Assembly: GCF_024331145.1 (NCBI RefSeq)
Contig: NZ_JANDJO010000003.1
Span: forward strand, 248,001 to 312,000
DNA from: Shimia sp. CNT1-13L.2
GTDB lineage: Bacteria; Pseudomonadota; Alphaproteobacteria; Rhodobacterales; Rhodobacteraceae
DNA: 64,000 nt
Reading direction: 5' to 3'
A program made the position numbers and the translations under genes. Numbering within the stretch: the first letter of the stretch is position 1; every line of letters starts with the position of its first letter. The notes below the pieces were generated by a model. The model had not been told where the DNA came from and ran no database searches. It saw nothing but the letters and a program-made list of their open reading frames with translations. This document shows positions 1 through 64,000 of the stretch, piece by piece.

Positions 1-2589
1 GATGCTGACCAGATCGGCATAGTTTGTTGCCCCGATCATGGCCGTATTCGAGACAAGGCTGATCGCCCAGTTGCTGGAGCCGTAGCTGAAATCGACGGTG
101 TCAATGCCAGCACCGCCATCTGCAAGATGACCGGCGCCGCCGAACCCGATGGATAGAACGTCATTGCCGTCTTCACCATAGAGTTTGTCTACGCCCGCGC
201 CGCCGTTGAGTGTGTCGTTCCCCAAACCACCTTGAAGGACGTTGTTGTTGCCATCGCCCGTGATCGAGTCATTGCCGGAGCCGCCGATCACGTTTTCGAT
301 CGAAACAAGCGTGGCGTAGTTCGTCGCGACAAGTATCGCGCTGCCCGACGTCAGGTTGATGATCCAGCTGGCGTTGGAGTAGCTCCATGTTGCGGTGTCG
401 TCGCCAACGCCGCCGTCCAGAACATGCCCAATGCCACCTGAGTCGATCGAAAGCAGGTCGTTGCCTCCCTGGCCGTACAACGTATCGACGCCAGAGCCGC
501 CCAGCAGGGTATCATGACCGTTCCCGCCGTAGATCGTGTTGTTGGATGCGTTGCCGGTGACGCTGTCGTTGCCGCCGCCCATCACCGCGATTTCGAAGTT
601 GGTATAGGATTCGCCGATGAAGTTCGTCAGGCCGGTGCCCATGTCGAACACATAGTTCCCGTTGTAGGCAGTGTGGTCGATGCGGTCGATCCCAACACCG
701 CCATCCATGGTCTCAAGACCAATTCCGGACAACAGCGTGTCGTTACCGGCGTCACCGTAGTAGAGGCCGCCATCGCCGTCCGACGTCAGGCGGTCGTTGT
801 TATTGCCGCCGCGCAGGGTGTCTTTGCCCGTGCCACCAATCAGCGTGTCGTTGCCATCGCCACCCAGAATCGAGTCATTGCCGGCATCGCCAAGGAGACT
901 GTCGTTGCCGGAGAAGCCGTTCAGCGTGTCATTCCCGCCTTTGCCGTCGATGGTGTCGTCTTCGGTGGTGCCGGTGATGTTGTTGGCGCTGGAGCTGCCG
1001 TTGATGAAGATCTGGTCGTTCTGGCCACCCCAGTCCTGGAATACCCAGGAGGAGAAGTTCTTGTTCTGGCCATAGGACGTGCTGAAGTTGATGGTCAGTG
1101 TCTCGTCGGCACCAATAACCGCGTAACCATCGATGATAGTGCCGTCGCCCAACTCCTGTGCGTCGTCGAGTTCCTTGTTTGTCAGGATGAGGGACGTATC
1201 GGAGGCATTGAACCGGATTTCCTCAACATCGTCGAAGTTTGCCCCCGACAAGTCGAACGTCCCGGTCGCATTCAGGTCAACAGTGTCATTGCCGGAACCG
1301 CCATAAAAGAAATCGCTGTGCGTGCCAGCCACATCAAGTTCGAAGCTGTCGTTGCCTGATCCGCCATACATGGTGTCGGTGCCGGCCCCACCGATCAGTT
1401 GGTCATTCTGGTTGTTGCCGTAGAGTAGGTCATTGCCAGTGCCGCCACGAAGAGTGTCATTGCCGTCGTAGCCACGTAGCGTGTCGTTGCCGCCGCGTCC
1501 GTCGAGATTGTTGCGGGCATCATTGCCCCTGATGCTGTCATTGCCTGAACCGCCGATCGCGTTTTCGATCAGGGAGCGGGAATCATTGTTGTACTGAAGC
1601 GCGTTGAACAGGTGGCCGCGCGACATATGGGTGCCAGCGGCGACGCCCGCTTCGTTGCCCGCAAGGTCCGCGCGCTGGAAGTTGCCGCCTACATCAAAGT
1701 CAGACCAGCCACCTGGGGCGAGGTTGATGTGAAGATCCGTCGTATAGTTCGACAGGTCGTAGGTGTCGGTGCCGTTGCCGTCCCATACGGTACGGAAGAC
1801 ACGGTTGGCTCCCGAGGCGCCCTGACCGACGCCGTTGATGAACATCTCGCCAGTGGTCGTCGAGAAGGTGTAGGTGGTTGATCCGCTATTGGCACCGAAA
1901 TTGGCGCCATAGAGATACTGGATCGCCGCGATGTCATACATCATCAGCGACTGCGGGTTATCCCAGGTGCCGTTGGTGTTGTAACCCGCGTTCTCGCCCA
2001 CGTAGTTGGTGTAGGTCATAATCGAGAATTCGCTGGAATCGAGCGAGTAGGGCAGCTGGTTGGTGCCTTCGTGGCCGTGTTTGAGGCCAAGGGCGTGACC
2101 AAGCTCGTGACCGACGGTTACGAAGTCGAAATCGCCAAAGTCGGGGTCATCCCCGGTTGAGCCGAACCAGACATCGCCTCCGGTTTCGTTGGAGCTTGGA
2201 TAATAGCCATAGGCGGTGGAGGGATCGTCGGAGTTGGCGAAGCGGATGGTGGCTTCCTGATCTTCGTCCTGGGCACCTGGGGCGCCGTCCAGTTCGGTAA
2301 AGGTCAGGCCGGACACGAGCGCAAATTGCTCGGTCCAGTAAACGATTGCATCATTCTGCTTGGCCGTGGTGGTGGAAAACGTGTCCAGAATGTCCGGTGT
2401 CGCGGCGTTGTCGTCGGGATAGCCGGAGCTGTAGTCGGCCGAAACACTGGGTGTGGACCATGTGAGGTTGAAGTCGCTCCATCTATCGCCATGAAGAAGG
2501 GCGTCGATCGCTGTTACGCCGCTAAGCGTAATGTTTTCATCAGATGGGGTCGCGCCAAAGTCAATGACGCCGTCCGGTTCGTGAGCCAT
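1..2589 (-). CDS. Serralysin-like M10 zinc metalloprotease with RTX repeats (3' end outside window)
   Basis: Secreted, calcium-dependent zinc endopeptidase of the serralysin/M10 family. The reading frame starts at 2589 (MAHEPDGVIDFG) and is open to position 1, so at least 863 residues are encoded and the C-terminus is missing. The zinc motif HELGHALGLKH is at residues 161-171 and the Met-turn SIMTY has its Met at 191, the spacing expected for metzincins. From about residue 340 onward glycine/aspartate nonapeptides of the GGxGNDxLxG type alternate with longer blocks of the form ATNYxxLVSIEN, repeated at least twice. There is no Sec signal, as expected for type I secretion. No ABC/HlyD/TolC genes lie nearby. 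The gene is divergent from the tRNA-Asp pair. Confidence 0.93.
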   Translation of the reverse strand, partial: MAHEPDGVIDFGATPSDENITLSGVTAIDALLHGDRWSDFNLTWSTPSVSADYSSGYPDDNAATPDILDTFSTTTAKQNDAIVYWTEQFALVSGLTFTELDGAPGAQDEDQEATIRFANSDDPSTAYGYYPSSNETGGDVWFGSTGDDPDFGDFDFVTVGHELGHALGLKHGHEGTNQLPYSLDSSEFSIMTYTNYVGENAGYNTNGTWDNPQSLMMYDIAAIQYLYGANFGANSGSTTYTFSTTTGEMFINGVGQGASGANRVFRTVWDGNGTDTYDLSNYTTDLHINLAPGGWSDFDVGGNFQRADLAGNEAGVAAGTHMSRGHLFNALQYNNDSRSLIENAIGGSGNDSIRGNDARNNLDGRGGNDTLRGYDGNDTLRGGTGNDLLYGNNQNDQLIGGAGTDTMYGGSGNDSFELDVAGTHSDFFYGGSGNDTVDLNATGTFDLSGANFDDVEEIRFNASDTSLILTNKELDDAQELGDGTIIDGYAVIGADETLTINFSTSYGQNKNFSSWVFQDWGGQNDQIFINGSSSANNITGTTEDDTIDGKGGNDTLNGFSGNDSLLGDAGNDSILGGDGNDTLIGGTGKDTLRGGNNNDRLTSDGDGGLYYGDAGNDTLLSGIGLETMDGGVGIDRIDHTAYNGNYVFDMGTGLTNFIGESYTNFEIAVMGGGNDSVTGNASNNTIYGGNGHDTLLGGSGVDTLYGQGGNDLLSIDSGGIGHVLDGGVGDDTATWSYSNASWIINLTSGSAILVATNYATLVSIENVIGGSGNDSITGDGNNNVLQGGLGNDTLNGGAGVDKLYGEDGNDVLSIGFGGAGHLADGGAGIDTVDFSYGSSNWAISLVSNTAMIGATNYADLVSI

Positions 2590-2959
2590 TCTAGCCTCCA
2601 ATAATATCTTTCAAAACCCAGATGACTTGCATCCGGGGCAAATCGTAAATTGATCGAGTGGTAAACTTTACGCCCGCGATTATGGGGAGGGGGCGCGTTA
2701 TTTCAAAGTGTTTTTTTGTGACAATGTCAGAATTGACAGTCGGCCGGTTCGCGGTGGTGCGGGTTTGAACGCATCAAATCTGGCGCGGGATCTATGCCTC
2801 CGAGCCCGTTGAAATCGCTTGTTGAACTGCGGTTGTTCGGGGCCGTCGGACGGAAAATCAAAAAACTTTCAAATACCCTCTCTTAACCGCTTGACGTGCC
2901 GAGCGGCTAAGCATAAACCACGCCTCACGCTTCGGGGCGCACCCTGGAGCGGACAGTGA
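2590..2959. other. Intergenic region between the protease and tRNA-Asp
   Basis: This 370-base gap is AT-richer than its surroundings and has no convincing gene. It should hold the protease promoter (minus strand) and the tRNA promoter (plus strand, listed separately). A 14-base palindrome TGTCAGAATTGACA lies at 2725-2738 and could be an operator, but I cannot assign a regulator. Confidence 0.6.
2891..2919 (+). promoter_or_regulatory. Predicted sigma-70 promoter of the tRNA-Asp pair
   Basis: TTGACG at 2891-2896, a 17-base spacer and TAAACC at 2914-2919 make a plausible -35/-10 pair. A start near 2926 would put a leader of about 34 bases before the first tRNA. No transcript data support it. 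Confidence 0.5.
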
Positions 2960-3036
2960 GCGGTTGTAGCTCAGTTGGTTAGAGTACCGGCCTGTCACGC
3001 CGGGGGTCGCGGGTTCGAGCCCCGTCAACCGCGCCA
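2960..3036 (+). tRNA. tRNA-Asp (anticodon GTC)
   Basis: A 77-base cloverleaf: acceptor arms GCGGTTG (2960-2966) and CAACCGC (3026-3032), D-arm AGCTCAGTTGGTTAGAGT, anticodon GTC in the loop CTGTCAC, T-arm with GGTTCGAGCC, discriminator G and an encoded CCA end. It is the first of two identical copies, 38 bases apart and probably cotranscribed. Confidence 0.97.
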
Positions 3037-3074
3037 CCACTGTCCGTCCAAGAGCGCCGAAGAGAAAGAAATGC

Positions 3075-3151
3075 GCGGTTGTAGCTCAGTTGGTTAGAGT
3101 ACCGGCCTGTCACGCCGGGGGTCGCGGGTTCGAGCCCCGTCAACCGCGCCA
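3075..3151 (+). tRNA. tRNA-Asp (anticodon GTC), second identical copy
   Basis: Base-for-base identical to the tRNA at 2960-3036, including the encoded CCA, and followed 21 bases later by an intrinsic terminator. A tandem duplication that raises gene dosage is the simplest explanation. Confidence 0.97.
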
Positions 3152-3172
3152 TTTTCTTTACAACGTACCTTG

Positions 3173-3203
3173 AAAAAAGCGCTCCGATCTGGGGCGCTTT
3201 TTT
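3173..3203 (+). terminator. Rho-independent terminator after the tRNA-Asp pair
   Basis: Stem GCGCTCC/GGGGCGC with loop GATCT, flanked by six A's and six T's. One G-T wobble is present in the stem. It is correctly placed to end the tRNA transcript. Confidence 0.85.
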
Positions 3204-3233
3204 CGTTTCTGGCGCCTTGTTGCGGGATGTGGA

Positions 3234-3259
3234 AACGCCCGCTCACGAGAGCGGGCGTT
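3234..3259 (-). terminator. Terminator-like hairpin after the M20 dipeptidase
   Basis: Perfect 11-bp stem AACGCCCGCTC/GAGCGGGCGTT with a four-base loop, 10 bases beyond the dipeptidase stop codon. The T-tract on the minus strand is short (TTT), so termination may be weak. Confidence 0.6.
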
Positions 3260-3268
3260 CTGTTGTCT

Positions 3269-4642
3269 TTACTTTGTCATCTCGTCGAGGATTCGGGCCC
3301 AGGAGCGGATGCCCTTGTGGAAGCTTTCCAGATCGTATTTCTCGTTCGGCGAGTGGATCTGGTCGTCGTCCTTGGCAAAGCCGATCAGCATGGCATCGAC
3401 GCCGAGCAAGTCCTTGAAATACCCCGCGATCGGGATCGAGCCGCCACAGCCTGCAAAGGCGGCGGCATCGGGCCATTCGTCTGAAAGCGCCTTGCGGGCG
3501 GCCTCGAAGGCGGGGTTTGCCGTGGACATCTGCGAGGCGGGCGAGCCTTTCTCGGTGCGGTACTCGACGGTGAAGCCTTCGGGCAGGTTGCTTTCGAGAT
3601 GCTGGCGGAAGGCGGCGCGGATCTTGTCCGGATCCTGCTGGCCGACAAGTCGGAAGGACACCTTGGCGGAGGCCTGGCTTGGCAGGACGGTCTTGAAGCC
3701 ATCGCCGGTGTAGCCGCCCCAGATGCCGTTCACGTCGCATGTCGGGCGCGACCAGATTTGTTCCAGCGGGGTGCGGTCGACCTCGCCGGCGGGGGCCTTG
3801 AGGCCGACGTCGCCAAGGAAGGTGGCGTGGTCGAAGTTCAGGTTCTGCCACTGGCTGCGGATTTCGTCGGAGAGTTCAGGCACGTCATCGTAGAAGCCCG
3901 CGAGGGTTACGGCGCCGTTGTCGTCGTGCAGGTCGGCAAGGATGCGGGTCAGCACCCGGATCGGGTTCATCGCGACGCCACCGTACATGCCCGAATGGAG
4001 ATCGCGGTCCGGGCCGGTGATGGTGAAGTCTTCGCCAAGCAGGCCGCGCAATTGCGTGATGATCGCGGGGACCTTGCTTTCGAACAGGCCGGTGTCGCAG
4101 ATCAGGGCGATGTCCGAGGTCAGTTCGGCGGCGTTTGCCTGCATGAAGGGGACGAGAGACGGGGAGCCTGATTCCTCTTCACCTTCGAAGAAAAAGGTGA
4201 TGCGGCAGGGCAGGGAGCCGTTTTCCGCCTTCCAGGCGCGGCAGGCTTCGACGAAGGTCATCAGCTGGCCCTTGTCGTCCGAAGAGCCGCGTCCGCGGAT
4301 CACCTTGCCGTTGACGGTGTCTTCGAGTTGCGGCTCGAACGGGGGGCTATCCCAAAGCTCGAGCGGATCGACGGGCTGAACATCGTAGTGGCCGTAGAAC
4401 AGGATGTGGGGGCCATCGCCTTCGACATGGCCCACGACCATCGGGTGCCCGGGTGTCGGGCGCTTTTCGGCCTTGACGCCAAGGCTTTGAAGGTCGGCGA
4501 CAAGCCAGTCGGCGGCGCGGTCGCAATCGTCCTTGAAGGCCGGGTCGGTTGAGATCGAAGGGATCTTCAGAAGTTCGATCAAACGGTCGGTCGCGCCCTG
4601 GAGGTCGGAATCGATACGTTTGAGTACGTTGTCGAGTGACAT
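3269..4642 (-). CDS. M20 family dipeptidase/deacylase
   Basis: Cytoplasmic di-zinc hydrolase of the ArgE/DapE/ACY1/CPG2 (M20) family; it probably cleaves a dipeptide or N-acyl amino acid, and the substrate cannot be read from sequence. It has 457 residues from MSLDNVLKRID, a typical M20 dipeptidase length. Metal and catalytic motifs are GHYDVQP (H85, D87), SSDDKGQ (D122) and EGEEESG (153-159), with CDTG further on as the next ligand region. An upstream in-frame ATG at 4774 would add 44 residues with no family homology and overlap the hemA control region, so I prefer 4642. It is divergent from hemA. Confidence 0.92.
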   Translation of the reverse strand: MSLDNVLKRIDSDLQGATDRLIELLKIPSISTDPAFKDDCDRAADWLVADLQSLGVKAEKRPTPGHPMVVGHVEGDGPHILFYGHYDVQPVDPLELWDSPPFEPQLEDTVNGKVIRGRGSSDDKGQLMTFVEACRAWKAENGSLPCRITFFFEGEEESGSPSLVPFMQANAAELTSDIALICDTGLFESKVPAIITQLRGLLGEDFTITGPDRDLHSGMYGGVAMNPIRVLTRILADLHDDNGAVTLAGFYDDVPELSDEIRSQWQNLNFDHATFLGDVGLKAPAGEVDRTPLEQIWSRPTCDVNGIWGGYTGDGFKTVLPSQASAKVSFRLVGQQDPDKIRAAFRQHLESNLPEGFTVEYRTEKGSPASQMSTANPAFEAARKALSDEWPDAAAFAGCGGSIPIAGYFKDLLGVDAMLIGFAKDDDQIHSPNEKYDLESFHKGIRSWARILDEMTK

Positions 4643-4724
4643 GCACAGAATCCTGTATGCTAGAGGTGGTTCGCGGCAGAGCCTATCAGGCCGATTGGCA
4701 CTGTCCAGTTTCCGATCGGAACCC

Positions 4725-4738
4725 TTGACGTAGATCAA
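4725..4738. promoter_or_regulatory. FNR/FnrL-like box upstream of hemA
   Basis: TTGACGTAGATCAA matches the FNR consensus TTGAT-N4-ATCAA at 9 of 10 positions and sits inside the longer inverted repeat CCTTGA-N6-TCAAGG. A -10-like TAACGT at 4760-4765 would place the box centre near -41.5, the class II activator position. hemA control by FnrL is established in Rhodobacter; here it is inferred. Confidence 0.65.
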
Positions 4739-4869
4739 GGATCGAGAGGTGGCAAAATGTAACGTAGGCCGCATGTTTTTTGCGCGATATACCCATTCTT
4801 TAAATTGAATGTCCGGTCGCGCGGATGATATGTGGATGCAACCAGCAACCCGTTCAAGGAGGGAAGCCC

Positions 4870-6093
4870 GTGGATTACAATGTGAAGCTCGACGAAGCGA
4901 TCCAGCGTCTTCATGATGAAGGACGTTACCGTACTTTCATTGATATCGAGCGTGAGAAGGGCAACTTCCCGCACGCCATGTGGACCCGTCCTGACGGCAC
5001 CAAGGCGCCGATCACCGTATGGTGTGGCAACGACTATCTTGGCATGGGCCAGCATCCGGTTGTTCTTGCTGCCATGCACGAGGCATTGGATGCGACCGGC
5101 GCCGGTTCGGGCGGCACCCGCAACATTTCGGGCACCACGATCTATCACAAGCGCCTTGAGGCGGAGCTGGCGGACTTGCATGGCAAGGAAGCGGCGCTTC
5201 TGTTTACCTCGGCCTATATTGCCAATGACGCGACCCTTTCGACCCTGCCCAAGCTGTTCCCCGGTCTGATCATCTATTCGGACGAATTGAACCACGCCTC
5301 GATGATCGAAGGTGTGCGCCGCAACGGTGGTGCCAAGCGCGTGTTCCGTCACAACGACGTTGAGCATCTGCGTGAACTTCTGGCAGCGGATGATCCGGCG
5401 GCCCCCAAGCTGATCGCCTTTGAATCGGTCTATTCGATGGACGGTGACTTTGGTCCGATCGAAGTGATCTGCGATCTGGCGGATGAATTCGGCGCGCTGA
5501 CCTATATCGACGAGGTTCACGCGGTGGGCATGTATGGCCCGCGCGGTGGTGGTGTGACCGAGCGTGACAACCTCGCGCATCGTATCGACATCATCAACGG
5601 CACCCTTGCCAAAGCCTATGGCGTGATGGGTGGCTATATCGCGGCCAGCGAAAAAATGTGTGACGCCGTGCGTTCTTATGCGCCGGGCTTCATCTTCACC
5701 ACCTCGCTGCCGCCGGCGGTTGCGGCAGGGGCGGCGGCTTCGGTTGCGCATCTGAAGACAGATCAGGAGCGTCGTGACAAGCACCAGGAGCAGGCGAAGA
5801 TCCTCAAGCTGCGCCTGAAGGGCATGGGCCTGCCGATCATCGACCACGGCTCGCACATCGTGCCCGTGATCGTGGGGGACCCGGTTCACACCAAGGCGCT
5901 GTCGGACATGCTGCTGGAGAACTTCGGCATCTACGTGCAGCCCATCAACTTCCCGACCGTGCCGCGTGGGACCGAGCGTCTTCGCTTTACCCCGTCGCCC
6001 GTACACGGACCGGATGAGATGAATAAGCTGGTTCGCGCCATGGACGAGCTTTGGTCGCACTGTGCGCTGAATCGTGCCGAACTTGCGGGCTAG
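4870..6093 (+). CDS. hemA: 5-aminolevulinate synthase
   Basis: Pyridoxal-phosphate enzyme that condenses glycine with succinyl-CoA to 5-aminolevulinate, the first step of tetrapyrrole synthesis by the C4 route used in alphaproteobacteria. It has 407 residues, the same length as Rhodobacter HemA. The start is the GTG at 4870 (protein begins [11 protein letters not shown]), 5-10 bases after AAGGAGGG; the ATG at 4825 lacks a ribosome site and adds non-conserved residues. The PLP lysine lies in [12 protein letters not shown] (K248), and the glycine loop [11 protein letters not shown] is intact. An FNR-like box lies upstream, suggesting induction at low oxygen. Confidence 0.98.
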
Positions 6094-6105
6094 GCGATCA
6101 CGAAG

Positions 6106-6123
6106 GTGCAAAATTTGTTGCAC
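6106..6123. promoter_or_regulatory. Inverted repeat between hemA and the RodZ-like gene
   Basis: GTGCAA-N6-TTGCAC is a perfect inverted repeat 13 bases after the hemA stop. It lacks a T-tract, so it looks more like an operator or a short RNA hairpin than a terminator. Its role is unknown. Confidence 0.35.
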
Positions 6124-6202
6124 TGTGTTACTTTAGCCTCAACAAAGGGCCCGATCCGAATCGGGGACGTTAACGGATCGGCATTGCAGTGAGGCGAATG
6201 AT

Positions 6203-7363
6203 ATGATCAGGCGCAAGGGACAGCGCACAGCCGTAGAGCATGACGAGGGACCGAAAGGTTTCGACGATTACGACCTGCGTCTAGGGGACATGATGCGGGG
6301 CGAACGGGCAACGATGGGTAAGTCGTTGCTCGATGTTCAACGCGAGTTGCGAATCCGAGCCTCCTACATCGCTGCAATCGAGAACGCCGATCCAACGGCG
6401 TTCGAAACACCCGGCTTTATTGCCGGCTACGTGCGTTCCTATGCACGCTATCTTGGGCTGGATCCGGACGAGACATTCGCTGCGTTCTGCAAGGAAAGCG
6501 GGTTCACGCCTGCGCACGGCATGTCGGCGGAAGCCTCGACCATGCGCAAGAGTGAAAGCACGCTCAAGGTAGACCGTGATGCGTTGGACGCGCCGATCAT
6601 GGCGTTCACGCCTGCGCCGGAGTCTATTCTGTCCCGGATCGAACCACGCGCGATTGGCTCTTCGATGGTGCTGGTCGCTCTGATCGCAACCATCGGCTAT
6701 GGCGGATGGTCGGTTCTCAATGAAATTCAAAGGGTTAAACTGGCTCCGGTCGAGCAGACACCTGTTGTGCTCTCGGAACTGGACCCGTTGAACGCGGCCG
6801 AGCGGAGCGAAGTTGCCGGTCTTGGTACGCCGTCGACCGAGACGCTTGACCGTCTGTATCGCCCGCAGGCGCTTGATGTGCCGGTGATGGTGGCGCGGGA
6901 TGCGCCGATTTCCACGCTGAACCCAGATACGATGGGCGTGTTCACGCCTGAGGCGCCGGTTCTGGCCGACCTGACGGAAGAGGTTCTGGATCGGGCGGTG
7001 CCGCAGGTTCTCGAAAACGAACGTGATGAACTTGTCCTGATGGCAGTGCGTCCGGCATGGGTTCGGGTAAGGGCTGCGGATGGGTCGGTTCTTCTGGAGA
7101 AGATCCTGAACGCAGGCGAAGAATTCACCCTGCCTGAAAAGGAAGGTGTGCCGACACTGACCGCGGGCATGAGCGGTTCGGTTTATTTCAAGCTGAACGG
7201 CGCGCTGTTCGGCCCTGTGGGAACAGGGACCAACCGGATTGGGGATCTGGCGCTGGATGCCGACCTCCTGTTGGAGCAATATGATCTGGCGGACCTTGAC
7301 CAAGACCCCGAATTGGCGCGGATCGTGGCCGAAGCGGATGCTGCTCTGGTGAATGGGCAATAA
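6203..7363 (+). CDS. RodZ-like helix-turn-helix membrane protein
   Basis: Cell-shape/cytoskeletal adaptor-like protein of 386 residues. An N-terminal HTH_25 domain (about residues 25-95; GKSLLDVQRELRIRASYI, then YVRSYARYLGLDPDE) is followed by a linker, one membrane segment near residues 152-172 and a periplasmic DUF4115-type domain near residues 270-350 with VRPAWVRVRAADGSVLL. This is RodZ architecture: a cytoplasmic domain contacting MreB, a single crossing and a periplasmic domain. It lies 88 bases upstream of ispG in the same direction, an arrangement I recall from other Rhodobacteraceae. The periplasmic linker is rich in Pro and acidic residues. Confidence 0.85.
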   Translation: MIRRKGQRTAVEHDEGPKGFDDYDLRLGDMMRGERATMGKSLLDVQRELRIRASYIAAIENADPTAFETPGFIAGYVRSYARYLGLDPDETFAAFCKESGFTPAHGMSAEASTMRKSESTLKVDRDALDAPIMAFTPAPESILSRIEPRAIGSSMVLVALIATIGYGGWSVLNEIQRVKLAPVEQTPVVLSELDPLNAAERSEVAGLGTPSTETLDRLYRPQALDVPVMVARDAPISTLNPDTMGVFTPEAPVLADLTEEVLDRAVPQVLENERDELVLMAVRPAWVRVRAADGSVLLEKILNAGEEFTLPEKEGVPTLTAGMSGSVYFKLNGALFGPVGTGTNRIGDLALDADLLLEQYDLADLDQDPELARIVAEADAALVNGQ

Positions 7364-7415
7364 TTCTCTGCCGCGTTGGGCTTTGCATTGCCCCCGACAC
7401 ACAACGGACTTACAT

Positions 7416-7448
7416 AGGCCCTGAACCTGCATCGGTGAGGGGCCTTTT
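7416..7448 (+). terminator. Hairpin with T-run overlapping the ispG ribosome site
   Basis: AGGCCC (7416-7421) pairs with GGGCCT (7440-7445), followed by TTTT. It looks like an intrinsic terminator for the upstream gene, but its 3' arm contains part of GAGGGG, the likely Shine-Dalgarno of ispG. It could therefore also limit ispG translation. Confidence 0.5.
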
Positions 7449-7451
7449 CAT

Positions 7452-8567
7452 ATGTCGATGAACCACATCCGCCCGTGGCGCAATATCGAGCGTCGCAAAT
7501 CGCGTCAGATCATGGTGGGGAATGTGCCCGTTGGTGGCGACGCGCCGATCGCGGTGCAGACGATGACGAACACGGACAGTTCGGATGTTAAGGCGACGCT
7601 GGGGCAGGTGCTTGCGGCGGCCGAGGCCGGTGCCGACATCGTGCGTGTTTCGACACCCGACGCGGCGGCAACCAAGGCCCTGAAAGAGATCGCCAAGGAA
7701 AGCCCGGTTCCGATCGTGGCGGACATCCATTTCCACTATAAACGCGCGATCGAGGCGGCCGAGGCGGGGGCTGCGTGCCTGCGGATCAACCCGGGCAATA
7801 TCGGTGATGAAAAGCGGGTCAAGGAAGTGATCCAGGCGGCGAAGGATCATGGCTGTTCGATCCGGATTGGCGTGAACGCCGGTTCGCTTGAGAAACACCT
7901 GCTTGAGAAATATGGCGAGCCCTGTCCGGACGCGATGGTGGAAAGCGGGCTGGAGCATATCCGCATTCTTCAGGATAACGATTTCCACGAATACAAGATC
8001 AGCGTGAAGGCGTCGGACGTCTTCATGACGGCAGCGGCCTACCAGCAGCTGGCGGATGCGACCGACGCGCCGATCCATTTGGGTGTGACCGAGGCGGGTG
8101 GTTTCGTGAGCGGCACCATCAAATCGGCGATTGGCCTTGGCAACCTGCTGTGGATGGGCATTGGCGATACCTTGCGCGTGTCGCTCTCGGCCGATCCGGT
8201 GGAAGAGGTGAAGGTCGGTTTCGAAATCCTCAAGTCGCTTGGCCTGCGCCACCGCGGGGTGAACATCATTTCCTGCCCGTCCTGCGCGCGTCAGGGCTTT
8301 GACGTCATCAAGACGGTTGAAACGCTGGAGAACCGGCTGGCGCATATCCATACGCCGATGAGCCTGTCGATTATCGGCTGTGTCGTGAACGGGCCGGGGG
8401 AGGCGTTGATGACCGACATCGGGTTTACCGGCGGCGGGGCCGGATCGGGCATGGTCTATCTGGCGGGCAAGCAGAGCCACAAGATGTCGAACGAAGAGAT
8501 GGTGGATCACATCGTCGAGCAGGTCGAAGCACGTGCCGCCGAGATCGAGGCGGAGGCCGCCGAGTAA
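7452..8567 (+). CDS. ispG: 4-hydroxy-3-methylbut-2-enyl diphosphate synthase (IspG/GcpE)
   Basis: 4Fe-4S enzyme of the MEP (non-mevalonate) isoprenoid pathway that converts MEcPP to HMBPP using reduced flavodoxin or ferredoxin. It has 371 residues, the compact bacterial form. Cluster ligands are readable as C275-x2-C278, C310 and E317 (SCPSCARQG and GCVVNGPGE), equivalent to those of the E. coli enzyme. The N-terminal TIM-barrel motifs VQTMTNTD and VADIHFHY are present. The ATG at 7452 follows GAGGGG; a second Met at codon 3 is a possible alternative. It ends at a bidirectional terminator shared with the convergent dsbA-like gene. Confidence 0.97.
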
Positions 8568-8587
8568 TCAGTGCCGTTGAGGCAAAG

Positions 8588-8619
8588 AAAAAAGGCCACT
8601 CTCATCGAGTGGCCTTTTT
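8588..8619. terminator. Bidirectional terminator between ispG and the DsbA-like gene
   Basis: Perfect stem GGCCACTC/GAGTGGCC with loop TCATC, flanked by six A's on one side and five T's on the other. It can end both the plus-strand ispG and the minus-strand thiol oxidoreductase transcripts. Confidence 0.9.
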
Positions 8620-8636
8620 CGTGTTCCGCGACCGGG

Positions 8637-9383
8637 TCAGTTGCCGCGTTTCTCGGCAACCAGAGCGGCCATGTTGTCATAGGGCAGGTAGCCGCGCAAA
8701 AGCTGGTCCTGCATGACAAAGGTCGGCGTGCCGGAGATCGCGAGGCGGTTTGCCAAGTCGCGGGTCTGGCGGATTTCGGCTGTGACCTGATCGCTGTTCA
8801 TATGGCTCAGAACGTCGCTTGCGGAATGGCCAAGCGAGTCTGCGATGCGGGTCAGCGCTGTAGGGGTCACGTCGCCCTTGAAGGCGATCAGCGTGTCATG
8901 GGCCTCGGCGTAGGCCTCGTTTCCGAACAGCTGCTTGATGGCAACGGCAAAGCGCGAGGACAGGAGCGAGCCTTCGCCGAGGATCGGAAATTCCTTGTAG
9001 ATCAGACGGATATTGCCGTCTTTCTCAACCAGTTTCTTGACCTCGTCATGGGCGCGACGACAGTAGCCGCAGCGGTAGTCGACGAATTCTACCAGCGTGA
9101 TATCGCCTTCGGGGTTACCGCCGACGTAAGAATAGCCGTCGTTGAAGATGGCGTCCGAATGCGCCTTGACTAGAGCGATGTCATGGCTGGCGGCGGCTTC
9201 GGCCTCGCGTTGTTCCAGAAGGCCAACCGCTTCCATGATAACCTCGGGATTGTCGAGGAGATAGGCGCGGACTTCGGCGCGGAAGGCGGCACGTTCGTCC
9301 TCGGACATCTTGTCGAGATCAAGCGCGAAGGCGGGCAGGGCGGTCAGGGCGATGGCCGCTGCGGTGGTGAGGGATTTGAGCAT
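8637..9383 (-). CDS. DsbA-family periplasmic thiol:disulfide oxidoreductase
   Basis: Periplasmic disulfide oxidoreductase or isomerase of 248 residues. A Sec signal peptide (about residues 1-20, ending LPAFA) precedes a helical region, then a thioredoxin-like domain with the redox motif C105-G-Y-C108 in VDYRCGYCRR and a cis-Pro loop SGTPTF near residue 218. The order (short N-terminal domain, then DSBA-like thioredoxin fold) is that of the ScsC/Com1-type DsbA group, so reduction or isomerisation rather than pure oxidation is possible. The ATG at 9383 lies 11 bases after the preceding M48 protease gene, so the two probably form an operon of envelope quality-control functions. Confidence 0.92.
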   Translation of the reverse strand: MLKSLTTAAAIALTALPAFALDLDKMSEDERAAFRAEVRAYLLDNPEVIMEAVGLLEQREAEAAASHDIALVKAHSDAIFNDGYSYVGGNPEGDITLVEFVDYRCGYCRRAHDEVKKLVEKDGNIRLIYKEFPILGEGSLLSSRFAVAIKQLFGNEAYAEAHDTLIAFKGDVTPTALTRIADSLGHSASDVLSHMNSDQVTAEIRQTRDLANRLAISGTPTFVMQDQLLRGYLPYDNMAALVAEKRGN

Positions 9384-9394
9384 CGTTGTCTCCG

Positions 9395-10714
9395 TTATTT
9401 CTTTTTGGCGGCGCGTTCAGCGTCGGCGAGAATGTCTTCGGCCCGGCGCCATGCGCTCGAGCCGCGTGGCAGGAGGCCGCTGGCGCGTCTTGCGTGGATC
9501 GCAGCATCCTTGAGGCGGTTATGCAGGGCGTATCGCTCTGCGGTGGAAAGTGAGGCCATGCCGTTCTTGCCGGTGCGGGCATAGGCGGCGCCAAGATCAC
9601 GCAGGATCCGTGGGTCACGGAAATCGCGGGCACGGGCTTTTTCAAGGTAGGCGAGCGCCTCTTTGGGGCGGTCGGCGGCAAGGAGCGCGCGACCCAAGCC
9701 ACCGAGGCAGAGGGCGTTTCGTGGGGCGAGGTCAACGGATTTGCGATAGGCGTTGACCGCTTCGTTGAAACGGCGGCTTTCCAGCAAGATCTGGCCCTTG
9801 AGCTCGTAAAAATATGGATCGCGGGGGCGCATTTCGATGGTCGCGTTGATGCGGGCGATGGCCTTGGTGCGATCCGAGCGGCGGTGATAGGCGATGGCCT
9901 CGCGCATGAGCCGGATGTCGCGGCTTGGGCTTTCGTCGGCGCGTTGCATTGTCCATTTCGGAGAACGGGTAAAGGCCGAGGCCTTGCCTTGGGCGCGGGC
10001 GAACCAGTATTCGGCTTCGGGTTGTTTTTTGCCCTTGCCCTTGTTGGCGTTTGCAAAGGCCTGCATGGCGCGCATCCGGTCGCGGGTCAGCGGGTGGGAG
10101 CGCATGTAGGGGTCCTGACGCGAGACATTCAGGAGTTCCTGACCGCGAAAGAGATCGTGAACTTCGACCGCGGCATGGGGATCGACGCCTGCGCGGACCA
10201 TGTATCGGACGCCCGATTGGTCGGCCGCAGCTTCTTCGGCGCGGGTGTGGGCGAGAAGGGTCCGCACTGATGCGGATTGCGTGCCAAGCGCCAGACCCGC
10301 GACGGCATCTCCGGAGGCACCGGCGGCGGCGGCGGCCAAAGCCAGCGCGAGGCCGAATCCGGCGGCAGTGCGTGCGGTGCCGATATTGGCCATACGGCGG
10401 GTGATATGGCTGTTGGTGATATGTGCGGCTTCGTGGGCGATGACGGCCTGCAACATCTCGACCCGCTCCATGCGCAAAAGGAGGCCCATGTGGATGAAAA
10501 TGTGGTTGTTGTCGATCACGAAGGCATTGAGGCTTTGGTCGTTGACCACCAACACACGTACGCTTCCGCCAAGGCCGGCGGCGGCAAGGATCGGTTCGGA
10601 AACGCGTGCCAAGGCGTATTCGATGTCTGGGTCGCGGATCAGCGAAATTGCCCGCGCGGGCAGGGCCGTTACCGTGAGGATGAGGGCAAGGAAAATTCCA
10701 AGCATCCGGTGCAT
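9395..10714 (-). CDS. BepA/YfgC-like M48 metalloprotease with C-terminal TPR
   Basis: Periplasmic zinc protease with a chaperone-like TPR tail, 439 residues. A signal peptide MHRMLGIFLALILTV...ARA is followed by the M48 domain with HEAAH (H94, H98) and the third-ligand motif EEAAAD near residue 161, then TPR repeats from about residue 280 (YFYELKGQILLESRRF and later units). This is the architecture of E. coli BepA, which degrades or helps assemble outer membrane proteins such as LptD. The start at 10714 is chosen because it begins a proper signal peptide; longer starts reach into the divergent aminotransferase gene. Neither start has a strong ribosome site. Confidence 0.88.
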   Translation of the reverse strand: MHRMLGIFLALILTVTALPARAISLIRDPDIEYALARVSEPILAAAGLGGSVRVLVVNDQSLNAFVIDNNHIFIHMGLLLRMERVEMLQAVIAHEAAHITNSHITRRMANIGTARTAAGFGLALALAAAAAGASGDAVAGLALGTQSASVRTLLAHTRAEEAAADQSGVRYMVRAGVDPHAAVEVHDLFRGQELLNVSRQDPYMRSHPLTRDRMRAMQAFANANKGKGKKQPEAEYWFARAQGKASAFTRSPKWTMQRADESPSRDIRLMREAIAYHRRSDRTKAIARINATIEMRPRDPYFYELKGQILLESRRFNEAVNAYRKSVDLAPRNALCLGGLGRALLAADRPKEALAYLEKARARDFRDPRILRDLGAAYARTGKNGMASLSTAERYALHNRLKDAAIHARRASGLLPRGSSAWRRAEDILADAERAAKKK

Positions 10715-10769
10715 TGACGGCGCGGTGATTTCGCGGTGAAAGGTCATGGCGACAATAGGAACGATAAAC

Positions 10770-11921
10770 ATGCGGAATTCAAGACGTGGGGCCGTCGATC
10801 CCTTTATTGTGATGGACGTCATGGAAGCGGCAAGACAGGCCGAGGCCGAGGGTAGACATATCATCCATATGGAGGTGGGCCAGCCCGGAACGGCGGCACC
10901 CGCAGGGGCGAGGCAGGTTCTTGCCGAGGAGATGCAGAAAGACGCGCTTGGCTATACGGTTGCGCTGGGGATACCGGAGTTGCGGGCGCGGATCGCGCAG
11001 CTTTATGGCGAGTGGTACAACGTGGACCTTGATCCCGCGCGGGTGATCGTGACGCCGGGGTCTTCGGGGGCCTTCCTTCTGGCGTTCACCGCGCTGTTTG
11101 ATGCAGGCGACAGGGTGGCCATCGGGGCGCCCGGATACCCGTCATACCGCCAGATCCTCAAGGCGCTTTCGCTGGAACCGGTGGACCTGCCGACTTCGAA
11201 TGCCAACCGCCTGCAACCGGTGCCCGATGATTTCGCGGATATGGACGTGCAGGGCCTGATGGTGGCTTCGCCCGCGAACCCGACGGGCACCATGTTGAAC
11301 AAGGGGGCGATGCAGGCCCTGGTGGATGCCTGTGCCGCCAAGGGCGCGTCATTCATCAGCGACGAAATCTACCACGGCATCGAATACGAGGCCAAGGCAG
11401 TCACGGCGCTTGAGATCACGCAGGACTGTTACGTGATCAACTCGTTCTCGAAGTATTTCAGCATGACCGGATGGCGCGTCGGCTGGATGGTCGTGCCCGA
11501 GGATCATGTGCGGCAGGTCGAGCGTCTGGCGCAGAACATGTTCATCTGCGCCCCGCACGCGAGCCAGGTTGCGGCCTTGGCGGCGATGGACTGTCACGAG
11601 GAACTTGAGGCCAACATGGCGGTCTATCGTGCCAATCGGCAGTTGATGATCGACGGGCTGCCCAGGGCGGGGTTCGATCGCTTTGCGCCGCCGGATGGCG
11701 CGTTCTATTTCTACGTGGATGTCAGCCAGTACACCAATGACAGCCGGGCCTTTGCGCGGGAGATTCTGGAAGAGGCGGGGGTGGCGGTGACGCCGGGCCT
11801 TGATTTCGATCCGGTGCGCGGCGCGGGGACGTTGCGGTTTTCCTATGCGCGGTCAACGGCGGATATTGCCGAGGGTCTGGAACGCCTTGCGCGGTTCATG
11901 AAGGCGCGTGGCCACATCTGA
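10770..11921 (+). CDS. Class I/II pyridoxal-phosphate aminotransferase
   Basis: Fold-type I aminotransferase of 383 residues, probably acting on aspartate, aromatic or other amino acids; the exact substrate is not evident. The PLP lysine is K228 in SFSKYFSMTGWRVGW, and the motifs SPANPTGT, SDEIYHGI and FSYARS (substrate carboxylate Arg) are present. I start at the ATG at 10770 (MRNSRRGAVDPF) because AATAGGA lies just upstream and the family begins here; an ATG at 10746 would add eight residues and overlap the divergent protease region. It is divergent from the BepA-like gene. Confidence 0.9.
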   Translation: MRNSRRGAVDPFIVMDVMEAARQAEAEGRHIIHMEVGQPGTAAPAGARQVLAEEMQKDALGYTVALGIPELRARIAQLYGEWYNVDLDPARVIVTPGSSGAFLLAFTALFDAGDRVAIGAPGYPSYRQILKALSLEPVDLPTSNANRLQPVPDDFADMDVQGLMVASPANPTGTMLNKGAMQALVDACAAKGASFISDEIYHGIEYEAKAVTALEITQDCYVINSFSKYFSMTGWRVGWMVVPEDHVRQVERLAQNMFICAPHASQVAALAAMDCHEELEANMAVYRANRQLMIDGLPRAGFDRFAPPDGAFYFYVDVSQYTNDSRAFAREILEEAGVAVTPGLDFDPVRGAGTLRFSYARSTADIAEGLERLARFMKARGHI

Positions 11922-12028
11922 GGATTTGGCCGAAGGGGAACATGCGGCCGGTGGTCTTTGGATCGCCGGTAGTGTGTTGTTGCGCCTTGGTGTACCCTGT
12001 CACCAAACAGCCCGCCGGAGAGAGGGAC

Positions 12029-13264
12029 ATGAGCAGGTTTATCACGATCTTGGTTGCAGCCTTCGTGGCGGTGTTTTCCCTTTCTATCAAAGGGATGGCG
12101 CAGGAGTTTACAGCTCTGGCACGGGTGCAGCAGGAAGATAGCCGTCTGTCGAATGGATGGCGGGGCTCGGTTCTGATTGAGCTGGGACTGTCGCAGGGGG
12201 TGCCCTGGCGGGTGTTCCAGCTGGATGATCCCAAACGTATGGTTCTGGATTTTCGCGAAGTGGACTGGCGCGGCTTTGATGTGGACGCCTTCGGTGCGGC
12301 GGACGGTGTCGCGGCGGTGCGTGTCGGGCAGTTCCGACCGGGCTGGAGCCGGATGGTGGTGGACCTCTCGCTGCCGTTGGTGGTGGACGAGGCGAGCCTG
12401 ACGCTGGATACCGAAACCGGTGCCGGACAGCTGCGGATTGTTCTGGAAAAACAGGATGATGCGGCGTTCTCCTTGCGTGCCGGAGCGCCGCGTGATCCGC
12501 GATGGGACCTGCCGGAGCCTGTGACGTTTGAGACGGAGACAGACGCCGAAAAGCCCGACTGGGCGCCGGTGTTGATTGTGCTTGATCCCGGCCACGGCGG
12601 CATTGATCCGGGGGCAGAGCGGTCAGGCGTGAGCGAAAAGGACTTGATGCTGACCTTTGGCCGCGAGTTGCGCGAAAGCCTGCGCCGCGCCGGGTTCGAG
12701 GTGCATATGACACGGGACGAGGATGTGTTTGTCTCGCTCGAGCGCCGCGTGTCGATTGCGCATGAAGCCAAGGCGGACTTGTTCATCTCGCTGCATGCGG
12801 ATGCGCTTCAGAAGGGCCATGCGACGGGGGCCACGGTCTATACCCTGTCGGAGGAAGCATCGGACGCGGCATCGGCGACACTGGCCGAACGGCACGACCG
12901 GGCCGATATTCTGGCGGGGATTGACCTGTCGTCGGCAGATGATCAGGTGGCCGATATCCTCTTGGACCTGGCACGGCTTGAGACGCAACCGCGGTCTGAG
13001 CATCTGGCGACGCAACTGGTGCGCTCGATCAAAGGGGCAACGGGGGCGATCAACAAGAAGCCGCATCGCAAGGCGGGGTTTTCCGTGTTGAAGGCGGCGG
13101 ATGTGCCGTCGATCCTGATCGAGGTTGGTTTCCTGAGTTCGGATGAAGACCTGAAGCGCCTGAAGGATGTGAACTGGCGTGCGGTGATGGCGGGTGCGAT
13201 CCGTGACGGTGTTCAGGCCTGGGTTGATGAGGACAAGGCGCTGCGCGATCTGGTGCGTCAGTAA
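12029..13264 (+). CDS. N-acetylmuramoyl-L-alanine amidase (AmiA/B/C type)
   Basis: Periplasmic zinc amidase that cuts the bond between MurNAc and the stem peptide, needed for daughter-cell separation. It has 411 residues. A signal peptide (residues 1-24) is followed by an AMIN-like beta domain (about 30-150) and an Amidase_3 domain with VLDPGHGGIDPGAE (zinc His about residue 189), SLHADA and the late glutamate in LIEVGFLSS. The start ATG at 12029 follows GGAGAGAGGG; an upstream ATG at 11942 would destroy the signal peptide. It lies 110 bases upstream of the PBP1A gene in the same direction. Confidence 0.94.
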   Translation: MSRFITILVAAFVAVFSLSIKGMAQEFTALARVQQEDSRLSNGWRGSVLIELGLSQGVPWRVFQLDDPKRMVLDFREVDWRGFDVDAFGAADGVAAVRVGQFRPGWSRMVVDLSLPLVVDEASLTLDTETGAGQLRIVLEKQDDAAFSLRAGAPRDPRWDLPEPVTFETETDAEKPDWAPVLIVLDPGHGGIDPGAERSGVSEKDLMLTFGRELRESLRRAGFEVHMTRDEDVFVSLERRVSIAHEAKADLFISLHADALQKGHATGATVYTLSEEASDAASATLAERHDRADILAGIDLSSADDQVADILLDLARLETQPRSEHLATQLVRSIKGATGAINKKPHRKAGFSVLKAADVPSILIEVGFLSSDEDLKRLKDVNWRAVMAGAIRDGVQAWVDEDKALRDLVRQ

Positions 13265-13313
13265 GTCTTTCGGGAAACGGCAAAATGGCGCTGACGGCTG
13301 GCGGTCATGTGTT

Positions 13314-13342
13314 TTGACCGTTCGGTTCGGTGTATATATAGA
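13314..13342 (+). promoter_or_regulatory. Predicted promoter of the PBP1A gene
   Basis: TTGACC at 13314-13319, a 17-base spacer and TATAGA at 13337-13342, about 32 bases before the GTG start. The TATATA stretch around the -10 stands out in this GC-rich region. Confidence 0.5.
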
Positions 13343-13374
13343 GACGCGAGACCAAGGCGATACGGGGGCACGGC

Positions 13375-15930
13375 GTGCTGAGATTCATCCTCTCCTTCTT
13401 CGGGACCATCTTCACATTCGTGACGATGGGGCTGGCCGTTATTGCCCTGTCGATCGGGGCGGTGTTCTGGATGTATGGCCGCGATCTGCCCAGCCACGAG
13501 GCCTTGGCGCAGTACAAGCCGCCTACAATCAGCCGGATTTACTCGGGCGAGGGGCACATCATCGACGAGTTCGCCAAGGAGCGGCGTCTGTTCGTGCCGT
13601 CGGACGAAATTCCGGACCTGGTGAAGCAGGCGTTCATCTCGGCGGAAGACAAGAACTTCTATACCCACAAGGGCTATGACGCGCGCGGTATTGCTGCGGC
13701 AGCCCTTGAGGCCGTTCGTTCGCGGGGGCAGAGCGTGCGGGGGGCTTCGACGATCACGCAGCAGGTGATGAAGAACTTCCTGTTGTCGGGGGATCGCCGG
13801 ATTGAACGGAAGATCAAGGAGATCATCCTCGCCACGCGGGTTGAGGAGACCCTGAGCAAAGAGCAGATTCTTGAGCTGTACCTGAACGAAATCTTCCTCG
13901 GTCAGAACTCCTATGGCGTGGCCGCCGCCGCGCAGACCTATTTCAACAAGTCCCTGCGTGAACTGACACCGCATGAGGCCGCGACGCTGGCGTCGATGCC
14001 CAAGGCGCCGGGCAAATTCCATCCGGTGCGCAACAAGGACCGCGTTTTGTCGCGCCGGAACTTTGTTCTGAAGGAAATGGCCGAAAACGGCTATATCACG
14101 CAGGCCGTCTATGAGGCCGAGGCGGCATTGCCGCTGAATTCGGTTCAGAACGGGGACTACGAGAGTTTCAAGTCGGCGCTGCCTCCGCGTGACTATTTCA
14201 CCGACGAAATCCGCCGTCAGCTGAGTGTTGATTTCGGGGAAGACGAGTTCTTTTCAGGTGGCATGAGCGTGCGGGCGACGGTTGATCCCGAGATGCAGGA
14301 AGTTGCGGCGCGGGCCTTGCGCCACGCGCTTGAGAAATATGACCGCGCGCAGGGGCTCTGGCGTGGGACTGGGGTCAAGTTGGACGCATCCGCGCTGGAG
14401 AGCGAGGCGGCATGGCGTGAGGCACTGGCGTCGGCAGAGGTGCCGCGTGATGTGGATCTTGATGGCAAGTGGCATCCGGCGGTTGTTCTGCTGGTTGGCA
14501 AGAACGATGCCCGGATCGGGATCGAGGGTGTTGAGGATGATGCGGACGGGCATTTCATCACGGCCAAGGATGTGACATGGGCCCGCAAGCTACGCGAGGA
14601 CGGCAGCAAGGGGCGCAAGGCCAAGGTTGCCGGTGATCTGCTTGAGGTTGGCGACGTCGTGCTGGTGCGGGCGATCACCAAGGACGACAGCGGCGACTTC
14701 GTGCGCTGGTCGTTGCGCCAGGTGCCGGAAGTGCAGGGCGGTTTTATGGCGATGGACGTGAACAACGGCCGTGTCATCGCGATGCAGGGCGGATTCTCCT
14801 ATCAGGATTCGGTGTTCAACCGTGCGACGCAGGCAAAGCGCCAGCCGGGCTCGAGCTTTAAGCCCTTCGTTTACGCTTCGGCCCTGGACAGCGGCTATTC
14901 TCCGGCGACAATCGTGATTGACGCGCCGATCGAGATCGACACGCCGCAGGGTGTCTGGCGGCCGCGCAACTCGTCGAACAAGTTCTATGGGCCAACCCCG
15001 TTGCGGACCGGCATTGAACAGTCGCGGAACCTCATGACGATCCGTCTTGCGCAGGAAGTGGGGATGGACGTTGTTTCGGACTATGCCGAGCGCTTTGGGG
15101 TTTACAACAACATGGGCCAGTTCCTGGCCAACTCGCTGGGGTCGGAAGAGACGACGCTTTACCAGATGGTTGCGGCCTATGCGATGTTTGCCAATGGCGG
15201 CGAGCGGGTGGAGCCGACGCTGGTGGACCGTATTCAGGACCGTTACGGCAAGACGATCTACCGTCACGACCAGCGTGACTGTACCGATTGTGACCGCCCG
15301 GATATCGCCAAGACCCGTGGCCCCCGTATCGTAACCAACCGCGAGCGGGTGATGGATGCGATCACCGCTTATCAGCTGACCTCGATGATGCGGGGCGTGG
15401 TGCAGCGCGGTACGGCGGCGAGTGCGATCAACCTGCCTGTGCCGGTGGCCGGCAAGACCGGAACCACCAACGAGGCCAAGGATGTCTGGTTCGTGGGCTT
15501 CACCAACACGCTGGTGGCGGGGTGCTACATCGGTCACGACCGTCCGCGCCCGCTTGGGCGGGGGACGTATGGTGGGTCGACCTGTGGCCCGGTGTTCCAG
15601 GAGTTCATGAAGGAAGCCATCGAGAAATACGGCTCGGGCAAGTTCCGCGTGCCGCCGGGCGGCCATTTTATCAAGATCGACCGGTTCACCGGTGCGCGCC
15701 TGTCGGATGAGGCGTCTGGCGAGGCGGTTGTGGCCGAGTATTTCCGCGATGGTGAAGAGCCCGTCTTTGGCGTGACCTACGACGGTGGTTTCGCGATGGG
15801 ATCGAACCTGCCGCTGTTTGATGATGTGCAGATTCACACGGGACGCGAAGTCACGACATCAACTGGTGAAAAGGCTGTCGTGGGGCCGAAAGCGGATTTC
15901 GGAACGCTGAGTTCCGGTGGCCTTTACTAG
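13375..15930 (+). CDS. mrcA: Penicillin-binding protein 1A (bifunctional peptidoglycan synthase)
   Basis: Class A PBP of 851 residues with glycosyltransferase and transpeptidase activity, anchored by one N-terminal membrane segment (residues 5-33). The GT51 domain (about 55-230) has the catalytic glutamate E91 in SAEDKNFYTHKG and the motif GASTITQQVMKNF. An OB-like insert follows. The transpeptidase domain has SxxK in PGSSFKPF (S493), SRN and KTGTTN. The start is a GTG at 13375. The protein ends with a Rhodobacterales-like tail after residue 770. The amidase upstream suggests a cell-wall cluster. Confidence 0.96.
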   Translation: MLRFILSFFGTIFTFVTMGLAVIALSIGAVFWMYGRDLPSHEALAQYKPPTISRIYSGEGHIIDEFAKERRLFVPSDEIPDLVKQAFISAEDKNFYTHKGYDARGIAAAALEAVRSRGQSVRGASTITQQVMKNFLLSGDRRIERKIKEIILATRVEETLSKEQILELYLNEIFLGQNSYGVAAAAQTYFNKSLRELTPHEAATLASMPKAPGKFHPVRNKDRVLSRRNFVLKEMAENGYITQAVYEAEAALPLNSVQNGDYESFKSALPPRDYFTDEIRRQLSVDFGEDEFFSGGMSVRATVDPEMQEVAARALRHALEKYDRAQGLWRGTGVKLDASALESEAAWREALASAEVPRDVDLDGKWHPAVVLLVGKNDARIGIEGVEDDADGHFITAKDVTWARKLREDGSKGRKAKVAGDLLEVGDVVLVRAITKDDSGDFVRWSLRQVPEVQGGFMAMDVNNGRVIAMQGGFSYQDSVFNRATQAKRQPGSSFKPFVYASALDSGYSPATIVIDAPIEIDTPQGVWRPRNSSNKFYGPTPLRTGIEQSRNLMTIRLAQEVGMDVVSDYAERFGVYNNMGQFLANSLGSEETTLYQMVAAYAMFANGGERVEPTLVDRIQDRYGKTIYRHDQRDCTDCDRPDIAKTRGPRIVTNRERVMDAITAYQLTSMMRGVVQRGTAASAINLPVPVAGKTGTTNEAKDVWFVGFTNTLVAGCYIGHDRPRPLGRGTYGGSTCGPVFQEFMKEAIEKYGSGKFRVPPGGHFIKIDRFTGARLSDEASGEAVVAEYFRDGEEPVFGVTYDGGFAMGSNLPLFDDVQIHTGREVTTSTGEKAVVGPKADFGTLSSGGLY

Positions 15931-16039
15931 GCGGCCAATCTCCCTTGATTTAAATGCTCTGACGGGCGTGCCGATGGCTTGCCCGTGAGGAAGGGGTGAG
16001 GTATCACCCTGATCTGACATTCAGAAGACGGATAGAGCC

Positions 16040-17167
16040 ATGCGCGCCGAAACCCAGAACATCGTTGCTGAAATTCGCAAGTCGGTCGAACTGCTGCGGC
16101 AGCGGATGGACTGGGAAACCGCGCAATACCGTCTTGAGGAATTCAATGCACGGGTGGAAGATCCCGACCTCTGGAACGACCCGGAAGGCGCGCAGAAACT
16201 GATGCGCGAGCGCCAGATGCTGGTGGACGCGCTGGAGACCGTGACCTCGATCGAGACCGACCTGAACGACAACATCGAGTTGATCGAACTGGGCGAGATG
16301 GAAGAGGACGACGAGGTTGTGGCCGACGCCGAAGAGGCGCTGAAGGCGCTTCAGGAAAAGGCGGCGGAGAAAGAGCTTGAGGCGCTGCTGGATGGCGAGG
16401 CCGACGGCAATGACACCTTCCTCGAGATCAACTCGGGCGCGGGTGGCACCGAAAGCTGTGACTGGGCTTCGATGCTGGCGCGTATGTATGTGCGTTGGGC
16501 CGAAAAGAAGGGCTACAAGGTCGAGCTTCAATCGGAAACTGCGGGCGAAGAAGCGGGCATCAAATCGGCGGCTTACAAGATTTCCGGCCACAACGCCTAT
16601 GGCTGGCTCAAGTCGGAAAGCGGCGTGCACCGTCTGGTGCGGATTTCGCCCTATGACTCGGCGGCCAAGCGGCACACCTCGTTCTCGTCGGTCTGGGTTT
16701 ATCCGGTGGTGGATGACAATATCGAGATCACCGTCAATCCTGCCGATATCCGTATCGATACCTATCGCTCTTCGGGCGCGGGCGGTCAGCACGTGAACAC
16801 CACCGACTCGGCGGTGCGTATTACCCACATTCCGACGGGCATTGTCACAACCTCGTCTGAGAAGTCGCAGCACCAGAACCGCGACATTGCCATGAAGGCG
16901 CTGAAATCGCGGTTGTATCAGATGGAGCTGGACCGCCGGAATGCCGACATCAACGCGGCGCACGAGGCCAAGGGCGACGCGGGATGGGGCAACCAGATCC
17001 GCTCGTATGTCTTGCAGCCCTACCAGATGGTGAAGGACCTGCGGACCAACCACGAGACCTCGGACACCAAAGGCGTTCTGGATGGTGATTTGGACGGGTT
17101 CATGGCGGCAACGCTGGCGATGGATGTGGCGGGCAAAAGCCGCGCGGACGCGCAAAGCGAAGATTGA
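16040..17167 (+). CDS. prfB: Peptide chain release factor 2
   Basis: Class I release factor recognising UGA and UAA, 375 residues. The peptidyl-tRNA hydrolysis motif GGQ is at residues 248-250 ([11 protein letters not shown]). The stop-codon-recognition tripeptide region reads [15 protein letters not shown], with S203-P204-Y205 where E. coli has SPF; SPY is, to my knowledge, common in alphaproteobacterial RF2. The frame is uninterrupted from the ATG, so there is no autoregulatory +1 frameshift site of the E. coli kind. Confidence 0.97.
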
Positions 17168-17279
17168 CAAGACGCAAAACACCCTTGGGTTGAATTTAGC
17201 CGTTTGACATAAGCACTGTGATTCGCTGAGTTTTTTGTCCCCGGTTAGACCTGACCGCCTTCGTCATTTCACGTTACGT

Positions 17280-17311
17280 AAGAAAAGGTATGGATTTCCG
17301 CACCTTTTCTT
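17280..17311 (+). terminator. Hairpin downstream of prfB
   Basis: Stem AAGAAAAGGT/ACCTTTTCTT with a 12-base loop, 113 bases past the prfB stop. The T-tail is minimal, so it may be a weak terminator or a feature of the RTX gene leader. Confidence 0.4.
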
Positions 17312-17420
17312 GGTGTGCCTTAACCTTTGGTCAAATTTCTCAACAATTCCATTGTTGGAATGATTTCTAACGCACTACTCTTTGACCTAGCCGAGGAAAC
17401 GCATTTTTTCAGGGGGAAAT

Positions 17421-19073
17421 ATGGCTACCGAATTTATTACCAATACGCGCACGAGCACTTATACGGCGCACTTCGATGACATCATCATAGTGACCAAGGA
17501 CGGGAAGTTTACCGTCACATCGGGGCACGCCATCGAGTCTGGAACAGGCAATGTCGATTATCGCGTTACCGTCCTGATGGATGGCTATATAGCTGCGGAA
17601 AAGGATGGGATTTACCTGTACGATACTAACAGCGGCACGACAGGGTCGGGTTACCATGACGTTGTCATCGGCGCGGGGGGAACGATTATTGCAGGGGACG
17701 ATGGCGTCACTGTTATTGGCAATGCCAACAATGTACTCAATGCAGGCTCGATCATCGCGCATGACGATGCGTTTTATACCAATGGGTCCGGAAGTTTCGA
17801 CAACACCGGAACGATCTCGGCGAATAGTGCGGGCATTTATACGACCGGGAGTTCTACTGATTTTGTAAACAGTGGCACAATTCACGCGGGCTCATATCCT
17901 ATCCATTATGAGTCAGCTGATGCTGGTAGCGTGATAAATTCCGGCGTTATGATTGGTGGAACTTACGGCGCGTACATAAACTCCTCGAACAACTTCAACC
18001 TCAACAACAGTGGAACGATTTCGAGCGACCGCGGCCTTTTGCTCGACGACTCACAGGGCACGATTGTCAACACCGGGCACATTCAGGGCAACGACAGTGG
18101 CATCTACATGCGCGATGGTGCGTCGTTTGAAATCTTCAACCACGGAACCATTTCAAGCAACGACAACAACTATACCGTCATCGAAGCGGCAAACGCCGGA
18201 ACCCTTTTGAACCTCGTGAACAAGGGCACGGTGATTGGTAACGTCACGGGCAATGACCAGAACGATACCGTCAAGAATGGCGGGGTCATTGATGGGGATG
18301 TGCTTTTGGGGTCGGGCAACGACGCCTACAAGGGCTTTGACGATGGCGGCGTCATTGGCAGCGTAGTGGGCGGGATTGGCGATGACAGCCTTTTTGGGGG
18401 CTCCAAGGACGATACGTTCTTGGGCGAAACCGGTGCTGACCTGCTGCGCGGGCGTGCAGGCGATGATGTTCTCTTGGGCGGTTCGGAAAGCGACACCCTC
18501 TTTGGCGGACATGGCAACGACACCATCTGGGGTGGTACTGGCCGTGACCAGGCGTTTCTGGGCGATGGGGACGATGTGTTCTCGGATGATGTCGAGACCG
18601 GGGCCTCGGGGGGCGACCAAGTTCAGGGCGGCCGTGGCGATGATGTGATCCTCATGAAAGGCGGCAAGGACACTGTCTATGGTGGCAAGGGGAATGACTC
18701 ACTTGTGGGGGGCGCTGACAAGGACTTGCTGTTTGGCCAGAACGACGATGATGTCCTGTCCGGTCAGGCCGGAGCCGATACCCTATATGGTGGCAAAGGT
18801 GATGATACCCTGACCGGGGGAACGGGGGCGGACGACTTTGTGTTCTTCCGCCAGGCCGGTCATGATTTGATCACCGATTTCACAGTGGGCTCAGACGATG
18901 TCGATATCCGTGCCTTTGGTGTTGCGGACTTTGCGGCGTTGTCTGCCGGTGGGATCATGACGGATACCGGCGCTGGCACGCTGATCGACTTCTCCGAAAT
19001 CGGAGGCAGCGGCTCGGTTTTGCTGATTGACGTCAGCCTTGCTTCGCTGACGGCGGGCGACTTCATCTTCTAA
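17421..19073 (+). CDS. Beta-solenoid/RTX repeat protein, type I secretion substrate (copy 1)
   Basis: Unnamed secreted calcium-binding protein of 550 residues. The N-terminal half (about 60-300) is made of 20-22 residue repeats of the form NxGTIxxxxxGIY, which suggests a right-handed beta-helix. Residues about 317-475 are RTX nonapeptides (GGIGDDSLFGG, GGHGNDTIWGG and similar). The tail has ITDFTVGSDDVDI and a conserved final stretch ending SLTAGDFIF, with a terminal hydrophobic motif as in type I secretion signals. No Sec signal and no Cys-rich part are seen. The start ATG follows AGGGGGA. The next gene is a paralogue. A surface or adhesion role is inference. Confidence 0.88.
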   Translation: MATEFITNTRTSTYTAHFDDIIIVTKDGKFTVTSGHAIESGTGNVDYRVTVLMDGYIAAEKDGIYLYDTNSGTTGSGYHDVVIGAGGTIIAGDDGVTVIGNANNVLNAGSIIAHDDAFYTNGSGSFDNTGTISANSAGIYTTGSSTDFVNSGTIHAGSYPIHYESADAGSVINSGVMIGGTYGAYINSSNNFNLNNSGTISSDRGLLLDDSQGTIVNTGHIQGNDSGIYMRDGASFEIFNHGTISSNDNNYTVIEAANAGTLLNLVNKGTVIGNVTGNDQNDTVKNGGVIDGDVLLGSGNDAYKGFDDGGVIGSVVGGIGDDSLFGGSKDDTFLGETGADLLRGRAGDDVLLGGSESDTLFGGHGNDTIWGGTGRDQAFLGDGDDVFSDDVETGASGGDQVQGGRGDDVILMKGGKDTVYGGKGNDSLVGGADKDLLFGQNDDDVLSGQAGADTLYGGKGDDTLTGGTGADDFVFFRQAGHDLITDFTVGSDDVDIRAFGVADFAALSAGGIMTDTGAGTLIDFSEIGGSGSVLLIDVSLASLTAGDFIF

Positions 19074-19090
19074 CCCTAATTTACGACGGT

Positions 19091-19118
19091 GACGGCCCCG
19101 CGGTGTGCAGGGGCCGTT
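19091..19118 (+). terminator. Hairpin between the two RTX paralogues
   Basis: ACGGCCCC pairs with GGGGCCGT across a 10-base loop, 16 bases after the first stop codon. No long T-tract follows, so partial termination or mRNA processing between the paralogues is possible. Confidence 0.55.
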
Positions 19119-19204
19119 CCAACTGGTGATGGAAGATCTCTGTCATTTCGAAAAGTTGTTACGATTTCAGTTGGTTAAATCGAAAAGAATAATGGAAATC
19201 TACA

Positions 19205-20941
19205 ATGGCTTACGAAACTTATAACAGCAACTACGTGCACTTATTCGCGGATAATGGCGACAGGATGATCCTCCAGAGTTCGGGGACCATCAACTCGACA
19301 ACGGGTGCGGGGATTTCCCATCGCAACGTGAGTGATGGTAACGTTGATCTGCTGGTTCTGGGGCAAGTCAGTGGCGTTGAAGAAGCGGTGCTGTTTGACG
19401 GTACAGGTGGCGGCAATACGGTTTCGATTGGCAGCAGCGGTGTTTTGTTCGGGACGCATGGGATCCGGATCAAGACCAACGACAACAATGTCGTGAATGT
19501 CGCGGGAGAGATCTATTCGGATACCTTTGGCATCGGGTCCGAGAATGGCTCGGGCATGGATGTGAACGTGACGGGGCGTGTGAGCGGTGACTATGGTGTC
19601 TATCTGGCCGGAGCCGACGATGACACGCTGTCGAACAGTGGCAACATCTACGGGGTCTCCTCTGCGTTCTACGGCATCTACACCGGCAATTTCCGGATCG
19701 CCAACACCGGCGTTATGAGCAGTGCCAACCGCGGGATTGACGCTGATCGGGCTGGCTATGTCGAAATCTACAACTCCGGCGACATCATGGGCGCGGACTC
19801 GGACGGGATTGCCATCCAGTTCAACGAGTTGAGTTTTGCGCAAGCTACCACAATCCAGAATGAAGGCACCATCATGGGCGGCGATGCCAGTATCCGGCTC
19901 CGCAATCGTCAGTCGGAGATCGTGAACGAGGGGGTTATCTCGGGCAGGACCTACGGTATCCTGTCCAGCCAGCTCTCTGAGCCCACTGCCAAGACCGAGA
20001 TTTTCAACTTTGGCACCATCTCGGGCGGAGACTACGGCATCTCGAGCACGACCCTGACGCGGCTGAGCAATCACGGCGAAATCAGCGGGCGTGTGACGCT
20101 GGGCAGTTTGAACGACGTGTTCCACAATTCGGGCGCGGTTCTGGGCAACGTCGACTCCTTCGCCTTTGTTGATTTGGGGGCAGGCAACGACTTTTATTTC
20201 GGCCACGGAGACGGACATGTCGCCGGTACGATCGAAGGCGGCGCCGGTAGCGATTATCTGGACGGGGCGTCGCGTGCTGATGTCATCGACGGTGAAGCTG
20301 ATGCCGATGTCATCCGAGGCAGGGCTGGCGACGATACGCTTTCGGGGGGATCGGAAAACGATACGATCTTTGGCGGTCACGGGGATGACCTTGTCGACGG
20401 GGGAACTGGGCGTGACGTAGCCCTTCTTGGCGACGGGGATGACATTTTCAACGATGATGCGGAAACCGGATATAGGGGCGATGACACGGTCATTGGTGGA
20501 CGCGGTGACGACGCCATCATTATGAAAGGTGGGCGTGATAGCGTGGCTGGCGGCAAGGGCGACGATACGATTTCGGGCGGCGCGGATGCGGATTTTCTCG
20601 CGGGTCAGAAGGACGATGATGTCCTGAATGGCCAAGGGGGCGTCGATACTATTGTTGGCGGGCGCGGCGATGATACGCTGACCGGTGGCCTGGGAGCGGA
20701 TGACTTTCTGTTCTTTGCTCATACCGGTCATGATGTCATCACTGACTTTGCAGTTGGTGCAGACGATATTGATCTCAGTGCCACGGGCGTCGCAGACTTT
20801 GCGGCTCTGTCTGCCGGGGCGATCATGACGGACACCGGGGCCGGAACACTGATCGATTTCACCGAGTTCGGAGGAAGCGGCACAGTGTTGATTGCCGGCG
20901 TGAGCCTTGCGTCCTTGACCGCGGGCGACTTCATCTTCTGA
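19205..20941 (+). CDS. Beta-solenoid/RTX repeat protein, type I secretion substrate (copy 2)
   Basis: Paralogue of the preceding gene, 578 residues. The N-terminal half again has solenoid-like repeats (NTGVMSSANRGID, NEGTIMGGDASI, NEGVISGRTYGI), though with low identity to copy 1. The RTX block lies at about residues 335-500 and is followed by a tail nearly identical to copy 1: both contain VADFAALSAG, IMTDTGAGTLIDF and SLASLTAGDFIF. The shared C-terminus and divergent N-terminus suggest duplication followed by divergence of the exposed solenoid. There is a single ATG choice at 19205 with a weak ribosome site. No secretion apparatus is encoded nearby. Confidence 0.88.
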   Translation: MAYETYNSNYVHLFADNGDRMILQSSGTINSTTGAGISHRNVSDGNVDLLVLGQVSGVEEAVLFDGTGGGNTVSIGSSGVLFGTHGIRIKTNDNNVVNVAGEIYSDTFGIGSENGSGMDVNVTGRVSGDYGVYLAGADDDTLSNSGNIYGVSSAFYGIYTGNFRIANTGVMSSANRGIDADRAGYVEIYNSGDIMGADSDGIAIQFNELSFAQATTIQNEGTIMGGDASIRLRNRQSEIVNEGVISGRTYGILSSQLSEPTAKTEIFNFGTISGGDYGISSTTLTRLSNHGEISGRVTLGSLNDVFHNSGAVLGNVDSFAFVDLGAGNDFYFGHGDGHVAGTIEGGAGSDYLDGASRADVIDGEADADVIRGRAGDDTLSGGSENDTIFGGHGDDLVDGGTGRDVALLGDGDDIFNDDAETGYRGDDTVIGGRGDDAIIMKGGRDSVAGGKGDDTISGGADADFLAGQKDDDVLNGQGGVDTIVGGRGDDTLTGGLGADDFLFFAHTGHDVITDFAVGADDIDLSATGVADFAALSAGAIMTDTGAGTLIDFTEFGGSGTVLIAGVSLASLTAGDFIF

Positions 20942-20966
20942 GCAGAGGACACGGGATGATGGAAAT

Positions 20967-20992
20967 GGCCCTGCCACTGGCGGGGCCGTTTT
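20967..20992 (+). terminator. Terminator after the second RTX gene
   Basis: Stem GGCCCTGCC/GGCGGGGCC (one mismatch) with loop ACT, followed by GTTTT. It ends the RTX pair before the amidase gene. Confidence 0.75.
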
Positions 20993-21059
20993 CGTTTTCG
21001 GGGCCTTTTTCCTGCGCGAACTTGGGCCTAGGCTGCTGTCTAAGTGGTGAGGAGGGAAC

Positions 21060-22466
21060 ATGGATCAGGGAGCAAACGGCATTCTGCGCGATATGCGCAC
21101 TGGGGCTTTGTCGGCAGAGACCTTGATGGAGCTGACACTGGCGCGCATCAGCGAGAGGAATGGCGACGTGAATGCCATTGTCTCGATGCGTTCTGCCGAT
21201 GATCTGATGGAAGAGGCCCGCAAAGCGGACGCGGTCACGCCGAAGGGCGCGTTGCACGGGCTGCCGATGGCGATCAAGGATTTGGCACAGGCCGCGGGAT
21301 TGGAGTGTTCGATGGGCTCTCCTCTGTTCGCGGGGCAGGTTGCCAAGGTGGATGAACTGATGGTGGCGCGCTTGCGTGCGGCGGGCGCGATCTTCATTGG
21401 CAAGACCAACACGCCGGAATTCGGTCTGGGAAGTCACAGTTACAATCCGGTGCATGGGGTGACACGGAATCCTTATGACCTGTCCCGGACAGCCGGGGGA
21501 TCGTCAGGTGGGGCGGCGGCGGCGCTGGCGACGGGCATGGTGGCGCTGGCGGATGGTTCGGACATGATGGGGTCGCTGCGCAATCCGGCGGGGTTCTGCA
21601 ATGTCTATGGGTTCCGGCCAAGTTGGGGTGTCGTTCCGAGGGACGCGGGCGGAGAGACCTTTTTGCAGCAGCTGTCTACAAACGGTCCCATGGCGCGTTC
21701 GCCGGAAGACTTGGCGTTGCTCTTGTCGGTGATGGCTGGCCCGAATCCCGAGGTGCCCCACGGTGCGCCCGTGCAGGATTTGACATTGGGGCGGGCCGAT
21801 CTGGATGGCGTGCGTATCGGCTGGCTTGGGGACTGGGGCGGCGCCTATGCGATGGAGGCGGGCATTATGTCGCTGTGCGAGGCGGGGCTGGGCGTTTTCG
21901 ACGCTCTCGGCGCTGCGGTCGAGGCGATTTCTCCACCGATGGCGGCCGCGCAATTGTGGGACAGCTGGCGGGTGTTGCGACACTGGGCCGTGGCCTCGGA
22001 TCTGGCGGTATTACATGCCGATCCGGCCAAGCGTGACATGCTAAAACCAGAGGCAATCTGGGAAGTCGAGAACGGGCTTGCGCTGGATGCGATGGCGGTC
22101 ACGCGGGCGGGTGCGCTGCGGTCAAAATGGTTTACGAAGTCTGCGCAACTCTTTGATACGCATGAGTTCCTTGCGCTTCCCACTGCTCAGGTCTGGCCAT
22201 TCCCGGCCGAGTGGGATTGGCCCAAGGAGATCGCGGGTGTGGCGGTGGATACCTATCACCGCTGGATGGAGGTGGTGGTGCCCGTGAGCCTTGCGGGATT
22301 GCCCTGCATCAGCCTGCCAGTCGGGTTTGGGGAGAACGGGCTGCCCATGGGTGTTCAGCTGTTCGCGCGCAAGGGACAGGATCGGCGTCTTCTTGAAGTG
22401 GCGCAGGCCTATCACGAGGCCACAAACTGGCCAACTGCGACGCCTTCACATATGCGCGGCGGTTGA
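21060..22466 (+). CDS. Amidase-signature family amidase
   Basis: Cytoplasmic amide hydrolase of 468 residues with the Ser-cisSer-Lys triad of the amidase signature family: K73 in AIKDLAQ, S148 in GGSSGGAAAA and S172 in GSDMMGSLRNPAG. The family usually reads GSDTGGSIR, so MM replaces TG while the nucleophile is kept. It is not GatA, because the neighbouring genes are not gatB/gatC and the C-terminal part differs. The substrate is unknown. The ATG at 21060 follows GAGGAGGG with good spacing. Confidence 0.9.
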   Translation: MDQGANGILRDMRTGALSAETLMELTLARISERNGDVNAIVSMRSADDLMEEARKADAVTPKGALHGLPMAIKDLAQAAGLECSMGSPLFAGQVAKVDELMVARLRAAGAIFIGKTNTPEFGLGSHSYNPVHGVTRNPYDLSRTAGGSSGGAAAALATGMVALADGSDMMGSLRNPAGFCNVYGFRPSWGVVPRDAGGETFLQQLSTNGPMARSPEDLALLLSVMAGPNPEVPHGAPVQDLTLGRADLDGVRIGWLGDWGGAYAMEAGIMSLCEAGLGVFDALGAAVEAISPPMAAAQLWDSWRVLRHWAVASDLAVLHADPAKRDMLKPEAIWEVENGLALDAMAVTRAGALRSKWFTKSAQLFDTHEFLALPTAQVWPFPAEWDWPKEIAGVAVDTYHRWMEVVVPVSLAGLPCISLPVGFGENGLPMGVQLFARKGQDRRLLEVAQAYHEATNWPTATPSHMRGG

Positions 22467-22524
22467 TTTGTGAAGCGACAGAGGGTCTTATCAAATTCTA
22501 CGGCAGACATTTTGGGAGGGATGG

Positions 22525-23343
22525 ATGGCGGAGACACCGAAACTTGGTGTTCCTGAACTGGGAGGCGTCGACTTTGCCATGCTGAGGCGGGCATTGGCAT
22601 TGGGTTGGCGGGATTTTCGTGCCAAGCCGGGATATGGGCTGGCATTTTCATTGTTCTATGTTCTGGCGGGCTGGTTCATGGCCTGGTTGACGGTTAAGAC
22701 CGGCCAGACCTACTGGCTGGTGTTTGCCGCGATTGGCTTTCCTCTGATCGGGCCGTTTGCAGCGGTGGGCCTGTACGAGGTTTCGCGACGGCTTGAACAA
22801 GGACGCGCGATGGACTGGTACGCGATTTTCGGGGTGATTGGCCGGCAGGGCAAACGGCAGTTGCCTTCGATCTGTGCGGTGGTGATCGTGATTTTCCTGT
22901 TCTGGTTCTTTCTCGCCCACATGATCTTTGCGCTATTCCTTGGTCACGCGACCATGACCAATGTGTCGTCCTCAATCGACGTTTATCTCACGTCCAACGG
23001 GCTGACGATGCTGGCCTTCGGGACAGCAGTGGGCGGGGCTTTTGCGCTGTTGCTCTACATGATCACGGTGATCTCATTGCCGCTTTTGCTGGATCGCGAG
23101 GTGGATTTCGTGACCGCTATGATCACCAGCTTCCAGTCGGTCAGCGAGAACTTTGTGCCGATGATGATCTGGGCCGCCCTGATTGCCGGCATGACCTTTG
23201 CGGCCATGCTTCCGGGCTTTCTAGGGCTGTTCCTCGCGATGCCTTTGCTGGGACATGCGTCCTGGCATCTCTATTCGCAGATGGTCGAGGCGGGTGCGCT
23301 TGAGATGGACGACGAGGTGGAGGAAGAGGGCGAACTGGCCTGA
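22525..23343 (+). CDS. DUF2189-type integral membrane protein
   Basis: Uncharacterised inner-membrane protein of 272 residues with about six hydrophobic segments (around 40-60, 65-85, 118-142, 162-190, 215-250) and an acidic C-terminal tail ([12 protein letters not shown]). The start [13 protein letters not shown] and the conserved central region match what I know as the DUF2189 family, frequent in Rhodobacterales; no function is established. The ATG at 22525 follows GGGAGGG. It is convergent with the small protein at 23346. Confidence 0.85.
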
Positions 23344-23345
23344 GC

Positions 23346-23564
23346 CTATTCGTCCCGTCCCATCGCGCGCAGGGCCTTGTGCAGGTCTGCTGCGCGGGCG
23401 TCACCCTGTTCCAGTGCAAAGACATAGGCATGGGTCAGGTAGAAGCCGCGTGCTTCTTCTGTGTTCGCCTGTGCGGCGGCTTCTGCATATAGCGTGACAA
23501 GGGCAGGGCCATCGCCTGCTGCGTGGGCCGCAAGCAGGCGATGATCGAGGCTGTCGGCGCTCAT
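23346..23564 (-). CDS. Small helical protein coupled to the Rieske oxygenase
   Basis: A 72-residue acidic protein starting MSADSLDHRLLAAHAAGD. Its start overlaps the stop of the upstream oxygenase by four bases (ATGA), so translation is coupled. It contains an alternating helical pattern (LYAEAAAQANTEEARGFYLTHAYVFALE) like part of a TPR/Sel1 unit and has no cysteines, so it is not a ferredoxin. It may be an accessory or stability factor for the oxygenase, but I do not recognise a family. Confidence 0.75.
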   Translation of the reverse strand: MSADSLDHRLLAAHAAGDGPALVTLYAEAAAQANTEEARGFYLTHAYVFALEQGDARAADLHKALRAMGRDE

Positions 23565-24715
23565 TCGGCGGCTTGCGCCGGGGTGCGGTGGGCTTCGATG
23601 CGGCCTGCCACCCATTCGTGGAAGCAGTGGGTCGGGCCGTCCATGGCGGGCGAGAAGCGACCACCGTCAAAGCCAACTGCGTGCCGGCCCTTCTGCATAC
23701 CTTCGACGACGAAGATGTCTTCCTCGAAGACGGTTTTCCACATCTGCGTGTTGGTGGCGCGCAGGGTGTCGTCGGTCGTGGGCGTCGCATAGTAGAGGTG
23801 GATGTGTTCAACAGTGTTTTCGGTGTCGACAGGTTCCAGCACGATTGCGAAGGCATGGTCGCGCTGCGCCCCAAGAAGGACGTTCGGGTAGACGGCGATG
23901 TATTCTGCGCCTTCGTCCCATTGCGAGGACAGCCCTTCGAAATCGGGGAAGGTTTCGCCGCTGGCGCCCTTGAGCTGTCGATAGACGAGGGTGCCCTGAC
24001 CGGAATACTTGCCCAACTCGTTGATATTGTAGTGATCTTCAAGGCGCGAGTAGCTGTTCAGACCGGGGTGAACCCACGGCAGGTGATAGCTTTCGCAATA
24101 GTTCTCGACGGCCAGTTTCCAGTTGGTGTTCACTTCGAGACGGAACTTGCTGTCGGCGCCGCCGTGATAGACCGGCTTTTCAAACTCGCTCCACCGCTCA
24201 AGCAGGTCGGCGTGGACCTCTTCGAAGGCAGGGGCATCTCCTGATATGTTGATGAAGACCACGTCGCGCCAGATGTGGCTGCGCACTTCGCGAAGGCCAA
24301 GCTCGTTGCGGTCCATGGCTTCGTGCTTGTTCTGGCCCGGGCCACCTACGTGCGGGGTGGTGACGAGGCGACCGTCGGTGGCATAGCACCAGGAGTGATA
24401 AGGGCAGCGGATGGCGCCTTCGATCTTGCGGGGTTCTTCCACGAGGATCATGCCGCGGTGGCGGCAGGTATTGTAGAAAACACGGACCTGTCCTTCCTTG
24501 TCGCGGATCAGAAGGAGCGGCATGCCGAGGAAAGACATCGGGATCGCGTCGCCCTGTTCCGGGACATCGGATGCGACGGCGAGGCCCGACCATGTCGAAA
24601 AGAGGACTGCCTTCTTTTCTTCTTCGAAGTGGGCGGGGTCGATGTAGTGTGCGTTCGACAAACCGAGCGCCGTTTCAACGGGGCGCCGGACGGCGGAAAG
24701 GTCTTGCTTATCCAT
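23561..24715 (-). CDS. Rieske non-heme iron oxygenase, alpha subunit
   Basis: Ring-hydroxylating/demethylating oxygenase of 384 residues. The Rieske 2Fe-2S ligands are C-x-H in NTCRHRG and C-x2-H in CPYHSW; the mononuclear iron motif is ENYCESYHLPWVHPG. The compact size and this motif are shared with betaine, carnitine and stachydrine demethylases as well as aromatic dioxygenases, so a quaternary-amine or aromatic substrate is possible. No reductase gene is adjacent. The start MDKQDLSAV at 24715 is chosen; a longer frame upstream has no homology. An XRE regulator lies 115 bases upstream on the same strand. Confidence 0.9.
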   Translation of the reverse strand: MDKQDLSAVRRPVETALGLSNAHYIDPAHFEEEKKAVLFSTWSGLAVASDVPEQGDAIPMSFLGMPLLLIRDKEGQVRVFYNTCRHRGMILVEEPRKIEGAIRCPYHSWCYATDGRLVTTPHVGGPGQNKHEAMDRNELGLREVRSHIWRDVVFINISGDAPAFEEVHADLLERWSEFEKPVYHGGADSKFRLEVNTNWKLAVENYCESYHLPWVHPGLNSYSRLEDHYNINELGKYSGQGTLVYRQLKGASGETFPDFEGLSSQWDEGAEYIAVYPNVLLGAQRDHAFAIVLEPVDTENTVEHIHLYYATPTTDDTLRATNTQMWKTVFEEDIFVVEGMQKGRHAVGFDGGRFSPAMDGPTHCFHEWVAGRIEAHRTPAQAAE

Positions 24716-24830
24716 GGCTGTCTCCTGATTCTGTCTGAACAGATTAGGGCAGGCGCAAAAATCCGTTTGCCCACAGGCGACCCGGTTTGACACATGGCGA
24801 CACCTTGGGCGGTGTCGGCTGGCTGATTTA

Positions 24831-25670
24831 TCAGGCGAAGGGGCGGTCGAGTTGCAGCAGTTTGCGATGGTAGGGGAACAGTTCCTCGGGGCTACAGAAG
24901 CCGACCGAGCGCGCAGCCTCGAGGATTGCGCCGGTGTTGTTTCCAAGGTGTTCATAGACCAGACGGGCCGCCCGGCGACCGTTGATCGTTTCGCGGACGG
25001 TGCGCGTGGCATAGCCGATCCAGTAGTGGTTCTGGAACGAGGCGACGCGGCTGAGATAGTTGAACGAAGTGGCCATTGTTGCCTTGTGTGACACCAGCGC
25101 GGCGACACCGTCTTCCTGGGGCAGGACAACACCGCGGAATTCGCGTGTCTCAGGGTCGGTCGGCAGACCCTGCTGACGCATGGCTTCCTTGGCCTCGTAG
25201 CCGCGAATGAACGTGTGCTGATCTTTACGGAATACGTAGATCAGGCCGATGATGATGAGATCTGACTCGGTAAAGCTTCGGCGTGAGAACCGGTAAAACC
25301 CGTCGGGAAAGACATCCTGAGGAATGTCGGTCATGCCGGTGCCGACGTAATCCTTGATCAGCGGATGATTGAGAACACCGCGTTCGGTCGCGAGGCTATC
25401 GATCGGTTCCAGCAGAATGCGGGCATCGACGTTGAAGAATGTGCAGATGCGGTAAAGAACGTCGGGGCGCGGAAAGCTCTCTCCTGAGAGGTAGCGGTTG
25501 AACTGGGTGCGGTTTATGCCGAGTTCACGGCAGAGTTGGGAGACGGAGGGAAAGGTGTCGGCAAGAACGCGCAGGTTGGCGCCGAACATCTTGCGAAGCT
25601 CGGCCGGATTGACCTGATTTTCCTGTCCACTTGCGTTGATATTCAATGCTGTCTCCGCGCGTGCTTTCAT
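24831..25670 (-). CDS. XRE-family transcriptional regulator
   Basis: Predicted DNA-binding regulator of 279 residues. The HTH lies near residues 30-85 (SVSQLCRELGINRTQFNRYL), followed by a long C-terminal sensor region (about 110-279) without a family name I can assign. The start is uncertain: MKARAETAL (25670) or MTQTSIMW (25703); neither has a strong Shine-Dalgarno. It is next to the Rieske oxygenase on the same strand and is the obvious candidate regulator of it. Upstream DNA holds related elements TTGCGATTTCGCGTC and GCAGTTTCGCATC around 25718-25756. Confidence 0.85.
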   Translation of the reverse strand: MKARAETALNINASGQENQVNPAELRKMFGANLRVLADTFPSVSQLCRELGINRTQFNRYLSGESFPRPDVLYRICTFFNVDARILLEPIDSLATERGVLNHPLIKDYVGTGMTDIPQDVFPDGFYRFSRRSFTESDLIIIGLIYVFRKDQHTFIRGYEAKEAMRQQGLPTDPETREFRGVVLPQEDGVAALVSHKATMATSFNYLSRVASFQNHYWIGYATRTVRETINGRRAARLVYEHLGNNTGAILEAARSVGFCSPEELFPYHRKLLQLDRPFA

Positions 25671-25869
25671 CAATTTATACCACATGATGCTGGTTTGCGT
25701 CATGTACTTTGGAGTGGCTGTTGCGATTTCGCGTCAACCTGATGCAGTTTCGCATCTAGAGTGTGTGAAGTCGACACAATTCCGCACAAGTAGACGCCCA
25801 AATTTTCATGTCCTGACGTCGGTTTCTTTGGGAAACTTTAATTAACCGCAAAAAGGAGTTCGTTCTCAA

Positions 25870-26235
25870 ATGCTTGGCGTAGTTCTGTGGAGCGACAACA
25901 CTGAAAACACGGCTGTCATCTGGTGCGAAGATCACGGTGAGTTGGCGTACTTTAGCGGCAGTCAGGGGCTTCCTATCGGGGATGTGACGCTGGATGCAGG
26001 CGATTTGATTCAGTTTGACTTGAAACAGCAACAGAATCTTCGCGTGGTCCAAAACCCGCGTCGGGTGTTTCAAGCGGCCTATTCTGGGCTGGCAGAGAGT
26101 CTTGTGGAGGCTGACGCAGAAGGGCGGCAGCGCATGGTGAGCGCGGCCGAAAACCTGCCGTTTGGACCTTCAAACGTTATTCCGTTTACGCGAAAGCGCA
26201 CCAGAGAACGTGCGCGCGAGCGCGTCGCGGTTTAA
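25870..26235 (+). CDS. Hypothetical protein, possible OB-fold
   Basis: A 121-residue protein that I do not recognise. The first 70 residues (VVLWSDNTENTAVIWCEDHG, then LDAGDLIQFDL and LRVVQNPRRV) form an alternating beta pattern like a cold-shock/OB fold; the C-terminus is strongly basic (RKRTRERARERVAV), which suggests nucleic-acid contact. AAAAAGGAG precedes the ATG by about 12 bases. It stands alone, divergent from the XRE regulator and convergent with ilvH. Confidence 0.75.
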   Translation: MLGVVLWSDNTENTAVIWCEDHGELAYFSGSQGLPIGDVTLDAGDLIQFDLKQQQNLRVVQNPRRVFQAAYSGLAESLVEADAEGRQRMVSAAENLPFGPSNVIPFTRKRTRERARERVAV

Positions 26236-26260
26236 ACGATACTCACGGGGGGCAAAGAAG

Positions 26261-26282
26261 AAGGGGGCCGAAAGGCCCCCTT
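26261..26282. terminator. Bidirectional terminator between the hypothetical gene and ilvH
   Basis: Perfect stem AAGGGGGCC/GGCCCCCTT with a GAAA tetraloop. On the minus strand it is followed by CTTCTTCTTT, so it probably ends the ilvIH transcript as well as the plus-strand gene. Confidence 0.8.
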
Positions 26283-26306
26283 GCTCGTTTCATGATAGGC
26301 TTGACG

Positions 26307-26870
26307 TTACTCGGCACCGCGCGACAAAGCGGCCACGCCGGTGCGGGCGACCTCGACAAGGCCCAGAGGGCGCATCAGGTCGGCAAAGGCATCGATCTTT
26401 TCCGAGGTTCCGGTGATCTCGAAGACAAAGCTCTCAAGCGTGCTGTCGACAACGTTGGCGCGGAAAATGTCGGCCAGACGCAGGGCTTCGACGCGCTTGT
26501 CACCGGCACCGGTCACCTTGAGCAGGCCCAGTTCACGTTCGACGGCAGGGCCTTCGACGGTGAGGTCGTGGACCTCGTGCACCGGTACGATGCGGCCCAG
26601 TTGCGCCTTGATCTGTTCGATGACCTGCGGGGTGCCCTTGGTCACGATGGTGATGCGCGACTGGTGACCGTGATGGTCGACTTCGGCCACGGTCAGGCTT
26701 TCGATGTTGTAGCCACGGCCTGAGAATAGGCCGATGACGCGGGCGAGAACGCCCGGTTCGTTATCCACCAGTACCGCAAGAGTGTGGGATTCCTGCACAT
26801 CCGAGAAGTTCGGGCGCAGGTTATACGCCGAATGTTTCGACGAGCCTTTTTTGATTTTTAGAGCAGCCAT
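26307..26870 (-). CDS. ilvH: Acetolactate synthase small (regulatory) subunit
   Basis: Regulatory subunit of acetohydroxyacid synthase, 187 residues; it activates the large subunit and confers valine feedback inhibition. An N-terminal ACT domain (about residues 28-100; HTLAVLVDNEPGVLARVIGL) contains the valine-site region, and a C-terminal ACT-like domain follows. It starts 11 bases after the ilvI stop with AAGGAGA in the gap, so the two are cotranscribed and under the attenuator upstream of ilvI. Confidence 0.96.
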   Translation of the reverse strand: MAALKIKKGSSKHSAYNLRPNFSDVQESHTLAVLVDNEPGVLARVIGLFSGRGYNIESLTVAEVDHHGHQSRITIVTKGTPQVIEQIKAQLGRIVPVHEVHDLTVEGPAVERELGLLKVTGAGDKRVEALRLADIFRANVVDSTLESFVFEITGTSEKIDAFADLMRPLGLVEVARTGVAALSRGAE

Positions 26871-26881
26871 CTTTCTTCTCC

Positions 26882-28636
26882 TTACACCAGAACCGCGCCG
26901 CCGGCTTCGATTGCGCCCTGCGTCGAGGCTTCGCCCAGAAGCATTTCGTTGTGCGGCTTACCCGACGGGATCATCGGGAAGCAGTTCTCGTGCTTTTCAA
27001 CCAGACAGTCGAAGATTACCGGACCGTCGTGATTGATCATCTCCATGATCGCATCATCGAGGTCGTCGGGGTTGTCACAGTAGATACCCTTGGCACCAAA
27101 GGCTTCGGCGAGCTTGACGAAATCGGGCAGGGCTTCGGACCAGCTGTGCGAATAGCGTTCGCCGTGCAGGAGTTCCTGCCACTGGCGGACCATGCCGAGA
27201 CGTTCGTTGTTCAGAATGAACTGTTTCACCGGCAGGCGGAACTGAACCGCGGTGCCCATTTCCTGCATGTTCATCAGCCACGAGGCTTCACCGGCCACGT
27301 TGATCACGAGGCTGTCGCGGTGTGCCATCTGAACACCGATGGAGGCGGGGAAGCCATAGCCCATGGTGCCGAGGCCACCGGAGGTCATCCAGCGGTTCGG
27401 ATCTTCGAAACCGAGGTACTGGGCGGCCCACATCTGGTGCTGGCCGACTTCCGTGGTGATGTAGCGATCGTGGTCCTTGGTCAGGGCCTCAAGGCGCTGC
27501 AGCGCGTATTGCGGCTTGATGATCTTGCCTTCCTGCTTGAAGGACAGGCAGTCAACCTCGCGCCACTTGTTGATCTGGGCGTGCCACTTGGCGAGACCTT
27601 CCTTGTTGGTCTTGCGGCCGCGGGCCTTCCAGACCTTCAGGATGTCTTCAAGAACGTGACCAACATCACCCACGATCGGGATGTCAACGCGGATCACCTT
27701 GTTGATCGACGAGGGGTCGATGTCGATGTGGGCCTTCTTCGAATTCGGGCTGAAGGCGTCGATCAGGCCGGTGATCCGGTCGTCGAAACGGGCGCCGACG
27801 TTGATCATCAGGTCACAGTCGTGCATTGCCATGTTGGCCTCGTAGAGACCGTGCATGCCCAGCATGCCGAGCCAGTTCTTGCCCGATGCGGGGTAGGCGC
27901 CGAGGCCCATCAGTGTCGAGGTGATCGGAACGCCGGTTGCCTCAACCAGTTCACGCAGCAGCTGCGATGCCGCGGGGCCCGAGTTGATGACGCCGCCGCC
28001 GGTATAGAAGACCGGGCGTTCCGCCTGTTCCAGCGCTTCGACGAGTTCGGTGATCGACTCGATATCGCCCTTCAGCTGCGGCTGGTAGTTCGATGTGTTG
28101 ATCGCCTGCGGCGCGGTGTATTCGGCGCTGGCGAACTGAACATCCTTGGGGATGTCGATCAGAACCGGACCCGGACGGCCCGAGCGCGCGACGTGGAAGC
28201 CCTGGTGGATGGTTTCCGCGAGGGTTGCTGTGTCCTTGGCCAGCCAGTTGTGCTTGGTGCAGGGGCGGGTGATGCCGACGGTGTCTGCTTCCTGGAAGGC
28301 GTCCGAGCCGATCATGAAGGTCGGAACCTGGCCTGAGAGAACAACAATCGGGATCGAGTCGAGCAGGGCGTCGGTCAGGCCGGTCACCGCGTTGGTTGCA
28401 CCGGGGCCGGAGGTCACGAGGGCAACGCCAACCTTGCCGGTCGAGCGGGCATAGCCTTCGGCGGCGTGAACCGCACCCTGTTCGTGGCGCACCAGAATGT
28501 GGCGGATATCGTTCTGCTGAAAGATCTCGTCATAAATGGGTAGGACAGCCCCGCCGGGATATCCGAACACCGTGTCCACACCCTGATCCTTGAGGGCCTG
28601 AACCACCATTCTCGCTCCGGTCATCTGACGTGTCAT
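26882..28636 (-). CDS. ilvI: Acetolactate synthase large (catalytic) subunit
   Basis: Thiamine-diphosphate enzyme that makes acetolactate or acetohydroxybutyrate, the first common step to valine, leucine and isoleucine. It has 584 residues with TPP_N, central and TPP_C domains: YPGGAVLPIYDE and the catalytic Glu in RHEQGAVHAAEGYAR, and a C-terminal GDG-like region reading VAGEASWLMNMQE. The start is taken as MTRQMTGARM (28636), because GGAG lies six bases before it; an ATG 12 bases upstream (28648) is the alternative. Expression should depend on the leader attenuator at 28675-28776. Confidence 0.95.
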   Translation of the reverse strand: MTRQMTGARMVVQALKDQGVDTVFGYPGGAVLPIYDEIFQQNDIRHILVRHEQGAVHAAEGYARSTGKVGVALVTSGPGATNAVTGLTDALLDSIPIVVLSGQVPTFMIGSDAFQEADTVGITRPCTKHNWLAKDTATLAETIHQGFHVARSGRPGPVLIDIPKDVQFASAEYTAPQAINTSNYQPQLKGDIESITELVEALEQAERPVFYTGGGVINSGPAASQLLRELVEATGVPITSTLMGLGAYPASGKNWLGMLGMHGLYEANMAMHDCDLMINVGARFDDRITGLIDAFSPNSKKAHIDIDPSSINKVIRVDIPIVGDVGHVLEDILKVWKARGRKTNKEGLAKWHAQINKWREVDCLSFKQEGKIIKPQYALQRLEALTKDHDRYITTEVGQHQMWAAQYLGFEDPNRWMTSGGLGTMGYGFPASIGVQMAHRDSLVINVAGEASWLMNMQEMGTAVQFRLPVKQFILNNERLGMVRQWQELLHGERYSHSWSEALPDFVKLAEAFGAKGIYCDNPDDLDDAIMEMINHDGPVIFDCLVEKHENCFPMIPSGKPHNEMLLGEASTQGAIEAGGAVLV

Positions 28637-28674
28637 CTGTTTCTCCATCTACAACGTCACAAAATCATTCACAC

Positions 28675-28703
28675 AAAAAAGCCCCCGATCGTCTGACGGG
28701 GGC
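28675..28703 (-). terminator. ilvIH attenuator terminator hairpin
   Basis: On the minus strand GCCCCCG (28703-28697) pairs with CGGGGGC (28687-28681) and is followed by six T's (28680-28675). It lies between the leader peptide stop and ilvI, with no gene to end there, so it acts as an attenuator. Three bases of its 5' arm are shared with the antiterminator. Confidence 0.9.
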
Positions 28704-28745
28704 GCATGGGGTACCGTTATGGTGTCCGTTACCGGCCCATGCGCC
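28701..28745 (-). promoter_or_regulatory. ilvIH antiterminator pairing
   Basis: GGCGCATGGG (minus strand, 28745-28736), inside leader codons 11-14, is a perfect complement of CCCATGCGCC (28710-28701). Forming this 10-bp stem uses the first bases of the terminator arm, so the two structures exclude each other. Confidence 0.8.
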
Positions 28746-28776
28746 ATTTTCCCACGACTACGACTAGAGTGTTCAT
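28729..28776 (-). CDS. ilvIH leader peptide
   Basis: A 15-residue open frame, MNTLVVVVGKWRMGR, whose codons 4-8 read Leu-Val-Val-Val-Val. AGAAGGACC (28790-28782) is its ribosome site, and a promoter (28804-28832) lies just upstream. The run of branched-chain codons followed by an antiterminator/terminator pair is the classical amino-acid attenuator: stalling at Val or Leu codons should free codons 11-14 to form the antiterminator, while reading to the stop codon hides them and lets the terminator form. Confidence 0.9.
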   Translation of the reverse strand: MNTLVVVVGKWRMGR

Positions 28777-28803
28777 CGGTTGGTCCTTCTTGCGTCGGGC
28801 CGG

Positions 28804-28832
28804 ACATTATGAGCGTGACGCGGGGGCGTCAA
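28804..28832 (-). promoter_or_regulatory. ilv operon promoter
   Basis: On the minus strand TTGACG (28832-28827), a 17-base spacer and TAATGT (28809-28804). It predicts a start near 28797, giving about 20 bases of leader before the leader peptide ATG. Confidence 0.7.
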
Positions 28833-29072
28833 CCGCGAAATCTTTCTGCGGGCGCAAAAGTTTCTCAAATAGTGTCCGGATGGGGGTGAAATCTTTGCAT
28901 TTATTGCGCTTGGCGGGGTTCTGGCGGACATATGACGTAAAAGGGAGGCCGCAATCCGTGATTTAGACACGGACATAGGCGCCTCTGTTCCGGGGATTCG
29001 TCTGGATATGCAAACAGCATCGCAGGTCGTGGCGCGGAGGGGGGGCAGTTCTGTCGGGGTGTGTGGGGCGCG

Positions 29073-29717
29073 TCAGAGGCTGACGCCCGTGCCCTGAAGC
29101 ACACCGTGTTCCATCGCGTAGCGGGTCAGGCCCGCGGTCGACGAAATGCCGAGTTTGCGCTTGATGTTCTTGCGGTGGGTTTCGACGGTGCGTACCGAGA
29201 TATTCAGGACGAGGGCAACTTCCTTGTTCGATTTGCCCTGAGCCAGTTGCAGAAGCACAGTTTGTTCCCGGCTGGTCAAAGGTTCGCGCTCGTCCATGTC
29301 GGAAGGTTCGAGCGAGCCTTTGGCACCGGTGCAGAGATAGCGTTCCCCGCGCATGACCGTGTCGATGGCCGTCTTGATCTCGTCGGTCGGAACGTCCTTC
29401 AGAATGTATCCAACCGCGCCGTGGCTGAGGGCGGTCGAGATATATTCGGGGCTGTCGTGCATGGTCAGAATCAGGATGCGGGTATCGGGATTGGCTTCGA
29501 GAAGCATCTCGGTTGCGGTTAGGCCGCCGATCTCGGGCATGTTGAGATCCATCAGGATCACATCGGGAGACAGGGTCTTCATCTGATCCACCGCTTCGCG
29601 TCCATTGGTCAGGGTGCCAACGACTTCGATGTCATCAAAGCTCTCCAGCACAGACTGGATGCCTTCTGCCACCATCGGGTGATCATCGACGATTACAACT
29701 CTGACCGGGGTGCTCAT
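29073..29717 (-). CDS. NarL/FixJ-family response regulator
   Basis: Two-component response regulator of 214 residues. The receiver domain (4-120) has the acidic pair D11-D12, phospho-acceptor D57 in ILMDLNMPEIGG and lysine in GYILKD. The LuxR-type HTH (about 145-205) has LTSREQTVLLQLAQGKSNKE and VETHRKNIKRKLG. It overlaps the kinase gene by four bases (ATGA), so both are translated together. The TRAP transporter is transcribed divergently from the kinase, and the pair of GCGTAG palindromes in that gap is the likely binding region. Confidence 0.95.
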   Translation of the reverse strand: MSTPVRVVIVDDHPMVAEGIQSVLESFDDIEVVGTLTNGREAVDQMKTLSPDVILMDLNMPEIGGLTATEMLLEANPDTRILILTMHDSPEYISTALSHGAVGYILKDVPTDEIKTAIDTVMRGERYLCTGAKGSLEPSDMDEREPLTSREQTVLLQLAQGKSNKEVALVLNISVRTVETHRKNIKRKLGISSTAGLTRYAMEHGVLQGTGVSL

Positions 29718-31138
29718 GCACTTGCCTTTCTTTTGTCTGGCGACAGCTCTTCGGGCGGAAGGATGTGGCTCAGAGGAACTTCAGCAACGATAATGGTTCC
29801 TGACCGGCTCGAAAAGATGCGTAGGGTTCCATCGAGCTGTTCAACCCGTTCCTGCATGTTGCGCAGGCCAAGGCCCGACTTGGCGCTGTTGTTCTTGTCT
29901 TGCGGAATACCGGTGCCGTCATCAGCGATGCGCAGCGTCGCGCCGCGTTTGTGGCCACGAACGTCAATGGTGACTGTCGATGCATTGGCGTGACGTTCGA
30001 TATTGGTGAGTGCTTCCTGGGCGATCCGGTAGAGGGCGTTCTTGGCGTTGTGATCCAGACGGTTGCGGAACACAACGGTGTGAAACTCGGTCTTGATACC
30101 GGTGCGGGTGGCGAAATCGTCGGTCAGGGCCTTGAGGGCAGGGCCAAGGCCAAGATCGTCAAGCACGCCGGGGCGCAGGTCGCGGCTGATACGGCGCACT
30201 TCCTGAATGGCGCCTGAGAGATGATCAATGCCCTTGTCCAAAGTGTCCTTGGCGCGATCGTCGCCCGAAGCAAACCGTCTTCGCGCGCTGTCGAGTGCGT
30301 AGCGGACCCCGACGAGAATCTGGCTGATGCCGTCATGCAGTTCACGCGCCACGCGGCCGCGTTCTTCTTCCTGTGCATCAAAGACCCGCTGGGTGAGTTC
30401 CTTGAGCTTGGCATCGGCAAGGCGGCGTTCGCGGATGTTGATGACGAGGCCGGACATGAAAACCAGCAACAGTGCAGCGACAGTGATGGCTAGGATATAA
30501 GCAGAGGTGCGACGTACGCGGCTTTCGACCTCGGCGCGTGAGGCGGCGACGGTCTCGAGAACATCGTCGATGAAGATGCCGGTGCCGATGGCCCATTGCC
30601 AATCCTGCAACCCGACAACATAGGTTACCATACGTGCGGTCTCGCGGGTGGAGGGCTTGGGCCAGTCATAAGTGTGGTAGCCGCCGCCCTGGCGGGCAAT
30701 CTGGATCAAGTTGTCTGTGATGGCTGTGCCGTTCTGATCTTCCAGGCCGGTCCAATTCTTGCCGATGAGATAGGTCTGCCGTGGACTGACGAGGTTGTTG
30801 CCGTCGTAGTCGAAAACGAAGAAATAGCCATCCTGGCCATAGATCATGGACGCCAGTACCTGCGTCACGGCAAGTTTTGCCTGTTCATCATCGGGGGCGG
30901 CACGGCCGTATATGTTCACGAAGGCCGTGCGCGCGATCGAGATGTAGTTTTTCAGTTCGGCTTTCTTGGCTTCGATCAACTGGATTTCCAGCGCCTTGAT
31001 CTCGCGTTCGGCGAGTTGCCGGGACTGGTTGGCCACAAGGATCGAAATTGCCGCAACCGCCAGAACGAGCGGAAGGGTCGCAAGCAAAAACAGCTTTTGC
31101 CCGTAGGACAGGCGAAGATGCGAAAGAAAGTGGCGCAT
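29714..31138 (-). CDS. Sensor histidine kinase with extracellular Cache domain (NarL-partner type)
   Basis: Membrane sensor kinase of 474 residues. The first membrane segment is at about 16-37, and a periplasmic single-Cache domain spans roughly 40-205 (GYFFVFDYDGNNL, YDWPKPST, WQWAIGTGIF). The second membrane segment is at 213-236. A HisKA_3 dimerisation domain has the phospho-acceptor H268 in RVARELHDGISQ, followed by an HATPase domain with ALTNIERHANAS and DDGTGIP. Cache domains of this kind bind small organic acids, which fits regulation of the neighbouring TRAP transporter by its own substrate. Confidence 0.93.
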   Translation of the reverse strand: MRHFLSHLRLSYGQKLFLLATLPLVLAVAAISILVANQSRQLAEREIKALEIQLIEAKKAELKNYISIARTAFVNIYGRAAPDDEQAKLAVTQVLASMIYGQDGYFFVFDYDGNNLVSPRQTYLIGKNWTGLEDQNGTAITDNLIQIARQGGGYHTYDWPKPSTRETARMVTYVVGLQDWQWAIGTGIFIDDVLETVAASRAEVESRVRRTSAYILAITVAALLLVFMSGLVINIRERRLADAKLKELTQRVFDAQEEERGRVARELHDGISQILVGVRYALDSARRRFASGDDRAKDTLDKGIDHLSGAIQEVRRISRDLRPGVLDDLGLGPALKALTDDFATRTGIKTEFHTVVFRNRLDHNAKNALYRIAQEALTNIERHANASTVTIDVRGHKRGATLRIADDGTGIPQDKNNSAKSGLGLRNMQERVEQLDGTLRIFSSRSGTIIVAEVPLSHILPPEELSPDKRKASA

Positions 31139-31213
31139 TCGTGATTCGTAGCGTGGATCGGATCGCGAATCCTAGGGGGGAAATTGAAATTTTCGACCCA
31201 AGGTCTTCCCTAT

Positions 31214-31271
31214 GCGTAGTTCTACTGAAGAACCGGGGGCGAAAAGTGGGGTCTCAGCGTAGTTTCTACGC
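31214..31271. promoter_or_regulatory. Paired GCGTAG palindromes, candidate response-regulator operator
   Basis: A perfect inverted repeat GCGTAG-TTT-CTACGC at 31257-31271 and a second, imperfect copy GCGTAG-TT-CTAC at 31214-31225, 43 bases apart. They lie between the kinase and TRAP genes. A third inverted repeat GGTATT...AATACC is at 31279-31300. Dyads of this size suit dimeric LuxR-type regulators. Confidence 0.6.
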
Positions 31272-31387
31272 AGTACTAGGTATTCCAAGTTACAAATACC
31301 AAAGCTAGGCTCGTGGAACTTGCAACGATCCGTCCGCATGCCGCCAAGAGCATGACGGGCTGTACTAATTCTGGGAGGAAGAACTCT

Positions 31388-32470
31388 ATGGATCGTCGTT
31401 CTTTTCTGAAAACTTCGGCAATGGGCGGTGCAGCCGCTGCAGCGACCACTCTGGCCGCACCGGCTTATGCCACCGGCAAACGCACCCTGACGATGGTGAC
31501 CACCTGGGGTCGCGGTCTGGCAGGCGTGTTTGACGCGGCTCAGCGTTCGGCTGACACCATCACCGCAATGTCGGACGGCATGCTGACCGTCGACGTGAAA
31601 GCGGCTGGCGAACTGGTTGGCGCCTTCGAAGTCTTCGACGCCGTGACCGCTGGTCAGGCAGACATGTATCACGCGGCTGACTATTATTTCGTAGGCCAGC
31701 ACCCCGGTTATGCGTTCTTCACCTCCGTGCCCTTCGGCATGTCGGCGCAGGAACTGGCAAACTGGTACTACCACGGTGGTGGTATGGCGATGCACGACGA
31801 GCTGGGCGAAATCTTTGGCCTGAAGTCGTTCATCGGCGGCAACACCGGTGCACAGGCCGGCGGCTGGTTCGCCAAGGAAATCTCGGGTCCGGAAGACTTC
31901 AACGGTCTGAAGTTCCGTATGCCGGGTCTGGGCGGTAAAGCCCTTGGTAAGCTGGGTGCATCGGTACAGAACCTTCCGGGTTCGGAAGTGTACCAAGCGC
32001 TGGCATCGGGCGCCATCGACGGCACCGAGTGGATCGGCCCCTGGGCTGACGAAAAAGCCGGTTTCCAGGAAATCACCAAGTTCTACTACACTGCTGGTTT
32101 CCACGAGCCGGGCGCGGCCCTGTCGGTTGCGACCAACCGCGAAGTCTTTGACTCGCTGTCGCCGGCACACCAGAAGATCATCGAGATCGCTTCGGCCGAA
32201 ACCCACCAGTGGAGCCTTGCACAGTTCCTCAACAACAACGGTGCAGCGCTGCAGCGTCTGCAGTCGGCAGGCGTGAAAACCCTGCAATTCCCGGACAGTG
32301 TCTGGGATGCCTTCGGTAAGGCTTCGGCAGAAGTACACGCCGAGAACATGGGCGACGAGATCTACAAGAAGATCTACGACAGCTACCAGGCATCGATGAA
32401 AGCATCGTCGGGCTGGATTCAGAAGTCGGAAGGCGCGTATCGCGCGCAACGCGACCGCGTTCTGGGCTAA
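31388..32470 (+). CDS. TRAP transporter substrate-binding protein (DctP/TakP-like)
   Basis: Periplasmic receptor of a tripartite ATP-independent transporter, 360 residues. It begins with a twin-arginine-like signal (DRRSFLKTSAMGG) and a cleavage region near APAYA. Family positions are readable: GELVGAFEVFDAV, GGNTGAQAGGWF, KFRMPGLGGKALGKLG (carboxylate-binding Arg) and GTEWIGPW. These match the TakP branch that binds 2-oxo acids and other monocarboxylates; the actual ligand is unknown. The ATG at 31388 follows GGGAGGAAG. A strong hairpin separates it from the permease genes, which favours higher receptor expression. Confidence 0.95.
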   Translation: MDRRSFLKTSAMGGAAAAATTLAAPAYATGKRTLTMVTTWGRGLAGVFDAAQRSADTITAMSDGMLTVDVKAAGELVGAFEVFDAVTAGQADMYHAADYYFVGQHPGYAFFTSVPFGMSAQELANWYYHGGGMAMHDELGEIFGLKSFIGGNTGAQAGGWFAKEISGPEDFNGLKFRMPGLGGKALGKLGASVQNLPGSEVYQALASGAIDGTEWIGPWADEKAGFQEITKFYYTAGFHEPGAALSVATNREVFDSLSPAHQKIIEIASAETHQWSLAQFLNNNGAALQRLQSAGVKTLQFPDSVWDAFGKASAEVHAENMGDEIYKKIYDSYQASMKASSGWIQKSEGAYRAQRDRVLG

Positions 32471-32490
32471 TCCAACCCTCTGACGCATTT

Positions 32491-32523
32491 AAGGCCCTCC
32501 GAACCCGTTTCGGGGGGCCTTTT
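32491..32523 (+). terminator. Hairpin between the TRAP receptor and permease genes
   Basis: A 12-bp stem AGGCCCTCCGAA/TTCGGGGGGCCT (one wobble) with a five-base loop and TTT tail. It probably causes partial termination, so the receptor is made in excess over the membrane subunits, as usual in binding-protein transport operons. Confidence 0.85.
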
Positions 32524-32573
32524 CAAAAGTCGCGACAGCGCACCTCATGAAAACAATAAGGGGATGAGGGATC

Positions 32574-33488
32574 ATGCTGGACGCAATCGTCTGGTTTTTC
32601 ACCAATATCGGCCAAGCCTTCGTGAACTTCGGGTATGCGATCACGCATCCGGGGCTTTGGCTTTCGTGGATCGGTGGTCTGGACACTGTTGAGGACAAGC
32701 AGGCGCTCATGCGCTTTGTCTACTATGGTGGCTCGACCGAGTTCTTTTTCGTTATCTTCACTGCGTTCCTGATTTTCACGGCCATCGGGCTGTGGCGTGC
32801 CAGCTTCATGTGGGGGTGCGTACGGGTTCTGGAGACATTCGCCAATTCGGTGGGCCGCTTCTTTGCATGGGCCGGCCTTTTGATGGTTTTGCAGCAGATC
32901 GTGATCGTCTTCATGCAGCGGATCTTTACCGTTGCCGAGATTTCGCTGATCTGGAATGTCGACTTCCTGACGCATGACGTGAGCTGGTGGGCGGAGGAGC
33001 TCAAGCTCTACAACGCCATGATCGTGTGCATGTGTGCGACCTACACCTTTGTTCAGGGCGGCCACGTACGTGTTGACCTGGTCTATTCGGTGGTGTCCTA
33101 CCGCGTGAAAAAGATCATCGACATGTTCGGTTCTATGGTCTTCATGCTGCCGGCGGCGGTGCTGACCTGGATGTACGGCTGGTTCTTCATGTGGCGTCAC
33201 CTCGTTACTCCTAAGGTCTCGGCCAGTGACAAGGTCGAACTGCTTATGCGCAAGGCGCGCATTCTCAAATGGAACGTCGAAACCATCGGTTTCTCACCTA
33301 ACGGCTTTAACGCTTACTTCCTGTTCAAGATCCTCCTGGTCTGCTTTGCGGCCATGGTGTTCCTGCAGGCGATTGCCTTCTTCTACCGCTCGCTTCTCGA
33401 GCTGCGCGAAGGCAAGGCAAGCGAAGGCAAGTATCTCGACCGCGACACGCTGGGCGAGGGTGAAGAAGCCTATGAAGGCACGCACTGA
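32574..33488 (+). CDS. TRAP transporter small permease (DctQ), extended form
   Basis: Small membrane subunit of 304 residues, well above the usual 160-230. Hydrophobic segments are near residues 5-35, 55-75, 100-120, 145-165, 185-210 and 245-270. The core DctQ signature lies around GGHVRVDLVYSVVSYRVKKI. Extra sequence at the N-terminus and a loop at about 215-240 (PKVSASDKVELLMRKARILK) account for the length. The ATG follows GGGGATGAGGG. It is 17 bases upstream of the large permease. Confidence 0.88.
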   Translation: MLDAIVWFFTNIGQAFVNFGYAITHPGLWLSWIGGLDTVEDKQALMRFVYYGGSTEFFFVIFTAFLIFTAIGLWRASFMWGCVRVLETFANSVGRFFAWAGLLMVLQQIVIVFMQRIFTVAEISLIWNVDFLTHDVSWWAEELKLYNAMIVCMCATYTFVQGGHVRVDLVYSVVSYRVKKIIDMFGSMVFMLPAAVLTWMYGWFFMWRHLVTPKVSASDKVELLMRKARILKWNVETIGFSPNGFNAYFLFKILLVCFAAMVFLQAIAFFYRSLLELREGKASEGKYLDRDTLGEGEEAYEGTH

Positions 33489-33505
33489 GGTAAGGGGCAG
33501 AAACA

Positions 33506-35860
33506 ATGCTATTTGGACTTGATGGGGTCGAAGTCGGCCTGATTATCGTCTTTCTTTGCCTCTTCGGGGGTATTCTGTCGGGCTTCCCGGTGGCCTTTGC
33601 CATCGGCGGCGCGGGGGTGATCTCTTTCGGGATCATTGCTGCTCTGGACAGCGCCGGCATTCTTATTCACCAGGCCATCGACACGTCGTCGGCCATGTAC
33701 GCGGACCTGATCTCGCAAGGGATCAAGCCAGATGCCATATCGGTATTCCGATACCCGGAGTTGCCACGCATTGACGAGGCGATCTTCCCGGGTGGCTGGG
33801 AAAAGGCGATGGACCGCAACCTTTCGTTCATCGTGAACCGTATGAACGAGCGGGTGATCGCGGGGGCGTCGATCGAAACCCTTCTGGCGGTTCTGATGTT
33901 CGTTCTGATGGGCATCACGCTGGAACGTTCCAAGATCGCGAACGAACTCCTGACCACGATGGCGCGTGTCTTTGGCCCGCTGCCGGGCGGTCTGGCCGTT
34001 TCGGTTGTGGTTGTGGGCGCGTTCCTCGCGGCGTCGACGGGTATCGTTGGGGCAACGGTTGTGACCATGGGCCTCTTGTCGCTGCCCACCATGTTGCGTA
34101 ACGGCTATTCGCCGCAGCTTGCAACCGGTGTGATCGCGGCTTCGGGCACGCTGGGACAGATCATTCCCCCCTCTATCGTGATCGTTCTGCTTGGGACGCT
34201 TGCAGGTGATCTGTATTCGACCGCACAGGAAGAACGTGCACAGCTTGCAGGCTGTTCGGATGCTTTGACCTATCTGGGTGAGCCGGCGGTTGTCTCTGTT
34301 GGTACGCTGTTCCAGGCTGCACTCATTCCGGGGATCATGCTGGCGGTTCTTTACGGCCTCTATGCCTTTGGCTTTGCCTTCCTGAACCCGAGCAAAGCAC
34401 CGGCGGTACAGTTGGGGTCGTCGAACAGTGAACCGATTGGTCGTTCGCATGGCCTGACCTGGTTCCTTGGTGTACCGGCGGCGATTGTCGTGGTCTTCAT
34501 CGGGCTGAGCAACGTTGGCATCATTGGCAACCAGGAAGTCACCGTTGAAAGCTTCTCGGATGCCGGTCAGACGGCAAGTCTGCGGACCAAGGTCGGTGAC
34601 CAGTGTAAGGCGTCGATGATTGACCTGCATGGTCAGGAGGCCTGGGATACGGCCGTGGCCGAGCAAGCCGAGATCGATGCGGCCGGTGGTGTTCAGGAAG
34701 CGCGTGCTTTGACAGATGAAGAACGTCAGGCGGCCTATCTTGAGAAGCTGGCCAATGCCGCGCCGATCGGGTCGGGTCTTGGGATCGGCTTCCTGCTACT
34801 GGCCTTTGTTCTGACCACTGCACGTGGGGTCGGACCGTCGCGTGACACGCGCCCGCTGATGATTGGTGGCGCGGGTATCGTGGTGGCCTTGCTGGTCGAC
34901 GCGCTGTTGATCACGCCGGAAACCACGCCGGGCATGACGCTGGTTCTGATCGCACTGCCGCTGGCAGCGACGCTCTATGGCTGTCGTTACGCGGCTGGTC
35001 TGCTTGGACAGAATGAACTGTTGCGCGTGGTCTTCCCGCCGCTGGTTCTGATCATCGCGGTGCTTGGTTCGATCCTCGGCGGTATCACCAACCCGACGCC
35101 GGCAGCGGCGCTTGGGGCAGGTGGCGCGATCATGCTTGCAGCCTATCGCAAGCTGCATGATCAGGAGAAATCCGGCGCGATCATCATCTGGGCCACGTTC
35201 GCCATTATCATCATGATCCTGGTGGGTGTGAACTTTGACCTGCGGGTGAACATCGAAGGTGTGACTACCGAGAACTGGATCGCGTTCATCGTGGCCAAGT
35301 CGGCGTATCTGTTCGCGATGTTCGGCATACTCTACGGCTGCTGGGTGTTGTTCCGCGGCAAGGTTCTGACGCCGATTGTTCGGGAAACCGCGAAGGTAAC
35401 TTCGATGGTGTTCACCATCCTGATCGGTTCGCAGCTTCTGAACCTCGTGGTGATCTCCTTTGGTGGCGAGCACTATATCCAGCAGTTCCTGCGGTCCTTC
35501 GACAACGAGTTCACGGTCTTCCTGATCGTGATGCTGGTGCTGTTCGTGCTGGGCTTCGTGCTCGACTTCCTCGAGATCATCTACATCGTGATCCCGATTG
35601 TCGGGCCGGTGATCTATGGCTCGTACTTCGATCCGAAGTGGGTGACCATCATGATCGCGGTGAACCTCCAGACTTCGTTCCTGACACCGCCATTCGGCTT
35701 TGCGCTCTTCTATCTCAGGGGTGTGGCACCGAAGGAGGTGACGACCGGGCATATCTATCGCGGGATCATTCCCTTCGTGCTGATCCAGGTCGTTGGGCTC
35801 GCGATACTCTGGTACTTCCCGTCGATCGTTACGATCCTTCCGGATCTGATCCCGAACTGA
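33506..35860 (+). CDS. TRAP transporter large permease (DctM), extended form
   Basis: Ion-coupled translocation subunit of 784 residues, compared with about 430 for classical DctM. The first half has GGILSGFPVAFAIG, GVIAASGTLGQIIPPSIV, and the second half GITNPTPAAALGAGG and VNLQTSFLTPPFGFALFYLRG. Two insertions are visible: a hydrophilic one near residues 70-125 and a long one near 295-515 that includes a soluble acidic part (EAWDTAVAEQAEID) and extra membrane helices. Enlarged permeases of this type accompany TakP-like receptors in marine alphaproteobacteria, as far as I know. Confidence 0.92.
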   Translation: MLFGLDGVEVGLIIVFLCLFGGILSGFPVAFAIGGAGVISFGIIAALDSAGILIHQAIDTSSAMYADLISQGIKPDAISVFRYPELPRIDEAIFPGGWEKAMDRNLSFIVNRMNERVIAGASIETLLAVLMFVLMGITLERSKIANELLTTMARVFGPLPGGLAVSVVVVGAFLAASTGIVGATVVTMGLLSLPTMLRNGYSPQLATGVIAASGTLGQIIPPSIVIVLLGTLAGDLYSTAQEERAQLAGCSDALTYLGEPAVVSVGTLFQAALIPGIMLAVLYGLYAFGFAFLNPSKAPAVQLGSSNSEPIGRSHGLTWFLGVPAAIVVVFIGLSNVGIIGNQEVTVESFSDAGQTASLRTKVGDQCKASMIDLHGQEAWDTAVAEQAEIDAAGGVQEARALTDEERQAAYLEKLANAAPIGSGLGIGFLLLAFVLTTARGVGPSRDTRPLMIGGAGIVVALLVDALLITPETTPGMTLVLIALPLAATLYGCRYAAGLLGQNELLRVVFPPLVLIIAVLGSILGGITNPTPAAALGAGGAIMLAAYRKLHDQEKSGAIIIWATFAIIIMILVGVNFDLRVNIEGVTTENWIAFIVAKSAYLFAMFGILYGCWVLFRGKVLTPIVRETAKVTSMVFTILIGSQLLNLVVISFGGEHYIQQFLRSFDNEFTVFLIVMLVLFVLGFVLDFLEIIYIVIPIVGPVIYGSYFDPKWVTIMIAVNLQTSFLTPPFGFALFYLRGVAPKEVTTGHIYRGIIPFVLIQVVGLAILWYFPSIVTILPDLIPN

Positions 35861-35880
35861 CGCGCGTTGAAAAAAGACTT

Positions 35881-35911
35881 AAAGGCCGCCCCGACGTTGG
35901 GCGGCCTTTTT
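35881..35911 (+). terminator. Terminator of the TRAP operon
   Basis: Perfect stem AAAGGCCGCCC/GGGCGGCCTTT with a seven-base loop and a T-run, 20 bases after the large permease stop. Confidence 0.9.
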
Positions 35912-35964
35912 CGTATCGACGGCCGGAATATTGAAATCCGGACGAAAGGGCGTACCTTGTGGGC

Positions 35965-36723
35965 ATGTCGAAAGTTGTGTCGAACAAAACGATTTTGCCA
36001 GCGGGAGGAGGGGCCTTTGACCTGCCCAACCTGTCTGTTGGGATCTTTTTGAACGACCAGCCGTCGCACAGGTTTGCGCACGGATCCAAGCTGTCCGTTC
36101 ACAAACCCCTGTCGCGCAACCAGGGCTGGATTTTGCCCGCTGGCAGCGATGGTATCTGCGAATACGACGACGAGCTTGAGTTCGTGATGGTCAATATCGA
36201 CGATGGTATTGCGGCGGAATTCGGGCTTGGAAAGGCGTTCGAGTTCGATCCGATTATCGGCGATATTGATCCCCTGTTGCTGAACCTGAGCCTGACGGCA
36301 AGCACGGCGCTTGGGGCAGGGACGCTTTATCGCGAAACGATGCAGCGGGCGCTGGCGGCACAGATCGTGGAGACGATCAAACCCGCGTCGGAATGGCACG
36401 CGGGGATCGAGGATGCACGGCTGCGCAAGGTGCTCGACTATATCCACGACAATCTGGCCGAGGATCTGTCGTTGTCGGGAATGGCCGATATTGCCGCGAT
36501 GAGCGCGACGCATTTTGCCAAGGCGTTCAAGAAAGAAGTCGGATCATCGCCCTTGCAATACGTGATTGCGGCGCGGCTTGAGCTGGCCTCGGTGCTGTTG
36601 AAGACATCGGAACTGACGGTGGCCGAGGTCGCCTGGCGGGTTGGCTATCAGGATCTGAGCCGGTTTGGACAGCATTTCAAACGCAAGTACGGTGCCACGC
36701 CTGCTGCGTTTCGGGCGGGATAG
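35965..36723 (+). CDS. AraC-family transcriptional regulator
   Basis: Regulator of 252 residues with a C-terminal double HTH (about 150-250): LSLSGMADIAAMSATHFAKA and the signature VAWRVGYQDLSRFGQHFKRK. The N-terminal part (SVHKPLSRNQGWILPAGSDG) looks like a small cupin-type sensor. The start is ATG at 35965; a GTG six bases upstream is possible. It converges on the secreted NTF2-like/hydrolase pair, which it might control. Confidence 0.9.
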   Translation: MSKVVSNKTILPAGGGAFDLPNLSVGIFLNDQPSHRFAHGSKLSVHKPLSRNQGWILPAGSDGICEYDDELEFVMVNIDDGIAAEFGLGKAFEFDPIIGDIDPLLLNLSLTASTALGAGTLYRETMQRALAAQIVETIKPASEWHAGIEDARLRKVLDYIHDNLAEDLSLSGMADIAAMSATHFAKAFKKEVGSSPLQYVIAARLELASVLLKTSELTVAEVAWRVGYQDLSRFGQHFKRKYGATPAAFRAG

Positions 36724-36744
36724 ACCCGCCCGAACCTATCGAAA

Positions 36745-37248
36745 TCACTTCGATGCCGCGCGTTCGCCAGCGAGGCCCACAAGCGCCCGGTCTCCGGTTT
36801 CCCAAAGGGCGGTCATGGTGAGGGATGTCACGACCCAGCGGTCGCCCTGTTCCTCAAGCATATAGGAATAGCGGCCACCCAGAACCCAGAGACCTTCGTC
36901 GATCCGGTGTGTCGCGGTAAAATCGGCCTCGGCCGTGGCCTTGCCATCCTGTTGGGAGGTGATGGTGTGGTTGGTCACCATGTGGTGGGTGCTGTCGAAC
37001 CCCGGCAGGAAACCCGCCCATGCGCCGACAAGGGCGTCGGTCGGTTGGGTGATCGCATCACCGCCCCAAAGGCTTGAGTAATCGGTGGTTACCGTATCTG
37101 CAAAGGCGGCACGTACGCGGGACCAGTCGTGGCGATCCGCACCGGCTGCGATGTCGGTGATGGACCGCGAGATTTCAGTTGGATTTGCCATGGCGGCTCC
37201 GGCAATGAGAGTTGCGGCGCAAAGCGTTGAGAGAAAGGCTCGGGCCAT
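36745..37248 (-). CDS. Secreted SnoaL/NTF2-like protein
   Basis: Small protein of 167 residues with a signal peptide (residues 1-21, MARAFLSTLCAATLIAGAAMA) and an NTF2-like cone fold: ISRSITDIAAGADRHDWSRV..., GFDSTHHMVTNHTI, EADFTATHRI and RWVVTSLTM. Such domains are binding or lyase/isomerase scaffolds. The start at 37248 follows CAGGAG; a longer frame lacks a signal. It lies 59 bases after the alpha/beta hydrolase on the same strand and is probably cotranscribed. Confidence 0.82.
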   Translation of the reverse strand: MARAFLSTLCAATLIAGAAMANPTEISRSITDIAAGADRHDWSRVRAAFADTVTTDYSSLWGGDAITQPTDALVGAWAGFLPGFDSTHHMVTNHTITSQQDGKATAEADFTATHRIDEGLWVLGGRYSYMLEEQGDRWVVTSLTMTALWETGDRALVGLAGERAASK

Positions 37249-37307
37249 TGTGTTGCTCCTGTGAAGGGGTGGCACCGGCGATGTGGGCCGGTGCCTTTGG
37301 GGCAAGA

Positions 37308-38258
37308 TCAGCTTTCGATCTCGGCGCGGAAGTGCGTGGCCACGGTGTCGGCGGCGCGTTCGACGTCTTCGGGGTTGTCGTAGAAGTCAAACTGGGTCAC
37401 GCCCTCGAGCCATTGCATGGTGGCGTCGCCGGCAAAGCCGTTCAGGAAGGTGCGGACACCCTGCGGAATGGCGGCGCTTTCCGAGTGGACGATGGCCAGC
37501 GGTTTATCCAGGCGCTGCGGATTGTCGGCAGGGTGGTAGGTGAGCCAGCCTTCCCAACCGGCGTTGTTCCACTGGTTGTCATACTCGGGGATCGCACCGC
37601 GGTCGGCCTCGTAATAGTAGCCGCCAATGGGCATCAGCACGCCTTCGGCCCCTTCGGGACCGGCGGCAGGGATGATCTGGCCGCCTGCGGCTTCGGCAGC
37701 TTGCGAGACCGAGATCAGGCCCTTGACGCCTTCTTCTCCACCGTAGACGGCCTCGACAATGCCTTCGTCCTGCAACCACGGGGCAACAAGGCCGATGCGT
37801 TGCACAAGCGCGTTCCCGGCAACCGCATCCACCATGTAGCCCGCGGATGCGCAAATGCCGAGACCGTTGATCTGGCTGGCATCCACTTCGGGCAGGTTGG
37901 CGACGGTTTCAAAAGCCGCGCGGATGTCCGAAGTTTTGGCTGCCGGGCTTTCGACAAACCGTACGTTCTGCGGCAGGTCGCCGGATTTACCCCATCCACG
38001 GAAATCGAAGGTGAAGGCGGCAAAGCCACGTTCCACCATCTCGCGGGCGTAGTTGGCGGGCATCTGTTCCTGAACCGATGTCCAGGCGCCGGTGACGACG
38101 ACGACCGGAAGAGGCGCGCCTTCGTGGCCTTCGGGCAGGTAGAGGGTGCCGGAGAGGGTGGCGCCTTCGTTTTCGAAGGTAACGCTACGGGTTTCGATAT
38201 CGGCGATTGCGGTGGTGGCCATGAGGGCGGCCGATGCGCTTAGAGTGGTGAGTTTCAT
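37308..38258 (-). CDS. Secreted alpha/beta hydrolase
   Basis: Exported hydrolase of 316 residues with a signal peptide ending near residue 19. The fold is indicated by VVVVTGAWTSVQEQM, FDFRGWGKSG and a nucleophile elbow reading GICASAGYM, where GxSxG is shifted to C-A-S-A-G; the Ser is the probable nucleophile. The late region KPLAIVHSESAAIPQG and the C-terminal part should hold Asp and His. It resembles the DLH/X-Pro-peptidase-like branch. The substrate is unknown. It follows GAGAAGACAC before the ATG. Confidence 0.85.
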   Translation of the reverse strand: MKLTTLSASAALMATTAIADIETRSVTFENEGATLSGTLYLPEGHEGAPLPVVVVTGAWTSVQEQMPANYAREMVERGFAAFTFDFRGWGKSGDLPQNVRFVESPAAKTSDIRAAFETVANLPEVDASQINGLGICASAGYMVDAVAGNALVQRIGLVAPWLQDEGIVEAVYGGEEGVKGLISVSQAAEAAGGQIIPAAGPEGAEGVLMPIGGYYYEADRGAIPEYDNQWNNAGWEGWLTYHPADNPQRLDKPLAIVHSESAAIPQGVRTFLNGFAGDATMQWLEGVTQFDFYDNPEDVERAADTVATHFRAEIES

Positions 38259-38369
38259 GTGTCTTCTCCATCATGAGATTGGTGAACCTGTGATGAAAAG
38301 AAGATGCGGGATCGTGCCTTGGATTTGAGGCGCGTTTCCTGTCATTGGGTATGCGATTCTTGTGTTTGT

Positions 38370-38768
38370 TCAGGCGTTGGCTTTGAGTTGCAAAAGATCC
38401 CAGCGGTTGCCGAAAGGATCGCGCCAGACGGCAACCGTGCCATAGGCCTCATAGCGGGGGGCTTCTTCGAAATGGACACCGGCCTTGACCATGGCCGCAT
38501 GGTCACGTGCGAAATCGTCCGTATGCAGGAAAAGGCCGACCCGTCCGCCGAACTGGTTGCCGATGGCGGCCTCTTGATCGTACCCGTCCGCCTGTGCCAG
38601 CAGGATGTTGGTTTGGGCATCTCCGTCAGGCGCGATCACGACCCATCGTTTGCCATCTTCCAGCGGCAGGTCTTCACGCAGGTCAAAGCCCAGCGTGTCG
38701 ACATAGAAGGCCAGCGCGCTGTCATAGTCAGGCACGACCAGAGAGAAGGCGTGAAGGTGTCGGGGCAT
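38370..38768 (-). CDS. VOC (glyoxalase/bleomycin-resistance) family protein
   Basis: Vicinal-oxygen-chelate fold protein of 132 residues: two beta-alpha-beta-beta-beta modules, starting HLHAFSLVVPDYDSALAFYV and ending VWRDPFGNRWDLLQ, with conserved His and Glu metal positions partly retained. The function is unassigned. It starts three bases after the stop of the leucyltransferase gene, so the two are cotranscribed. Confidence 0.88.
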   Translation of the reverse strand: MPRHLHAFSLVVPDYDSALAFYVDTLGFDLREDLPLEDGKRWVVIAPDGDAQTNILLAQADGYDQEAAIGNQFGGRVGLFLHTDDFARDHAAMVKAGVHFEEAPRYEAYGTVAVWRDPFGNRWDLLQLKANA

Positions 38769-38771
38769 GGA

Positions 38772-39593
38772 TCAGCCCCGGTAGGGGCGGGCGTCGGGCA
38801 GGGTGATATTCGCCACCTGCTCGGCAATCGGGTCGGTCGAGAGCGGGTGCAGCTCGGCGTCAAAGCGGGTGGGATCGCCGATAGGCTGCCATTTTCCGCC
38901 TGCGTAGACTTCCAGCCCCGCAAAGTTGCGCTTGTAGCCCATCTTGGGGCTGCCCGGCACCCAGTAGCCAAGGTAGACGTAAGGAAGGTTTGCTTCGCGC
39001 GCGATCTCGACGTGGTCAAGGATCAGGTAGGTGCCAAGGCTCTGGCGCGGCAGGGACGGGTCATAGAAGGAATAGACCATGCTAAGCCCGTCGCTCAGGA
39101 CGTCGGTCAACGACACGCCGATCAGATCTCCGGTCTCGCTGTCGGTGTATTCGACAACGCGGCTGCGGATCGGGGTTTCCTCGATCATCGCGGCGAATTC
39201 GAAGACATCCATATCGGCCATGCCACCATCCGCATGACGGCTGTCGAGATAGGTGCGGAACAGATCGAACTGATCCTCGGTGGCCCAGGGCGATGTGGCG
39301 CGGCGCGACAGGTGTGCGTTGCGCTTGATGATGCGTTTCTGGCTTTTCGAGGGGGCGAATTTCGAGACATCAATCCGCGCCGAAAGACAGGCCGCGCAAT
39401 CGGCGCAGGATGGGCGGTAAAGCACGTTTTGAGACCGGCGAAACCCTTGATGTGAAAGGGTATCGTTCAACTCGCCGGCATGTTCCCCCTGAAGCGCGGT
39501 GAAGAGTTTCCGCTCCATCCTGCCCTCAAGGTAAGGGCAGGGTTGCGGGGCCGTCACATAGAACTGGGGCGCAAGAGGAAGCGTGTGGCGCAT
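38772..39593 (-). CDS. bpt: Aspartate/glutamate leucyltransferase (Bpt)
   Basis: Leucyl-tRNA-dependent transferase that adds Leu to N-terminal Asp or Glu, marking proteins for ClpS/ClpAP degradation (N-degron pathway). It has 273 residues. The N-terminal ATE domain has [10 protein letters not shown] and the four-cysteine pattern including [12 protein letters not shown]; the C-terminal ATE domain has [15 protein letters not shown] and [17 protein letters not shown]. The ATG at 39593 ([12 protein letters not shown]) fits the family start; a further upstream ATG adds eight residues. Confidence 0.95.
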
Positions 39594-39663
39594 GGGGGTC
39601 CGATTTGTCGTTCGCAAAGGACGATAGCAACCGAACCCCGCTAGGCCAACCCCCAGTTTCCAA

Positions 39664-40113
39664 TCAGAAACGGGCGGCGCGATTGATGGCCACAGAGCCC
39701 ATGACGTGATCGGTCAAACCCTGGGCGCGGGCCGAGGTCAGCATCAGGATGATCGACAGGATCTGCAGCGGGAAGACCGAGACCGACACGTGATATCCGA
39801 TGGTGTGCAGGAAGGCCGATCCGAGATCGAACTGGCGCCCTTCACGGTCACGAAACTCCAAGGAAACAAGGCGCATCCCCCATGTGGCAGAGCCTGTTGC
39901 GAGGGTCACCGTGCGATAGATGAAGCCGACCACCAGGAGGATAAAGGCGAAGATGAAAAGGCCAAGCCCGACGGTGAAGACAACGACCAGCGCCGAAATC
40001 GCGAAGGTGATGACCGTGTCGATCACCCAGGCGATCAGGCGCTTGGTCGGCACGTCGGAATAGAACTCCGGCTGGATGTCAGGGTCGGGGAGGGTGAAGT
40101 TTCGGAGGGTCAT
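39664..40113 (-). CDS. RDD-family membrane protein
   Basis: Inner-membrane protein of 149 residues with three hydrophobic segments (about 28-50, 52-75, 105-125) and the RDD signature: R, D and D in LIAWVIDTV and later FRDREG. Function is unknown; members are linked to ion exchange or stress. A 44-base repeat element lies immediately upstream of the start. No strong ribosome site is seen (GTGGAAAA before ATG). Confidence 0.85.
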
Positions 40114-40117
40114 TTTT

Positions 40118-40161
40118 CCACGTATGTATTGCGTCGGTATTATAGAGGTATCGCGGCGGTG
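40118..40161 (-). repeat. Interspersed 44-base element, copy 1
   Basis: On the minus strand this reads CACCGCCGCGATAC, six variable bases, AATACCGACGCAATAC, two variable bases, ACGTGG. It aligns without gaps to 49387-49430. Both copies lie upstream of a minus-strand gene in the same orientation. This copy abuts the RDD gene start and contains TATAAT. Confidence 0.65.
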
Positions 40162-40177
40162 CGCTTTGCGCCATGGG

Positions 40178-40198
40178 AAACCCCCGCCGAAGCGGGGG
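40178..40198 (-). terminator. Terminator after the DUF2852 gene
   Basis: Stem CCCCCGC/GCGGGGG with a four-base loop, 12 bases beyond the minus-strand stop, followed on that strand by GTTTC. The weak T-tail lowers confidence. Confidence 0.6.
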
Positions 40199-40209
40199 CC
40201 GGGAGGTGG

Positions 40210-40641
40210 TTAGGCGTCGGCGCGCGGTTCCTTGATCTCGGTCGCGGCGGCATCGGCGCGTTCTTCCATGAACTGGTCGAACTCGGCCTTGTCCTTGGCT
40301 TCGCGCAGGCGCTCGAGGAAGGCTTCGAAGTTGCGCTGCTCGTCTTCGAGGCGACGCAGGGTTTCATCGCGGTAGGCGTCGAATGCGGAGTTGCCTGTCG
40401 GGGACATCACGTGCATGCGACGGTGCGCTTTCGAACGGTGGCTGCAGGATTTGCTGAACATGCGTTTGCTCCAGATCATGTAGAAGAGAAGGGCGAGGCC
40501 CACGGGCCAGAAGAAGATAAAGCCGAGGACCATCGCGGCGATCCATGCGCCTTTGCCTTTGCTATCCAGCCAGGCTTCACTGCGGGAAAACCAACCCTGG
40601 TTGTGGGAGGTTGCAACAGTTGCGGTGGCAGAGGGTGTCAT
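40210..40641 (-). CDS. DUF2852-type membrane protein
   Basis: A 143-residue protein with one long hydrophobic segment (about 35-58, IAAMVLGFIFFWPVGLALLF) and a basic, then acidic coiled-coil C-terminus (RRLEDEQRNFEAFLERLREA). It matches what I know as DUF2852, found across alphaproteobacteria, without known function. The ATG at 40641 follows GGAGACCCAAG; an upstream ATG adds 12 residues with no ribosome site. Confidence 0.85.
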   Translation of the reverse strand: MTPSATATVATSHNQGWFSRSEAWLDSKGKGAWIAAMVLGFIFFWPVGLALLFYMIWSKRMFSKSCSHRSKAHRRMHVMSPTGNSAFDAYRDETLRRLEDEQRNFEAFLERLREAKDKAEFDQFMEERADAAATEIKEPRADA

Positions 40642-40798
40642 CTTGGGTCTCCGTTTTGGGATGTAAATCGCTTTCACATTACCTAGATTGGGATTGCGCC
40701 TCGGCTTTGCAAGGATTTATGTGAATGGTTTTTACATTATTTCGGTATGTAGTTGTTTTTAATGAATTAAATTTATCGAAATTTTAGGTTTTTCTCGT

Positions 40799-41266
40799 TC
40801 AGACCGTAAAGTTCGCGGCTTCTGCTCCGGTGAGTTTAGGCAGTTTGGACGGGCAGAGGACAAAAACATGGTTGGGCGTCCCTGCCGCGGCCCAGACCGT
40901 GTCAAACGCCATCAGGCGCCTGTCTATAAAGGCGCGGATCGGGGAGAGGTGCCCAACCGGGGAAACACCGCCGATGGCGAACCCCGTCTGCGCACGCACG
41001 AGGGCGGCGTCGGCCTTGCCAAGCGGTTCTCCGGCGAGGGCGCTGGCTTTTTCGACATCAACCTGATTTCCACCGGCAGTCAGGAACAGGATTGCCTTGC
41101 CGCTTGTTTCGCCCCGGAAGATGATTGACTTGGCGATCTGGTCCAAGGCGCATCCGACGGCGTCCGCCGCCATCTGTGCCGTTCTCGCGCCGTTGGTTTC
41201 CACGATCTCGACCGGCAGACCCGCGTCATCAAGTGCGGCGCGCACGCGTTTGAGGGATTTGCTCAT
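40799..41266 (-). CDS. YbaK/ProX-type aminoacyl-tRNA deacylase
   Basis: Trans-editing enzyme of 155 residues that removes wrong amino acids from tRNA. The fold is read from AKSIIFRGETSGKAILFL, the invariant lysine region and the catalytic loop GFAIGGVSPVGHL. It resembles YbaK/EbsC-like (Cys-tRNA-Pro) or ProX (Ala-tRNA-Pro) enzymes; the sequence alone does not separate them. The ATG at 41266 follows CAGGAGACATC. It is divergent from the DUF4440-like gene. Confidence 0.9.
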   Translation of the reverse strand: MSKSLKRVRAALDDAGLPVEIVETNGARTAQMAADAVGCALDQIAKSIIFRGETSGKAILFLTAGGNQVDVEKASALAGEPLGKADAALVRAQTGFAIGGVSPVGHLSPIRAFIDRRLMAFDTVWAAAGTPNHVFVLCPSKLPKLTGAEAANFTV

Positions 41267-41364
41267 TTCGATGTCTCCTGCGACGGGTCCGTCACAGTCA
41301 AGCGTTGTGACCGGCCCATGTAAAGGGCGTTGACCCCAAGAGTTGGTCGGCGCAGGGTCGCGGC

Positions 41365-41730
41365 ATGGAAAAAGTAACGATTGAAGAGATACTGGCCCTG
41401 GAAACCAAAGTCTGGGAGGCGCTGGTGGCGGGCGATCCGCAAGCCGATGGTGCAATGCTGACCGAGGATTTTCTTGGGGTCTACACCTCCGGGTTCTCAG
41501 ACAAGGCCGGGCATATGGAGCAGTTGGAAGGTGGGGCGGTGATGGCCGACTACCGTCTGAGCGCGGCGCAGTTGGTCGAGATCGGCGCGGATCATGTGCT
41601 TTTGGCCTACCGCGCAGAGTACCTTGCGACGGGCAAAACCGACTGGGAGGCGATGTATATTTCGTCGATCTGGCGCAAAACGGCGGATGGCTGGAGCAAC
41701 AGTTTTTCACAGGACACGCCTGCGGCATAG
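41365..41730 (+). CDS. DUF4440/NTF2-like protein
   Basis: Soluble cone-fold protein of 121 residues starting MEKVTIEEILALETKVWEAL, followed by MLTEDFLGVYTSGF and ISSIWRKTADGW, the usual DUF4440 pattern. No catalytic residues can be assigned. It has no signal peptide, unlike the SnoaL-like protein at 36745. It lies 59 bases upstream of glnE in the same direction. Confidence 0.82.
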   Translation: MEKVTIEEILALETKVWEALVAGDPQADGAMLTEDFLGVYTSGFSDKAGHMEQLEGGAVMADYRLSAAQLVEIGADHVLLAYRAEYLATGKTDWEAMYISSIWRKTADGWSNSFSQDTPAA

Positions 41731-41789
41731 GGCGGCGGAACTTGCGACAGATCATTGACCATTGCGCCGCGGATTCGCATGGTCGGCGC

Positions 41790-44573
41790 ATGAGTTTCGA
41801 GACACGTATCACCCGCCTCCCAACCGCCTTTGATTCCGAACGTGGCGATGACACGCTTGCGCTTGTTCCCGCACTGTCCGGGGATCTGGGCAAGCTTGTG
41901 CACGGCACCGCAGGGTGCAGCCCTTACCTCAAGTCCCTGATCGAGAAAGAGAAAGACTGGCTGCCCGGTGCTTTTGACGATCCCGAGGCGGCGCTTGCGA
42001 CCCTGTTTGACGAGCTTGCCGAGGTTGCGCCGGATGCTTTGGGCGCGGCGCTACGCATGGGCAAGCGGCGCGTGGCGCTGATGACGGCGCTGGCTGATAT
42101 TGCCGGAGTTTGGGAGCTGGAACAGGTGACCGGCGCGTTGACGGATTATGCCGATCTGGCCAGCGATCTGGCCTTGAAAGCGGCGATCGCCAGCGAGATC
42201 AGGCGCAAGAAACTGCCCGGCCAGACCGAAGATGACGTGGCCACTGCGGGTGGCATGGTCACGCTTGCCATGGGTAAGATGGGGGCGCACGAGCTGAACT
42301 ACAGTTCCGATATCGACCTGATCTGCCTGTTTGACGAAACGCGATTTGACCCAGCGGACTACCATGATGCGCGGGCCTCGTTCGTGCGGGCGACGCGCAA
42401 GATGTCTTCGATGCTGAATGATCTGACGGGCGATGGATATGTGTTCCGCACCGATCTGCGTCTGAGGCCCGATCCGGCGGTGACGCCTGTCTGTCTCGCG
42501 ATGGAAGCGGCCGAGCGGTACTACGAGAGCCTTGGGCGCACGTGGGAGCGTGCGGCCTATATCAAGGCGCGGCCTTCTGCCGGTGATCTTGAGGCGGGGG
42601 GGCGGTTCCTGCAGACGCTGAAGCCCTTTGTCTGGCGGCGGCATCTGGATTTCGCGGCCATTCAGGACGCCCATGACATGCGCCTTCGGATCCGCGAGCA
42701 CAAGGGGCTTGGCGGCAAGATCACCTTGGAAGGCCACAACATGAAACTGGGGCGTGGGGGCATTCGCGAGATCGAGTTCTTTACCCAGACGCGGCAGCTG
42801 ATTGCCGGTGGGCGTGATCCTTCGTTGCGCGACAACCGGACGGTGCCGGCACTGGGGCATCTGGCCGAAAAGGGGTGGGTGCCGGAAGAGGCGGCGGCGA
42901 TCCTTGCGCGGCACTATCGGTCGCATCGCGAGGTCGAGCACCGTATCCAGATGATCAACGACGCCCAGACCCATGATTTTCCCAAGTCAGACGACGGGAT
43001 GCAGCGGATTGCCTGCCTGATGGGGCGTGATCTGGGGGAGTTGAAGGCCGAGATCGTGGACCGGCTGGAAGAGGTGCACGAGCTGACCGAAGGGTTCTTT
43101 GCGCCGGATGCCGCCAAGCCGCAGGAGGTTTCGGAGCTGGATGGTGAGATCATCGCGCGGTGGCAGACCTATCCGGCGTTTCGATCAGAACGGGCGGTGG
43201 CGATCTTTGACCGGTTGAAGCCTGACCTTCTGAACCGGTTGTCGAACACCGCCCATCCCAACCAGGCGCTCTTGTCGCTGGACGGGTTCCTTGCGGGGCT
43301 TCCTGCCGGTGTGCAGCTGTTTTCGCTGTTCGAGGCCAATCCGCAACTGATTGACCTGTTGGTGGATATTGTCGGCACGGCTCCGGCGCTGGCCAAGCAC
43401 CTGTCGCGCAATTCCGGTGTGTTCGACGCGGTGATCGGCGGATCGTTCTTTACGCCCTGGCCCAATGAAGACGGGCTTCGCGCGGAACTGGCCGACGTTC
43501 TGGCGCATGAAGGCGATGATTACGAACGCAAGCTGGACAGTGCGCGGCGGTGGGCCAAGGAATGGCATTTCCGCGTTGGCGTGCATCACCTGCGTGGGTT
43601 GATTTCGGCCAAGGAGGCGGGCGAGCATTATGCCGATCTGGCCTCGGCTTCGGTCGCGGCGCTTTGGCCGGTGGTGCAAGAGAAGTTCGCGGAAAAACAC
43701 GGGCCTTGCCCGGGGCGGGGCGCGATGGTGCTGGGTATGGGATCGCTGGGGGCGCGCCGTCTGAATGCCTCGTCCGACCTTGACCTGATCGTGATCTATG
43801 ATGCCGACGGGGTCGATTTCTCGGAAGGAAGGCGGCCATTGGCAAGCCGTGCCTACTATGCGCGCCTGACGCAGGCGATGGTTACGGCGGTGACCGCGCA
43901 GATGGCGCAGGGGCGGCTTTACGAGGTGGACATGCGTCTGCGGCCCTCGGGCACGCAGGGGCCGGTTGCGACCTCTATCACCTCTTTCAAGGAATACCAG
44001 AAGAGTGAGGCCTGGACCTGGGAGCATCTTGCGTTGACGCGGGCGCGCCCTGTCGCGGGCGAGGAGTCTCTGATGGATGAGGTCGAGGCCTTCCGGCAGG
44101 CGCTTTTGGCCGCGCCGCGTGATGGCGCGAAGATCAAGGCGGATGTCAACGAGATGCGCGACAGGATCGCGGCAGCCAAGGCACCCAAGGGTGTTTGGGA
44201 TGCCAAGATCGGGCGTGGCCGGTTGCAGGATATCGAGCTGGTGTCGCAGACTTGTGCCTTGATGGCAGGAACGCCGCTGCGCAGCGTTTTCGATGGGCTG
44301 GACGCCGGTGTCGCGATTGGGTGGTTGGATGACGCTCAGTGTATTGCCCTCAAACAGGACTATGACCTTTTCTGGAAAGTGCAGGTGGCGTCCAAGCTGC
44401 TGAGTGAACAGGACTTGTCCCCCGAGGTGATCGGAGAAGGCGGTGCCGCGTTCGTGCTGCGGGAAACGGGGGAAGAGGTGATGGAACGCCTCGCTGGTGC
44501 CCTTGTCGATGCGGCGGAACGGTCAGGCGACCTTGTTGATCTGGTTCTCGGCAAGGACCGTGAGAAGGAATAG
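41790..44573 (+). CDS. glnE: Glutamine synthetase adenylyltransferase/adenylyl-removing enzyme
   Basis: Bifunctional enzyme that attaches or phosphorolytically removes AMP on glutamine synthetase according to PII and glutamine. It has 927 residues with two nucleotidyltransferase domains: the N-terminal deadenylylase with GKMGAHELNYSSDIDLICLF and the C-terminal adenylylase with GSLGARRLNASSDLDLIVIY, each followed by a GlnD PII-uridylyltransferase-like helical domain. The ATG at 41790 (MSFETRITRLP) is preferred to a TTG 48 bases upstream. A small conserved-looking gene follows after four bases. Confidence 0.96.
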   Translation: MSFETRITRLPTAFDSERGDDTLALVPALSGDLGKLVHGTAGCSPYLKSLIEKEKDWLPGAFDDPEAALATLFDELAEVAPDALGAALRMGKRRVALMTALADIAGVWELEQVTGALTDYADLASDLALKAAIASEIRRKKLPGQTEDDVATAGGMVTLAMGKMGAHELNYSSDIDLICLFDETRFDPADYHDARASFVRATRKMSSMLNDLTGDGYVFRTDLRLRPDPAVTPVCLAMEAAERYYESLGRTWERAAYIKARPSAGDLEAGGRFLQTLKPFVWRRHLDFAAIQDAHDMRLRIREHKGLGGKITLEGHNMKLGRGGIREIEFFTQTRQLIAGGRDPSLRDNRTVPALGHLAEKGWVPEEAAAILARHYRSHREVEHRIQMINDAQTHDFPKSDDGMQRIACLMGRDLGELKAEIVDRLEEVHELTEGFFAPDAAKPQEVSELDGEIIARWQTYPAFRSERAVAIFDRLKPDLLNRLSNTAHPNQALLSLDGFLAGLPAGVQLFSLFEANPQLIDLLVDIVGTAPALAKHLSRNSGVFDAVIGGSFFTPWPNEDGLRAELADVLAHEGDDYERKLDSARRWAKEWHFRVGVHHLRGLISAKEAGEHYADLASASVAALWPVVQEKFAEKHGPCPGRGAMVLGMGSLGARRLNASSDLDLIVIYDADGVDFSEGRRPLASRAYYARLTQAMVTAVTAQMAQGRLYEVDMRLRPSGTQGPVATSITSFKEYQKSEAWTWEHLALTRARPVAGEESLMDEVEAFRQALLAAPRDGAKIKADVNEMRDRIAAAKAPKGVWDAKIGRGRLQDIELVSQTCALMAGTPLRSVFDGLDAGVAIGWLDDAQCIALKQDYDLFWKVQVASKLLSEQDLSPEVIGEGGAAFVLRETGEEVMERLAGALVDAAERSGDLVDLVLGKDREKE

Positions 44574-44577
44574 GCGC

Positions 44578-44835
44578 GTGGCGGACCAGAATGACCCAAA
44601 GGAACTGATCCTCGAGAGTTACCGGATCGAGGGGATCACCGAGAGCGAGTGCCGTTCGATCTTTCTGGATTGGGCATTGAGTGTCGGGATCGACAGCCAG
44701 GTGGCCATTGCGGGACTGCTGGAAACCTATGGCACCGATTTTCCGGACCACCCGATGACGGCGATTCTGAAAGACGGGCTGGCCAAGTTGTCGGAACCGC
44801 GCCGTCGCGGCGGTTGGCGATCGCGCGAACGGTGA
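44578..44835 (+). CDS. Small hypothetical protein downstream of glnE
   Basis: An 85-residue acidic protein from a GTG start four bases after the glnE stop, with AAGGA inside the glnE end. The sequence (LILESYRIEGITESECRSIF, then WALSVGIDSQVAIAGLLETY) looks entirely helical, with a basic tail RRRGGWRSRER. I do not recognise the family. The tight linkage suggests a role in nitrogen regulation, but that is inference. Confidence 0.75.
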   Translation: MADQNDPKELILESYRIEGITESECRSIFLDWALSVGIDSQVAIAGLLETYGTDFPDHPMTAILKDGLAKLSEPRRRGGWRSRER

Positions 44836-44968
44836 AGAAAAGGGGCGATGGCTGCCGGGGCTACGTCCGAATTCCCCTGAAACGAACGGGATTTGTCCCA
44901 ATCTTGCCTCATTTCGAGAGCAATTTGTCTTCGAAGAGTTTGGAGCAGAAGCCCAAGGAGACAAGACA

Positions 44969-45628
44969 ATGACCCGCGCTCGACTGACAGCAGTTATGAT
45001 GGCCCTCGGACTGGGCCTTTCGGCATGCGCATCGGTAGACACCGCGACGCGGAACATCCCGCTTGAGCAGATCACCACGGAAACGGCCGCGCCGGCCCCG
45101 TCGTTTCAGCTCGTTGGATATGACGTAAGTGTCCCAACAACCCTCAAAGTTTCAGAAGCCAACAGCTATTATCCGGGCGGTGACATCGTCTGGCGCGGCG
45201 ATGCCTTTGGCAATCGCTATGAGCAGGTTGGTGCAATCTTCGAAAACGCCATCGAAATCGGTGCCCGCCCGCTGGAAGGCGCGCTGCCGGTTGTTGTCGA
45301 GATCGAAGTCAAACGCTTTCACGCGCTGACCGAGAAGACCCGCTATTCGGTTGGCGGTATCCATTCGATCGAGTTCGTGATGACCATCCGTGATCCGCTG
45401 ACCGGTGCCGTTGTGCGCGGCCCGCGCGAGATCAAGGCCGACCTTGTTGGCTATGGCGGCTCAAAGGCGCTTCAGGCCGAGGCCCGTGGCCTGACCCAGA
45501 AGTACCGCATCACTCAGCACCTTGCCAAAGTGGTGCGCGACGAGATGAGCCTCGCAACCGGCTGGGTCAAGCCGCAAGGCGGCGTGACAGCCCGCATTCA
45601 GCCGCTGAGCCCGGTGCAGGCACTCTGA
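44969..45628 (+). CDS. Lipoprotein of unknown function (DUF6778-like)
   Basis: A 219-residue protein with a lipoprotein signal and lipobox LSAC (C20). The mature part is beta-rich (SFQLVGYDVSVPTTLKVSEA, VVVEIEVKRFHALTEKTRYS, IEFVMTIRDPLTGAVV). It matches a Rhodobacterales lipoprotein family that I recall as DUF6778, without known role. AAGGAGACAAGACA before the ATG is a clear ribosome site. Confidence 0.85.
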   Translation: MTRARLTAVMMALGLGLSACASVDTATRNIPLEQITTETAAPAPSFQLVGYDVSVPTTLKVSEANSYYPGGDIVWRGDAFGNRYEQVGAIFENAIEIGARPLEGALPVVVEIEVKRFHALTEKTRYSVGGIHSIEFVMTIRDPLTGAVVRGPREIKADLVGYGGSKALQAEARGLTQKYRITQHLAKVVRDEMSLATGWVKPQGGVTARIQPLSPVQAL

Positions 45629-45665
45629 TCTTTTCTTGATCGCAGGAACACGTTAGGAGGGCGGC

Positions 45666-46862
45666 ATGATGTCGTCCTCCTTTCCTGTTGTCCGCCTGAA
45701 ACCCAAAGCCAATGCCCGTGCGATCCGCCACGGCTTTCCCTGGGTTTATGATAATGAGCTGGTGATTGACCGGCGTACCAAGAAAATTCCCGCCGGTTCC
45801 ATCGTGTTGCTGGAAGATGGTGAGCGCCGCCCGATTGGCCTTGTCGCGTTCAACGCCGGATCGCGCATTGCCTGTCGGATGCTTGAGCGCGATGTGGAAG
45901 CCACGATTGATCGGAAATGGCTGACCGCCAAGTTCGTGCGGGCGCGGGAAATGCGTGACCGCCTGTTCGATGCGCCGTTCTATCGCCTGGTCCACGCCGA
46001 GGCAGACGGGTTGCCGGGGGTGATTGTCGACCGTTTTGGCGATGTGGCCGTGATCCAGCCGAATGCGGCGTGGTCCGAAGTTCTGCTGGACGAGATGGTC
46101 GCGGCGCTGGTTGCCGCGACAGGTGTCACGACGGTTCTGAAAAACGGGTCCGGTCGGGCGCGTGGCCTTGAGGGGCTGGACGAAGACAGCCGCGTGATGG
46201 TGGGCACGGCCCCCGATGCGCCGGTGCCCGTGGTGATGAACGGTGCGACCTATATGGCCGACCTGACCGGCGGGCAGAAGACCGGCCTTTTCTATGATCA
46301 ACGTCCCAATCACGGATTTGCGGCCGGGCTTTGCAAGGATGCAAAGGTTCTGGATGTTTTCTCGCATGTTGGCGGCTTTTCCCTTGCCGCGCTGGCGGGG
46401 GGCGCTGCCGAAGCGATGGCGGTGGATGGCTCTGCCGCGGCGCTGGCGCTGGCCGAAGAAGGCGCGCGGCAGGCTGGGGTGTCTGATCGCTTTTCGACCC
46501 GCAAGGGCGATGCGTTTGACGTGCTGACGGCCTTGGCCGAAGAGGGCGCGCAGTTCGATGTCGTGATCTGCGATCCGCCTGCCTTTGCGCCGTCGAAGCC
46601 CGCGCTTGAAAAGGGGCTGCGGGCCTATGAACGCGTGGCGCGGCTGGCGGCACCTCTGGTGAAGGAGGGAGGCTATCTTGGCCTGTGTTCCTGTTCCCAT
46701 GCGGCCGACCTTGCCAAGTTTCGCGGCGCATCGGTGCGCGGGATTGGCCGTGCCGGGCGGCAGGGGCAGTTGCTGCACACCGGATTTGCCGGACCGGACC
46801 ATCCGCTGATGCCGCAACTGGCCGAAAGTGGCTATCTCAAATCCCTGTTCTTCCGCCTGTGA
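45666..46862 (+). CDS. RlmI-like 23S rRNA 5-methylcytosine methyltransferase
   Basis: Class I SAM-dependent methyltransferase of 398 residues. An N-terminal PUA domain (about 5-85) is followed by an EEHEE-like linker and a Rossmann domain with DVFSHVGGFS, VICDPPAFAPSK and the cysteine motif CSCSH, which marks RNA 5-methylcytosine formation. In E. coli RlmI acts at C1962 of 23S rRNA. The ATG at 45666 follows AGGAGG. Its stop overlaps the GTG of the PIN gene by four bases. Confidence 0.92.
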   Translation: MMSSSFPVVRLKPKANARAIRHGFPWVYDNELVIDRRTKKIPAGSIVLLEDGERRPIGLVAFNAGSRIACRMLERDVEATIDRKWLTAKFVRAREMRDRLFDAPFYRLVHAEADGLPGVIVDRFGDVAVIQPNAAWSEVLLDEMVAALVAATGVTTVLKNGSGRARGLEGLDEDSRVMVGTAPDAPVPVVMNGATYMADLTGGQKTGLFYDQRPNHGFAAGLCKDAKVLDVFSHVGGFSLAALAGGAAEAMAVDGSAAALALAEEGARQAGVSDRFSTRKGDAFDVLTALAEEGAQFDVVICDPPAFAPSKPALEKGLRAYERVARLAAPLVKEGGYLGLCSCSHAADLAKFRGASVRGIGRAGRQGQLLHTGFAGPDHPLMPQLAESGYLKSLFFRL

Positions 46863-47410
46863 AACGGTTGCTGCTGGATACCTGCGTCATCTATCCGACG
46901 GTGATGCGCGAGGTGCTTCTGGGGGTGGCCAGGGCAGGGGCGTTCCAGCCGATGTGGTCGGCGCGTATCCTTGAGGAATGGGCGCGGGCGGCGCGCAAGA
47001 TCGGCCCGACGGGCGAAGCGCAGGCGCGAGGGGAAATCGCCCTTGTTCGTGCGGCCTGGCCCAAGGCCGAGGTGACGTGGAAACCATCGCTTGAAGACCG
47101 GCTGTACCTGCCGGATGCGGCGGATGTGCATGTACTGGCCGCGGCGATTGCGGGTTCGGCGGACGCGATTGTCACCGTGAACGCCAAGGATTTTCCGCGC
47201 CATACCCTTGCCGAGGAAGGTCTTGAGCGGATCGATCCTGATGCCCTGTTGCGGGGGATCTGGGAGGATGCGCCGGAGATGGTTGAAGCGGTGGTCGAAA
47301 GCGTACGTCAGGAGGCGGAGCGGTTGTCGGGGGAGACCTGGGACAGCCGGAAGCTGCTCAAGAAGGCCCGCTTGCCACGCCTGGCCAAGGCGGTTTCGGG
47401 ACGCGGGTAA
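46859..47410 (+). CDS. PIN-domain protein
   Basis: Putative ribonuclease of 183 residues, starting at a GTG that overlaps the preceding stop (GTGA). The PIN acidic residues are visible in LLLDTCVIYP, EEWARA, DAADVHVLAAAI and VNAKDFP. It is larger than a VapC toxin and has no antitoxin gene next to it; the coupling to an rRNA methyltransferase suggests an RNA-processing role rather than a toxin. A basic helical tail closes the protein. Confidence 0.85.
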   Translation: MKRLLLDTCVIYPTVMREVLLGVARAGAFQPMWSARILEEWARAARKIGPTGEAQARGEIALVRAAWPKAEVTWKPSLEDRLYLPDAADVHVLAAAIAGSADAIVTVNAKDFPRHTLAEEGLERIDPDALLRGIWEDAPEMVEAVVESVRQEAERLSGETWDSRKLLKKARLPRLAKAVSGRG

Positions 47411-47422
47411 GCGGCTGAAATC

Positions 47423-48109
47423 TCAGCTGATTGTGCCCCATTTCGTTTCCAGATCCTCGATCGCCTTGATGCGTTCGGTGGTCTTGGGGTGGCTGAGCAG
47501 CCATGCCGGTGTTGCCCCGCGCACCTGTGTCAGGCCTTCGAGCTTGTGGAATAGGGTTTTCTGGGCTTCGGTGCCGATCCCGGCCTTGGTCAGAAGGGCG
47601 GCGGCATAGGCGTCGGCCTCGTATTCGTCGCTGCGCGAGAGGCGGGCGGACAACAGGCGCATGGCCATTCCGGCAAGCCACGGGCCGATGCCGGGAAGAA
47701 TACGGCCAAGCACCATGGCGAGCGCCGTCCGCAGGGCGTTCTGGCCCGAGAAATCGATCATGCGACGGCGGGAATGGCCAAGGGCGACATGGCCCAGCTC
47801 GTGTGCGATCACGCTGGCGAGTTCCTCGGCGCTGACGTCGCCGGCGCGGTAGCGGTCATAGAAGCCGCGGGTGATGAAGATGCGGCCATCCGGTGCGGCA
47901 AGGCCGTTGACGGGTTCGATCTCGTAGATGTGGACACGGATGCGGGGCAGATCGAGGGCCTTGGCCATGTCCTTGATCAGGGGCACGAGGCTGGGGTCGG
48001 CCAGTTCGGTGGACCGCGCATCCAGCTCGCGCGAGGTGCGCCACGCGGAAAAGCGGTAGAGCACGATGCCATAGATCAGGGCGAGCAGGATTGGCGTAAA
48101 GCGAAGCAT
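47423..48109 (-). CDS. M48-family zinc metalloprotease
   Basis: Membrane-anchored or exported metalloprotease of 228 residues. An N-terminal hydrophobic segment (1-19) is followed by the peptidase domain with NGLAAPDGRIFITRG, HELGH and the third-ligand motif DEYEADAYA. It resembles HtpX/Oma1-like quality-control proteases but without multiple membrane segments. It follows the M24 gene on the same strand and converges with the PIN gene. Confidence 0.9.
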   Translation of the reverse strand: MLRFTPILLALIYGIVLYRFSAWRTSRELDARSTELADPSLVPLIKDMAKALDLPRIRVHIYEIEPVNGLAAPDGRIFITRGFYDRYRAGDVSAEELASVIAHELGHVALGHSRRRMIDFSGQNALRTALAMVLGRILPGIGPWLAGMAMRLLSARLSRSDEYEADAYAAALLTKAGIGTEAQKTLFHKLEGLTQVRGATPAWLLSHPKTTERIKAIEDLETKWGTIS

Positions 48110-48146
48110 ACCCCTGATATGGCGCAGGAGGCGGTCCGTCGCAAGG

Positions 48147-49295
48147 TCAACAGGTGATCAGATCGGGGGCGTGGCGCGAGAGCCTTTCGACTCCGCCGTC
48201 GCGGCAGAGAACCGAATGGCCAAGGCACATGGCGTTGCCGGTGGCATCGTCCATCAGGATCATGTGCAGGAAAAACACCTGATTTTCCAACATGATGGTG
48301 GGGTTGTTCTCATAAAACATCGGGAAGTCGACCCAGATCGGCCCATAGACCGCGCCCATGCCGTAACCGCAGGCGTTGAGGCGCGCGTTGCGCAGGCCGT
48401 GGGCATCGAAGACACGGGCGTGGGCGTCATAGACGTCGCCCATCGGGGCACCGGGGCGGATGGCCGCTTCGCAGGCGGCGAGGGCTTCGGAGGCCGCGGT
48501 GTGCATCCGTTTGTGGGCGTCGCTTGGGGTGCCGACGATGAGGGTCTGCATCATGGCGGCGTGGTAGCGGGCGTAGGCGCCGGACCATTCGATGGTCATC
48601 TGGTCCTGATCCGACAGATGACGGCGGCCGGAAGCCGAGCGGCAGAGCAGGGCAGCGTCCCCTGATCCGAGGATGAATTCATTGCCCGCGTAGTCACCTC
48701 CTCCTTTAAAAACAGCACCTTGCATGGCGGCGAGGATGTCGCCTTCGAAGGCGCCGGCGTGGGTGGTGGCGAGGGCGGCGTCGAGGGCGTCGTCAGAGAG
48801 TTCGGCGGCGCGGCGGTGCATGGCGACTTCGGCGTCGGATTTCAGGCGGCGCAGGGCGGGGAAAATGCCGGAGCCGTCCTGTATATCGGGCAGGGCGGCG
48901 CGCAGGCGTTGGCCCCAGAAATCGGTGAGGCCCGCGGTGCGCGATTCAAAGGCCAGCGTCCCGTTGCGTACCCCGAGATCGCCAAGGAGGTTGGCCAGAC
49001 CAGACACCGGATCAACCCCTTCGATATCCACCCAGATATGGAGCTGGTATTCGGAAAGTGTAGAGGTTTGAAGGGCTTGCAGGCGGTCAGGCGCGCGGGT
49101 GAAGAGGTGGATGTCGCCCTTTGCTGTCATCACCATGCACTGGAACATGGCAAATCCGAAGGTATCATAACCGGTCAGCCAATAGTGGCTTTCCGGCGCA
49201 AACAGCAGGATTGCATCGAGGCCATTTTCCAGAAGGGCAGCGCGGGCGCGGGATTGGCGGGCGGTGTATTCTTCGGGGGTGAAATGGCGTGGCAT
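48147..49295 (-). CDS. M24-family hydrolase, creatinase/ectoine hydrolase-like
   Basis: Pita-bread-fold protein of 382 residues with a creatinase N-terminal domain (HYWLTGYDTFGFAMFQCMV). The C-terminal domain has IEWSGAYARYHAAMM where metallo-aminopeptidases have a metal-binding Asp pair, and ACGYGMGAVYGP where they have a His, so the classical two-metal site is not conserved. The pattern is close to ectoine hydrolase (DoeA) and creatinase, which hydrolyse C-N bonds without being ordinary peptidases. The ATG at 49295 fits the family start. A copy of the 44-base repeat lies upstream. Confidence 0.85.
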   Translation of the reverse strand: MPRHFTPEEYTARQSRARAALLENGLDAILLFAPESHYWLTGYDTFGFAMFQCMVMTAKGDIHLFTRAPDRLQALQTSTLSEYQLHIWVDIEGVDPVSGLANLLGDLGVRNGTLAFESRTAGLTDFWGQRLRAALPDIQDGSGIFPALRRLKSDAEVAMHRRAAELSDDALDAALATTHAGAFEGDILAAMQGAVFKGGGDYAGNEFILGSGDAALLCRSASGRRHLSDQDQMTIEWSGAYARYHAAMMQTLIVGTPSDAHKRMHTAASEALAACEAAIRPGAPMGDVYDAHARVFDAHGLRNARLNACGYGMGAVYGPIWVDFPMFYENNPTIMLENQVFFLHMILMDDATGNAMCLGHSVLCRDGGVERLSRHAPDLITC

Positions 49296-49386
49296 GGGTG
49301 ATCCTGTTGGTGAAATTCCTGTGGTCAGCCTTGCGTATCGGGGCCTTTGGCGCACTTCGGTTCACGACGTCGAAATCGTCAAAAAA

Positions 49387-49430
49387 CGACGTCGGTATTG
49401 CGTCGGTATTCCGGCTGTATCGCGGAGGTG
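49387..49430 (-). repeat. Interspersed 44-base element, copy 2
   Basis: On the minus strand this reads CACCTCCGCGATAC, six variable bases, AATACCGACGCAATAC, two variable bases, ACGTCG; 35 or so of 44 bases match 40118-40161. Here ACCGACG is repeated directly, giving AATACCGACGC and AATACCGACGT. It lies about 90 bases upstream of the M24 gene. Confidence 0.65.
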
Positions 49431-49473
49431 TGAAATCAGGCGAGACCCTATAAATGGCTGAGGTGATCGCCAA

Positions 49474-50658
49474 TCAGCGCGTCAGGTCTTTCATGCCGGA
49501 TTCGATGCCCTGGAGGGTCATCGGTACCATGCGGTCTTCGAAGATGTCGCGGATCATCTTGATGGAATGGGTGTGACCCCAGTATTTTTCCGGCACCGGA
49601 TTGATCCAGAGGTTCGAGGACCACTGATCGCGGGCGCGTTCGAGCCAGACTTGGCCGGATTCGGCATTCCAGTGCTCGTTGGCACCGCCGGGATAGGCGA
49701 TCTCGTAGGGCGACATGGAGGCGTCGCCAACGAAGATGCACTTGTAGTCGGGCCCATAGGTGCGCAGCACCTCGTGGGTGGGGATCTGTTCCTGCCAGCG
49801 GCGTTTGTTGTCGCGCCAGACGCCTTCGTAGAGGCAGTTGTGGAAGTAGTAGTATTCCAGATGCTTGAACTCGGCGCGGGCGGCGGAGAAGAGTTCTTCG
49901 ACGACGCGGATGTGCGGGTCCATGGAGCCGCCCACGTCAAGGAACAGCAGCACCTTGACGGCGTTGCGGCGTTCCGGACGGGTTTTCACATCGAGATAGC
50001 CATGTTCGGCGGTGGCGCGGATGGTGCCGTCGAGATCGAGTTCGTCGGCCGCGCCATCCCGCGCCCAGCGGCGCAGGCGTTTCAGGGCCACCTTGATGTT
50101 GCGGGTGCCCAGTTCGATGGTATCGTCGAGGTTCTTGAACTCGCGCTTGTCCCAGACCTTGACCGCACGGCGGTGGCGGCTTTCCTTCTGGCCGATGCGC
50201 ACGCCTTCGGGATTGTAGCCATAGGCGCCAAAGGGCGAGGTGCCGGCGGTGCCGATCCACTTGTTGCCCCCTTGGTGGCGGCCTTCCTGTTCCTTGAGGC
50301 GCTCTTTGAGCGTTTCCATCAGCTTGTCGAAACCGCCCAGAGATTCAATCTCGGCCATTTCCTCGGCGCTGAGGTGTTTCTCGGCCATCTTGCGGATCCA
50401 TTCCTCGGGAATGTCCACGGCGTTCAGAACGTCCTGAACATTGATGTCCTCGAGGCCCTTGAAGGTGGCGGCGAAGGCGCGGTCGAACTTGTCTAGGTTG
50501 CGCTCGTCCTTGACCATGATGGTGCGGGCCAGAAAGTAGAAGGATTCGATGTCGTAGGTGGCAAGCCCGGCTTTCACCCCTTCGAGAAAGCCCAGGTATT
50601 CACGCAGTGACACCGGCACGCCGCCGGACCTGAGATTTTCGAAGAAGGGAAGAAACAT
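49474..50658 (-). CDS. VWA-domain protein (CoxE-like), partner of the MoxR ATPase
   Basis: Cytoplasmic protein of 394 residues. The N-terminal region is helical (FFENLRSGGVPVSLREYLGF), and a C-terminal von Willebrand A domain has a MIDAS motif reading DVGGSMD near residue 242. This is the CoxE/VWA_CoxE type that works with MoxR AAA+ ATPases to insert metals or remodel complexes. The ATPase gene lies 2.2 kb upstream on the same strand. A 55-residue membrane protein gene ends five bases before its start. Confidence 0.9.
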   Translation of the reverse strand: MFLPFFENLRSGGVPVSLREYLGFLEGVKAGLATYDIESFYFLARTIMVKDERNLDKFDRAFAATFKGLEDINVQDVLNAVDIPEEWIRKMAEKHLSAEEMAEIESLGGFDKLMETLKERLKEQEGRHQGGNKWIGTAGTSPFGAYGYNPEGVRIGQKESRHRRAVKVWDKREFKNLDDTIELGTRNIKVALKRLRRWARDGAADELDLDGTIRATAEHGYLDVKTRPERRNAVKVLLFLDVGGSMDPHIRVVEELFSAARAEFKHLEYYYFHNCLYEGVWRDNKRRWQEQIPTHEVLRTYGPDYKCIFVGDASMSPYEIAYPGGANEHWNAESGQVWLERARDQWSSNLWINPVPEKYWGHTHSIKMIRDIFEDRMVPMTLQGIESGMKDLTR

Positions 50659-50663
50659 GGGGT

Positions 50664-50831
50664 TTATCCGAGGCTGCGTTCAACGAAGACGGTGATGAAC
50701 AGGCCAAGGATAGCAAAGGCCATTGCGTAAACAACGGCATATTGCAGGATATCAAGCGTTTTGCCCTTACGTCTTTTTGCGATCAGGCCACCGATAAGAG
50801 CGCCCAGAACGGCGCTGACGAGAAGGATCAT
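50664..50831 (-). CDS. Small two-helix membrane protein
   Basis: A 55-residue protein: MILLVSAVLGALIGGLIAKR, a basic turn RKGKT, then a second hydrophobic segment AVVYAMAFAILGLFITVFVE. It fills the gap between the lipoprotein and VWA genes with no room for anything else, and GGGAG lies 15 bases upstream of its ATG. The basic loop between two membrane segments predicts both termini outside. The function is unknown; the position suggests it belongs with the MoxR-VWA set. Confidence 0.8.
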   Translation of the reverse strand: MILLVSAVLGALIGGLIAKRRKGKTLDILQYAVVYAMAFAILGLFITVFVERSLG

Positions 50832-50836
50832 CTTTC

Positions 50837-52195
50837 TCAGTATCTCCCTTTGAGCGGGCTGAGCGATGCGATTTCACGCAGTTTTGCGCGGACGGCCCAG
50901 TCCGGGCCAAAGCCGTACCTTGCCCAGCCAAGACTGTCCAGTCGGACGGCACCGGCTTCCTGTGATTTGCCCTGCAATTCGAGGGCTTCGGCGCGCAGAA
51001 GCATGAGCGTGGCGAGGAGTTCGGCGTTCTCGTGGCGGGCGGCGACGGGGATCAGCGGGTTGAGCAGCGCAAGCGCCTCTTGCCCGCGGCCCGAGGAAAT
51101 GGCCTGTGCCGCGAGTTGGGCCGTTACATAGCCGCGGTGCAGGGTGGCATGGGGAGATCGACGGTAGGCCTGATCGGCGAGCAGGAACTGGGTGTAGGCC
51201 TGTTCGGCGTCGACGCCCTGAAGCAGGCGACCAAGGGCGTAGTGGGTAAACCCGAGGCGGTGATCCTGCCAGCCTTCCTGTTTGGCGATCTGCAGGGCAA
51301 GACGGGCCGCAGTGCGCCGTTCGGCGGGATTGGCCCCGGGGCCAAGTGCGCGATGAATGGCGTTGATCCAAGCGCGTGGCGTGGCCGAGGGCTGTAGGGG
51401 CGAGACAGACTGGCCGCGCGGGTTGATGCGGGCGAGGATGGCGGGCAGGCGAGAGGCCACCTGCGCACGTGTCATGCCGTTTTTCAGGGCAGGGTCATAA
51501 TAGGCGCGCAGGATCAGCATATCAAAGCCGGTCAGGACCGCGTGGACGTTGTCATCGTTGAAGACGCTGTCGGGCAGGCGGTAGAGATCGTTCAGCGGGC
51601 CAAGGGCCTGGGCGAGTTCCTCGTGCAGGCAGTCGCGCACTTCCTGCGGGCTGGTGTCGTTGGGCAGGAAGATCGACAGGCGTTCGCGGTCTTGCAGCAG
51701 GGTCCAGTCGGTGCGCGGCGAGCGGCGGGCCGCGCGGTATTGCGACAGGGACGAGACGTTGGGGGCCACGAAACAGGCGGCCTGCGGCAGGGCGCGGCGG
51801 ATCTGGGTGCGGGTGACGGATTCGATGGTGATGTTGGCATCACCCGAGGTTGCCAGGTGGATGTCGATCCCGGCCTCGCGGCGCAGGCGGGCCATCAGCC
51901 GCTTGAGATCGGGGACGAGGTTTGACGGCGGAGACCCGGTGACGCGGACCGTGATCGGGCCTTCGAAGCGGGTCATCACCGGCAGTTCGCGGCCGCTTTC
52001 CATCTTGAAGGCAAGGTCAAGGAAATCGCGGGCGATGTCGCCGTTGGCGCGGGCCGGGGCCACGGGGCGCGGCGTTGCAAAGACCTTCATCGGGGGCAGC
52101 GAGGACTCGGAAATGGCAGCGCGGCTTGGCGCTTCGCTCTGCGGTTGGGCACAGGCCCCGAGGGTCAGAAGGAAGGGGACAACAAGTTGTTTCAT
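50837..52195 (-). CDS. DUF2927-type lipoprotein
   Basis: Exported lipoprotein of 452 residues; lipobox LGAC with C15. The domain starting FLDLAFKMESGRELPVMTRF, with CFVAP and DCLHEELAQALGPLND, matches DUF2927, which has an HEE motif reminiscent of metalloproteases; activity is not established. The C-terminal 200 residues look like TPR helices (AEQAYTQFLLADQAYRRS). Its start overlaps the GNAT stop by four bases. Confidence 0.88.
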   Translation of the reverse strand: MKQLVVPFLLTLGACAQPQSEAPSRAAISESSLPPMKVFATPRPVAPARANGDIARDFLDLAFKMESGRELPVMTRFEGPITVRVTGSPPSNLVPDLKRLMARLRREAGIDIHLATSGDANITIESVTRTQIRRALPQAACFVAPNVSSLSQYRAARRSPRTDWTLLQDRERLSIFLPNDTSPQEVRDCLHEELAQALGPLNDLYRLPDSVFNDDNVHAVLTGFDMLILRAYYDPALKNGMTRAQVASRLPAILARINPRGQSVSPLQPSATPRAWINAIHRALGPGANPAERRTAARLALQIAKQEGWQDHRLGFTHYALGRLLQGVDAEQAYTQFLLADQAYRRSPHATLHRGYVTAQLAAQAISSGRGQEALALLNPLIPVAARHENAELLATLMLLRAEALELQGKSQEAGAVRLDSLGWARYGFGPDWAVRAKLREIASLSPLKGRY

Positions 52196-52650
52196 AAAGG
52201 TCGATTGTAGCGAATAAACGGGGTCAGGGCGGCGACGCGGTCATAAAGCTGGCGGGCCGTCGTGTTGAAACCCTGCGTCAGCCAATAGACGGCGGGCGCT
52301 CCGGCCTTGTCGGCGGCGTCATAGACCGCCTCGATCAGGGCGCGGCCGATGCCGGTGCCACGGGCCTCGGGGGCGGCGAAGAGGTCTTGCAGGTAGCAGA
52401 CATTCTCGACCTTCCAGGCGTGGCGGTGAAACAGGTAGTGGGTGAGGCCAAGGAGCCTGCCATCGCGTTCGGCGACAAGGCAGGAGAAATCCTGCGGATC
52501 GTCACCAAGCAGACGGGCGAAGGTGGTCTGGTAGACCTCTTCCGGGACCGAGGTTTCGTAGTAGTCGAGGTAACCCGTCCAGAGCACGCGCCAGTCAGCC
52601 TCGTCTTCGGCCCTGAGCGGACGAATGGTGATCTGGCTGTCTGCGGTCAT
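52192..52650 (-). CDS. GNAT-family N-acetyltransferase
   Basis: Acetyl-CoA-dependent acyltransferase of 152 residues with the acetyl-CoA loop APEARGTGIGRALIEAVY and a C-terminal region ARQLYDRVAALTPFIRY. It resembles diamine or small-molecule acetyltransferases; the substrate is unknown. Translation is coupled to the DUF2927 gene through a four-base overlap. Confidence 0.9.
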   Translation of the reverse strand: MTADSQITIRPLRAEDEADWRVLWTGYLDYYETSVPEEVYQTTFARLLGDDPQDFSCLVAERDGRLLGLTHYLFHRHAWKVENVCYLQDLFAAPEARGTGIGRALIEAVYDAADKAGAPAVYWLTQGFNTTARQLYDRVAALTPFIRYNRPL

Positions 52651-52859
52651 CTGGCTGCTCCGGGTCTTGCGTGGGTCCGGTGACGTCGGACCTTGTAGAA
52701 GCTAGTCGGCCTTTTGGGCAGGAATGTGACTGGCCTCGTCAATTTTCACGCCATGATGGACCGGAGCGGAGCTGATGACAAGCGGCCCGCGAAAGGCAGA
52801 AGCCCGCGGCACGGTTTGCGTCTCACGGGCTTCGAATTAGAAGACGGCTGTAGGATGCC

Positions 52860-53705
52860 TCAGCGTTGCGAGCGCGCCATGAAGGCGAGGCGTTCGAAGA
52901 GGTGGACGTCCTGTTCGTTTTTCAGGAGTGCGCCGTGCAGTTTGGGCAGGGCGTTGGCGCCGTCGCGCTTGAGGTCTTCGGCATCGAGGTCTTCGGCCAG
53001 CAGTAGCTTGAGCCAGTCGAGCACTTCGGAGGTGGAGGGTTTCTTCTTGAGGCCCGGGGTTTCGCGGATCTCGTAGAACTGGGTCAGGGCGGTGGTCAGA
53101 AGCGCCTCTTTCACGCCCGGGTGGTGCACCTCGACGATGGCTTTCATCGTGTCGTGGTCGGGGAAGCGGATATAGTGGAAGAAACAGCGGCGCAGGAAGG
53201 CGTCGGGCAGTTCCTTTTCGTTGTTCGATGTGATGATGATGATCGGGCGCTGCTTGGCCTTGATCGTCTCGCCGGTCTCGTAGACGTGGAACTCCATCTT
53301 GTCGAGTTCCTGGAGAAGGTCGTTGGGGAATTCGATGTCGGCCTTGTCGATCTCGTCGATCAGCAGAACGACCTTTTCGTCGGCCTCGAAGGCCTCCCAG
53401 AGCTTGCCCTTCTTGATGTAGTTCTTCACGTCATGCACGCGCTCTTCGCCAAGCTGCGAGTCACGCAGGCGGCTGACGGCGTCATATTCGTAGAGGCCCT
53501 GTTGCGCCTTGGTGGTCGATTTGACGTTCCATTCGATCATGCGCAGGCCCAGACCGGTGGCAACCTGTTTGGCCAGTTCGGTTTTACCGGTGCCCGGTTC
53601 ACCCTTGACCAGAAGCGGGCGTTCGAGCGCGACGGCAGCGTTGACGGCCACCGTCAGGTCGTCGGTGGCTACATAGCTTTCGGTGCCTTCAAAACGGTGA
53701 GTCAT
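52860..53705 (-). CDS. MoxR-family AAA+ ATPase
   Basis: AAA+ ATPase of 281 residues with Walker A GEPGTGKT (35-42), Walker B VVLLIDEID (112-120), sensor 1 TSNNEKE and an arginine finger region LRRCFFHY. Members act with VWA proteins as chaperones for metal-enzyme assembly; here the partner is the VWA gene at 49474. The ATG at 53705 follows AGGAAGGACG. Other genes lie between ATPase and VWA gene, unlike the usual direct pairing. Confidence 0.94.
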   Translation of the reverse strand: MTHRFEGTESYVATDDLTVAVNAAVALERPLLVKGEPGTGKTELAKQVATGLGLRMIEWNVKSTTKAQQGLYEYDAVSRLRDSQLGEERVHDVKNYIKKGKLWEAFEADEKVVLLIDEIDKADIEFPNDLLQELDKMEFHVYETGETIKAKQRPIIIITSNNEKELPDAFLRRCFFHYIRFPDHDTMKAIVEVHHPGVKEALLTTALTQFYEIRETPGLKKKPSTSEVLDWLKLLLAEDLDAEDLKRDGANALPKLHGALLKNEQDVHLFERLAFMARSQR

Positions 53706-54067
53706 CTTCGTCCTTCCTGCCGGTTGCGCGCATGTCCGATTTGTCAGGCAATTGGGTAAAGCCGGCAACGGGATTTGGCAAGGTGCGCCGCTGCGTCGTT
53801 TTGAAATGGCGGGGGATCGCCCTAAATCCGTTCCCAGATGCTGTTGAACGCGCGAAATAAACTGTTTCCATTGATTATGTTGCGTCTCATTGAAAAGACA
53901 GGGAAAATCGGAACGAGGTTTTTCGGCGGGGCAATTTCGCGCTTCTTTTTTCGCCTTGCCTGCGGCTTTGTTGAAAATCGTGATGCCCGTTCGCATCGTT
54001 TTGACGCTTTGCCTAGTGACAATCCGTGCGCCGTGGGCTATTGCGAGCGCAGAGTAAGGGGGGCCTG

Positions 54068-54541
54068 ATGTCTGAGGAAACTATTATGACGGACGTTAGC
54101 CACGATGAGGGAGCAGCCATGAAAGCAGAGACTTTCCTGCCCGACGATTATCGACCGGCAGAAGATGAACCGTTCATGAATGAACGCCAGATCGAGTATT
54201 TCCGTAGAAAACTCATCAACTGGAAAGAAGAAATCCTCGAAGACAGCCGCGACACGATCGAGGGCCTTCAGGAAAGCACCCGCAACATTCCCGATGTCGC
54301 AGACCGCGCCAGCGAGGAAACCGACCGGGCGCTGGAACTGCGGACCCGTGACCGTCAGCGCAAGCTGGTTGCCAAGATCGACTCGGCCCTGCGTCGCATC
54401 GACGAGGGCGAGTATGGGTATTGCGAAGTGACGGGTGAGCCGATTTCGCTCAAGCGTCTGGACGCGCGTCCGATTGCAACCATGAGCCTTGAGGCGCAGG
54501 AGCGCCACGAGCGCCGCGAAAAAGTGCACCGCGACGACTAA
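54068..54541 (+). CDS. dksA: DksA-family RNA polymerase-binding protein
   Basis: Stringent-response transcription factor that binds the RNA polymerase secondary channel with ppGpp. It is 157 residues from 54068, which follows AAGGGGGGCCTG; an alternative ATG at 54119 (MKAETFLPDDY) also has GAGGGA upstream and would give 140. The coiled-coil tip motif DVADRA is kept (DxxDxA). The zinc-finger region reads YGYCEVTGEPI ... TMSLEAQE, so only one of four zinc cysteines remains. A strong terminator follows. Confidence 0.93.
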   Translation: MSEETIMTDVSHDEGAAMKAETFLPDDYRPAEDEPFMNERQIEYFRRKLINWKEEILEDSRDTIEGLQESTRNIPDVADRASEETDRALELRTRDRQRKLVAKIDSALRRIDEGEYGYCEVTGEPISLKRLDARPIATMSLEAQERHERREKVHRDD

Positions 54542-54567
54542 AGCGCCGGTTTCGAGAGAAAAATCTG

Positions 54568-54597
54568 AACGCCGAGGGTTTCACCTCGGCGTTTTTC
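54568..54597 (+). terminator. Terminator after dksA
   Basis: Perfect 10-bp stem AACGCCGAGG/CCTCGGCGTT with loop GTTTCA and a T-run. Confidence 0.92.
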
Positions 54598-54613
54598 GTT
54601 TCAAAAGACGCAT

Positions 54614-55786
54614 ATGAGTCTTTCGGGTAAGAAAATCACGGTTATTGGTGCCGGCATTGGCGGTTTGACGGCCGCCATTGCGTTGCGCGCGCGGGGCGCC
54701 AAGGTCACGGTGCTTGAGCAGGCCGAGGCAATCATCGAGGTCGGGGCGGGTATCCAGGTCAGCCCGAACGGGTTCGCGGTATTGCGGGCCCTTGGGCTGG
54801 AGGACAGGTTCCGACAGATTGCAGTTCAGGGGCAGGCGGTCGAGCTGCGCGACTATCGCGCCGACAGCCTTGTGGCCCGTCTGGATCTGGGGTTGCTGCC
54901 CGAGGATCAGCCCTATTTCTTCGTACACCGCGCCGATCTTGTCGACATTCTGGCCGATGCGGCCCGTGCGGAAGGTGTGAAGATCCGCCTTTTGCAAAAG
55001 GCGAATACGGTTGAGGCCACCGACCTACCTGTTGTGCATCTCGCCAATGGTGCCGACATGAAGGCCGATATCGTGATCGGGGCGGATGGCCTGCATTCGC
55101 GGCTGCGTCCGGTTCTGAACGGGGTGACCGCGCCGTTCTTTACCCGCCAGACCGCGTGGCGCGCGACCATTCCCAACGTGATCGACCACCCTAACGTTTC
55201 GCGGGTTCACATGGCGCCCAAGCGGCACATGGTGACCTATCCGCTGCGGGGCGGGGAGTTGATCAATATCGTGGCGGTGCAGGAGCGCACCGGCTGGGCC
55301 GAAGAGGGCTGGCAGCACAAGGATGACCCCGCCAACCTGCGTCATGCGTTCAGCGATTTCGGGGGCGATGCCAAGCGGATGCTTGCAGCGGTCGAGGACG
55401 TCGGCCTCTGGGGGCTGTTCCGTCATCCGGTGGCACCGATCTGGCATAAGGGCCATACGGCGATCCTTGGCGATGCGGCGCATCCCACCCTGCCGTTCAT
55501 GGCCCAGGGCGCGGTAATGGCGATGGAAGACTCCTGGGTGTTGACCGATGCACTGGATCAGGCGGACACGGTTGAGGCCGGGCTGGCCGCCTATCAGGCG
55601 CGACGGGAAGACCGGGTGAAGAAGATTGTCGAAACCGCCAACGGCAATGCGTGGAAGTATCACCTGTCGTTCCCGCCGATGCGTTTCGGCGCCCATATGG
55701 GCCTGCGGGTGGTGTCGAAGCTGGCGCCGAAAAAGTTGATGCAGCAGTTCGACTGGATCTACCGTCACGATGTGACCAAGGGGTAG
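54614..55786 (+). CDS. FAD-dependent aromatic-ring monooxygenase (salicylate hydroxylase-like)
   Basis: Class A flavin monooxygenase of 390 residues that uses NAD(P)H and oxygen to hydroxylate an aromatic substrate. The FAD dinucleotide motif GAGIGG is at 12-17, DG in GADGLHSRLR near 156, and GDAAHPT near 286, the three fingerprints of the family. It lies alone; no ring-cleavage genes are next to it, so the substrate is unknown. The ATG follows AAAGACGCAT, a weak ribosome site. Confidence 0.92.
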   Translation: MSLSGKKITVIGAGIGGLTAAIALRARGAKVTVLEQAEAIIEVGAGIQVSPNGFAVLRALGLEDRFRQIAVQGQAVELRDYRADSLVARLDLGLLPEDQPYFFVHRADLVDILADAARAEGVKIRLLQKANTVEATDLPVVHLANGADMKADIVIGADGLHSRLRPVLNGVTAPFFTRQTAWRATIPNVIDHPNVSRVHMAPKRHMVTYPLRGGELINIVAVQERTGWAEEGWQHKDDPANLRHAFSDFGGDAKRMLAAVEDVGLWGLFRHPVAPIWHKGHTAILGDAAHPTLPFMAQGAVMAMEDSWVLTDALDQADTVEAGLAAYQARREDRVKKIVETANGNAWKYHLSFPPMRFGAHMGLRVVSKLAPKKLMQQFDWIYRHDVTKG

Positions 55787-55808
55787 GACACTCTTCTGGA
55801 AGAGTGTC
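55787..55808. terminator. Hairpin between the monooxygenase and xthA
   Basis: Perfect stem GACACTCTT/AAGAGTGTC with loop CTGG directly after the stop codon. No T-tract follows; the AT-rich inverted repeat AAATTTT/AAAATTT at 55819-55836 may add to termination of these convergent genes. Confidence 0.55.
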
Positions 55809-55843
55809 CGGTGCTGTAAATTTTCCAGAAAATTTGACTATCT

Positions 55844-56650
55844 TCAGGCGTCGAGGTCGACCCAGACCGGAACGTGGTCGGAGGGTTTTTCGCGGCCGCG
55901 CACCTCTTTGTCGATCTGGCAGTCGCGCAGGAGATCGGCGCAGGCGGGGCTGAGCAGGAAGTGGTCGATGCGGATGCCGTCATCGCGGTTCCATGCGCCG
56001 GCCTGGTAATCCCAGAAGGAATAGTGGCCGGGGCCGAAGGTGCGGGCGCGGAAGGCCTCGGTGAAGCCAAGGTTCATCAGGCGTCGGAAGGCGGCGCGGC
56101 TTTCGGGGCGGGCGAGGGCGTCTTGCTGCCAAGCTTCGGGGCGGCGGGCGTCTTCGTCCTGCGGGATGATGTTGTAGTCGCCCGCCATCAGGAAGGGTTC
56201 CTCGCCGGCCAGAAGCTCCTGGGCGCGGGCGTGCAGGCGCTCCATCCAGCGCAGTTTGTAATCGTATTTCCCGCCGGGCACGGGGGTGCCGTCGTCCTGG
56301 AGTTCGACTGGGTTGCCGTTGGGCAGATAAAGGCCGCAGACGCGGATCGGGGTTTTGCCGATCACGGTCGCCTCGATCCAGCGGGCCTGTTCATCGCTGT
56401 CATCCCCGGGCAGGCCGCGGGTGACATCTTCGAGGGGCAGCTTGGACAGGATCGCGACGCCGTTAAAGCTTTTCTGGCCGTGGGTTTCGACGATGTAGCC
56501 GCGGTCTTCGAAGAGTTCGCGGGGGAAGGCCTCGTCGACCGACTTGATTTCCTGCAACAGGGCGACGTCGGGCTGGGCCTCGTCGAGCCAGGCGGGAAGG
56601 GCCTGTGCGCGCGCCTTGATGCCATTGATGTTGAATGTCGCGATTTTCAT
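55844..56650 (-). CDS. xthA: Exodeoxyribonuclease III
   Basis: Magnesium-dependent AP endonuclease and 3'-5' exonuclease of base-excision repair, 268 residues. Family signatures are KIATFNINGIKAR, LLQEIKS (metal Glu), NGVAILSK, AGDYNIIP and the catalytic SDHVPVWVD. It is convergent with the monooxygenase gene and separated from the repeat-protein gene by 408 bases. Confidence 0.96.
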   Translation of the reverse strand: MKIATFNINGIKARAQALPAWLDEAQPDVALLQEIKSVDEAFPRELFEDRGYIVETHGQKSFNGVAILSKLPLEDVTRGLPGDDSDEQARWIEATVIGKTPIRVCGLYLPNGNPVELQDDGTPVPGGKYDYKLRWMERLHARAQELLAGEEPFLMAGDYNIIPQDEDARRPEAWQQDALARPESRAAFRRLMNLGFTEAFRARTFGPGHYSFWDYQAGAWNRDDGIRIDHFLLSPACADLLRDCQIDKEVRGREKPSDHVPVWVDLDA

Positions 56651-57058
56651 GTCCGTCTCCCTGCCGCGTTGATGCCTGTATCACGCATGGGAGACGCTGT
56701 TTCAAGTCTGTCTCTGACGTTGAAGCGCGGTGTGAAAGGCGGGGTCTGATGCGAATCGGATTCGGGGATTCGCGGGGGCGGATTCCGCCGATTCCGCGCA
56801 CGGATTCTGGATACATGGAGAGAGATTCGTGGTAGAATTTGTTCGTGAACAGGAAAATATGAAGAATTTTCAGAAAAAAATGTGGCAAAATTGGAAACAA
56901 TCGGAATAGCTTAGAGGACAAAGTTATCAGAGGATTGTGACTCAACCTTAACGTGTAACTTGAATTTTGAATCCCGATTTGGTAGAATTTTCCGTTTGAA
57001 AAAATAAGGCTGCGTGCAAGCCTGAACCCGCTCAAAACTTCAACTTGGAGGGTTCCAA
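56651..57058. other. AT-rich intergenic region upstream of the MFTSGL gene
   Basis: This 408-base gap has no supported gene. The part from 56820 is markedly AT-rich compared with its surroundings. The direct repeat TGGTAGAATTT occurs at 56830-56840 and 56980-56990, exactly 150 bases apart. It should hold the promoter for the gene at 57059, but no -35/-10 pair is compelling. Confidence 0.6.
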
Positions 57059-57622
57059 ATGCTCGCTCAAAAATCAGTCGAAATGATCTCGGAAACGGTT
57101 GCGGATAGCGCTGTAACACAGCACGAAAGCAACATCCATGACGGCTCTCACACCGAGATGTTCACCTCTGGTCTTTCGCCGGAAATGGCCACTGACGCCA
57201 TGGCCGGAGACGGTGCCGAAATGTTCACCTCTGGCCTTGTGCAGTTGTACACCTCGGGCCTTGCGCCGACCGCATCGGCCGAAGCCGTGACCGGTGAAGG
57301 CGTGGAGATGTTCACCTCGGGTCTTTCGGCAAGCGGCACCTCGGCGGAAGCTGGCGAGGCCGTTGAAATGTTCACATCCGGTTTGGTGCAGATGTTCACT
57401 TCGGGCCTTGCCCCAAGTGCATCCGCCGAAGCGGTGACCGGTGAGGGGGTGGAGATGTTCACCTCGGGTCTTTCGGCAAGCGGCACCTCGGCGGAAGCTG
57501 GTGACGCTGTCGAGATGTTCACATCCGGTCTGGTGCAGATGTTCACCTCGGGTCTTGCGCCGCAAGAAGAGGCCAAGGCCGACGCCGGTGAAGGTGCCGA
57601 GCTGTTCACCTCGGGTCTTTGA
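57059..57622 (+). CDS. MFTSGL-repeat protein, candidate multi-core peptide precursor
   Basis: A 187-residue acidic protein with no Cys, Trp or Arg and only two Lys. It carries ten copies of [EQ][ML][FY]TSGL at residues 33, 54, 62, 83, 103, 111, 132, 152, 160 and 181; the last copy forms the exact C-terminus. The first 32 residues (MLAQKSVEMISETVADSAVT...) lack the motif and look like a leader. Spacers are Ala/Ser/Glu rich (SASGTSAEAGDAV, APSASAEAVTGEGV). A strong TTGGAGGG site precedes the ATG. No known domain is recognisable. A secreted, cleaved or modified peptide is the favoured reading but is inference; a low-complexity surface or storage protein is the alternative. Confidence 0.85.
   Translation: MLAQKSVEMISETVADSAVTQHESNIHDGSHTEMFTSGLSPEMATDAMAGDGAEMFTSGLVQLYTSGLAPTASAEAVTGEGVEMFTSGLSASGTSAEAGEAVEMFTSGLVQMFTSGLAPSASAEAVTGEGVEMFTSGLSASGTSAEAGDAVEMFTSGLVQMFTSGLAPQEEAKADAGEGAELFTSGL
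57218..57622 (+). repeat. 147-base tandem repeat within the MFTSGL gene
   Basis: Units at 57218-57364, 57365-57511 and a 111-base partial at 57512-57622. Each encodes 49 residues with three MFTSGL-type motifs. Bases 57302-57354 are identical to 57449-57501 (53 bases), showing recent duplication. Confidence 0.9.
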
Positions 57623-57642
57623 TCGCAGGCCATGACAACGGG

Positions 57643-57662
57643 GGCGCGGGGAAACCCGCGCC
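57643..57662 (+). terminator. GC-rich hairpin after the MFTSGL gene
   Basis: Stem GGCGCGGG/CCCGCGCC closed by a GAAA tetraloop, 20 bases after the stop codon. No T-tract follows, so it is more likely a partial stop or a 3' mRNA-protecting structure that lets the first gene be expressed above the next two. Confidence 0.65.
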
Positions 57663-57690
57663 GCTGTGTCCGCAACCGGGGAGACACCAG

Positions 57691-58767
57691 ATGACCAATG
57701 TCGTAAAACTCAACATCGCATCGCAACGGCAGACACAGAAAGAGCGTGATATCGCGCTGATGCAGTGTTTCGCCTCGCACCGCCGGACCGGGGATGATGT
57801 GTTCTGGCTCAAGGAGAATGCAGAGCTTCTCAACATTCTTGAGTGTTCGGGGCGCAAGCTGGCGGATGCGGACCTTGCGGCCTATCGCGGGTTTTATGGC
57901 CAGGTCGAGAAACGGCTTCAGTTCTTCCCACAGTATTATCGGTTCCTTCTGTCCATTTGCCTTGATCTTGAAGATCTGGGAATGGAGGGCTGGAAGGGCG
58001 AGGTTCTGGCGAATTGGGTGTCAGATCAAGGGTTTGCCCGGTCGGAACTTTCAGATCTTCAACGTATGGAAGCGCGTCGCCTGATGATGCGCCGGGGTGT
58101 TGATCCGCTGGCGGATTATCGGGGACTGGAAGATCGGGTACGGGCCTTCATTTCCCGTTCGGGCACCTTTTCGATGCCCAACAAGAAAGCGGCTTATGAG
58201 CTGACCCATGCAGTGTTTTACCTGTCTGAATACGGGCGCAAGGATCCGTGTCTGGATAGCGAAACGCGCACATCGCTTGAGTTCACGGGGCTTCTGGCCT
58301 TCCTTGAACAGAATGCCGATCTTTTGGCCGAAGTCTGTATCGCGCTGCGTTTTGGCGGGTTCGACGTTCCCGAGGTTTGGGAGGCCTGGCTGGTGCGCCA
58401 TACCCATCTGTTCGGGGTGGAGGGCGGCGACCATGTCGGCGTTCAGGATGACTATCACGAGTTTCTTGTCTGCAACTGGATGATGCAGGCCTGCGGGCAT
58501 CGAAGTTTCATTAAGCCGATGCTGGGAGAGCGCATGGCGTTTCGCCGGGCGCAGTCGAATGCCGGTCCGCTGCGTGAATTGTCGGAGTGCATGTTCAAGA
58601 TGGACCAGCGTTCGGACGACTGGCAGGCGATGCGGCCTGTTGTTCTTGACCATCTGTCGGAAGACGCGCAGGCGGTGGTGTCCTGGGCGGAACATTCCTC
58701 GGACCAGTTCGACGCCTTTTTCCAAGGGTTCGCGCGGGCGGGGCAAGCAATGGGGAGGCTGCAATGA
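57691..58767 (+). CDS. Unrecognised protein in the MFTSGL operon
   Basis: A 358-residue soluble protein that I cannot assign to a family with certainty. It appears entirely helical, has no signal peptide or membrane segment, and contains about nine Cys and many His and Trp (MQCFASHRR, LLSICLDLEDL, LVCNWMMQACGHRS). No ATP-grasp, radical-SAM, YcaO or protease motif is visible. The ATG at 57691 follows GGGGAGA; an earlier ATG at 57619 overlaps the upstream hairpin. Its stop overlaps the exporter start by four bases, so it is coupled to the transporter. A processing or immunity role for the repeat peptide is inference. Confidence 0.85.
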   Translation: MTNVVKLNIASQRQTQKERDIALMQCFASHRRTGDDVFWLKENAELLNILECSGRKLADADLAAYRGFYGQVEKRLQFFPQYYRFLLSICLDLEDLGMEGWKGEVLANWVSDQGFARSELSDLQRMEARRLMMRRGVDPLADYRGLEDRVRAFISRSGTFSMPNKKAAYELTHAVFYLSEYGRKDPCLDSETRTSLEFTGLLAFLEQNADLLAEVCIALRFGGFDVPEVWEAWLVRHTHLFGVEGGDHVGVQDDYHEFLVCNWMMQACGHRSFIKPMLGERMAFRRAQSNAGPLRELSECMFKMDQRSDDWQAMRPVVLDHLSEDAQAVVSWAEHSSDQFDAFFQGFARAGQAMGRLQ

Positions 58768-59708
58768 CCGGATTGGGACGCACGACACTTCTGGGCACGG
58801 CGTTGGTCGTGCTTTACACGCTGGCGATTTCCTCGGCGGATGCTATCACGAAGTTCGTCGCGCAAGGTTATGCTGCGCCACAACTTTTTGCCTTTTCGGG
58901 GGCGGTTGTCGTGGCCATGTCGTGGATCGGCGCGAGGTTGAAGCGCGAGGGCCAGAGCCTGCGTACCACGTGTCCGAGGGCGATGGCGCTGCGGGCGGCT
59001 TTGACGGTGGTCGGATCGGTCGCCTTTTTCTATGCGTTCAAGCTTTTGCCCTTTGCCGAGGTCTTCGTCTTTATCGGCATGATGCCGATTTTCGCAGGTC
59101 TGTTTTCCGCACCGGTTCTGGGAGAACACGTGCGGCCGCTGGCATGGGGCGCCTTGGCGGCCGGGTTTGTCGGGGTTTTGTGCCTGTTTCCGGGCGGGTT
59201 GGCTTCGGTGTCGATTGGCCATCTGGTGGCGCTGTTTGCTTGTGTGACCGGAACGCTTTCGATGGTGCTGGCGCGCTATATCGGCAAACACGAAAGCAAT
59301 TCCCTGGCGCAGGTGTTTTATCCAAACCTTGCCCTGTTCCTTGCCATGGCGATGGCATTGCCATTTGTCTACAAGCCGATGCCCATGTCCGATCTGGCCT
59401 GGGTGGGGGCCTATGCGGGGTTCCTGTTTGCGGCGCGTTGGCTTTCGGTGATCGCGCTGCGCCTCTTGGCGGCCTATGCGGTGACGCCCTTGATGAACCT
59501 GCAATTCGTGTGGATGGTGGTTCTGGGTGCGGTGTTTTTTGGCGAGGTTCCTGCAGCCAATATCTATCTTGGGGTGGCGATCGTGATCGCGTCAGGCGTG
59601 TTCCTTGTCTACGATCAGATGCAGCCGGAAGGCACGCCTTATCCGTGGGTTACGCGCCTTGGAGCGCGGTTTCCCATCCTCAAGTTCGTGGTGAAGACCG
59701 TCGACTAA
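58764..59708 (+). CDS. EamA/DMT-family transporter
   Basis: Inner-membrane exporter of 314 residues with about ten hydrophobic segments in two EamA repeats (LAISSADAITKFVAQGYAA... and ...VTPLMNLQFVWMVVLGAVFFGE). Family members export amino acids and other small metabolites. It starts inside the stop codon of the unknown protein (ATGA), so the two are translated together. In this operon it is a candidate exporter for a product of the repeat protein, but the DMT family usually carries small molecules, so this is uncertain. Confidence 0.9.
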   Translation: MTGLGRTTLLGTALVVLYTLAISSADAITKFVAQGYAAPQLFAFSGAVVVAMSWIGARLKREGQSLRTTCPRAMALRAALTVVGSVAFFYAFKLLPFAEVFVFIGMMPIFAGLFSAPVLGEHVRPLAWGALAAGFVGVLCLFPGGLASVSIGHLVALFACVTGTLSMVLARYIGKHESNSLAQVFYPNLALFLAMAMALPFVYKPMPMSDLAWVGAYAGFLFAARWLSVIALRLLAAYAVTPLMNLQFVWMVVLGAVFFGEVPAANIYLGVAIVIASGVFLVYDQMQPEGTPYPWVTRLGARFPILKFVVKTVD

Positions 59709-59718
59709 AGGTTTGTGG

Positions 59719-60042
59719 TTACATCGAAAAGCTGGTTCCGCAACCGCAGGAGCTTGTGGCGTTCGGATTGTTGATGACAAACCGGGCGCCAATCAGTTCT
59801 TCGGTGAAATCGATCACCGCGTCGGTCAGGAACGGCAGCGAGACTGCGTCGATCAGTACCGCTTCGCCATTGCCCTTGAGGACGAGGTCATCCTCGTTCG
59901 GGGTGTCGAGCTTGATCTCGTACTGGAAGCCGGAACATCCGCCACCTTCTACGGCGACGCGCAGGGCCTGGCCCTGATCGGAGGCCCCGATCTCGGCAAG
60001 ACGTTCGAAGGCACGGTCGGTCACTTTCGGCGGTAGCTGCAT
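59719..60042 (-). CDS. erpA: Iron-sulfur cluster insertion protein (A-type carrier)
   Basis: A-type Fe-S carrier of 107 residues that delivers clusters to apo-proteins, including IspG in other bacteria. Three conserved cysteines are visible: C36 in EGGGCSGFQ, and C99 and C101 in SSCGCGTSF near the C-terminus. ErpA, IscA and SufA are hard to separate; ErpA is favoured by isolation from isc/suf genes. The ATG at 60042 follows CAGGAGTGACAAA. It is divergent from dgt. Confidence 0.9.
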   Translation of the reverse strand: MQLPPKVTDRAFERLAEIGASDQGQALRVAVEGGGCSGFQYEIKLDTPNEDDLVLKGNGEAVLIDAVSLPFLTDAVIDFTEELIGARFVINNPNATSSCGCGTSFSM

Positions 60043-60145
60043 TTTGTCACTCCTGACAATGGGTTCGCGCGGGTTGCGGCATTCTGAAACGCCTCTAAGG
60101 TGCAATATATAGAAATGAGGACGACAGGCCACAAGGACCAAACCC

Positions 60146-61282
60146 ATGCGTGCCGCATATGCATCTGATCCTGCCACCGCCCGGGGACGGCGGGTGCCGG
60201 AAGAGGAAAGTTCGTTTCGCTCGTGTTTCCAGAGGGATCGTGACCGCATTATCCATGCCAGCGCGTTTCGCCGCCTGAAGCACAAGACGCAGGTTTTTGT
60301 GGAGCATGAGGGCGACAACTTTCGCACGCGGCTGACGCATTCCATCGAGGTGGCGCAGGTGGCACGGACGATCGCCGGGGCGCTGGGGCTGAATCCGGAA
60401 CTGACCGAGGCAGTGGCGCTGGCGCATGATCTTGGGCACACGCCCTTCGGACATACCGGCGAGGACGCGCTGGACCTGTTGATGGCGCCTTATGGCGGCT
60501 TCGATCACAATGCGCAGGCGATCCGGATCGTGACGGCGCTTGAGAAACATTATGCCGAGTTTGACGGGCTGAACCTGACCTGGGAAAGCCTTGAAGGGAT
60601 TGCGAAACATAATGGTCCGGTTCTGGGGGAGTTGCCCTATGCCCTGGCCGATTATAACGCGATCCATGATCTTGCGCTGCACACCTATGCCAGTGCCGAG
60701 GCGCAGGTGGCGGCTTTGGCGGATGACGTGGCCTATAACAACCACGATCTGCATGACGGGTTGCGCGCGGGGCTGTTCACGGAAGAAGAGATTGCGGCCC
60801 TGCCGATTGTCGGAGAGGCCTATGTGGAGGTCGACAAGACCTATCCGGGGCTTGAGCCGATCCGGCGGCGGCACGAGGCCTTGCGGCGGGTGTTCGGGGT
60901 CATGGTGGCGGATGTGATCGATACCTCGCGGGCGCTGCTCGAGGAGAGCGGGGCGCAATCGGTTGCGGATATCCGCGCCAATGGCGCGCCGGTTGTGCAG
61001 TTCTCGAAGCCGCTTTGGTCCGATCTGAAACAAATTCGCGAATTCCTGTTCACCCGCATGTATCGTGCGCCGTCTGTTGTGAAGATGCGCAAGGAGGTGA
61101 CGGAGGTGGTGAAGGATCTGTTCCCGACCTACCTGAATGACCCGAGCCTTCTGCCGGCGCGGTGGCACGCCGAGATCGCAGCGGCGAAGGATGAAACCAC
61201 GCTGGCGCGGATCGTGGCGGATTACCTTGCGGGCATGACCGATCGCTTTGCGTTGCAGGAACATGCGCGGCTGATCGGTTGA
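60146..61282 (+). CDS. dgt: Deoxyguanosinetriphosphate triphosphohydrolase-like protein
   Basis: HD-domain dNTP triphosphohydrolase of 378 residues that splits dGTP (or other dNTPs) to the nucleoside and tripolyphosphate. Metal ligands: H65 in RTRLTHSIEV, H94-D95 in ALAHDLGHTPFGH, and Asp in DDVAYNNHDLHDG. The shorter alphaproteobacterial form lacks some E. coli Dgt regions. It runs in the same direction as argS, 51 bases apart, a pairing known from other alphaproteobacteria. Confidence 0.94.
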   Translation: MRAAYASDPATARGRRVPEEESSFRSCFQRDRDRIIHASAFRRLKHKTQVFVEHEGDNFRTRLTHSIEVAQVARTIAGALGLNPELTEAVALAHDLGHTPFGHTGEDALDLLMAPYGGFDHNAQAIRIVTALEKHYAEFDGLNLTWESLEGIAKHNGPVLGELPYALADYNAIHDLALHTYASAEAQVAALADDVAYNNHDLHDGLRAGLFTEEEIAALPIVGEAYVEVDKTYPGLEPIRRRHEALRRVFGVMVADVIDTSRALLEESGAQSVADIRANGAPVVQFSKPLWSDLKQIREFLFTRMYRAPSVVKMRKEVTEVVKDLFPTYLNDPSLLPARWHAEIAAAKDETTLARIVADYLAGMTDRFALQEHARLIG

Positions 61283-61333
61283 CCTGAGAGTTTGGAGTGG
61301 TAAACCCGCCTGCAAATCAAAAGGACAGGTCCG

Positions 61334-63079
61334 ATGAACCTCTTTACGGAAATGCGCGCGCTTGTAATCGCGTCGCTTGAACAGATGCAGGCCGAGGGCG
61401 CGCTGCCCGAGGGGCTTGATTTCACCAATGTTGCGGTCGAGCCGCCGCGTGATGCGCTGCATGGCGACATGGCGACCAACGCCGCGATGGTGCTGGCCAA
61501 GCCGGCCAAGATGAAACCGCGCGACATTGCCGAGGTGCTGGCGGGCAAGCTGGCGGCGGATGCGCGTGTGACAAGCGCCGAAGTTGCGGGGCCGGGCTTT
61601 TTGAACATGCGTCTTGCGGCTTCGCTCTGGCAGGGGGTCGTGAAAGCCGCGTTGGATGCGGGCAGCGATTTTGGCCGCTCGTCGATGGGCCAGGGCAAGA
61701 GCGTGAACGTGGAATACGTGTCGGCCAACCCGACCGGCCCGCTGCACGTGGGGCATACCCGTGGCGCGGTTTTTGGCGATGCGCTGGCGAGCCTGCTTGA
61801 TTTCGTCGGTTTCGACGTGACCCGCGAGTATTACATCAACGACGGTGGCGCGCAGGTCGATGTTCTGGCGCGCTCCGTATACCTGCGGTATCTCGAGGCG
61901 CATGGTCAGGACGTGGCGTTCGAGGACGGCACCTATCCGGGTGAGTACCTGATCGAAGTTGGTGAGGCGCTGAAGGCCAAGGTGGGCGATGCCTATGTTG
62001 GCAAGGGCGAAGATGTCTGGCTGGCCGAGATCCGCGAATTCGCGACCGCCGCGATGATGGATCTGATCCGTGCCGACCTGAAGGCGCTTGGCGTCGAGAT
62101 GGACAAGTTCTATTCCGAGAAGTCGCTTTATGGCACGGGACGCATCGAGGCTGCGCTTGAGGCGCTGGAGAACAAGGGCCTGATCTATGAAGGCGTTCTT
62201 GAGCCGCCGAAGGGCAAGAAGCCGGAAGACTGGGAGCCGCGCGAGCAGACCCTGTTCAAATCGACCGAACATGGCGATGACGTGGACCGTCCGGTGAAGA
62301 AATCGGATGGCGCCTGGACCTATTTCGCGCCGGATATCGCCTATCACTATGACAAGGTGACCCGCGGCTATGATGCGCTGATCGACGTGTTCGGCGCGGA
62401 CCATGGCGGCTATGTCAAACGCATGAAGGCGGCGGTTTCGGCGCTGTCGGACGGCAAGACGCCGCTGGATATCAAGCTGACCCAGCTTGTGAAGCTCTGG
62501 AAGAACGGTGAGCCGTTCAAGATGTCGAAACGCGCGGGCAACTTTGTGACGCTGCGCGATGTGGTGGATCAGGTTGGTCCGGACGTGACCCGTTTCGTGA
62601 TGCTGACCCGCAAGAACGACGCGCCGCTGGACTTTGATTTTGACAAGGTGCTGGAAAGCTCCAAGGACAACCCGGTGTTCTATGTGCAATATGCGCATTC
62701 GCGGGTGTGCTCGGTGATCCGCAAGGCCGAAGAGGCCGGTATCACGGCAGATGACGCCACCCTGTCGGCGGCCGACCTTGGCAAGCTGGACAGCGAGGCC
62801 GAGATCAACGTGGCCAAGAAGATTGCCGAGTGGCCGCGTCTTGTCGAGATCGCGGGCCGCACCAACGAGCCGCATCGCGTTGCCTTCTATCTCTATGAAC
62901 TGGCAAGCGAATTGCACAGCCACTACAAGAAGGGTGACGACGATCACAGCCTGCGTTTCGTGCAGGAGGGCGATCCGGCCACATCTCAGGCGAAAATCGC
63001 GCTGGCACGTGCCGTTGCCATTGTTATTTCTGCCGGTCTTGGTATTCTTGGCGTAACTCCTGCGCAGGAGATGCGGTAA
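61334..63079 (+). CDS. argS: Arginyl-tRNA synthetase
   Basis: Class I aminoacyl-tRNA synthetase of 581 residues. The N-terminal Add-1 domain is followed by the HIGH motif as HVGHTRGA (about residue 138), the Rossmann core, KMSKS as KMSKRAG (about residue 396) and the DALR anticodon-binding domain ([34 protein letters not shown]). The ATG follows AAAGGACAGGTCCG. The SPOR gene begins 80 bases later. Confidence 0.97.
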
Positions 63080-63159
63080 AAAACAGCACGTCGCGCGGGG
63101 TTGAGGCAAAGGCAAGATGACCCCGGCGACAACGTATCGCCGCGGCAGCGAGGCGATAC

Positions 63160-64000
63160 ATGGCTGAGATTCCGATGGGCGGGCAGGCAATGCCCGCTGC
63201 AGAACCAAAGTCTATTGGAACACTTGTGAACTGGGCCGGGGCGGCAGTGTCGCTTGGTCTGGTTGTTGGTGCGTGCGTCTGGGGCTACCAGCTCATGGTG
63301 CGCGATGTCAGCGGTGTGCCGGTGGTGCGGGCGGTCGAAGGGCCGATGCGCGTGCAGCCGGATGACCCCGGTGGCAGTCAGGCCGCCCATCAGGGGCTGT
63401 CGGTGAACACGGTTGCCGCCGAAGGGACTGCGGGTGCGCCTGCGGACCGGCTTGTGCTGGCGCCGCCGCCGATCAAGCTTGCCGAAGAAGACGCGGTTGT
63501 GACGCAGGTGAGCCTGCCGGGTTCTGCTGCGGCTCCGACACGGAATTCGAACACGTCCACGCAGGCCGACATTGTCGCGCCGCCGCCGATCACGATTGGC
63601 GAGGACGGCGATATTGATGCACTGGCCGAGCAGATTGCTGCCAATGTGGCCCCGCTGAGCGCGCCGGAGCCTGCGCCGCTCAAGGAGACCAAGGTCGAGA
63701 AATCCACGCCTGTGGTGAAAGGCGGGCTGGGGCGGTCGCTGCGCCCGCAATTGCGGCCTGCTGATCTTGGGGCTTCGGTCAAGGTGGCCTCGGCCGCGCC
63801 AGTGGCCCCGCCGAGCATCAAGGATGTGGCCAGCGATGCGGTGCCTGCAGGTACGCGCATGGTGCAACTGGGGGCCTATGCCAGTTCGGATATTGCCAAG
63901 AAGGAATGGGACAAGCTGAGTGCGAAGTTCGGGGACTATCTTGGCGACAAGACGCGGGTGATCCAGAAAGCCACCAGCGGCGGGCGCGTGTTCTATCGTT
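63160..64000 (+). CDS. SPOR-domain protein (3' end outside window)
   Basis: N-terminal 280 residues of a division-associated, peptidoglycan-binding protein. One membrane segment lies at about 22-44 (TLVNWAGAAVSLGLVVGACV), followed by a Pro/Ala-rich low-complexity linker (LVLAPPPIKLAEED, DIVAPPPITIGEDG). A SPOR domain starts near residue 228 (RMVQLGAYASSDIAKKEW), which binds denuded glycan strands at the septum. It follows argS in the same direction. The frame is open to the window end. Confidence 0.9.
   Translation, partial: MAEIPMGGQAMPAAEPKSIGTLVNWAGAAVSLGLVVGACVWGYQLMVRDVSGVPVVRAVEGPMRVQPDDPGGSQAAHQGLSVNTVAAEGTAGAPADRLVLAPPPIKLAEEDAVVTQVSLPGSAAAPTRNSNTSTQADIVAPPPITIGEDGDIDALAEQIAANVAPLSAPEPAPLKETKVEKSTPVVKGGLGRSLRPQLRPADLGASVKVASAAPVAPPSIKDVASDAVPAGTRMVQLGAYASSDIAKKEWDKLSAKFGDYLGDKTRVIQKATSGGRVFYR

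Follow-up and report, generated by a model that had tools for sequence, protein, structure and literature searches.

A repeated-core protein and its DUF6902 partner in Rhodobacterales: a probable multi-core peptide precursor with a putative maturase

What might a bacterium make from a small gene that encodes nearly the same seven residues ten times over? The gene lies in a stretch of 64,000 nucleotides, here called the window, from Shimia sp. CNT1-13L.2 (assembly GCF_024331145.1, contig NZ_JANDJO010000003.1, positions 248,001 to 312,000). Coordinates are positions within the window, and all features described are on the forward (+) strand. A sequence-only reading had recognized in this gene and the two that follow it the general plan of multi-core modified peptides or pheromone precursors: a leader, a repeated core, an expression-balancing hairpin, a partner protein, and an exporter.

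The repeat gene (57059..57622) encodes a protein of 187 amino acids, and all ten of the [EQ][ML][FY]TSGL motifs attributed to it can be counted in the open reading frame: EMFTSGL as cores 1 (57155..57175), 2 (57218..57238), 4 (57305..57325), 5 (57365..57385), 7 (57452..57472), and 8 (57512..57532); QMFTSGL as cores 6 (57389..57409) and 9 (57536..57556); QLYTSGL as core 3 (57242..57262); and ELFTSGL as core 10 (57599..57619). As had also been noted, the last forms the exact C-terminus, and residues 1-32 (57059..57154, ending just before the first core at 57155) make up a leader free of the motif. By sequence, then, the gene encodes what is expected of a RiPP precursor, a leader and a core region. 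The motif appeared in none of 20,000 shuffles of the protein's residues, and TSGL, present ten times, may be compared with a highest count of 4 for any 4-mer in 3,000 shuffles. The protein is predicted to be disordered: AlphaFold2 gives a mean pLDDT of 34.6, with values below 50 at 185 of 187 residues, and the sole predicted helix (residues 3-15, within the leader) is of low confidence. Matches to Pfam and NCBIfam families (DUF1048, caspase_w_EACC1, and others) all fell under the cut-off and on the repeats, and they were rejected.

Similar proteins are found in other members of the family, together with DUF6902. A repeat precursor lies upstream of a DUF6902 gene in 79 of the 81 loci read, which are not independent, since the 82 genomes of the DUF6902 sample are related to each other and most of the loci share one chromosomal site. 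When 290 genomes of the family were searched with a profile of the repeats, 74 matched, every one of them also DUF6902-positive, and no precursor without DUF6902 was found among the 290. In a RiPP system DUF6902 would take the place of the modifying enzyme encoded with the precursor, a role that is putative here. What is repeated varies by species (FTSGL, FSSGS, FTSWSGP, FTTSM, MMCCS, LSPSC, YIAGL), with mostly one kind repeated within a protein. Over the 79 precursors, the modal 4-mer occurs in a median of 6 exact copies (range 2-20), and, on average, just 13% of the other precursors contain a given modal 4-mer.

The partner (57691..58767) does have the 358 residues first assigned to it. It had been placed in no nameable family, but it belongs to Pfam family DUF6902 (PF21843, E 1e-164, 548 bits against a gathering cut-off of 27) and, by a far weaker match, to DUF6895 (PF21836, E 4.6e-26, 92.3 bits against a cut-off of 23.8). 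The claim that any chemistry would be new, since no known maturase motif could be seen, is too strong: with the partner in DUF6902 and more remotely in DUF6895, a precedent for the chemistry may exist. DUF6902 was found in 82 of 295 sampled genomes of the family; within a sample of 398 genomes of the phylum it is limited to Rhodobacteraceae, and there was no match on plasmids. A supposed locus in Aquificaceae (L008), with neither a DUF6902 match nor a repeat ORF, was discarded as a chance match. The protein is predicted to be helical nearly throughout (AlphaFold2 pLDDT 89.3, pTM 0.88), and it has no match in PDB by sequence, nor any by fold (Foldseek) at E <= 0.001. Two motifs link it to DUF6895. 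One, YELTHAVFYLSEYG (58195..58236, residues 169-182, including H173), is an instance of the common motif YxxTHxxFYxxDFG, and the other, DDYH (58447..58458, residues 253-256, including H256), corresponds to the YH of YHxTLV in DUF6895. Across the 78 aligned DUF6902 sequences that come with a precursor, neither histidine varies, nor do D253, R125, and E119.

The two DUF6902 genes that have no precursor, out of 81 loci, also lack EamA, and both have decayed. Of 34 residues that are invariant elsewhere, one gene has changed 8 and the other 18; in precursor-bearing loci, taken by leaving out one at a time, the median number changed is 0 and the maximum 4. H173 is altered in both orphans, but since its loss accompanies wider decay, it is not singled out as catalytic.

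Is the partner truly an enzyme? It might instead be a chaperone or scaffold without enzymatic activity, bound to a disordered repeat protein that stays intact and serves in structure, adhesion, or sensing. In favor of this, its predicted fold is all-helical, its non-significant Foldseek matches include armadillo proteins and importins (helical-repeat peptide binders), and identical repeated motifs could serve as multivalent binding sites. However, one conserved partner for cores as chemically diverse as FSSGS, SWSGP, MMCCS, LSPSC, and YIAGL is better suited to an enzyme, the invariant residues listed above are polar, inspection of the precursor by eye reveals neither a signal peptide nor an anchor, and the related DUF6895 family includes a reported epimerase (Shi et al., ACS Catal. 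2026). We regard mere binding as unlikely, and modification of the precursor by DUF6902 as highly probable.

The third gene, the proposed exporter, encodes an EamA transporter (58764..59708; PF00892 in two stretches, 51.9 bits, E 1.2e-13), and its start overlaps the end of the DUF6902 gene by four bases (ATGA), the coupling that had been read from the sequence. An EamA homologue adjoins DUF6902 in 61 of 79 precursor loci and is absent in 18. At L056, L072, L117, and L118, where no EamA was found, other genes follow DUF6902. Thus the homologues of the repeat gene do not usually lack the two other genes, clearly not in the case of DUF6902 and not in that of EamA, which is frequent but dispensable. 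Ten genes were scanned over 52860-63079 (AAA, DksA, FAD-binding, Exo_endo_phos, repeat, DUF6902, EamA, Fe-S, HD, and ArgRS). No protease is clustered among them, nor is there the lasso cyclase and leader peptidase of a lasso locus.

EamA-type proteins are known to export small metabolites, and perhaps it is a small molecule that leaves the cell here. The repeat protein would then be a scaffold whose cores are tailored and freed as single residues or di- or tripeptides for export by EamA, an idea favored by the four-base coupling and the frequent adjacency. There is a parallel in the pearlins and the 3-thiaglutamate pathway, in which a ribosomal peptide serves to make exported small products. 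Unlike that pathway, the window has neither a peptide-aminoacyl ligase nor a DUF692 enzyme among the neighbors scanned, nor any other ligase or adding enzyme, and what is repeated is not a single residue but a whole core of four to five. We judge this explanation a little less likely still than that of a binding partner.

The spelling of the repeats bears on a further possibility. Nine nucleotide spellings occur among the ten cores of the window, 100 of the 146 codon pairs that differ between them are synonymous, and of the 74 precursors having three or more identical 4-mers, 72 use at least two DNA strings to encode them. It is very improbable that the locus is an expression or toxin-antitoxin-like module, or a set of repeats maintained only by DNA-level processes, with no peptide product: long arrays do have many same-spelt copies (up to 20 of the modal 4-mer, and, among 2,040 pairs of 4-mers with the same residues, 420 that also agree in DNA), but spelling differs in the other 1,620 pairs, the precursor is found only alongside DUF6902, no toxin or antitoxin family rose above cut-off in Pfam or NCBIfam, and in the two natural cases lacking a precursor DUF6902 has decayed rather than been conserved.

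The explanation we favor, and think probably correct, is a RiPP-type pair of multi-core precursor and maturase. The first gene would give an unfolded polypeptide, a leader and then an array of short cores of a single kind (FTSGL in the window), 2-20 in number, mostly identical within a protein and separated by spacers that often contain G[DE]. DUF6902 would bind the leader, the spacers, or both, and then modify each core, perhaps by inverting one of its residues from L to D, with H173 and/or H256 perhaps in the active site. A protease encoded elsewhere would free short peptides, and EamA, where present, would export them or a small derivative. Release as short peptides seems rather probable to us, while export by EamA we put at even chances. 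The central idea of the sequence-only reading, a leader, repeated core, and partner on a RiPP- or pheromone-like plan, is supported by the gene pairing and by the decay of the orphans; of its other parts, the exporter is frequent but dispensable, and the hairpin is not a general feature.

Epimerization at the alpha carbon is the likeliest chemistry because a lasso-peptide epimerase has been published from the related DUF6895 family (Shi et al., ACS Catal. 2026; reference 371 in PMC13352647), and by this analogy with a sister Pfam family we would give it an evenly balanced chance. DUF6902 is nonetheless a separate family, its putative substrate is a multi-copy repeat protein, and lasso genes are absent among the neighbors scanned. 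Inversion of a core residue in a ribosomal peptide is also the work of a maturase in the case of MslH, the epimerase of lasso peptide MS-271 (PMC10406935). MslH is reported to be metal-dependent; DUF6902 matches no PDB entry by sequence, and none by fold at the threshold given above. Precursors with several cores and a single maturation route are described for microviridins (PMC5934393) and for fungal Kex2-processed repeat proteins (PMC7329392), but the neighbors scanned in the window include neither an ATP-grasp ligase nor a protease. No description of the precursor/DUF6902 system was found among the papers listed from an open-access library.

Among twelve DUF6895 loci outside DUF6902 (below-cut-off matches L138, L139, and L147-L149 excluded), nine have directly upstream a small ORF that encodes a leader plus an aromatic core, the core in some cases occurring twice. 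A putative precursor is present at L146; at L183 and L186 there is just a small ORF of a different type, lying two genes upstream, and at L185 none is clear. Most of these upstream ORFs contain just one core or two, so a multi-copy design does not characterize the superfamily as a whole, which was found here in three phyla (Pseudomonadota, Actinomycetota, and Bacillota). A broader proposal, which we hold somewhat short of even, is that DUF6902 and DUF6895 together make up one superfamily, whose members would be peptide epimerases sharing a distinctive fold and acting on many unrelated ribosomal peptides across phyla, and that Rhodobacterales have a new class of multi-core RiPPs, each species making its own short D-residue peptides (FTSGL, FSSGS, SWSGP, MMCCS, and others) from precursors that each hold 2-20 copies; these peptides might be signals specific to the strain. 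If so, more than a quarter of the sampled genomes of the family would carry an unrecognized peptide pathway with hypervariable cores, DUF6902 would gain a function, the one DUF6895 epimerase found in the literature searched would be extended to a superfamily, and peptide engineering would have a naturally multi-copy substrate.

Between the first two genes of the window, GGCGCGGG-GAAA-CCCGCGCC (57643..57662) could form a hairpin with an 8-bp stem and a GAAA loop (z -3.1 against 100 shuffles). The GC-rich hairpin of the first description is confirmed for the window, but not as a general, statistically strong feature, which we do not claim: over 71 of 79 inter-cistronic regions (8 omitted for length or N), z was below -2 in 14, with a median of -0.5, and an alignment of 14 regions picked by eye from the first 25 had only 4 shared pairs, weak ones. 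A promoter-like site at 56960-56988 was set aside, one being found against 1.0 expected by chance.

In favor of the precursor/maturase pair, the class of core also clusters on the DUF6902 tree, requiring 20 changes as against a mean of 34.1 when shuffled, and none of 200 shuffles was as low. Against it, some precursors mix cores of different kinds (L082, L094, L096, and L007).

The repeat precursor of the window is encoded on the forward strand at 57059-57622, and this frame of 187 residues has what the sequence-only reading ascribed to it: ten copies of [EQ][ML][FY]TSGL, a leader (residues 1-32) free of the motif, and a tenth copy that forms the C-terminus. Chance is no explanation for the array, since 20,000 shuffles of the precursor's residues gave no copy of the motif, nor is recent duplication alone: at the DNA level the ten cores are written in nine ways, and of 146 codon pairs that differ between copies, 100 are synonymous. 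An AlphaFold2 prediction has the precursor disordered (pLDDT 34.6), with a single low-confidence helix at residues 3-15; such predicted disorder is as expected for a leader-plus-core substrate. Two minus-strand frames cross the repeats (57074-57565, 163 aa; 57148-57780, 210 aa) and seem to arise as a consequence of the repeats and codon usage.

The 68 bases that follow (57623-57690, forward strand) contain an 8-bp hairpin, as had been claimed. A stretch close to ACGGGGCGTTCAGAGAACGCCATTTGAAA, a small stem-loop, is common to this gap and to the one between precursor and partner in several relatives among loci L043-L061. The partner gene (57691-58767, forward strand) had been placed in no nameable family; its product matches PF21843 (DUF6902, E 1e-164) and also PF21836 (DUF6895, E 4.6e-26). 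The four-base coupling to the EamA transporter gene (58764-59708, forward strand) is there, as an ATGA overlap.

The most economical account of precursor, DUF6902 and EamA is a multi-core system of the RiPP type. The precursor would be an unfolded polypeptide carrying the cores, DUF6902 a core-modifying enzyme (most likely an epimerase), an unlinked protease would carry out release, and EamA would be an optional exporter. That the system works in the manner of a RiPP pathway is well supported by the gene anatomy; true membership needs a modified product. The novelty of the system rests on a search confined to the open-access literature.

Of 295 genomes from the window's family (Rhodobacteraceae in GTDB), 82 gave a DUF6902 match; a phylum-wide sample gave 7 in 398, all seven within that family. 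The 81 loci considered are the window's own (L027) and one from each of 80 other DUF6902-positive genomes; the 82nd, G139, with a DUF6902 fragment at a contig edge, lies outside them. Salinihabitans flavidus (L001), placed by NCBI in the Roseobacteraceae (Rhodobacterales), has a precursor.

A repeat precursor lies upstream of DUF6902 in 79 of the 81 loci, a count that includes a relaxed rule and manual calls for L068 and L070; the first automatic rule gave a repeat ORF in 59, and the other 22 were then read, 20 of them having one. The precursor ends at most 150 bases from DUF6902 in 75 of the 79, and 168-491 bases away in L104, L049 and L115; in L068 the end is masked by N. The distances in L049 (342 bases) and L115 (491 bases) are unusual. 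Six precursors, each with at least three cores, are incomplete, truncated where the contig ends (L061, L075, L076, L099) or interrupted by N (L068, L101). Co-occurrence, which the earlier reading had proposed to check by profile search, was borne out: a profile built from seven precursors, with at most 12 first-look candidates scored per genome, found matches in 74 of 290 family genomes, all 74 positive for DUF6902. It missed eight DUF6902-positives: five with divergent cores recognized by eye (L103, L105, L108, L116, L118), the two loci lacking a precursor, and G139. Because of the limit on candidates and because divergent cores escape the profile, the sampled family genomes may hold precursors without DUF6902. 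Fisher's p of 2e-60 for co-occurrence ignores kinship, assumes an identical genome set in both searches, and carries no weight.

The two loci without a precursor, L102 (genome G288) and L119 (G039), bear on what DUF6902 is for. In an alignment of 80 rows, from which the partial L111 was excluded, 34 positions are invariant among the 78 precursor-bearing proteins. In leave-one-out comparison such a protein departs from the invariant set at a median of 0 positions and at 4 at the most; L102 departs at 8 and L119 at 18. That DUF6902 has decayed in both suggests that it is kept for the precursor, though two cases are few. H173 is replaced in each (R in L102, Q in L119), and H256 is also changed in L119, but two orphans do not prove a catalytic role for H173. 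On the DUF6902 tree L119 is very divergent and L102 is not. AlphaFold2, given eight sequences, predicts that DUF6902 is helical nearly throughout (pLDDT 89.3, pTM 0.88), and Foldseek of this model against the PDB gave no match at E <= 0.001 (best E 0.4).

The cores vary widely. The modal 4-mer is FSSG in 17 of the 79 precursors and FTSG in 5, with TSWS, FTTS, SSCS, MMCC, SSTC, ALSP and YIAG among the others; in some precursors the commonest 4-mer overlaps residues adjoining the core. Exact copies range from 2 to 20 (median 6), and any modal 4-mer is present on average in 13% of the other precursors. Several precursors have mixed cores, the last often different (L082, L094, L096; also L007), and in 43 of 79 the last modal 4-mer is at, or within 2 residues of, the C-terminus. 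In 72 of the 74 precursors with at least three identical 4-mers, these are spelt in DNA in two or more ways, and the DNA differs in 1,620 of 2,040 pairs of identical 4-mers. Core classes assigned by hand to 78 of the 80 alignment rows (G 37, W 18, other 23) require 20 changes on the DUF6902 tree, where shuffles average 34.1 and none of 200 went so low; the W class alone needs 5 against 16.3 (none of 500). The tree is weakly resolved, 36 of its 77 inner branches being open. The clustering fits co-evolution of core and DUF6902, but also plain vertical descent.

Among loci with enough sequence, a gene matching Pfam Exo_endo_phos, which we take to be exonuclease III-like, lies upstream on the opposite strand in 75 of 76, and an Fe-S gene downstream in 67 of 77. 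The claim that an EamA exporter belongs to the system holds in part: a homologue adjoins DUF6902 in 61 of the 79 loci long enough to judge (two at only 25-27% identity; the window's locus, which has EamA, falls just below the length cut), but 18 lack it, 16 of these with a precursor. The Fe-S gene directly follows DUF6902 in 14 of the 18, so there the transporter is simply absent. EamA is frequent in the cassette, not essential. Thirty DUF6902-negative genomes, picked among those listed, all have the exonuclease gene, and in 20 the Fe-S gene lies within 1.5 kb of it; EamA, sought in the exonuclease flank (1.5 kb, less at contig ends), was found in none.

Relatives of DUF6902 occur elsewhere. 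Phylum-wide, DUF6895 was matched in 13 of 398 genomes, 11 above the cut-off: seven DUF6902 proteins themselves, and G398, G474, G635 and G242. The class sample gave 7 of 289, four above the cut-off (three DUF6902 and one new, G679), and tblastn of plasmids with the G398 protein gave seven records. In 9 of these 12 DUF6895 loci a small ORF with leader and aromatic core lies directly upstream, the cores being GPWFVLAG (L140), GPWYIYKE and GPWFVLKE (L141), DWTFVSPNYVYKG and DWTFISHNYVYKG (L142), GWWAVVSD (L143), AWAFIVKGKFVFKD (L146), LAWDKYVLVV (L180), EWELATKHFLLRG (L181), LAWERYVLVV (L182) and GPWYAYH (L184). By eye, seven (L141, L142, L146, L180, L181, L182, L184) have a leader of the type SGIxxxxTTLxQLL, to which L140 bears a loose likeness and L143 none. 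In L183 and L186, where the DUF6895 genes stand in tandem, a different small ORF lies two genes upstream and is common to both; L185 has no clear one upstream. Eight of the small ORFs (L146, L183 and L186 left out) matched no family in NCBIfam. Pfam confirmed DUF6895 in all 10 proteins scanned. DUF6902 and DUF6895 have in common the motifs at H173 and H256, except that L143 stops before the second. One DUF6895 protein has been published as a lasso-peptide epimerase, to go by a title cited in PMC13352647.

G242, a DUF6902-negative genome of the window's family, carries its DUF6895 gene and the GWWAVVSD ORF at L143:5624-6605; the gene may be broken, because its frame ends ahead of the YH motif. 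In the proteins encoded on plasmids of Kitasatospora and Streptomyces (L180:6983-8737, L182:6722-8455), the DUF6895 domain accounts for just the N-terminal half, with about 280 residues beyond; annotated genes within 7 kb include those for a type I polyketide synthase and an IPT/TIG protein. Streptomyces fungicidicus has two tandem DUF6895 genes and then a serine hydrolase gene, and S. chartreusis has similar tandem frames (L183:5718-7603, L186:5173-7798); upstream of both lie a conserved ORF of 60-70 residues ending LLLSPPxPRPKKG and a 230-residue protein.
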